Shown: positions 1 to 33,608 of the stretch, piece by piece
How positions within the stretch are numbered: position 1 is the stretch's first letter
How the letters are laid out: each line of letters begins with the position of its first letter
Source: Alphaproteobacteria bacterium
GTDB lineage: Bacteria; Pseudomonadota; Alphaproteobacteria; Rs-D84
Assembly: GCA_009782315.1 (NCBI GenBank)
Contig: WRJH01000005.1
Coordinates: forward strand, 1 to 33,608
Reading direction: 5' to 3'
Length of the DNA: 33,608 nucleotides
Notes under the pieces: model-generated
Database searches by the model: none
Told to the model about the DNA's origin: nothing
The model's input: the letters and a program-made list of their open reading frames with translations, nothing else
Translations under genes and position numbers: made by a program

Positions 1-57
1 TGCGTGGTCGCGAAAAATTTTCCACTTTCAAGAATTTTCTATTTATGATAAAATAAT

Positions 58-2862
58 ATGGAAAATAGAGGGTTTGTTTTGAAAAGAATTTCGCTTTTTG
101 CAATTGTCGGGTTGTTTTTAGCCGTTTCGGCGCATGCACAGTCACAGCCGTCGCGCGTCGTGCGCGGCGCCCCCGCACAAAATGCGCCCGCTGCCCAGGC
201 GCCCACGCGCGCACCCGCGGCGCGCAGTGCCGTGGCCGTGCCCCAGGCGGTATCGGCGCGTTCCGCAACCGTCACGCCGGCCCCGGTACAGACGGGACGT
301 TCGGCCGTAATACCCGTTAATGCAGGGTCTAAGGCCCAGATTACCGCCGCGGCCAGCAACACAGGCCTGGTGGACCAGGATTGCCGCGAACTGTTCAACG
401 GATGTATGGATTCTTTTTGCATGGGTCCGAATGAAAACGGTGGACGTTGTTTGTGCAGTGACAAGCACGCCGGATTCAACGACATTCTGGAACAAATCCG
501 CATTGCGAACGACGAATCGTTGCGCCTGGCCACCGAAGGCGTTGAATTCATAGAACTGGGCGCCAACGCGTCGCATGTGTTGGACCGTGTCAACCAGGTT
601 ACAAACCCGGTGCAGACGGCGGAACAATCCGCCAGAAAAACGCTGGACATGTCCATATTCGACGACTTTGACGCATCCAGAACGGAATACGACAATATTT
701 TTGCAAGCATAGCGGTCGATGTCAACGACCCGCTGGCCGGCCGTTCGGGCGATGCGCTTTATGCGACCGTGCGCGATATATGCATGGGCAGATTGCTGGA
801 CCAGGCGCCGAATTGCACCCGCGACAGCACTATGCTGACAACATTGTACACAACCCAGATAGCATCCGATTGCCGCGCTTTTGAAAACGATTTGCGCGCG
901 CGTCATACGGACGCGGCAAACAAATTGCGCGCGGCCCAGGGTGCGTTGCGCGCCGCCGCGCTGGAAGTCTTCCAGACGGAAAACAAATTCGACCTGGGCG
1001 AATGCGTGTTTGAGTTCAGGTCTTGTATGGCCGACCGCGGCGGATGCGGTGACGATTTCACCGGATGCGTGGGCATTGCGGCGTCCCAGAATGCCGCCCA
1101 GAACAGAAACCGGCGCGCCGCGACTATGAAGTCCATTCCGTCGGCAACCGGCACCACATATATAGAAATTGCGCTTTCTTCGTACGACACGCTGATGGCG
1201 AAAAAACCATTGTGCGAAAGCATTACAAACCAATGCGTTGCGGTCAAAGACCGCGTTTGGGATGTTTTTTTGACCGACATTGCGCCGGTGGTAAAGACCG
1301 CGGAAATATTGCAAGAAAACGACAATCGCCAGAATTGCATCGCGAATGTTTCGGATTGTTTCCGCAAAGGATGCGCGGATACATTTGACCCAGAGGCCGA
1401 AGAACCGCAATACGACGCGTGTATCACGGACCCGCGGAATATGGCGTATATCTGCAAATCGCAATTGGAAGCCTGTGGTATCGCGGTTGACCCGGTTACA
1501 AACACGGCCGACACGAACAATTCCATCTGGGGATTCATTGTCCGCAGAATGGCCGCTATGCGGGACAACGCCTGCACAAGGGAAGTAAAGGCCTGCATGG
1601 CTCATCAGGACAGATGCGGATCTGACTATGCAAATTGTTTCGGTTTGGACATGGAATCCTTACTCCAGATGTGCCCGCAGTCAAGGATGGTTTCTTGTAT
1701 AGATAAGGGACGCATCATGGATGAAAGTCGCTACAATGACCTCATTATGGGGATACTCCTTAACGTCGATAATAAATTGTTACAGCAGTGTATGGCTCGT
1801 GCCGAAGCCAGAATGCAAGAAGTTTGTGGTGACCTGGGGTCTTGCCCTAACTTTGCGGAAACAGTGGATGCGAATTTCGGGACGGATTCTTTATTTTCCG
1901 TAAAACTGCCCGATGGGGATTTTCAAATTTCCGGATTGATGAGTTTTCAACGCGTCGCACTGGACACAACCGGCGACACGTTCGCATTGAACAGCAACGC
2001 GTATATCGACAGACTGTTGACGGACGGTCTGGCCGAAAACAGTCCCATACTGACCCGCATAGAGCAATCGCTGATATCCGTCAATTCCAGAATAGAACAA
2101 AGAATCGCGTTGCTGGTTAACGACCCGCAATTGGATATTTGCGTGAACGGACGCGATATGCGCAATGTCCGCACGGGCGCGAACAGAACGGTCGAGCGGT
2201 TTCCGCGCTTGCTGGATTCGTTCAAATTGAACATTATAAATTCGGGACTGGAAATTGCGAACAGAAATTACAACAGCCGGTTTAATAAATTACTGGCAAC
2301 GGCGAACAAAGACGCGACCAGCGAAATAAAATCCCAGCAATGTTACATGATGGCGTCAAGTGCCCAATCGCCCGCATGTGAAGAATGGGGCATGACATCC
2401 GATGGCGAACCACGCTGTGAAAAATTTTCGACCGGGCTTTTAAGTTTCGGCGACACTGCCGCTGGATTTACCCAGGGCGGAACAATGTTTACGTTACCCG
2501 GTGCGAAACTTGAAGATCTGGCGCGTATAGCCAGCACTGGTAAAGGTGAATTTGTCGTAACGGATGGTGATGGCAACATGACCGCATCGGTATCCATTAC
2601 GGCATCGTTCAGTCCCGAAGAAGACATATGCACCCTAGCTACAACGACGATGGGTTGCAAAGGTATGGAAGCGGTCATTACGACCAGTACTTCAAAGTCT
2701 TGTGGCAACGGTGGGGTTCTGCATATAGGAAATTGTGGTGGTGGCGGATTTAATTTGTTTGGCGGCGGCAGCAAAAAAACAAGCACCACACAGTCATTCC
2801 ATGGCACAGTATGTACCGCGTTCCATGAACCGCGGGTCACTACGGAAAGATTGGCGATGTAA
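58..2862 (+). CDS. Large secreted Cys-rich hypothetical protein (934 aa, N-terminal signal peptide)
   Basis: Long ORF; N-terminus KRISLFAIVGLFLAVSAHAQ looks like a signal peptide; degenerate Cys modules (ECVFEFRSCMADRGGCGDDFTGC, ACTREVKACMAHQDRCGSDYANC). TTG at about 79 is an alternative start. Confidence 0.85.
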   Translation: MENRGFVLKRISLFAIVGLFLAVSAHAQSQPSRVVRGAPAQNAPAAQAPTRAPAARSAVAVPQAVSARSATVTPAPVQTGRSAVIPVNAGSKAQITAAASNTGLVDQDCRELFNGCMDSFCMGPNENGGRCLCSDKHAGFNDILEQIRIANDESLRLATEGVEFIELGANASHVLDRVNQVTNPVQTAEQSARKTLDMSIFDDFDASRTEYDNIFASIAVDVNDPLAGRSGDALYATVRDICMGRLLDQAPNCTRDSTMLTTLYTTQIASDCRAFENDLRARHTDAANKLRAAQGALRAAALEVFQTENKFDLGECVFEFRSCMADRGGCGDDFTGCVGIAASQNAAQNRNRRAATMKSIPSATGTTYIEIALSSYDTLMAKKPLCESITNQCVAVKDRVWDVFLTDIAPVVKTAEILQENDNRQNCIANVSDCFRKGCADTFDPEAEEPQYDACITDPRNMAYICKSQLEACGIAVDPVTNTADTNNSIWGFIVRRMAAMRDNACTREVKACMAHQDRCGSDYANCFGLDMESLLQMCPQSRMVSCIDKGRIMDESRYNDLIMGILLNVDNKLLQQCMARAEARMQEVCGDLGSCPNFAETVDANFGTDSLFSVKLPDGDFQISGLMSFQRVALDTTGDTFALNSNAYIDRLLTDGLAENSPILTRIEQSLISVNSRIEQRIALLVNDPQLDICVNGRDMRNVRTGANRTVERFPRLLDSFKLNIINSGLEIANRNYNSRFNKLLATANKDATSEIKSQQCYMMASSAQSPACEEWGMTSDGEPRCEKFSTGLLSFGDTAAGFTQGGTMFTLPGAKLEDLARIASTGKGEFVVTDGDGNMTASVSITASFSPEEDICTLATTTMGCKGMEAVITTSTSKSCGNGGVLHIGNCGGGGFNLFGGGSKKTSTTQSFHGTVCTAFHEPRVTTERLAM

Positions 2863-2891
2863 ACAGTAGGGGCGCGTATTCGCGCCCTTTG

Positions 2892-2985
2892 TAGGGGCGT
2901 ATTGCATACGCCCCTCATAATACCAGCACAAAACAAGTTATGAATTTGTTGAAATATTTTGGGGCGTATGCAATACGCCCCTACG
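2892..2985. repeat. Inverted pair of REP-like palindromes (GTAGGGGCGTATTGCATACGCCCC / GGGGCGTATGCAATACGCCCCTAC)
   Basis: Two near-identical 24-bp units in opposite orientation about 45 bp apart; a further partial unit just upstream (gtaggggcgcgtattcgcgccc). Confidence 0.85.
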
Positions 2986-3004
2986 ATTCCCGTCCATGTA
3001 ATTT

Positions 3005-3277
3005 TTATTTTCCGCCGATTGCGTGTTTTATTTCGCGGCCGGTGTCCGGGCCGAATCCCTGGAAACATTTTCCGCCGGCGATAATCAGCGGAATCCCCGT
3101 CGATTCAAAACCGCATTCGTTCAGCGCGGCCATAAACTTGTCATGATTCTTGCCGGGACCGCCGTTCAGTTCTATTTTGTTCAAACGAACGTCGGGCAAT
3201 TCGGATGCAAAGAATTCCAATGCCATATGGCAATACGGACACGACGGATTAAAATATATTGTTGTATCTGATTTCAT
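3005..3277 (-). CDS. Glutaredoxin-like thiol oxidoreductase
   Basis: 90 aa with CPYC active site near the N-terminus and STGIPLIIAGGKCFQGFG (cis-Pro region). Confidence 0.8.
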   Translation of the reverse strand: MKSDTTIYFNPSCPYCHMALEFFASELPDVRLNKIELNGGPGKNHDKFMAALNECGFESTGIPLIIAGGKCFQGFGPDTGREIKHAIGGK

Positions 3278-3361
3278 ACGCGGATTATATCACGCACAAA
3301 GGCGGGCATGATATAGGTAAAAAAACCGCCCTGGAATTCAAAGCCCGTCATCACACCAACC

Positions 3362-3524
3362 CGTCATTGCGAGGAGCGTTTGTCTGACGCGAAGTGTTTG
3401 CAAACGCGACGCGGCAATCCAGCGTATTGTCGCGCCAGCTTTGCTGGCGCACTCTATTTGACTGGATTGCTTCGTCAGAAAAACACGGCCGATAACGGCC
3501 GTGTTTTTCTTCCTCGCAATGACG
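3362..3524. repeat. Nested palindromic element, copy A (GTCATTGCGAGG family); contains probable terminator hairpin
   Basis: Terminal inverted repeat cgtcattgcgagga...tcctcgcaatgacg; inner ggcaatccag...ctggattgctt; hairpins gcgccagctttgctggcgc and aacacggccgataacggccgtgtt. Confidence 0.9.
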
Positions 3525-3543
3525 GGGATAAATGTGCCCGACT

Positions 3544-4071
3544 TTATTTACCGGTCGCGCGGCGTTTTACCGCAACTTCCTTGTTCGCGCCCGACGTCTT
3601 GGCGGCGGGGGCCGTTTCGCGACGAACCTTTGTCGACGCTTTTGCGGCTTTCGATTCTTTTTTGTCGGCCTTTACATCGCCCTTTACGGATGCAGGGTTC
3701 GCCTTTGCGGCCGGGTCGCGATCGACCAGTTCGATAATCGCCATCGGCGCGGCGTCGCCATAACGGAATCCGGCGCGCAGAACGCGGGTGTATCCGCCCG
3801 GGCGGTCTTTGTAACGCGGACCCAAAACCGTAAACAGTTTTTTTACCAACGCGGCGTCTTGTAATTCGGCGGCGACCAGGCGGCGGTTCGCAACGGTATC
3901 GACCTTTGCGCGCGTAATCATTTTTTCAACGACGCCGCGCAAGTCTTTTGCTTTCGGCAATGTCGTCTTTATCTGTTCGCGTTCAATCAAGTTTTTTGCC
4001 AAACCTTGGAACAATGCCTTTCTTGCACTGTGGTCGCGGTTGAACTTTCTGCCTTTTATCTGATGTCTCAT
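3544..4071 (-). CDS. rplQ: 50S ribosomal protein L17 (with Lys/Ala-rich C-terminal extension)
   Basis: [45 protein letters not shown]. Confidence 0.97.
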
Positions 4072-4158
4072 CTTGCGCTCCTTTTGCGTCTTTGCCCTTT
4101 CGGGGTTAATTGAAAATATGTCCTGAAATCAATTCAGCAACACATTTGTAACCTATAA

Positions 4159-5193
4159 TTATTTATAGGGATCCTCATACTTTTTAGCCAATTCCGCAAT
4201 ATTTTCCGGCGGCCAGCCCGGCACTTCCAGACCCAGGCCCAGACCCATGGCTTCCAGCTGCGCTTTTATTTCGTTCAAAGATTTCCGTCCGAAATTCGGC
4301 GTTTTCAGCATGTCGTTTTCGGTCTTTTGCACCAATTCGCCCAGCCAGTTTATTTTGTCGTTTTTCAAACAATTGTTCGCGCGGACGGACAGTTCCAATT
4401 CGTCGACATGTTTCAGCAATTTCGGATCGAACGGCAGCGCTTCTTTCTGCTTTTCGTCTTCGGCCGGCAACTGCATCGCGGCCGGGTCTTCGAAATTAAT
4501 AAACACGTTCAGCTGGTCCGTCAGAATGCGCGCCGCGTAAGCGATGGCGTCTTCGGGCGTGACAGAGCCGTTGGTTTTGACGGTCATTTCCAGTTTATCG
4601 TAATCCATGCTTTGCCCGACGCGCGTTTCGGATACCGCGGTCGCCACGTTCAATATCGGGGAATAAATCGAATCGACCGGTATAGTGCCCAGCGCCGTGT
4701 TTTCGGTGCGGTTCTGCGACGCCGGAACATATCCGCGGCCGCATCCCAGATTGATTTCCATATCCAGCGACGCGCCCTTGTCCAGGTTGCAGATTTCGTG
4801 GTCTTTGTTCGTAACCTCTATATTCGCGCCGGCCTCAATCATGCCCGCGGTGACGACGGCGGGGCCTTTGACGCGCAGGTGCGCCTTGGACGCGCCATCA
4901 ACGGCGGATTTGAAATGCACGCCTTTCAGGTTCAATACTATGTCGGTGACGTCTTCGCGGACGCCCGGTATGGATGAAAATTCATGCTGGATGCCGTCGA
5001 TTTTTATCGACGTCGGCGCACAGCCCTGCAACGAAGACAGCAAGACGCGGCGCAATGCCGTGCCCAGGGTCAAACCGAAACCCTTTTCCAAAGGTTCCGC
5101 AGTCAATACCGCGACGTTGGGATTGTGTTCGTCTATTTTTATATGCAGTTTTTTCGGTTTAATTAAAGACATCCAGTTTTTTTCAATCATCAT
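4159..5193 (-). CDS. rpoA: DNA-directed RNA polymerase alpha subunit
   Basis: [30 protein letters not shown]-type N-terminal domain and C-terminal [37 protein letters not shown]. Confidence 0.98.
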
Positions 5194-5237
5194 TCTTCCT
5201 TTCAGTTTAGTTTATTATTTTCACTGAGTTCAATTTT

Positions 5238-5621
5238 TTACGCGCGGCGCGCCTTTTTCGGGCGGCACCCGTTGTGCGGTATGCGCGTCGTGTCCGTAAT
5301 CGCCTGGACAATCAGTCCGGAATTGGACAATCCGCGCACGGCGGATTCGCGGCCGGAACCGATTCCGCGCATCAGAACATCGACGGTTTTCATGCCGTGT
5401 TCCTGGGCTTTTTTGGCGATTTGTTCCGCAACGATGGTCGCGGCGTACGGGGTCGATTTTTTCGCACCCTTGAAATTATTGGCGCCGGCGGTGGCCCAGC
5501 ACAGCACCGCGCCGGACGCGTCCGTGATTGTGATGCGGGTGTTGTTCATCGTCGCCAGGACGTGCGCGGTCCCGTGCGCGATTTTCTTTATAACTTTTTT
5601 CTTGGTTGATTTTACTGCCAT
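5238..5621 (-). CDS. rpsK: 30S ribosomal protein S11
   Basis: GTAHVLATMNNTRITITDASG...GIGSGRESAVRGL...THIPHNGCRPKKARR-like. Confidence 0.98.
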   Translation of the reverse strand: MAVKSTKKKVIKKIAHGTAHVLATMNNTRITITDASGAVLCWATAGANNFKGAKKSTPYAATIVAEQIAKKAQEHGMKTVDVLMRGIGSGRESAVRGLSNSGLIVQAITDTTRIPHNGCRPKKARRA

Positions 5622-5630
5622 TGTTTTCCT

Positions 5631-5699
5631 CGTTTACCGTTTATCGTTTATCGTTTTCCGCAACAATCCCGGTAAACGGGAAACGGAAAACGGAAAACG
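5631..5699. repeat. Heptad inverted array (CGTTTAC/CGTTTAT/CGTTTTC ... GTAAACG/GGAAACG/GAAAACG)
   Basis: Direct 7-bp periodicity on each arm, arms reverse-complementary; fills the rpsM-rpsK gap. Confidence 0.9.
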
Positions 5700-6077
5700 T
5701 TATTTTCCCTTTGATGCCGATCCGGCCACGACGACGCGTTTTCCTTTGCGCGTGCGGGCGTTTGTCTGGGTACGCTGGCCGCGCACCGGCAGGCGGTTGC
5801 GGTGACGGATTCCGCGATACGCTTTCAAGTCCTGCAGGCGTTTGATGTTCATCTGAACTTCGCGGCGGACGTCGCCTTCGACTTTGAAATTTTCTTCGAT
5901 GTAATTCGATATGTTTATAATATCGGTGTCGGTCAAATCCTTTGCGCGCAAAGAATCCTTGAATTTAAGGGCCTTTACAATCTGCGCGGCCCGCGTCGGA
6001 CCGATTCCGTAAATATATTGCAGCGCGATTTCAACGCGCTTTTCCGTGGGTATGTTAACGCCAGCGATACGTGCCAT
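5700..6077 (-). CDS. rpsM: 30S ribosomal protein S13
   Basis: [26 protein letters not shown]...[25 protein letters not shown]. Confidence 0.98.
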
Positions 6078-6093
6078 TTTGTTTTTCCTTTGT

Positions 6094-6219
6094 CGTTTAC
6101 CGTTTTCCGTTTACCGTTTTCCGTAAAAGTCGACCAATTTTATATCTTCTTGCAAAAAAGTCAAATTTTCTTGGCTCGCCTTCCATTCACGGTAAACTGT
6201 AAACGGAAAACGGAAAACG
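6094..6219. repeat. Heptad inverted array (CGTTTAC/CGTTTTC ... GTAAACG/GAAAACG) with about 70-nt loop
   Basis: Four direct heptads, then complementary heptads abutting the secY stop codon. Confidence 0.9.
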
Positions 6220-6220
6220 A

Positions 6221-7537
6221 TTATACTCTAAATCTACTCTTTTTATTCGCCTTTTTTATAACGCTGGCGTATTGCCGCGCCACAAGATAGGACTGCACCT
6301 GGGTCGCGGTGTCCATCACCACGCCCGCGATAATCAAAACCGAAGTTCCGCCGATAACAACCGGCATCCCGAAATGAGTGTTCAGAACAATCGGCACCAC
6401 GCAAATGACAATCAGATAAAGCACGCCGATACCCGTCACGCGCGACACGATATCGTCAAGAAATTTCATTGTCTGTTCGCCCGGCCGCACGCCCGGAATA
6501 TAACCGCCCGCGTTTTTCAAATTGTTCGCGGTTTCTTCGGAATTGAACACGACCGCCGTTTGGAAAAACGCAAAGAACGCAATCAGGAACGTGAACAAAA
6601 TCATATATGATATCGTTCCGTATGTAAAGAACGCCATGATACGCTGCGCCCACAGCGCGTCCGTCGGCAGAAACCGCATTATAAAAGCGGGCAGCATCAT
6701 TATGCTTGACGCGAACACCGGTCCCATAACGCCGGACATGTTGATTTTCAGCGGCAGATACGAAGAATTCGCGGTCTGCGCGCCGCCGGCCATCGCCTGG
6801 CGCGGATACATTATTTGAATCCGGCGCTGGGCCTGTTCCATAAACGCAATCAGCGCGATTATGCCGACGACAAACCCGATTATCAGCGCAATCATCGCGG
6901 GCGATACCTGACCGACGCTGCCCAGGCTGAACACTTTCATTATTCCGTTCGGAACCTCGGCGATAATTCCGGCCATGATAAGCAGGGACGCGCCCTGGCC
7001 TATGCCGCGCGCGGTAATCTGTTCGGCCAGCCACATGACGAACGTGGTGCCGCCGACCAGCGCGATTATGGTTGAAACTTCAAAGAAAAATCCCGGATTG
7101 ATAACCGCCGGCACGCCGTTTACCGGCGCCATGGCGGAAAGACCCTTTGCAACCGCGTAACCCTGGACGACGCACAGGCCGACCGCCAGATAGCGCGTGT
7201 ATTGGTTGATTTTGATGCGGCCGGATTCGCCCTCTTTCCGCAATTCGGACAAGGATTTCGACGTCGTGGTCAACAGCTGGATAACGATGGACGCGGAAAT
7301 GTACGGGAAAATGTTAAGCGCCAAAACGGACATACGCGACAGCGACCCGCCGGAAAAAGCGTCGAACATTCCCATCATTCCGGAATCGCCCTGGAACAAA
7401 TGCACGACCGCCGAAGCATTGACGCCCGGCAGCGGGATAAACGACCCGACGCGGTAAATGACCAGCGCGAACAGAGTGAACAGTATCCGTTTCTGCAGAT
7501 CCGACATTTTGGCGAAGGTTTCGGTTATGTGTTTCAT
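6221..7537 (-). CDS. secY: Preprotein translocase subunit SecY
   Basis: 438 aa multi-pass protein; FALVIYRVGSFIPLPGV, GYIPGVRPGEQTMKFLDDIVSRVT. Confidence 0.98.
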   Translation of the reverse strand: MKHITETFAKMSDLQKRILFTLFALVIYRVGSFIPLPGVNASAVVHLFQGDSGMMGMFDAFSGGSLSRMSVLALNIFPYISASIVIQLLTTTSKSLSELRKEGESGRIKINQYTRYLAVGLCVVQGYAVAKGLSAMAPVNGVPAVINPGFFFEVSTIIALVGGTTFVMWLAEQITARGIGQGASLLIMAGIIAEVPNGIMKVFSLGSVGQVSPAMIALIIGFVVGIIALIAFMEQAQRRIQIMYPRQAMAGGAQTANSSYLPLKINMSGVMGPVFASSIMMLPAFIMRFLPTDALWAQRIMAFFTYGTISYMILFTFLIAFFAFFQTAVVFNSEETANNLKNAGGYIPGVRPGEQTMKFLDDIVSRVTGIGVLYLIVICVVPIVLNTHFGMPVVIGGTSVLIIAGVVMDTATQVQSYLVARQYASVIKKANKKSRFRV

Positions 7538-7540
7538 ATT

Positions 7541-7975
7541 TTATCTCTCGCAAAGTTCCACTGCGTACATTTCGCCGTCAATCATATCTTCCGCGGTGCC
7601 ATAAAATACGCGCGTGTGACATCCTCTTTCCATCATCTCTTCGTATCCGCTTTCTTTCATGGCGTTATAGGGAATTGTGTTTATCAGCACGTATCCTTCT
7701 CTTATATACTGCATCGGATTTTCAATCGACAGGAATTGCACCGTCCTTTGTTTGTTCGCGATGGCTATCAGTTCCGGGGTGGCCTTTATCCTGGTCAGGA
7801 AATCGCCCCTGGGGCCTTCGGCGATGACCCGGTTGCTGTCGGTGAACGACCGCAAGACGTTGTAATCATGGCATGTCGCCTGTTCGGATGCGACCGGTTT
7901 TTTGCCGGACAAAACAAAGCCCGCGCCGACGCCGATTATGAAAGCTATTGCCGCTGTTATTATTTTGTTCTTCAT
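7541..7975 (-). CDS. Hypothetical membrane-anchored/exported protein inserted between rplO and secY
   Basis: 144 aa; N-terminal hydrophobic segment MKNKIITAAIAFIIGVGAGFVLSGKK; no family recognised; tightly packed between spc genes. Confidence 0.8.
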   Translation of the reverse strand: MKNKIITAAIAFIIGVGAGFVLSGKKPVASEQATCHDYNVLRSFTDSNRVIAEGPRGDFLTRIKATPELIAIANKQRTVQFLSIENPMQYIREGYVLINTIPYNAMKESGYEEMMERGCHTRVFYGTAEDMIDGEMYAVELCER

Positions 7976-7996
7976 TGCCGCCCCCTCTTTTTTGTT

Positions 7997-8458
7997 TTAT
8001 TTACCGTCTTTTATCGTTCCGCCCGCTTTCGTCACGGCTTCCAGCGCCGCCGCGGACCATTTGACCGCAATGATATTGACAGGCACCTTGATTTCGCCCT
8101 TTGCCAGAATTTTCAAGCCATCAAATTTGCGGTTCAAAATTTTGTCGGACAAAAGGGAATCGATAGAAATTTCTTTCTTTGCGTCTATGCGTTTCGCGTC
8201 GATAAATTTCTGGATATCGCCCAGATTGATTGTCGCGTATTTTTTCGCAAACAGATTGCTGAATCCAACCTTTGGCAGACGGCGGAAAAACGGAGTCTGT
8301 CCGCCCTCGAACGTGGCGTTGTTCTTCGACCCGCTGCGCGCTTTGTCGCCTTTGTGTCCGCGTCCGGCCGTTTTGCCGGTTCCGGATGCCATTCCGCGGC
8401 CAACGCGCTTTATTTTTTTGCGCGCGCCGAAATTATCCATAAGTGCGTTCAGCTTCAT
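7997..8458 (-). CDS. rplO: 50S ribosomal protein L15
   Basis: MKLNALMDNFGARKKIKRVGRGMASGTGKTAGRGHKGDKARSG. Confidence 0.98.
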   Translation of the reverse strand: MKLNALMDNFGARKKIKRVGRGMASGTGKTAGRGHKGDKARSGSKNNATFEGGQTPFFRRLPKVGFSNLFAKKYATINLGDIQKFIDAKRIDAKKEISIDSLLSDKILNRKFDGLKILAKGEIKVPVNIIAVKWSAAALEAVTKAGGTIKDGK

Positions 8459-8476
8459 TTTATGCTCTCTTTTTTT

Positions 8477-8650
8477 TTATTCCACGACGATAAGGTGTTT
8501 CACCTTTGCGATCATTCCGCGAACGGGCGGACAATCCGTCAGTTCTTTCTTTTTGCCAATGCGGCCCAGCCCCAGCGCGGCCAAGATTTTTCTTTGCGAT
8601 TCCGGGCGACCGATGTTGCTTTTGACTTGTCTGACTGTTACTTTTGCCAT
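8477..8650 (-). CDS. rpmD: 50S ribosomal protein L30 (57 aa, absent from the ORF track)
   Basis: Manual translation: MAKVTVRQVKSNIGRPESQRKILAALGLGRIGKKKELTDCPPVRGMIAKVKHLIVVE*. Confidence 0.95.
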   Translation of the reverse strand: MAKVTVRQVKSNIGRPESQRKILAALGLGRIGKKKELTDCPPVRGMIAKVKHLIVVE

Positions 8651-8670
8651 TTTTTGCTCACTTTGTTCAC
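8651..8670 (-). promoter_or_regulatory. Shared 20-nt pre-start leader (mRNA: gtgaacaaagtgagcaaaaa-AUG), rpmD copy
   Basis: Near-identical to the sequences immediately before rplP, rpsC and rpsJ starts. Confidence 0.75.
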
Positions 8671-8740
8671 AGTCTAAAGTAGCAAGTCTATAGTCGTTGG
8701 ATTTATTTTCTTTCGACTTTCGACTCTCGACTCTCGACTA
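8671..8740. repeat. Heptad inverted array (AGTCTAA/AGTCTAT ... CGACTTT/CGACTCT)
   Basis: 7-bp periodic arms with complementary core AGTC/GACT between rpsE stop and rpmD leader. Confidence 0.88.
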
Positions 8741-8742
8741 TA

Positions 8743-9300
8743 TTATTCCGCTTTATCTGCAGTTTTATCTTTTCCATCGCGTCCCGCGATGATTTCCGCG
8801 ACCGGTTTGCCGCGGCGCGCGGCGACCGATTTCGGCGAATTCATTTTACCGAAAGCCTGGAATGCGGCGCGCACCATATTATGCGGATTGTTGGAACCCT
8901 GGGATTTCGCGACCACATCCTGGACGCCCAGACATTCGAACACCGCACGCAATGCGCCGCCCGCGATGATTCCCGTTCCGGCGGACGCGCTGCGTATGAC
9001 AACCCTGCCCGCGCCGTATTTGGATTCGACGTCGTGATGCAATGTGCGGCCCTCTTTCAGCGGCACGCGCACCATTTTGGCTTTCGCGGCCTTCGTCGCC
9101 TTTTGCACGGCCGACTGGACTTCCAGCGCCTTGCCTTTGCCGAATCCTATGCGGCCGGCCTTGTCGCCGACAACGACCAGCGCAGAGAACGACATATTGC
9201 GCCCGCCCTTTACAGTTTTGGAAACACGGTTTATCGACACCAGTTTGTCGACCAATCCGGCGTCCGCGTTCTGCAATTTTTTATCTTCGAATCTTGCCAT
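8743..9300 (-). CDS. rpsE: 30S ribosomal protein S5
   Basis: [43 protein letters not shown]. Confidence 0.98.
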
Positions 9301-9321
9301 TTTTTTACCTTTTTATCGTAA

Positions 9322-9675
9322 TTAGAATTTCAATCCGCCCGTCCGCGCGGCATCCGCCAACGCTTTTACGCGACCGTGATATCTGTATCCGCCGCGATCG
9401 AAATAGACGTCGCCCAGTTTGGCTTTCTTTGCGCGTTCCGCGAAATTTTTCCCAACCAGTTCCGCGGCGGCGACATTATGCCCTTTGGCCTTGAAATCTT
9501 TTTCTTTGCTTGACGCGGCGCACAAAGTACGCCCCTTTGTATCGTCGATAGCCTGGATTTCAATATGCTTTGCGCTGCGGAAAACCGACAGGCGGACTTT
9601 GCCCGGGTTTTTGCGTTTCAGCTCTCCGCGATTTGAAAGCACTCTTCTTTCTTCGGTGGTTAAATGTTTTGCCAT
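9322..9675 (-). CDS. rplR: 50S ribosomal protein L18
   Basis: KVRLSVFRSAKHIEIQAIDDTKGRTLCAAS...FDRGGYRYHGRVKALADAARTGGLKF. Confidence 0.97.
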   Translation of the reverse strand: MAKHLTTEERRVLSNRGELKRKNPGKVRLSVFRSAKHIEIQAIDDTKGRTLCAASSKEKDFKAKGHNVAAAELVGKNFAERAKKAKLGDVYFDRGGYRYHGRVKALADAARTGGLKF

Positions 9676-9697
9676 TTTGTTTACCTTCGTTTAACTA

Positions 9698-10258
9698 TTA
9701 TTTCTTTTTGCCTTCTTTGCGATGTATCTTTTCGCCCTTATAGAATATGCCTTTGCCTTTGTACGGTTCCGGTTTGCGGACCTTGCGGATTTTGTCCGAA
9801 AATTGCCCGACCATGTTTTTGTCTGTGCCGGACACGACCAGCGGCACAAGCCCCGCTTCGACCGGTTTTACCTCGACGGTCAACCCTTCGGGAATCGGCA
9901 TCACGACATCGTGCGAAAAGCCCGCTATCAGCACCAAATCCTTGCCCTTTACGGACGCGCGGAATCCGACGCCCTTCATGTTCAGCTCTTTGGAAAATCC
10001 GACCGTCACGCCTTCGACCGCCGCCTTGATGTTGCGGGTCATCGTTCCCCACATTGTGCGGGAATCTTTGTCGTCCGCGTCTTTCGGTGTGACGACGACC
10101 TGCGCGCCTTCGATTTTCACATCGACCAGCCCGGCGTTTTTAGTGTCCAGACGAACCGACAGAACCCCTTTGGGCCCTTTTACGATCAACGCATCAGTGC
10201 CGGCTTCAATGCTGACGCCGTCTTTTATTTCAACCGGATATTTGCCTGCTCTTGACAT
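9698..10258 (-). CDS. rplF: 50S ribosomal protein L6
   Basis: MSRAGKYPVEIKDGV...EPYKGKGIFYKGEKIHRKEGKKK. Confidence 0.98.
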   Translation of the reverse strand: MSRAGKYPVEIKDGVSIEAGTDALIVKGPKGVLSVRLDTKNAGLVDVKIEGAQVVVTPKDADDKDSRTMWGTMTRNIKAAVEGVTVGFSKELNMKGVGFRASVKGKDLVLIAGFSHDVVMPIPEGLTVEVKPVEAGLVPLVVSGTDKNMVGQFSDKIRKVRKPEPYKGKGIFYKGEKIHRKEGKKK

Positions 10259-10278
10259 TTTTTTACCTTTTTATTTTC

Positions 10279-10677
10279 TTATATCACCCTGCACAAGACT
10301 TCGCCGCCGACGTTGGCTATGCGCGCCTTGTGGTCGGTCATGACGCCCAGCGGCGTCGATACGACGGATATGCCAAGTCCGTTCATGACGCGCGGCATTT
10401 TCTGCGCGCCGGAATACATGCGGCGGCCCGGTTTCGATACGACGGAAATTTCCTGTATCGCGCCTTCGCCCCCGACGTATTTCAAATCGACGACAATGTC
10501 GAAACGCCCCTTGCCGATTTCTTCGCGGCGGAAATCGTTAATGTATCCTTCTTCTTTCAAAACCGACAGCACGGATTCGCGCAGGCGCGACGCCGGTGCG
10601 CGCACGGATTCGTGCCCCGCGTTCTGTCCGTTGCGGATTCTGGTCAGCATATCTCCGATTGGATGTGTAAGTGACAT
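10279..10677 (-). CDS. rpsH: 30S ribosomal protein S8
   Basis: SLTHPIGDMLTRIRNGQNAGHESV...GLGISVVSTPLGVMTDHKARIANVGGEVLCRV. Confidence 0.98.
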   Translation of the reverse strand: MSLTHPIGDMLTRIRNGQNAGHESVRAPASRLRESVLSVLKEEGYINDFRREEIGKGRFDIVVDLKYVGGEGAIQEISVVSKPGRRMYSGAQKMPRVMNGLGISVVSTPLGVMTDHKARIANVGGEVLCRVI

Positions 10678-10691
10678 ATTGTGTACCTCTT

Positions 10692-10768
10692 TTATTTCTG
10701 ATTTCGGATTTCTGATTTCGGATTTAATTGGATTAAAAAATCATAAATCAGAAATCATAAACCATAAA
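10692..10768. repeat. Heptad inverted array (TTTCTGA/TTTCGGA ... ATCATAA/ATCAGAA)
   Basis: 7-bp periodic arms, imperfectly complementary, between rpsN stop and rpsH SD. Confidence 0.87.
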
Positions 10769-11071
10769 TTACCATGACGACTTTCTGACGCCCGGCAGCT
10801 TGCCTTCGCCGGCAAGCGTGCGGACCTGTTGGCGGCAAAGCCCGAACAGGCGCGAAAACCCGCGCGCGCGGCCCGTTATGCCGCAACGGTTGTGCAGACG
10901 CGTTTTATTTGCGTTGCGCGGCATTTTTGCCAGTTTTTTCATCGCATCTATCCTTTCTTCGGGGGTAGAATTGACGGACATCTTCGCCTTTATCGCGTCA
11001 TGCTTTTTCGCATATTTCGCGACCATTTTTTTGCGCCGTTCCTGTTTGTTTATCAATGCCAGTTTTGCCAT
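10769..11071 (-). CDS. rpsN: 30S ribosomal protein S14
   Basis: MAKLALINKQERRKKMVAKYA...RLHNRCGITGRARGFSRLFGLCRQQVR. Confidence 0.98.
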   Translation of the reverse strand: MAKLALINKQERRKKMVAKYAKKHDAIKAKMSVNSTPEERIDAMKKLAKMPRNANKTRLHNRCGITGRARGFSRLFGLCRQQVRTLAGEGKLPGVRKSSW

Positions 11072-11086
11072 TTTGTTTTCCTTATT

Positions 11087-11632
11087 TTATTTCAATACCA
11101 GCGGCAGGCCCAATTTGGTCAGCAATGACCTTGCCTCGTCGTCTGTTTTCGCGGTTGTCGCGACAACGATGTCCATGCCGCGGATCGATTCGATTTTATC
11201 GACGGAAATTTCCGGGAATATCAGGTGTTCCTTTATTCCGAAAGCGTAATTTCCATTGCCGTCGAATTTGGATTTCGACAATCCGTGAAAGTCTTTTATA
11301 CGCGGCAGCGCGATGACGACCAGTTTGTCCAGGAAATCGTACATGCGTTTTCCGCGCAGGGTCACTTTGCAACCGATAGCCTGGCCTTCGCGCAGACGGT
11401 ATGTCGCGATGGATTTCTTCGCTTTTGTCACGACCGGCTTTTGGGCCGATATCGCCGTTATGTCGCTTAACGCCGATTCCAGTTTCTTTTTATCGGCGGC
11501 GGCGTCCCCAACGCCCATGTTCAGGACGATTTTCGAAAGCTTTGGCACCTGCATATCGTTTTTGTATCCGAATTCTTTTTTTAATTCCGGCACGACTTTC
11601 TTTTCATAAATTTCACGCAATCTGCTTTGCAT
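11087..11632 (-). CDS. rplE: 50S ribosomal protein L5 (start at [12 protein letters not shown] rather than the track start)
   Basis: [21 protein letters not shown]...[27 protein letters not shown]. Confidence 0.97.
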
Positions 11633-11645
11633 TTTGTTACCTCTG

Positions 11646-11948
11646 TTATATTTCCATTCCGCTTTTCTTTGCGATGCGGACTTTTCGCGCACCGTCAAGC
11701 TTATACCCGACGCGGGTCGCCTTTTTCGTTTTCGGATCAAGCAAAGCGACATTCGACACATGTATCGCGCCTTCGACGTCCTTTATATGTCCCGGCTTGT
11801 CCTGGGTCGGCTTTATGTGGCGTTTCGTGCGGTTGACGCCCGCGACCACAACGCGCGATTCCGTCGGGCGCGATTCCAAGACCTTGCCCTTTGCGCCTTT
11901 GTATTTTCCCGTGATGACTATGACTTCGTCGCCTTTTTTAATCTTCAT
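11646..11948 (-). CDS. rplX: 50S ribosomal protein L24
   Basis: [26 protein letters not shown]. Confidence 0.97.
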
Positions 11949-11959
11949 CTTTTCACCTC

Positions 11960-12334
11960 TTACAATACTTCTGGCGCCAGCGATACGATTTTCTGGACAT
12001 CGTATTTGCGGCGGACTTCGCGGGCCACGGGTCCGAATATGCGGGTCCCGATGGGTTCGAAATTATTTTTGTTAATCAGAACGACGGCGTTGTCGTCAAA
12101 CCGTATAATCGACCCGTCCGCGCGTTTCACAGGATAGCTGGTGCGCACGATGATGGCGCGCTGGACCGTCCCCTTTTGAACCTTGCCGCGCGGTATCGCT
12201 TCCTTGATGGACACCACGATTTTATCGCCGACGGACGCGTACCGGCGATGGGAACCGCCCAGCACTTTGATGCACATACAGCTTTTTGCGCCGGAATTGT
12301 CCGCGACTTTCAATCTTGTTTCTGTCTGAATCAT
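11960..12334 (-). CDS. rplN: 50S ribosomal protein L14
   Basis: [33 protein letters not shown]. Confidence 0.98.
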
Positions 12335-12347
12335 TTTATCCTCTATC

Positions 12348-12611
12348 TTATGCTTCGACGCTTGTGTCTTTGGCGACGCCGACGCGTCCTTTGACGACCC
12401 AGGCCTTGGTTTTTGAAATCGGGCGGTGTTCGATAATTTCCACGATTTCGCCGGTTTTGTATTCGTTGTTTTCGTCGTGCGCTTTATATTTCTTGTTCTG
12501 TTTCACGAATTTTCCATAAAGCGGGTGGCGGATTTTGCGCACTACTTCGACGACGACGGTTTTGTCGTTTTTGGTGCTGACCACATTTCCTTGCAGTATA
12601 CGTCTTGGCAT
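12348..12611 (-). CDS. rpsQ: 30S ribosomal protein S17
   Basis: [34 protein letters not shown]. Confidence 0.97.
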
Positions 12612-12621
12612 TTTTTCCTCG

Positions 12622-12834
12622 TTATTTTTTTCCGGCGGTGATGGCCGTTTTCACGCGTGCGATTTCGCGGCGGTTTTTGCGTATTTCATGAGTCTTTGGC
12701 AGCTGTCCGGCCGCATGCTGGAACCGCAGGTTCATAGCGTTCTTTTTCAAATCGACCAGTTTCGACTGCAACGCTTCCGCGCTTAACGCGGCGTTGTCCG
12801 TTTTTGCTTCTTTTGTAACTTTCTTTTCTGCCAT
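12622..12834 (-). CDS. rpmC: 50S ribosomal protein L29 (start MAEKK...)
   Basis: [47 protein letters not shown]. Confidence 0.96.
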
Positions 12835-12835
12835 T

Positions 12836-13114
12836 TCAAGCACCTATTTGTTTAGATTTTGCATCTTTAAAGACCACTTCATATACTCTGCTTTTCCCCG
12901 ACAACGAATGTTTTCTGGGTTCTATTTTTTCAACCGGCGGGGTATTTTTTTTCAGCGCCGCATACAACGCGTTCTGAATTTTTTCCCAGTGCACGTTGTC
13001 GTCGAAAACAGCGAAAAGTCTCACGTGCCCAAAGCTGTTATACCACTTGGCATCCGGATAGGTTCTAACATCTATATTATAATTATCCACCTGTATCACC
13101 ATAATATACTCCAT
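12836..13114 (-). CDS. Hypothetical protein inserted between rplP and rpmC
   Basis: 92 aa ORF, co-directional, fills the gap exactly; no recognised family. Confidence 0.75.
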
Positions 13115-13126
13115 TTACTTTCCAAA

Positions 13127-13540
13127 TTAATTCGCCTTGCGTTCGACTATCTTTGTGCGCACCGGCAGCTTGGCCGCGGCCAGCCGCATGCATTCCGTCG
13201 CCATTTCGGGTTTCACGCCGTCCAGTTCGAACATTATGCGGCCCGGTTTTACGCGGCAGATCCAATATTCGACGGAACCTTTTCCTTTGCCCATTCGGAC
13301 TTCGGCCGGTTTTTTGGTGACCGGGACATCCGGGAAAACGCGTATCCAAAGACGCCCCTGGCGGCGCATGTGGCGCGTGATTGCGCGGCGCGCGGCCTCT
13401 ATCTGGCGCGCGGTCACGCGTTCCGGCGACATAGCTTTCAGGCCGAACGACCCGAACGACAGTTCGGACCCGCCCTTCGCGTTGCCGTGTATGCGGCCTT
13501 TGTGTTGTTTTTTAAACTTTGTCTTTGTCGGCATTAACAT
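13127..13540 (-). CDS. rplP: 50S ribosomal protein L16 (start at [11 protein letters not shown])
   Basis: [75 protein letters not shown]. Confidence 0.98.
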
Positions 13541-13560
13541 TTTTTGCTCACTTTGTTCGC
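13541..13560 (-). promoter_or_regulatory. Shared 20-nt pre-start leader, rplP copy
   Basis: tttttgctcactttgttcgc on plus; equals gcgaacaaagtgagcaaaaa-AUG in mRNA. Confidence 0.75.
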
Positions 13561-13564
13561 AAAA

Positions 13565-13710
13565 TAAGGCATAAGGCATAAGGCATAAGGCATAGATAGT
13601 TCGCCGTCTGTCTTAAAAAAAACTTATGTTCTTATTCTGTTCCTTTTTTTATTTCGTTGTTTCGCACAAGCGCATATTGATATGCCTTATGCCCTATGAC
13701 CTATGCCCTT
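13565..13710. repeat. Heptad inverted array (AAGGCAT x4 ... ATGCCTT/ATGCCCT/ATGACCT/ATGCCCT) with about 85-nt loop
   Basis: Four near-perfect 7-bp direct repeats, then complementary heptads; overlaps the rpsC 3' end. Confidence 0.92.
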
Positions 13711-14397
13711 TTCCGTCGTTCCGGCGTATTCCGTCGGGCGGGCCATTTCGCTGGCCAGTTTGTCTTTGTTCACGACATCGCCGGTATAAATCCAAACCTT
13801 TACGCCGATGACGCCGTATGTGGTTTTAGCCTGGACCGACGCATAGTCGATGTCCGCGCGCAAAGTGTGCAGCGGAATCTGGCCTTCGCGGACCTGTTCG
13901 GTGCGGGCGATTTCCGCGCCGTTAAGGCGACCGGAACACATGACCTTTATACCCTTGGCGCCGGCTTTGATGGAATTCTGAACCGCTTTTTTCATGGCGC
14001 GCTTGAAAGACACGCGGCCTTCGATCTGCTGGGCTATTCCCTTGGCCGTCAAAATCGCGTTGGTATCCGGACGGCGGACTTCGTAAATATTCACGACGAC
14101 CTGGTCGTTCTTTACCAGTTTTTTAATGGCGTTGCGCAAGGCTTCGATATCGGCGCCGTTTTTGCCGATAATCATGCCCGGGCGGCTGGTGTGTACGGTC
14201 ACGACGACCTTTTTCGCAAAGCGTTCGATGACAACCTTTGCAAGTCCCGCCTTGGCCAGCTTTTTTTCCAAGTACTTGCGGATTTTATCATCTTCCAGCA
14301 CCAGTACGGGATAATCTTTCTTTGACGCCATCCAGCGCGAATCCGGAGTTTTATTGATAAACTCTCTGAATGCAACTGGCGATACTTTCTGTCCCAT
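13687..14397 (-). CDS. rpsC: 30S ribosomal protein S3 (C-terminal residues encoded by repeat array)
   Basis: MGQKVSPVAFREFINKTPDSRWMASKKDYPVLVLEDDKIRKYLEKKL...; C-term KGIGHRA lies in the array. Confidence 0.97.
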   Translation of the reverse strand: MGQKVSPVAFREFINKTPDSRWMASKKDYPVLVLEDDKIRKYLEKKLAKAGLAKVVIERFAKKVVVTVHTSRPGMIIGKNGADIEALRNAIKKLVKNDQVVVNIYEVRRPDTNAILTAKGIAQQIEGRVSFKRAMKKAVQNSIKAGAKGIKVMCSGRLNGAEIARTEQVREGQIPLHTLRADIDYASVQAKTTYGVIGVKVWIYTGDVVNKDKLASEMARPTEYAGTTEKGIGHRA

Positions 14398-14417
14398 TTT
14401 TTACTCACTTCGTTCGC
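14398..14417 (-). promoter_or_regulatory. Shared 20-nt pre-start leader, rpsC copy
   Basis: tttttactcacttcgttcgc on plus. Confidence 0.75.
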
Positions 14418-14487
14418 AGTCTAAAGTCTGCAGTCTATAGTCGTCAGATTTTTATTCTTTCGACTTTCGACTTACGACTTTCGACTA
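14418..14487. repeat. Heptad inverted array (AGTCTAA/AGTCTGC/AGTCTAT ... CGACTTT/CGACTTA)
   Basis: Same word family as the rpmD/rpsE array; lies between rplV stop and rpsC leader. Confidence 0.9.
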
Positions 14488-14488
14488 G

Positions 14489-14923
14489 TTATTTCTTTTT
14501 TGTTTCTTTTTTCGTTTCTTTCTTTTCCGCTTTTGCCGCCGCTTTTTCGGATTTGGCGGGCGCGCCCGATTCCAAAATAATGGTCAAATTGGAAAACGGT
14601 TTTTCGATTCTGTGCGCCATTCCCTGTTTTTTCGGCATTATGCGTTTCATCACAATCGCCTTGCCGCACCAGATTTCTTTCACATACAGCGTGTCGGCGG
14701 CCAGTTTGTGATTGTTTTCCGCATTCGCGATTCCGGACAGCAATGTTTTAAGAACTTCGCCGGCACAGCGTTTTTTGGAAAACTTTAACACATCGACCGC
14801 GCGCGACGCGGGCAACCCGCGGACGGTGTCGATTACCAGGCCAAGTTTCTGGTGGCTGACGCGGATCATTTTGTTGAACGCGCGCGCCTGGTTGTCTTTT
14901 AAGTTGTAACGTCTTGTCGTCAT
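14489..14923 (-). CDS. rplV: 50S ribosomal protein L22 (Lys/Glu-rich C-terminal tail)
   Basis: RAFNKMIRVSHQKLGLVIDTVRGLPASRAVDVLKFSKKRCAG. Confidence 0.96.
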   Translation of the reverse strand: MTTRRYNLKDNQARAFNKMIRVSHQKLGLVIDTVRGLPASRAVDVLKFSKKRCAGEVLKTLLSGIANAENNHKLAADTLYVKEIWCGKAIVMKRIMPKKQGMAHRIEKPFSNLTIILESGAPAKSEKAAAKAEKKETKKETKKK

Positions 14924-14935
14924 ATCGCAATACCC

Positions 14936-15235
14936 TTATTTCTTTGCGGCCGGTTTTTTCGCCGTCGCCGCTTTTTTATTCGCGGCATGGCCCTTGAACG
15001 TGCGCGTCGGCGCGAATTCGCCCAGCTTGTGCCCGATCATGTCTTCGACAATCAGCACGGGGATGAATTTGTGCCCGTTGTGCACATCGAACGTCAGACC
15101 GACCATCATCGGTACGATGGTGCTGCCCCGCGACCAGGTCTTGATCGGTTTGCGGTCGTTTGTTTCGTTCGCTTTCGCGGCTTTTTTCAAGACGCTGGGG
15201 TGAACATACGGACCCTTCCAGACTGAACGTGCCAT
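14936..15235 (-). CDS. rpsS: 30S ribosomal protein S19
   Basis: [19 protein letters not shown]...[30 protein letters not shown]. Confidence 0.98.
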
Positions 15236-15246
15236 TTTCTTATTCC

Positions 15247-16080
15247 TTATTTCTTCTTATTCAAATGCCGGCTTCGAATTATGAATTTCGAAGTCAATTT
15301 ATTCTTGCGCGTGCGGTATCCCTTTGACGGCACACCAGTGCGGGACACGGGCGTATGGCCTTTGGATTTTCCGTTTCCGCCGCCCATCGGGTGGTCGACC
15401 GGGTTCATCGCTATACCGCGCGTCGTCGGACGGATGCCCATCCAGCGCTTGCGGCCCGCCTTGCCCAGATTGACGTTGCGTTGATCCGGGTTGGAAACGC
15501 TGCCGACGGTCGCCGCGCAGTCCGAATGAACCTTGCGCAGTTCGCCCGAATTCATTTTTATTTGCGCGTACACGCCGTCTTTACCCATCAGCTGGGCATA
15601 GCATCCGGCGCTGCGCGCCAATTGTCCGCCGGCGCCCGGTTTCATTTCGACGTTGTGAACCATGGTTCCGATCGGCATGTTTTTCAAAGGCATGCAGTTG
15701 CCCGGTTTGATGTCCGCGGAATTTGCGGAAACCACGACATCGCCGACCGCCAGTTTGCGCGGCGCGATGATGTACGATTTTTCGCCGTCCTTGTATTCGA
15801 CCAGCGCGATGAACGCGGTGCGGTTCGGATCGTATTCCAGACGCAAGACCGTCGCCGGCATGTCCTTTTTCGCGCGTTTGAAATCGACAAGGCGATAGCG
15901 GCGCTTGTGTCCGCCGCCCTGGTGCGGAACGGTGACGTGTCCGAAATTGTTGCGGCCGCCCTTGGACTTCATTCCAACGGTCAATGACTTTTCCGGCGCG
16001 CCTTTGTGCAGCTCGCTGCGGTCAACCAGCACAAGTCCGCGCATTCCAGGAGTATTAGGTTTATATTGTTTAAGTGCCAT
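15247..16080 (-). CDS. rplB: 50S ribosomal protein L2
   Basis: [21 protein letters not shown]...[41 protein letters not shown]. Confidence 0.98.
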
Positions 16081-16089
16081 GTTTCTTCT

Positions 16090-16159
16090 CGTTTACCGTT
16101 TGCCGTTTGCCGTTTTCCATACTATTCCCGATAAACGGGAAACGGAAAACGGGAAACGA
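16090..16159. repeat. Heptad inverted array (CGTTTAC/CGTTTGC/CGTTTTC ... AAACGG-type arm)
   Basis: 7-bp periodic arms between rplW stop and rplB SD. Confidence 0.9.
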
Positions 16160-16160
16160 A

Positions 16161-16487
16161 TTATGCCGTTGCGATTTCGATTTTTTCACCCGCTTTCAAT
16201 GTGACGTACGCCTTTTTGACCGCCTTTTGCGTTCCGGCGCGTCCCTTGAAAGTTTTCGTTTTGCCTTTCGCGACAACAATGTTGACCGATTTCGGCGCGA
16301 CGTTGTATATCGCCTGGATTGCGCGCGCAACGTCTTTTTTGGTCGCGCGCATGTCGACTTCGAACGCCAGTCCGCCCGCTTCCGCCAGTTTTGCAGACTT
16401 TTCCGAAATAATCGGCCGTTGCAGGACGTCAAACATTCCCGCCGTCGCCGTTATTTTCTTCATCTCTTTTACTTTCTTTTCTGCCAT
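16161..16487 (-). CDS. rplW: 50S ribosomal protein L23
   Basis: MFDVLQRPIISEKSAKLAEAGGLAFEVDMRATKKDVARAIQAIYNV. Confidence 0.97.
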   Translation of the reverse strand: MAEKKVKEMKKITATAGMFDVLQRPIISEKSAKLAEAGGLAFEVDMRATKKDVARAIQAIYNVAPKSVNIVVAKGKTKTFKGRAGTQKAVKKAYVTLKAGEKIEIATA

Positions 16488-16496
16488 GTCTGCGCC

Positions 16497-16820
16497 TTAT
16501 GCTTTCTGATGTTGTATTTTCTGGTTCCGGATTATTTTGAACGTCAATTCAAATTGTGTCGGGACGGAATCGAATTTTTCGCCCCGGCGCGGTTTGGGGC
16601 CAATTCCTATCGGCCACAAGGTTATAGCCTCTTTGCCTTCTTTCACCAGGTATTCTTTCATAATTTCAAAAATCTCGACCATTCTCATGGTGAACGATTC
16701 GTCCATACCCACAATGATTTTATAATGCTGGAAAAACAGATTGTCATGTACTTTGGATTTTTTGCACTCGCCCACGGGTTGCGCGATGCCTTTACCCAAA
16801 TCATATTTGTATTCGCTCAT
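16497..16820 (-). CDS. Hypothetical protein inserted between rplD and rplW (likely start MSEYKYDLGK)
   Basis: Co-directional ORF filling the rplD-rplW gap; no recognised family. The track start at 16862 would overlap rplD. Confidence 0.75.
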   Translation of the reverse strand: MSEYKYDLGKGIAQPVGECKKSKVHDNLFFQHYKIIVGMDESFTMRMVEIFEIMKEYLVKEGKEAITLWPIGIGPKPRRGEKFDSVPTQFELTFKIIRNQKIQHQKA

Positions 16821-16833
16821 GTCATTATCCTTT

Positions 16834-17454
16834 TTATCCAAGCCTTTTTCCAACAGCCGCAACCGCGTCTTTGGTCAAGACCAAATTATTATGTTTCAGT
16901 ATATCCTGGACGTTCAGACCGATTGTCGGCAGAACGTCGATATGCGGAATATTCGCGACGGATTTTTTAAAGTTGCCGTCTATCGCATCCGCGCCGACGA
17001 ACAAAGCGTTCGACAGTTTCAGTTTTCCCAAAGATTTCGCCATGACGCCGGTTTTCGCGGCGGCGACCTTTTCGGAATCTATGACAATCAGCGTTCCGTT
17101 CTTTGCCTTTGACGAAAGCGCCATTTTAAGTCCCAGCACGCGGATTTTTTTCGGCAGTTCCGTTTCATGCGAACGCACAACCGGCCCGTGCACGACCGCG
17201 CCGCCGCGCATGTGGACGTTGAATCTTTCGCCCTGGCGCGCGTTTCCGGTCTTTTTTTGTTTAATCATTTTGCGGCTGGAACCGGTGATGTCGGAAACCG
17301 TTTTCACTTTGTGCGTTCCGGCGCGCGCTTTGTTGCGCTGCCAGGTAACGACGCGGTGCAGTATGTCCGCGCGCGGCTCTATTCCGAAAATGTCGTCGGC
17401 CAGTTCGATTTTGCCGACCGCTTTTCCGTCAAAATTTATAATGTCAATCTGCAT
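16834..17454 (-). CDS. rplD: 50S ribosomal protein L4
   Basis: LHRVVTWQRNKARAGTHKVKTVSDITGSSRKMIKQKKTGNARQG. Confidence 0.97.
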   Translation of the reverse strand: MQIDIINFDGKAVGKIELADDIFGIEPRADILHRVVTWQRNKARAGTHKVKTVSDITGSSRKMIKQKKTGNARQGERFNVHMRGGAVVHGPVVRSHETELPKKIRVLGLKMALSSKAKNGTLIVIDSEKVAAAKTGVMAKSLGKLKLSNALFVGADAIDGNFKKSVANIPHIDVLPTIGLNVQDILKHNNLVLTKDAVAAVGKRLG

Positions 17455-17456
17455 GA

Positions 17457-18248
17457 TTATTCACCCTGTTCCGTGGCTGTGTCGGTGGTTGCGTTTTCAA
17501 CCGCCGGCGCTTCTTCTGCGGCCGGTTCGGCTGTAACTTCTTCTTTCACTTCTTCGACTTCCGGCTTTTGGCTTTCGACCGCCGACTTTGTCGGCACCGG
17601 CAAATCTTTATGGTCTTTCTTTACCGCGTCCGTAACCAGTACGAACGTTCCGTTTGCGCCCGGAACGGAACCGGTCACATAAATCAGGTTGTCTTCTTCG
17701 TTTATGCCGAATACTTTCAAATTCTGGACGGTGACGGTTTCGTTGCCCATCTGTCCCGCCATCTTTTTGCCCTTGAACACGCGACCCGGCCATTCGCGCA
17801 TACCCGTGCCGCCCAAACTGCGGTGCGCTTTCAAAACGCCGTGCGACGCTTCCAATCCCGAAAAGTTATGGCGTTTCATCGCGCCTTGGAAACCTTTGCC
17901 CTTTGACGTCGATTGCGCGTCGACCATCTGGCCGGAAATGAAATGCCCCGCGGACAAAGATGTTCCGACGGGAATCAAGCAATCTTCGGAAACGCGGAAT
18001 TCAACGACTTTGCGATACGCTTTCACGCCCGTCTTTTTCGCCGCGACCAATTGGGGTTTGTTGACATGTTTGTCTTTGGCTTCCTGGAATCCGATCTGGA
18101 CCGCGACGTATCCGTTTTTATCGGCCGTGCGGTTGCCGATGACCGCGCAATCGCCGACGGAAAGCACCGTGACGCCGTGCGCCACGCCTGCTTCGTCGAA
18201 CAGGCGCGTCATGCCAATTTTTTTCGTTATCAATCCCGAACGTTTCAT
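17457..18248 (-). CDS. rplC: 50S ribosomal protein L3 (with acidic C-terminal extension)
   Basis: MKRSGLITKKIGMTRLFDEAGVAHGVTVL...GVLKAHRSLGGTGMREWPGRVFKGKKMAGQMG. Confidence 0.98.
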   Translation of the reverse strand: MKRSGLITKKIGMTRLFDEAGVAHGVTVLSVGDCAVIGNRTADKNGYVAVQIGFQEAKDKHVNKPQLVAAKKTGVKAYRKVVEFRVSEDCLIPVGTSLSAGHFISGQMVDAQSTSKGKGFQGAMKRHNFSGLEASHGVLKAHRSLGGTGMREWPGRVFKGKKMAGQMGNETVTVQNLKVFGINEEDNLIYVTGSVPGANGTFVLVTDAVKKDHKDLPVPTKSAVESQKPEVEEVKEEVTAEPAAEEAPAVENATTDTATEQGE

Positions 18249-18262
18249 TTTTGTGCCTTTTA

Positions 18263-18571
18263 TTACAATTTGATTTTCACGTCAACGCCGGACGCCAAAT
18301 CCAACTTCATCAGGGCATCCACTGTCTGAGGGGTTGGGTTAACAATATCGACCAGCCGCTTGTGATTGCGGATTTCGAATTGTTCGCGTGATTTTTTATT
18401 CACGTGGGGCGAACGGTTGACCGTAAATTTTTGAATTCGTGTCGGCAAAGGAACCAGGTTCGCGTCGGCGCCCGTGCGCTTTGCGGCCTTTACAATTTCT
18501 TCCACAGACGATTGCAGCACGCGATGGTCGAATGCCGTCAATTTTATGCGAATTTTCGATGATGGTACCAT
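18263..18571 (-). CDS. rpsJ: 30S ribosomal protein S10 (start [10 protein letters not shown])
   Basis: [30 protein letters not shown]...[26 protein letters not shown]. Confidence 0.98.
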
Positions 18572-18591
18572 TATTTGCTCGCTTTGCTCGC
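18572..18591 (-). promoter_or_regulatory. Shared 20-nt pre-start leader, rpsJ copy
   Basis: tatttgctcgctttgctcgc on plus. Confidence 0.7.
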
Positions 18592-18596
18592 AGGCG

Positions 18597-18642
18597 TTGG
18601 GCACTAGGCACTAGTTACCAGTGCCCAATGCCCAGTGCCTAA
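18597..18642. repeat. Heptad inverted array (GGGCACT/AGGCACT ... AGTGCCC/AATGCCC/AGTGCCT)
   Basis: Short-loop array directly after the tuf stop codon. Confidence 0.9.
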
Positions 18643-19830
18643 TTATTTCACTATTTTCGCAACAACACCCGAACCGACCGTGCGTCCGCCTTCGCGGATG
18701 GCAAAGCGGCGGCCTTCGTCCATGGCGATCGGCGCGATCAGTTTAACTGTGATGCGCACATTGTCGCCCGGCAAGACCATTTCTTTGTCTTTCGGCAATT
18801 CGATTGTTCCGGTAACGTCCGTGGTGCTGAAATAGAACTGGGGACGATAGTTGCTGAAGAACGCCGTGTGGCGGCCGCCTTCGTCTTTGGTCAGAATATA
18901 AACTTCTGCTTCAAAGTCGGTGTGCGGTTGGATGGAACCCGGTTTGCACAGAATCTGGCCGCGTTCGACGTCTTCTTTTTTCGTGCCGCGCAACAGCAAT
19001 CCGACATTGTCCCCGGCTTCGCCCTGGTCCAGCAGTTTGCGGAACATTTCGACGCCCGTGACGGTCGTTTTGGTTGTCGGGCGCAGGCCGACGATTTCAA
19101 CTTCTTCGCCGACTTTGATGATACCCGTTTCGACGCGGCCGGTAACGACGGTTCCGCGGCCGGTGATCGAAAACACGTCTTCGACCGGCATCAGGAACGG
19201 TTTTTCAACCGGGCGTTCCGGCGTCGGGATAAAGGTATCCAGCGCGTTCATCAGGTTGTCGATGGCTTCCTTGCCCAGACCGTCGGATTTGCCTTCGACG
19301 GCGGACACTGCGGAACCGCGGATAATCGGGGTGTTCGCACCGTCGAATCCGTTGGCGGACAGCAGTTCGCGCAATTCCATTTCGACCAATTCCAACAATT
19401 CTTCGTCCTGGGCCAAATCGCATTTGTTAAGGAAGACGACGATTTTGCCGATGCCGACCTGGCGGGCCAGCAGAACGTGTTCGCGCGTCTGGGGCATCGG
19501 GCCGTCGGTGGCCGCGCAAACCAGAATCGCGCCGTCCATTTGGGCCGCGCCCGTAATCATGTTTTTAACATAGTCGGCGTGTCCCGGACAGTCGACGTGC
19601 GCATAGTGGCGGTTTTCGGTTTCGTATTCGACGTGGCTGGTGTTAATCGTTATGCCGCGCGCTTTTTCTTCCGGGGCGTTGTCGATTTCGGTCACGCCTT
19701 TGTTTTTATCGCTGCCGACGCCATAATAATGCACGATGGCCGCGGTCAGTGTAGTTTTACCATGGTCGACGTGGCCGATTGTGCCAACGTTGACGTGCGG
19801 TTTGCTTCTTACGAACTTTTCTTTTGCCAT
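18643..19830 (-). CDS. tuf: Elongation factor Tu
   Basis: [32 protein letters not shown]. Confidence 0.99.
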
Positions 19831-19866
19831 TGTTTTCTCCTTTGGCTGCTTTGGTTTGTGTTTTGT

Positions 19867-21951
19867 TTATTTGTTGTGTTTTTTAATCACTTCGTCCACG
19901 ACATTCTGCGGCACGTCCGAATAATGGGAAAGTTCCATATAGGGATTCGCCCTGCCCTGGGACAAAGAGCGCAAGGTTTTGACATATCCGAACAGATTGG
20001 CCAGCGGTATATAGGCTTCGATAACCTGGTTTCCGAATTCCATCTTCATGCCGTTGATTTGGCCGCGCCTGGAATTCATGTCGCCGATGATATCGCCGGT
20101 ATATTCGTCCGGGGTTGTGACCGAAACCTTCATAATTGGTTCCATCAGTTTCGGTTTCGACTCTTGCATTGCTTCGCGGAAGCAAGCGCGGGCCGCTATT
20201 TCAAAGCAAAGAACGTTCGAATCTACTTCGTGGTATTTGCCGTCTGTCAGAGTTGCCTTGAAATCTACGGTCGGATAGCCCAGCATGGTGCCGCTGTTCT
20301 GGGCGATTCTTAATCCTTTTTCCACGCCGGGGATATATTCGCGCGGAATTGTGCCGCCGACGATTTTGTTTTCGAATTCGTATCCCGCGCCGGGTTCAAG
20401 CGGCGTGAATTCGATTTTCACCTGGGCGTATTGACCCGAACCGCCGGATTGTTTTTTATGAGTATATTCTTTGTTGACCGCGCGGCCGAACGCTTCGCGG
20501 TATGCGATGCGCGGCTCGCCCGTGCTGGCTTCGACTTTGAATTCGCGCAGCAAACGGTCCACCAGAATTTCCAAATGCAATTCGCCGACGCCCGACAGAA
20601 TTGTCTGGCCGGATTCCTGGTCGACGGACACGCGGAACGACGGGTCTTCCTTTGCCAAGGCCTGTAATCCCAGCGCCATTTTTTCAATGTCGGCTTTGGA
20701 TTTAGGTTCGATGGCGATGGACATAACCGGGTCCGGAATATGTATGCGCTGCAGAATAATCGGCTTTGCTTCGTCGCACAGGGTGTCGCCCGTGATGGTT
20801 TCTTTCAGACCCACCAAAACGACAATGTCGCCAGCGGTCGCTTCTTTGATTTCTTCGCGGTTGTTGGAATGCATCAGCAACATGCGGCCGACGCGTTCGC
20901 GTTTGTCTTTGGAAGAATTGTATATATAGGAACCGGAAGAAAGTTTTCCTGAAAATATGCGGACGAACATAATGTTTCCGACAAACGGGTCGTTCGCGAT
21001 TTTGAACGCCAAGGCAGAGAAAGGTTCCGTTTCGTCCGGCTTTCTATCTTCTTCGGTTTCGCCGTCCATTTTGACGCCGGTGATTGTTCCGATGTCCAAT
21101 GGAGACGGCAGATAATCGACAACCGCGTCCAACAACGGCTGAATCCCCTTGTTCTTGAACGAAGAGCCGTTCAGGATGGGGTTGAAATTCTGTCCGATTG
21201 TTCCCTTGCGGATAAGTCTTTTGATTGTCGCGACGTCCGGTTTGGCGCCTTCCATATAGGCTTCCATAACCGCGTCGTCCAGCGTCACGATTTCTTCGAT
21301 TAATTTTTCATGCAGTTCGTCGGCCTTGGCTTTCAAGTCGGCGGGAATTTCGCCGATGACCGGCGCCTTGTTTATATCGTTGTCGTCCCAGACAATCGCG
21401 CGCATTTCGACGACGTCGACGATGCCCTTGTAATCGTTTTCCGCACCGATGGGGAAATTGATAACCAGCGGATTCGCGCCCAAACGTTCGCGTATCATGT
21501 CGACGCAACGGAAGAAGTCGCCGCCGATACGGTCCATTTTATTGATAAAGCAGATGCGCGGAACATTGTAACGGTTCGCCTGGCGCCATACTGTTTCGGT
21601 TTGCGGCTGAACGCCGGACACGGATTCGAATACCGCGACCGCGCCGTCCAGAACGCGCAAAGACCGTTCCACTTCGATTGTAAAGTCGACGTGCCCGGGG
21701 GTGTCGATAAGGTTGATGCGATGGTCGCGCCAAAAGCAGGTTGTCGCGGCGGACGTGATGGTGATTCCGCGTTCCTGTTCCTGGGCCATCCAGTCCATGG
21801 TGGCGGCGCCGTCGTGCACTTCGCCGATTTTATGAGTGCGTCCGGTCAGGAACAATATGCGTTCCGACGTCGTCGTCTTGCCGGCGTCGATGTGGGCCAT
21901 GATGCCGATATTGCGATAATCTTTCAAAGGTGCGGTTTGTCCAAGTGCCAT
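19867..21951 (-). CDS. fusA: Elongation factor G
   Basis: [44 protein letters not shown]. Confidence 0.99.
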
Positions 21952-21965
21952 TTTTTATTCTCTCT

Positions 21966-22439
21966 TTACCATCTGAAGTGCGCGAACGCTTTATTCGCGT
22001 CGGCCATTTTATGAGTGTCTACTTTCTTTTTGAACGCGGAACCGGATCCGGCCAGCGCGTCGCGCAATTCGCCGAAGAGGCGCTCTTCCATGCTGCGTTC
22101 GCCGCGCTTGCGCGCGAATTGCACCAGCCAGCGCAGCGCCAAAGTCTGTTGTCTTTCTTTGCGCACTTCGACCGGAACCTGGTACGTGGCGCCGCCGACG
22201 CGGCGGCCCTTTACTTCGACGGACGGTTTCAGCGCGTCGACCGCGTCAAGGAACGCGACCAGTTCGTTGCCGTCTTTGGCGATTTTTTTCAAACGTTCCA
22301 GCGCGCCGTACACGGCGTTTTCCGCGACTTCCTTTTTGCCGTCCCACATGACGACGTTGATGATTTTGGCAACGACCAGATTGTTGTATTTTGAATCGGC
22401 CAGTATTTCGCGTTTATCTGCCTGTTTGCGTCTTGACAT
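21966..22439 (-). CDS. rpsG: 30S ribosomal protein S7 (start [11 protein letters not shown])
   Basis: [12 protein letters not shown]...[37 protein letters not shown]. Confidence 0.98.
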
Positions 22440-22493
22440 TTTTGTTTCCTTTTTCTTCACCCCGATTTCGGGATTACTCATAACGATTTAACG

Positions 22494-22868
22494 TTATGCT
22501 TTTTTCGCTTTTGCGCCGTACAAAGAACGGCTTTGTTTTCTTGCCGTAACGCCCTGGGTGTCCAGAACGCCGCGGATGATATGGTATTTCACACCCGGCA
22601 AGTCTTTCACTTTTCCGCCGCGAATCATTACGACGCTGTGTTCTTGCAGGTTGTGGCCTTCGCCCGGAATGTATGCGGTGACTTCGCGTCCGTTCGCCAA
22701 TTTGACGCGCGCGACTTTACGTTGGGCCGAATTCGGTTTTTTCGGAGTGGTGGTATAAACGCGCGTGCAAACGCCGCGTTTCTGGGGATTTCCCTTCATG
22801 TCCGGCGATTTAGAGCGATTCGCAATTTTCTTGCGCGGTTTCCGAATCAGTTGGTTTACTGTTGGCAT
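22494..22868 (-). CDS. rpsL: 30S ribosomal protein S12
   Basis: [57 protein letters not shown]. Confidence 0.99.
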
Positions 22869-23017
22869 CAGATAACTCTTTGTTCTTTCGTTGCTTTTTT
22901 GTACAACAAATCTGTTCGGTTTATTTCATCGCAAATATGGCGATGATTATAACCCGTTGTTTTTTATCGAATATATCGACACTTTCGCCTTTTACCAGCA
23001 TCGTAAAAAGCCCCGTA

Positions 23018-23046
23018 AGTATAAGGGCAAGATGATGAATTGTCAA
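23018..23046 (-). promoter_or_regulatory. Near-consensus sigma70-type promoter for the str/S10/spc/alpha superoperon
   Basis: On minus: TTGACA (23041-23046) - 17 nt - TATACT (23018-23023); about 143 nt upstream of rpsL. Confidence 0.85.
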
Positions 23047-23082
23047 GAAAAAATGCGGAAAACTATTGAAACCACTTTGGTC

Positions 23083-23255
23083 TGTCATTGCGAGGAAGGA
23101 TTAGCGTATGAGCCGCCTGTCGGCGAAAAGCTAATCCTGACGCGGCAATCCAGTAAATAGAGTGCGCCGGCATAGCCGGCGCGACAAATCAACTGGATTG
23201 CTTCGGCAGAAAAACACGACTGTTGCCAGTCGTGATTTTTCTTTCTCGCAATGAC
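23083..23255. repeat. Nested palindromic element, copy B (GTCATTGCGAGG family)
   Basis: tgtcattgcgagg...ctcgcaatgacg; gcgccggcatagccggcgc; cacgactgttgccagtcgtg. Confidence 0.9.
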
Positions 23256-23280
23256 GGGGTGGGTGCGCGCCCCTACGACA

Positions 23281-23312
23281 AAAAACCCCGTCCAAACGGA
23301 CGGGATTTTTTT
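23281..23312 (-). terminator. Intrinsic terminator after the outer-membrane protein gene
   Basis: Hairpin cccgtccgtttggacggg followed by gttttttg on minus (tttttt on both sides). Confidence 0.85.
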
Positions 23313-23327
23313 CATACAGTTTCCGTA

Positions 23328-23879
23328 TTAGAAATTGTAGACCGCACCCAGTTTGATCACGTTGTAGCCGCTGGATGTCGAGTTGGTATTGCCATCGAAA
23401 ATAGCATACGCATAGTTCCAACCACGGTTGTATTGCAGGTCGACCGCAATGTCATTGGTGATCGAATACTTCACGCCGCCGATGAACGCGCCATCCAAGT
23501 CAAAAGTGCGCATGGTCTTGTCGCTGCCCATATAATCGCCTTCGGCGTCATAATCAATGGCACCGATACCCAGACCGGCATAGACTTTCAGACCTTTCAA
23601 CGAAGATTCTGCTTTGGCCATGTCGAAATCGTACAAGACTTTCGCCTGCTGCAGGCCCAGTCTCATCCCAAAGTTGTCTTTGGTGTCGCTCAGGTCTGAT
23701 GTTCCGAAAACGTCGGCTTCCAAACGAATACCGTTTTCGAACGCATAACCGACCGCAATCGGCAGGCCCCACGCTTCGGATTTAGTGTTGTATGAACCGT
23801 AACCGGCGATATAGCCGCCCGCATTCGCGGACGCGAATACGCCCAGGCACAATACAGATGTTAACAATACTTTTTTCAT
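23328..23879 (-). CDS. Small outer-membrane beta-barrel (opacity/OmpA-barrel-like) protein
   Basis: Signal peptide MKKVLLTSVLCLGVFASANA; alternating hydrophobic strands; C-terminal VIKLGAVYNF. Confidence 0.8.
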   Translation of the reverse strand: MKKVLLTSVLCLGVFASANAGGYIAGYGSYNTKSEAWGLPIAVGYAFENGIRLEADVFGTSDLSDTKDNFGMRLGLQQAKVLYDFDMAKAESSLKGLKVYAGLGIGAIDYDAEGDYMGSDKTMRTFDLDGAFIGGVKYSITNDIAVDLQYNRGWNYAYAIFDGNTNSTSSGYNVIKLGAVYNF

Positions 23880-23978
23880 ATTGGTTTCTCCTTGTTTTCA
23901 AAACATAATTGTCTTGACCTGGGAATTTTATCCTGTGCCGTCCAACCGGCGCAAGAAATTTATTTTCATGCAACCCTA

Positions 23979-24057
23979 TTGACATTGCATGCGAATTAAT
24001 ATAGAATTGCGTTCACGAAACAATCCCCGCCAATCGGCGGGGATTTTTGTTTTTTTC
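23979..24057 (+). ncRNA. Candidate tiny RNA: promoter TTGACA-N17-TAGAAT directly followed by an intrinsic terminator
   Basis: -35 at 23979-23984, -10 at 24002-24007, hairpin tccccgccaatcggcgggga at 24024-24043, then TTTTGTTTTTTT. Confidence 0.5.
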
Positions 24058-24079
24058 AGTTATTGCAAAACACCCAACC

Positions 24080-24239
24080 CGTCATTGCGAGGAGCGTTTG
24101 TCTGACACGAAGTGTCTGCAAACGCGACGCGGCAATCCAGTAATTTGCCGCGCCAGCTTTGCTGGCGCACTCTATTTACTGGATTGCTTCGGCGCGCGCG
24201 CCGACGTTCCACGTCGGACTTGCGCTTCTCGCAATGACG
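24080..24239. repeat. Nested palindromic element, copy C (GTCATTGCGAGG family)
   Basis: cgtcattgcgaggagc...cttctcgcaatgacg; gcgccagctttgctggcgc; distal hairpin replaced by a different GC-rich palindromic segment. Confidence 0.9.
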
Positions 24240-24256
24240 CGGCGCTATGCGCCTTC

Positions 24257-24286
24257 AAAAAATCCGGCCGTTCGGCCGGATTTTTT
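24257..24286. terminator. Bidirectional intrinsic terminator after the second OMP gene
   Basis: AAAAAATCCGGCCGTTCGGCCGGATTTTTT. Confidence 0.9.
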
Positions 24287-24311
24287 GGTTCTAAAATTTG
24301 CCCCGCAAATT

Positions 24312-25160
24312 TTAGAACTGAACCCCGAACTTTGCGCCGAACTGCCAGAAATTATTGGCCATCGTGTCGTTGTTTTCGCTGTTCGCGGTCTGGAAATGAT
24401 ATCCGACATACGGCATGATTGCGGCATGCGGCACAACGTCGTATATCACGCCGAACATCAGATTGCGGTCGTACAGCATCGCTTCGTCGGAATTTTTGGC
24501 CAGGTTATAGATGTTATAATTGCCTTCCAGTTTCAATCCCAATTCGTTCATGATTTCGAATTCAAGTTCCGCTTTCATCAAAACGTTCCACATCGTGCTG
24601 CTGTCGGTTATGAAATCCGTCTGTTCGTTTGCGAACGCCATCTGCGCCAATGCTTGACCGGCCCATTGGAAACGTCCTTCGTCGCCATAGACTCGCAGAC
24701 CCGCCTGCAAGTTGTTCGTGCCGTCGGGGGCGACTGTGGAATTATTGTTCCATGCCAGGCCGTATTTACCGATGACGTCCAAAGCGACCGATTTCGCCGG
24801 GCGCATAACCTGCCAGTTGATACCGATTTCCGGGCTGGCCATCATGCCGCCGGACAGGAAATCGTTGTTGTTCATTTCGAACGACACATACAGTTCGTCC
24901 ATAACGCCGTATTTGACGGACAGTTCATTAATTATGAATCCGCCGCGTGAAAAGCTGTCCTGGGAATCGCCCGCCTGTCCCGTTTGGAAAGCGGCGCCGG
25001 TTGTCAACGCCCACATTCCCATCGTCGGACGGAACGTCGGATTGAACGTGGATTCGGTGATTTCGTTCCAGTCTTTTCCTTCATAGTATTTGAATTCGGC
25101 CGCGCTTGCTGATGCGAACACGCCCAAACACAATGCTGATGTTAATAGAATTTTTTTCAT
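24312..25160 (-). CDS. Outer-membrane beta-barrel protein (start MKKILLTSALCLG)
   Basis: Signal peptide MKKILLTSALCLGVFASASA; barrel-like alternating pattern; C-terminal FGAKFGVQF. Confidence 0.8.
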   Translation of the reverse strand: MKKILLTSALCLGVFASASAAEFKYYEGKDWNEITESTFNPTFRPTMGMWALTTGAAFQTGQAGDSQDSFSRGGFIINELSVKYGVMDELYVSFEMNNNDFLSGGMMASPEIGINWQVMRPAKSVALDVIGKYGLAWNNNSTVAPDGTNNLQAGLRVYGDEGRFQWAGQALAQMAFANEQTDFITDSSTMWNVLMKAELEFEIMNELGLKLEGNYNIYNLAKNSDEAMLYDRNLMFGVIYDVVPHAAIMPYVGYHFQTANSENNDTMANNFWQFGAKFGVQF

Positions 25161-25251
25161 GGTTGCTCCTTTTTGGTTGAACAGGGATATTTTACCATTC
25201 ATAGAAAATTACGCACCAGGAACGAATTCCGCGCGGCATAGCCGCGCGGAA

Positions 25252-25332
25252 AGGTAATAGGTATTAGGTATAAGGTAAAAGGTGTTTAGAGTTTGCCCAC
25301 CTCATACCTATTACCTTATACCTTTTACCTGT
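25252..25332. repeat. Heptad inverted array (GGTAATA/GGTATTA/GGTATAA/GGTAAAA ... TATTACC/TTATACC/TTTTACC)
   Basis: 7-bp periodic complementary arms; overlaps the mltG stop codon. A separate hairpin TTCCGCGCGGC-ata-GCCGCGCGGAA abuts it. Confidence 0.92.
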
Positions 25333-26338
25333 TATTCTTTATCTCTCGCCAGTTTTCGTGATTCACCTTATGCTCTTCATAAGTTTCGGAAAACAAATGT
25401 CCACCCGTGCCGTCCGCGACAAAGAACAAATATTTTGTTTCCACAGGGTTAAGCACGGCGGCGATCGCCGCGCGGCCGACGTTCGCAATCGGATGCGGCG
25501 GCAGGCCGTGGTTCATATAAGTATTATACGGATGCGCGCGCTTCAAATGACCGGTCAGCAAAGGTTTGCCGCGCATATCGCCCAGGCCGTCCGTCACGGC
25601 ATACACGACCGTCGGGTCGGCTTGCAGTCGCATGTTTTGATTCAGCCGGTTAATATAGACGCCCGCAACTATCGGCATTTCCCGCGCTTTCGGGGTTTCC
25701 TTTTGTACGATGGACGCAAGGGTCATGACTTCGTCCCAATTTTCCAACGGCGCGGGCAACGCGCCCCGCCCCGATTCGAATCGGTCCCGAACGTCGGACA
25801 TTCGCAGGCGCATTAATTCCACAACCGACGCGCGCGACGCGCCCTTTGCAACGCGGTATGTGTCCGGAAACAATTCGCCGTCGCGCGGACACGAATCGTT
25901 AATCCCAACGCACGCGCGGCCGGTTAAAAATTTATTCTGGTCCAGCAATTCGACGATTTGTTTGACGGTCAGTCCCTCTGGAATCAACACTGTCGTGGTC
26001 GCAATGTCGCCGTGCGCCATCATGCGCGCGACGTGGAACGCGCTGGACCCCGCCGGAATGTCGTACAGCCCGCGCTTTACGTTTCCGGAAATCAACCGGA
26101 CCGTCATTTTGAATCCGTCTTCGCTGTCTATGAACCCCCTCTCTTTCAACTGTCCAGCGACGGACGATATGGTCGCGCCGGCGCCGACGGTGAACGCGGC
26201 GTCCTGTTTGACATTCGACCGGATTCCGAAATACCAAAACCCGAACAATATGCCGAACAATGTCCATGCCATAAATATGACCAGCCAGGCGCGATGCCCA
26301 AGAATTTTCATTGTCGTTTTCGGTTTTTGTTTTTTCAT
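25325..26338 (-). CDS. mltG: Endolytic murein transglycosylase MltG/YceG family
   Basis: IPEGLTVKQIVELL, ASIVQKETPKAREMPIVAGVYINRLNQNMRLQADPTVVYAV, PYNTYMNHGLPPHPIANVGRAAIAAVLNP. Confidence 0.95.
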   Translation of the reverse strand: MKKQKPKTTMKILGHRAWLVIFMAWTLFGILFGFWYFGIRSNVKQDAAFTVGAGATISSVAGQLKERGFIDSEDGFKMTVRLISGNVKRGLYDIPAGSSAFHVARMMAHGDIATTTVLIPEGLTVKQIVELLDQNKFLTGRACVGINDSCPRDGELFPDTYRVAKGASRASVVELMRLRMSDVRDRFESGRGALPAPLENWDEVMTLASIVQKETPKAREMPIVAGVYINRLNQNMRLQADPTVVYAVTDGLGDMRGKPLLTGHLKRAHPYNTYMNHGLPPHPIANVGRAAIAAVLNPVETKYLFFVADGTGGHLFSETYEEHKVNHENWREIKNNR

Positions 26339-26373
26339 AGTTCGTACCCGTGTTCGTGGTTCGTGTTCGTATC
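26339..26373. repeat. Single-armed heptad-like array (GTTCGTG/GTTCGTA words) before mltG
   Basis: gttcgtacccgtgttcgtggttcgtgttcgtat; complementary arm not found next to it. Confidence 0.6.
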
Positions 26374-26377
26374 TGCC

Positions 26378-26503
26378 AATTGCTCCCCCATCGGGGGGAG
26401 CCGAAAGACGCAAAGCGTCTTTCGGTGGGGGGCAAAAATAAACATATCTATCCCCCCACCGACGGCTTTGCCGTCGACTCCCCCCAAAGGGGGAGTAATT
26501 AAC
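26378..26503. repeat. CTCCCCC/GGGGGAG palindromic element, copy 1 (fabF-mltG gap)
   Basis: gctcccccatcggggggagc...gactccccccaaagggggagtaattaac with internal hairpins gaaagacgcaaagcgtctttc and gacggctttgccgtc. Confidence 0.85.
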
Positions 26504-26518
26504 CGTCACAGAGACGAA

Positions 26519-27748
26519 TTATACTTTCTTCATAACAAGCGTTGCGTTCGTGCCGCCGAATCCGAACGAATTGGACAGCGCGACATCGACATTGCGCTCT
26601 TTCGCGACGTTCGGAACCAAATCGCATCCGGCGGCCGCGTCTTCCGGGTCGTTCAGATTGATTGTCGGCGGAACTTTTCCGTCGCGGATGGAAAGCGCGC
26701 AAAATATTGCCTCTATCGCGCCTGCGCCGCCCAGCAAGTGCCCGGTCATGGATTTCGTGCTGGACATCGACCAACCCGAATTGCCGAACATATTCTTGAC
26801 CGCTTCCAATTCGCTGACATCGCCAAGCGGCGTCGACGTTCCGTGCGCGTTTATATAATCGACCGCGGCGGGTTCCAGGCCCGCATCTTTTAGCGCCATT
26901 TTCATAGAGCGCACGCCGCCTTCGCCGCCCGGCGCCGGGGCCGTCATATGATGCGCGTCGGCCGTCATTCCGTATCCGGCCAGTTCGGCGTAAATTTTCG
27001 CGCCGCGTTTTTTCGCGTGTTCGTATTCTTCCAAGACCAGGACGCCCGCGCCTTCGCCCATAACGAATCCGTCGCGGCCCTTGTCCCACGGGCGCATGGC
27101 GCCCGCCGGGTCGTCGTTGCGCGTCGACATCGCGCGCATCGCGGCGAACCCCGTCATGCCCAGGCGGTGAACGCCCGCCTCTGCGCCCCCTGCAACCATA
27201 ATGTCTGCGTCGCCGTATTGAATCATCCGCATCGCTTCGCCAATCGAATGGGCGCCGGTCGCGCACGCGGTGGCCAGCGCAATGTTCGGCCCCTTGAACC
27301 CGTATTTTATGGAAACGTATCCGGACGCCATATTTATTATGACCTTTGGCGCAAAGAACGGACTGATACTGCGCGGTCCTTTGGCGACCAGTTCTTTGGA
27401 CGATTCGTCTATGGATCCGGCGCCGCCGATTCCCGAACCGATGGAAACGCCGGCGCGTTCCTTGTCTATGGATTCCAAATCAAGTCCGGAATCCTTTACC
27501 GCTTCGTCCGCCGCGACCATCGCGTGCACGATGAACCGGTCCATGCGTCTTTGCTCTTTCGGGTCGACGACTTCGTCCGCGCTGTAATTGGCAACGCCCG
27601 CGATTTGACAAGACAGGTCGTCCCATTCCGGGCCGGAAAGTTTTACAATTCCGGATTGGCCCGCCAACAGCGATTTCCAAACGTTGTCTATGCCGACGCC
27701 ATTCGGCGCGACTATACCCATGCCGGTTATTACAACCCTGCGTTTCAT
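26519..27748 (-). CDS. fabF: 3-oxoacyl-[ACP] synthase II
   Basis: MKRRVVITGMGIVAPNGVG...ALATACATGAHSIGEA...NAHGTSTPLGD...SMTGHLLGGAGAIEA. Confidence 0.98.
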   Translation of the reverse strand: MKRRVVITGMGIVAPNGVGIDNVWKSLLAGQSGIVKLSGPEWDDLSCQIAGVANYSADEVVDPKEQRRMDRFIVHAMVAADEAVKDSGLDLESIDKERAGVSIGSGIGGAGSIDESSKELVAKGPRSISPFFAPKVIINMASGYVSIKYGFKGPNIALATACATGAHSIGEAMRMIQYGDADIMVAGGAEAGVHRLGMTGFAAMRAMSTRNDDPAGAMRPWDKGRDGFVMGEGAGVLVLEEYEHAKKRGAKIYAELAGYGMTADAHHMTAPAPGGEGGVRSMKMALKDAGLEPAAVDYINAHGTSTPLGDVSELEAVKNMFGNSGWSMSSTKSMTGHLLGGAGAIEAIFCALSIRDGKVPPTINLNDPEDAAAGCDLVPNVAKERNVDVALSNSFGFGGTNATLVMKKV

Positions 27749-27784
27749 AAAAAACTCCTTGTTTCATCCATTCATACACAAAAC

Positions 27785-27813
27785 CAGCCACAAATGCAAT
27801 GCACATTTGTGGC
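27785..27813. promoter_or_regulatory. Perfect 11-bp hairpin between acpP and fabF
   Basis: AGCCACAAATG-caatgca-CATTTGTGGCT; not followed by a strong U tract. Confidence 0.7.
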
Positions 27814-27840
27814 TGAAATTTATAAATCGACTTTTTTCGA

Positions 27841-28095
27841 TTATTCCGCTTTCGCTTCTTCTTTTTTCGCGTGCGCTTCGATATATTTCACGGCGTCGCC
27901 GACGGTGACCAGCTTGCCGGCCTGTTCGTCCGGAATGGTTATGCCGAATTTGGATTCGATTTCCATAACGAATTCAACGACGTCCAGGGAATCCGCGCCC
28001 AAATCGTTCACAAACGATGCGTTTTCCGTAATCTTTGCCTTGTCCACGCCCAGTTTTTCAGCAATCACACCCTGAACTTGTTCGAAAATAGTCAT
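27841..28095 (-). CDS. acpP: Acyl carrier protein
   Basis: FVNDLGADSLDVVEFVMEIESKFGITIPDEQAGKLVTVGDAVKYIE. Confidence 0.98.
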   Translation of the reverse strand: MTIFEQVQGVIAEKLGVDKAKITENASFVNDLGADSLDVVEFVMEIESKFGITIPDEQAGKLVTVGDAVKYIEAHAKKEEAKAE

Positions 28096-28196
28096 TTTGT
28101 TTTCCTTTGTTGCGCCACAGGCCCCGTTATATTTTGTTACGAACCTGGACTGTTAATTTATTGCCATTGGGTAACTTGTCAATGGCGACAGCATGT

Positions 28197-28266
28197 ATAT
28201 TACTATTCTATGGCCCCACCTGTCAAGAAATTATAACGAATTATAACAAGGCGTCATTTTTGTCAA
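28197..28266 (-). promoter_or_regulatory. Tandem promoter-like elements upstream of acpP
   Basis: On minus: TTGACA-N15-TATAAT (28240-28266) and TTGACA-N18-TAATAT (28197-28226). Confidence 0.6.
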
Positions 28267-28267
28267 A

Positions 28268-29269
28268 TTACAAAGATTCCGACAGGACTGTATTCATATT
28301 CTGCCGTAAACGGTAAATATCCGCAGACCATTCCAATCGCCGGGAAAGGAATTTGTGCACATCGTCCATTTTTACGCCGGGCGTTTTGGCCTTTGCGACA
28401 AGGCGTTTCCACGCGGCGCGCGGGTCGACCAGATGTCCGCCCCAATGCGGGAACACCCATTTGCCGTCTTCGGGCAAATCGCGCAAAAGATTGACGGCCA
28501 TATCGGAAAGCGGTTCGCCTTTCCAGGTTTCCTGGTTCAGATTCAATTCGGACCAGCGCATGGCGAAGATTTTGGACTTATTCTTGAACCCGTAAACCAG
28601 CATTAAAAAAGCGGCGCGGAATACGGGATTTTTTTCCGCCTTGGCCGCCGAATGCAGACGGCGCAGGCCCGCCGCGTTAAGCAGGCGCACGCCGCGCACT
28701 TCTTTGCATTTCGGAACGTCCAGCACCGGGTTGGACGACAGATATCCCTGCTGGCACGCGTATTTGAATATGCCGGACATAACCTCTCGCATGCGGTTGG
28801 CGGTCGGCGCGCCGCTGTGCGCCGCAATCTGTTCGTGCATCTGTTTTATCCGGTCTGTTGTAATCTTGTCTATTTCAATATCGGCAAGCGGCGCCCAAAG
28901 ACGCGACATCGCGCGTTTCAGTTTTTCCGTCGACGCGGGCGCGCGGCGAATTTTTGCCGAAACGAACGCGGCCGACAGACATGCGAACGAAATTTTCTTG
29001 CGGCGGATTTTGCGCGGCTGGCCGGCGACGGTCAAAACGCGTTCGATTTTGTCGCGCGCGACCGCGATGTCCATGCCGGGATAATTGCCTATAATTATCC
29101 GGGTGTCCTTGCCGCGCACCCTTTTGCGCGTAAAAAAGGTCTTTACCCCGCGCGCGGTCACATACATGCGCAGGCGCGGGTCGGCGATATCCTGGACTAC
29201 ATCGAATCCCGATTTCGGAATGGTCAGATTGTCCAAAATATGCGGCGAAAAATAAAACTGGTGGCTCAT
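28268..29269 (-). CDS. Degenerate tyrosine recombinase/phage-integrase-like protein
   Basis: Integrase fold cues (TTDRIKQMHEQI, ANRMREVMSGIFKYACQQGYLSSNPVLDV, FAMRWSELNL) but no clear R...HxxR...Y catalytic set. Confidence 0.75.
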   Translation of the reverse strand: MSHQFYFSPHILDNLTIPKSGFDVVQDIADPRLRMYVTARGVKTFFTRKRVRGKDTRIIIGNYPGMDIAVARDKIERVLTVAGQPRKIRRKKISFACLSAAFVSAKIRRAPASTEKLKRAMSRLWAPLADIEIDKITTDRIKQMHEQIAAHSGAPTANRMREVMSGIFKYACQQGYLSSNPVLDVPKCKEVRGVRLLNAAGLRRLHSAAKAEKNPVFRAAFLMLVYGFKNKSKIFAMRWSELNLNQETWKGEPLSDMAVNLLRDLPEDGKWVFPHWGGHLVDPRAAWKRLVAKAKTPGVKMDDVHKFLSRRLEWSADIYRLRQNMNTVLSESL

Positions 29270-29311
29270 TCTCTCTTATCTCACTCTTGTTCCGAAATTC
29301 AATTGCATGGC

Positions 29312-31216
29312 TTAATCCCCCACTTTCAGCGCGTTGATAAACGCGGTCTGCGGAATTTCGACGTTGCCGAAACTGCGCAAGCGCTTTTTGCCCTCTTTCT
29401 GTTTTTCAAGCAGTTTGCGTTTGCGCGATATGTCGCCGCCGTAACATTTGGCCGTGACGTCCTTGCGATATGCCGCGATGGTTTCGCGCGCGATGATTTT
29501 TCCGCCGATGGCCGCCTGGATAGGAATTTTGAATTGGTGCCGCGGGATAAGGTCTTTTAATTTTTCAACAATCTGGCGGCCGCGCGTTGAAGCAAAAGAT
29601 TTGTGCGTCAGGAAAGACAAAGGTTCCACGACTTCTTCGTTTACCAGGACGGAAACTTTTACCAATTCGGATGTTTCGTATCCGTCCAGCGCGTAATCGA
29701 AAGACGCGTATCCGGACGTCAGCGATTTCACGCGGTCGTAAAAATCGAAAACTATTTCGGCCAGCGGCAGACGGTACGTCAGCACGGCGCGGTTTCCGAC
29801 GTAACTCATATTTTCCTGGATGCCCCGGCGTTCAGAGCACAGCGCCATAATTCCGCCCAAATATTGATCGGGCAGCATGATGGTCGCGCGAACCCACGGT
29901 TCTTGGATAAATTCTATGCGCGTGGGTTCGGGCATGTCGGCGGGATTTTCCAAATCTATGACTTCGCCGCCGCGCAGGTTCAGTTTGTAAAGCACCGACG
30001 GAATGGTGTTGATAAGGTTCAGATTGAATTCGCGCGTCAGTCGTTCGGAAATAATCTCCATATGAAGCAGGCCCAAAAATCCGCAGCGCAGTCCGAATCC
30101 CAGCGCGCTGGACTTTTCAACCGTGAACACGAACGACGCGTCGTTCAGCGCCAGTTTTTCCGCAGATTCGCGAAGCGTCGGATAATCGTCCGCCTCTACC
30201 GGAAAGAAGGATGAAAATACAACCGGTATGGATGGCTTGAAACCCGGCAATGGGGTAACCCCCCCCCCCCTGGGGGGAGTCGACGCGCAAAGCGCGTCGG
30301 TGGGGGGAATATTATTTCGTCCCCCCACCATCGCTTCGCTCTGGCTCCCCCCAAGGGGGGAGCGATTAACAATGGCACCAGCCTCTGTAATCGTATCGCC
30401 GACCTTGCAATCGTGGATTGTTTTCATGCCGGTGATGATGAATCCGACTTCGCCGGCGGAAAGCGTCTCGACGTTAACCATTTTCGGCGTAAAGTATCCG
30501 ATTTTATCAACGGTGTATTCCGCGCCCGTAGCAATGAATTTTATTTTCTGGCCGCGCGATAATTTTCCGTCGACAACGCGCACCAATACGACGACGCCCA
30601 GATACGAATCGTACCAAGAATCGACAAGCAAGGCGCGCGTCGGCGCGGATTCGTCGCCATGCGGACTTGGCATTTTCTGGACGATTGCTTCCAACAGTTC
30701 CGGAACGCCTTCGCCGGTTTTGCCGGACACGCACAATGCCTGGCTGGCATCTATTCCTACGACGTCCGCGACCTGTTCGCGCGTGCCGCATATATCGGAC
30801 GACGGCAAATCTATTTTGTTCAAAACCGGCTGGATTTCCAAATCGTTGTCGATGGCCAAATACGCGTTGGCCAATGTCTGCGCTTGGACCCCCTGGGTCG
30901 CATCGACAATCAACAGCGCGCCTTCGCACGCGGCAAGGGACCGCGAAACTTCATAGGTAAAATCGACATGCCCCGGCGTGTCCATCAGATTCAGTTGGTA
31001 AACCTGGCCGTCTTTCGCTTTGTAATTCAACCGCACTGTTTGCGCCTTGATTGTAATTCCGCGTTCGCGTTCGATGTCCATGGAATCCAGGACCTGCGCC
31101 TTCATTTCGCGCGATTCAAGACCGCCGGTATATTCGATAATCCGGTCGGACAAAGTCGATTTCCCATGGTCGATATGGGCGATGATTGCAAAATTTCTGA
31201 TATTTTTTTGAGTCAT
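29312..31216 (-). CDS. lepA: Elongation factor 4 (LepA) carrying an in-frame palindromic-element insertion
   Basis: [32 protein letters not shown]...; C-term [42 protein letters not shown]. Confidence 0.98.
30256..30370. repeat. CTCCCCC/GGGGGAG palindromic element, copy 2, inside lepA
   Basis: ctggggggagtcgacgcgcaaagcgcgtcggtgggggg...ccccccacc...ctccccccaaggggggagcgattaac. Confidence 0.9.
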
Positions 31217-31291
31217 TTTTTATTCCTAAATACGCGATACGCATTGCCGCATATTAACGTATTGTAAAAAATTTGCAAGCAAAACCGTATT

Positions 31292-31456
31292 CGTCATTGC
31301 GAGGAACATTTGTCTGACGCTGGGGCGTCTGCAAATGTGACGCGGCAATCCAGTAAATAAAGTGCGCCGGCTTTGCCGGCGCGACAAATCAACTGGATTG
31401 CTTCGGCAGAAAAACACGGTTGTTACCAACCGTGATTTTTCTTTCTCGCAATGACG
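31292..31456. repeat. Nested palindromic element, copy D (GTCATTGCGAGG family)
   Basis: cgtcattgcgaggaac...tttctcgcaatgacg; gcgccggctttgccggcgc; cacggttgttaccaaccgtg. Confidence 0.9.
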
Positions 31457-31463
31457 GGATGAA

Positions 31464-31898
31464 TTAAAACCCGCCCTTTTCCACTTTGAACTCTTTGTAA
31501 AATTTGTAATTTTCGGGAATAAATTCCAGAACGGAAAAATCGCCGCCGTCTTTTCCGTCCGGATAATACATCTTCCACGAATCGTCCCACAGCGCGTCTT
31601 TGGTTTCAGAGTCTGTGATTTCATGCACGGTTCCGGACAGCGTCAGACCGTTGAACGCGTCGTCATATCCGTAAACCGCCGCCCGTGAATTCGCGCGGAT
31701 TTGCCCGATTTTATTCGACGAAGTATTGGTGATGAAAAGCAGCCGGTCGTCCCCCTTGAAATAATCCGACAGGTGCGGCGCAATCGCCCCGTTCCGAATA
31801 TTTATAAGCGCGCGCATATCGGGCGCGCCGTCGTTCAACGTCGCCAGCATAACGACGTGCCGCCCGTCCATGAATTTAATCGCATCGGATTTTGTCAT
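31464..31898 (-). CDS. Pyridoxamine 5'-phosphate oxidase-like (FMN-binding split barrel) family protein
   Basis: VVMLATLNDGAPDMRALINIRN...LLFITNTSSNKIGQIRANSRAAVYGYDDAFNGLTLSGTVHEI. Confidence 0.8.
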   Translation of the reverse strand: MTKSDAIKFMDGRHVVMLATLNDGAPDMRALINIRNGAIAPHLSDYFKGDDRLLFITNTSSNKIGQIRANSRAAVYGYDDAFNGLTLSGTVHEITDSETKDALWDDSWKMYYPDGKDGGDFSVLEFIPENYKFYKEFKVEKGGF

Positions 31899-31899
31899 T

Positions 31900-32235
31900 T
31901 CAAATACTCCTTAACAATTCGTCTATCCGTTCGGATTTTTCCAAAGTGTCGTCGTAAACGAATCGGATTTCCGGAACGTATTTTTGACGGATTCGCGCGG
32001 CTAATTCGTGTCGAACTATGGGCGTTACGAATTCCAATTTTTCCCGCAGGCCTTTTATATCCAGGGGCGCGTGATAATAGATTTTTATAAACTGCAAGCC
32101 GCTGTCGGCGTCGACAATCGACACTCGCGACAAAACCGCGTCGTCCGCGAAACGGTCGCGGAATATTTCCGCGACGGTTTTGCGTATGTTCGACGCGACG
32201 CGCACGCCCCTGTTATTTGCGATTTGTTTTTTCAT
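31900..32235 (-). CDS. rbfA: Ribosome-binding factor A
   Basis: RVASNIRKTVAEIFRDRF...VSIVDADSGLQFIKIYYHA...IVRHELAARIRQKYVPEIRFVYDDTLEKSERIDELL. Confidence 0.9.
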   Translation of the reverse strand: MKKQIANNRGVRVASNIRKTVAEIFRDRFADDAVLSRVSIVDADSGLQFIKIYYHAPLDIKGLREKLEFVTPIVRHELAARIRQKYVPEIRFVYDDTLEKSERIDELLRSI

Positions 32236-32860
32236 CCGTCACGATTTTCTTTTTCAATACGCCCAGTTCTTCTTTGGCCCGAATAATTTCGCGCAGCGCC
32301 TTTATGGCGTCACCGCCAGTTATAGCCTGGTAATCCGTCAGCGGGCGGTCCATGGTTTGTATCGCTTTTTCGATATGCGTCGATATGCGCGCGACCAATT
32401 CGAACACCGGCACGTCTTTCTGTTTTTTCGGCTTTTTATTTTCCAGCAATTCGGACGCGGGTTTAAGGGCCGCTTCGGGCGCTTTGAAAGCGTCCAATTG
32501 CTGTATTTCATACCCCATGTCCGACAAATAACAGACGGCCTTGTACGGCATGTTGTTTGAATCGGCCGCTGCACACAACAGATATATGTCGACATGATTT
32601 TCGGCCCCAAAGCATATTAGGCTGTCAAGCGAATTTATCGAAAAACCGTGCGCGTCTTTGATGATTATGCTCCTGTATTTGGAAAATATTTTTTTCAAAC
32701 TTTTGGGTGAAAAATCCGAAATCTGCAAATCTCCGGCGTGCGTGACGCGCGGCGACCCGCTTGATACCGGCACGACCGGACAGCCGCCGCCGATAATCAG
32801 TTCCCCTGCTTTATTGTCCCTTGCGCGCTTGTCGCCGACGAAAATTTGAAGTTTTGGCAT
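32213..32860 (-). CDS. Hypothetical protein overlapping the rbfA start
   Basis: 215 aa ORF; stop overlaps rbfA start by about 23 bp; no family recognised. Confidence 0.75.
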   Translation of the reverse strand: MPKLQIFVGDKRARDNKAGELIIGGGCPVVPVSSGSPRVTHAGDLQISDFSPKSLKKIFSKYRSIIIKDAHGFSINSLDSLICFGAENHVDIYLLCAAADSNNMPYKAVCYLSDMGYEIQQLDAFKAPEAALKPASELLENKKPKKQKDVPVFELVARISTHIEKAIQTMDRPLTDYQAITGGDAIKALREIIRAKEELGVLKKKIVTDEKTNRK

Positions 32861-32926
32861 TTTGTAATTCCTTTTTTGCTATTTCCCTCAATTTTCCATT
32901 GTAATATGGAAAAAATTCATTTACAA

Positions 32927-33034
32927 GCAGTTAGTGTAAGTGGTAGTGTAAGTGTCAGTGGCATTGTTGATTGTGGAATTTATTCGCACAAGTTCATGCC
33001 ACCGCTATCGCTAACCACTAACACCAGCCACTAA
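32927..33034. repeat. Hexad-period inverted array (GTTAGT/GTAAGT/GGTAGT ... GCTAAC/CACTAA/GCCACT)
   Basis: Short-period AGT-rich arm followed about 40 nt later by a complementary ACT-rich arm; lies in a divergent intergenic region. Confidence 0.8.
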
Positions 33035-33039
33035 TCATT

Positions 33040-33564
33040 ATGAAATTACAACACTATCTTCTTAAAAAATCAGATTCGACATGGGCGGTTTGGGCGGTAT
33101 TTTTTCTTACCGTATGCGAATCGATATTCCTGTTCGTCCCGCCCGAAGTATTCATGACCCCGCCGATCGTCGCGAACAAGAAAAAGGCCGTGCCGGTCGT
33201 TGCCGCGGCGGCGCTGGGCTCTTTGATTGGCGGCGCAATCGCGTATTTCATCGGGTTCTGGGTTTTCGAAAGCATCGGCCAATGGATTATCACAACTTTC
33301 GCCAGCGCAGAAAAATTCGAAGTGGCCAAGGAAATGTTCACCCGCCACGGGGTGCTGATTATCGTTTTGGCGGCGTTCACGCCCGTGCCGTATAAACTTG
33401 TCGCGATGGCCGCCGGATTTTTGACGTTCAATCCGGTTTTATTCATCGGCGTTTCCGCCGCTTTTTGCTCGCTGTCGCCAATCCCTTTGCACACAGTCGT
33501 TTCAGCGGATTTTGAGGGGGGCTTTTGGTGGTGGTTTTTGGGATTTTTTGGGGAGTTGGTTTGA
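33040..33564 (+). CDS. DedA/YqaA-family membrane protein, C-terminus possibly frameshifted
   Basis: ESIFLFVPPEVFMTPPIVANKKKAVPVVAAAALGSLIGGAIAYFIGFWVFE...LAAFTPVPYKLVAMAAGF; the end does not look family-like. Confidence 0.75.
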   Translation: MKLQHYLLKKSDSTWAVWAVFFLTVCESIFLFVPPEVFMTPPIVANKKKAVPVVAAAALGSLIGGAIAYFIGFWVFESIGQWIITTFASAEKFEVAKEMFTRHGVLIIVLAAFTPVPYKLVAMAAGFLTFNPVLFIGVSAAFCSLSPIPLHTVVSADFEGGFWWWFLGFFGELV

Positions 33565-33608
33565 GCGGCGGCGGGTGTAGGCTTCTGCTGATTTTCTGTG
33601 TTTTTTTG

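Follow-up and report, generated by a model that had tools for sequence, protein, structure and literature searches.

A promoter facing a terminator between two outer-membrane protein genes: probably an ordinary upstream region rather than a tiny RNA gene

In the gap between two genes for outer-membrane proteins, OMP1 and OMP2, a promoter-like site runs almost directly into a terminator-like hairpin. The window, that is, the whole stretch of DNA that was analysed (33,608 nt), is contig 5 of its source genome (~815 kb, 88% complete, 51% G+C), which, judged by gene content and relatives, appears to be that of an alphaproteobacterium with a small genome. An earlier note had read the pair as a candidate gene for a tiny regulatory RNA, and the question addressed here is whether the surrounding evidence bears out that reading or a plainer one. 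Our verdict is that the intergenic arrangement is ordinary; it had been correctly observed and over-interpreted.

The gap and its two signals

OMP1 (23328–23879, minus strand) encodes a small β-barrel outer-membrane protein (Pfam OMP_b-brl, E = 1.3e-12). OMP2 (24312–25166, minus strand), an open reading frame for a predicted outer-membrane protein, gave no Pfam match above the cut-off; by inspection, the gene for a similar protein adjoins mltG in G002, a genome of the same genus (L115:4576–5454). From left to right, the gap holds the OMP1 upstream region, a palindrome, the plus-strand promoter, the hairpin with its T-tract, an inverted-repeat element and a symmetric terminator.

The plus-strand promoter is of the sigma-70 type and matches 11 of 12 consensus bases, with TTGACA at 23979–23984, a 17-nt spacer and TAGAAT at 24002–24007. 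Transcription is predicted to start at 24014/24015, and the boxes and the start near 24014 given in the earlier note were right in letters and coordinates. The genome was scanned for promoter-like sites matching 11 or 12 of the 12 consensus bases, using dinucleotide shuffles as the null. Noncoding DNA held 33 such sites against a mean of 2.6 in the shuffles. On the strength of this enrichment, the site is, on balance, likely to be usable by RNA polymerase. It follows equally that the promoter may be under selective maintenance, which counts against the reading favoured below. By crude gene calls, 22 of the 33 strong sites face a gene on the same strand; the site at 23979 is not one of them.

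The hairpin, AATCCCCGCC-AATC-GGCGGGGATT at 24022–24045 (10 pairs, loop AATC), is followed by TTTGTTTTTTT, as had been described, and the putative two-sided terminator extends over 24022–24052. Of its two T-tracts, the plus-side one is strong (8 of 10 T) and the minus-side one moderate (6 of 10), the latter being too weak for the stricter terminator scan. Folding of 24012–24057 gave −21.7 kcal/mol (z = −5.2). The hairpin is above chance. In form it is clearly a terminator, having the G+C-rich stem and the T-rich tracts on both strands that mark a bidirectional intrinsic terminator.

That the plus side has the better T-tract does not show that the hairpin serves the plus-strand promoter. Of 44 hairpins lying between co-oriented genes, 20 had the stronger tract on the wrong strand and 20 on the right one, and four were tied. 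In the noncoding DNA of both genomes surveyed, most terminator-like hairpins are two-sided (75 of 114 in this genome and 110 of 141 in G002), so that assignment of a strand from the T-tract is unreliable in this group. A two-sided terminator that once stood behind OMP2 is an adequate explanation of the hairpin; the two are now parted by the inverted-repeat element, which lies between hairpin and OMP2 (inverted repeat I1, 24080–24245). Term-seq work has described bidirectional terminators of this kind, flanked by A-rich and T-rich tracts (PMC12207403). The present hairpin shares their symmetry and their flanking A-rich and T-rich tracts; it differs in being a predicted terminator, in lying 14 nt from a promoter-like site, and in standing behind an inserted repeat element, 269 nt past the end of OMP2. 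OMP2 is the nearest minus-strand gene end, and this distance is unusually large for its terminator. Immediately beside the OMP2 stop codon is a second, symmetric terminator (inverted repeat I6, 24256–24287; 15-nt arms, A-tract and T-tract).

That the hairpin belongs to the dispersed repeat was ruled out, as the other copies of the repeat start beyond it: 12 more partial matches to 24080–24245 were found genome-wide and none includes the hairpin. The element is MITE-like, with ends CGTCATTGCGAGGAG...CTCGCAATGACG, and occurs on both flanks of OMP1 (24080–24245 and 23084–23255). Other partial copies lie on contigs C1, C2, C5, C8, C23, C26, C29 and C34. A similar element occupies the corresponding gap in G002, upstream of the first OMP gene (L115:3213–3325).

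Frequency and conservation of the pairing

How many promoter–terminator pairs to expect was estimated from how densely terminator hairpins occur in noncoding DNA. For promoters that match 11 or 12 consensus bases and have a terminator no more than 60 nt away, one pair was observed in this genome against 1.1 expected, and none in G002 against 2.1. At 10 of 12, pairs were rarer than expected, with one against 4.3 here and one against 5.8 in G002, a deficit to be expected if real promoters avoid terminators. The promoter facing a terminator is a chance-level juxtaposition. A tiny RNA gene could appeal to the pair being the only one of its kind in the genome at 11 of 12, but chance alone would supply 1.1. 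As a caution for similar cases, a strong promoter will face a terminator about once per genome by chance where terminators are two-sided, and such a pair should not be labelled a small-RNA gene unless it is conserved or backed by transcript data.

Conservation had been proposed as a check, and it did not favour an RNA gene. The rpsL–OMP–mltG interval was compared in three genomes of the same genus (G002, G003 and G004), together with the OMP1 homologues of four further members of the family (G013, G022, G025 and G028). A promoter followed by a hairpin upstream of OMP1 was absent from all seven; these relatives are distant, with OMP1 homologues only ~30–46% identical, and the absence is therefore weak evidence. 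In G003, a different divergent promoter matching 11 of 12 consensus bases, TTGACT-N17-TATAAT, stands upstream of OMP1 (L032:2107–2136), with no terminator behind it.

The same interval bears on a further explanation, that a plus-strand gene once stood between promoter and terminator and that its deletion left the two side by side. In favour of this, the genome is reduced and the rpsL–mltG interval is fluid within the genus, where it carries between one and three genes for OMPs, or other small genes. In the relatives that were read, however, no plus-strand gene occupies the spot, and the genes found there are on the minus strand. We regard such a deletion as very improbable.

The palindrome and the promoter of OMP1

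The perfect palindrome CATGCAA-N11-TTGCATG is present at 23967–23991 (centre 23979) and straddles the −35 box, as reported in the earlier note, which had proposed it as the operator through which a dimeric regulator controls the tiny RNA. This role was not borne out. Where further operators had been hoped for, the genome held no other perfect copy; all other matches carry two mismatches and form no plausible regulon, the most symmetric of them (C1:45280) sitting in a long coding frame that resembles recG. Across 93 genomes of the family, the palindrome was found in the source genome only (0 of the 92 others). Nor is the half-site TTGCATG/CATGCAA enriched, with 91 copies in 814 kb against ~99 estimated at even base composition. 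When the 141 bases at 23880–24020 were shuffled, 198 of 1000 shuffles held a palindrome with arms of 7 and a spacing of 3–20. The palindrome is not clearly above chance and is weak evidence for an operator.

As a genuine operator, the palindrome would more probably act for OMP1. The most likely OMP1 promoter is TTGCGC-N18-TAAAAT at 23925–23954 on the minus strand, with a weak −35 and a predicted start at ~23918. The offset of its −10 from the start codon equals that of the promoter in G004 and is close to those in G022, G025 and G028. Relative to this start, the palindrome is centred at −61, which is a classical activator position. That position, together with the weak OMP1 −35, is what would assign the palindrome to OMP1. 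A protein bound there may act on OMP1 and would also cover the divergent −35.

Potentially, a single −10 region could instead serve both directions, driving OMP1 leftward and a short RNA stub rightward, with the hairpin silencing the unwanted direction. The leftward −10 would be TATATT (24003–23998), giving a predicted start at ~23991 and a 5′UTR of 112 nt. The two predicted starts would then lie 23 bp apart, one of the spacings (10, 18 and 23 bp) common among E. coli bidirectional promoters (PMC12825309), and no OMP1-facing site with at least 9 of 12 consensus bases was found in 400 nt. The resemblance to known bidirectional promoters (PMC10268837, PMC12825309) extends to the opposed −10 hexamers and the spacing of the starts, but the leftward −35 is missing (best match 2 of 6). 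Reverse −10 hexamers at these same spacings accompany 15 of the 33 strong promoters of this genome, and the symmetry is therefore not diagnostic. The proximal TAAAAT, moreover, matches the position of the promoter in relatives. A bidirectional promoter is accordingly judged unlikely, with somewhat more in its favour than the idea of a lost gene.

The predicted RNA and the preferred reading

Should the promoter fire, the product is predicted to be a stub of ~39 nt (24015–24053, plus strand) that folds as one self-paired hairpin, its 5′ leader pairing with its own U-tract. The minimum-energy fold leaves unpaired only the 4-nt loop and the first five nucleotides of the stretch that was folded, with no seed free for target pairing. 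Hfq (PF17209) was not found in five genomes of the genus, three of them >90% complete, in searches whose controls were positive. At gathering scores, Rfam gave no match in six homologous loci; at a permissive threshold, all matches were well below gathering, that to the MicC model reaching 26.4 bits where the gathering score is 90. A distant-mode search of a phage collection also gave no match, and thus no sign of a phage oop-like unit.

These results bear on the proposal of an independent tiny RNA gene, repressed by a dimer at the palindrome and regulating the OMPs by antisense or trans pairing. Its attractions are the 11/12 promoter, the strong hairpin with a long T-tract and the palindrome over the −35. 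The part of the proposal that stands is that a stub of ~40 nt could arise from a likely usable promoter and a genuine hairpin. The regulatory role does not stand with it, the leader being self-paired, the arrangement unconserved and the pairing at the chance rate, with the palindrome confined to one of 93 genomes. Control of the OMPs in antisense or in trans finds no free seed, Hfq, conservation or Rfam match near gathering to lean on, and an antisense transcript of OMP2 would have to read through two terminators, the hairpin and the two-sided one at 24256–24287. Small RNAs of the MicA, MicC and MicF class, which regulate OMPs, are likewise found near OMP genes and have a hairpin with a U-tail; the stub, by comparison, is at most about half their usual length, lacks a free seed and conservation, and comes from a genus in which Hfq was not found. 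An independent regulatory gene is thus considered very unlikely.

Still more improbable, in our estimate, is a dedicated RNA of ~40 nt, consisting of almost nothing but a terminator and made from a repressible promoter in an Hfq-less organism, whose effect on the divergent OMP1 promoter would be exerted in cis, through RNA polymerase occupancy or a shared operator. Were the stub functional, few independently terminated RNAs known from bacteria would, to our knowledge, be shorter.

The reading that we favour, with reasonable though not high confidence, is that of an ordinary OMP1 upstream control region, in which a minor divergent or cryptic promoter lies beside a back-up two-sided terminator and any transcript is a by-product. 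TTGACA-N17-TAGAAT would probably be usable and functionally minor. The hairpin would most likely be a second barrier, shielding the OMP1 control region from transcription that arrives from the OMP2 side and the inverted repeat; transcription started rightward would be stopped there too. If the promoter fires, the outcome would be a self-paired stub of ~39 nt rather than a base-pairing regulator. The analysis shows the sequence, the predicted fold, the base rates and the lack of conservation in the relatives compared; promoter activity, termination and the lack of function are all points that we infer.

This control-region reading is supported by the chance-rate pairing, the two-sidedness of the terminators and the lack of conservation, as well as by the OMP1-facing promoters at matching offset in relatives and the palindrome at −61. 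With neither a free seed nor Hfq found, any transcript is probably a by-product. Against the control-region reading stand the strength of the promoter by consensus, the 269 nt between the hairpin and the end of OMP2, and the better T-tract facing the plus-strand promoter. By-product RNAs are known from other bacteria, in which start-site-associated RNAs of ~45 nt arise at active promoters (PMC3661553). The stub would be similar in predicted length and in starting at a promoter; it differs in that an intrinsic terminator would define where it ends, that no gene lies downstream, and that it is itself a prediction from sequence.

The rpsL–mltG interval was also observed to be a variable OMP island in the genus (23328–25166 of the window; L115:2332–5454; L032; L042). 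In the present genome it holds two OMP genes; G002 has three, one of them with a LysM-like N-terminus, and G004 has a single one; G003 has one OMP gene and a frame for a small cysteine-containing protein. A search with MltG among other named genomes returned one alphaproteobacterium from sheep rumen at 55% identity, the remainder being distant taxa. Within the window, the 5′ ends of OMP1 and OMP2, which cover the ribosome-binding site and signal peptide (23816–23897 and 25097–25178), are 72% identical over 82 nt despite the difference between the mature proteins. This suggests that the signal-peptide module was exchanged or duplicated.
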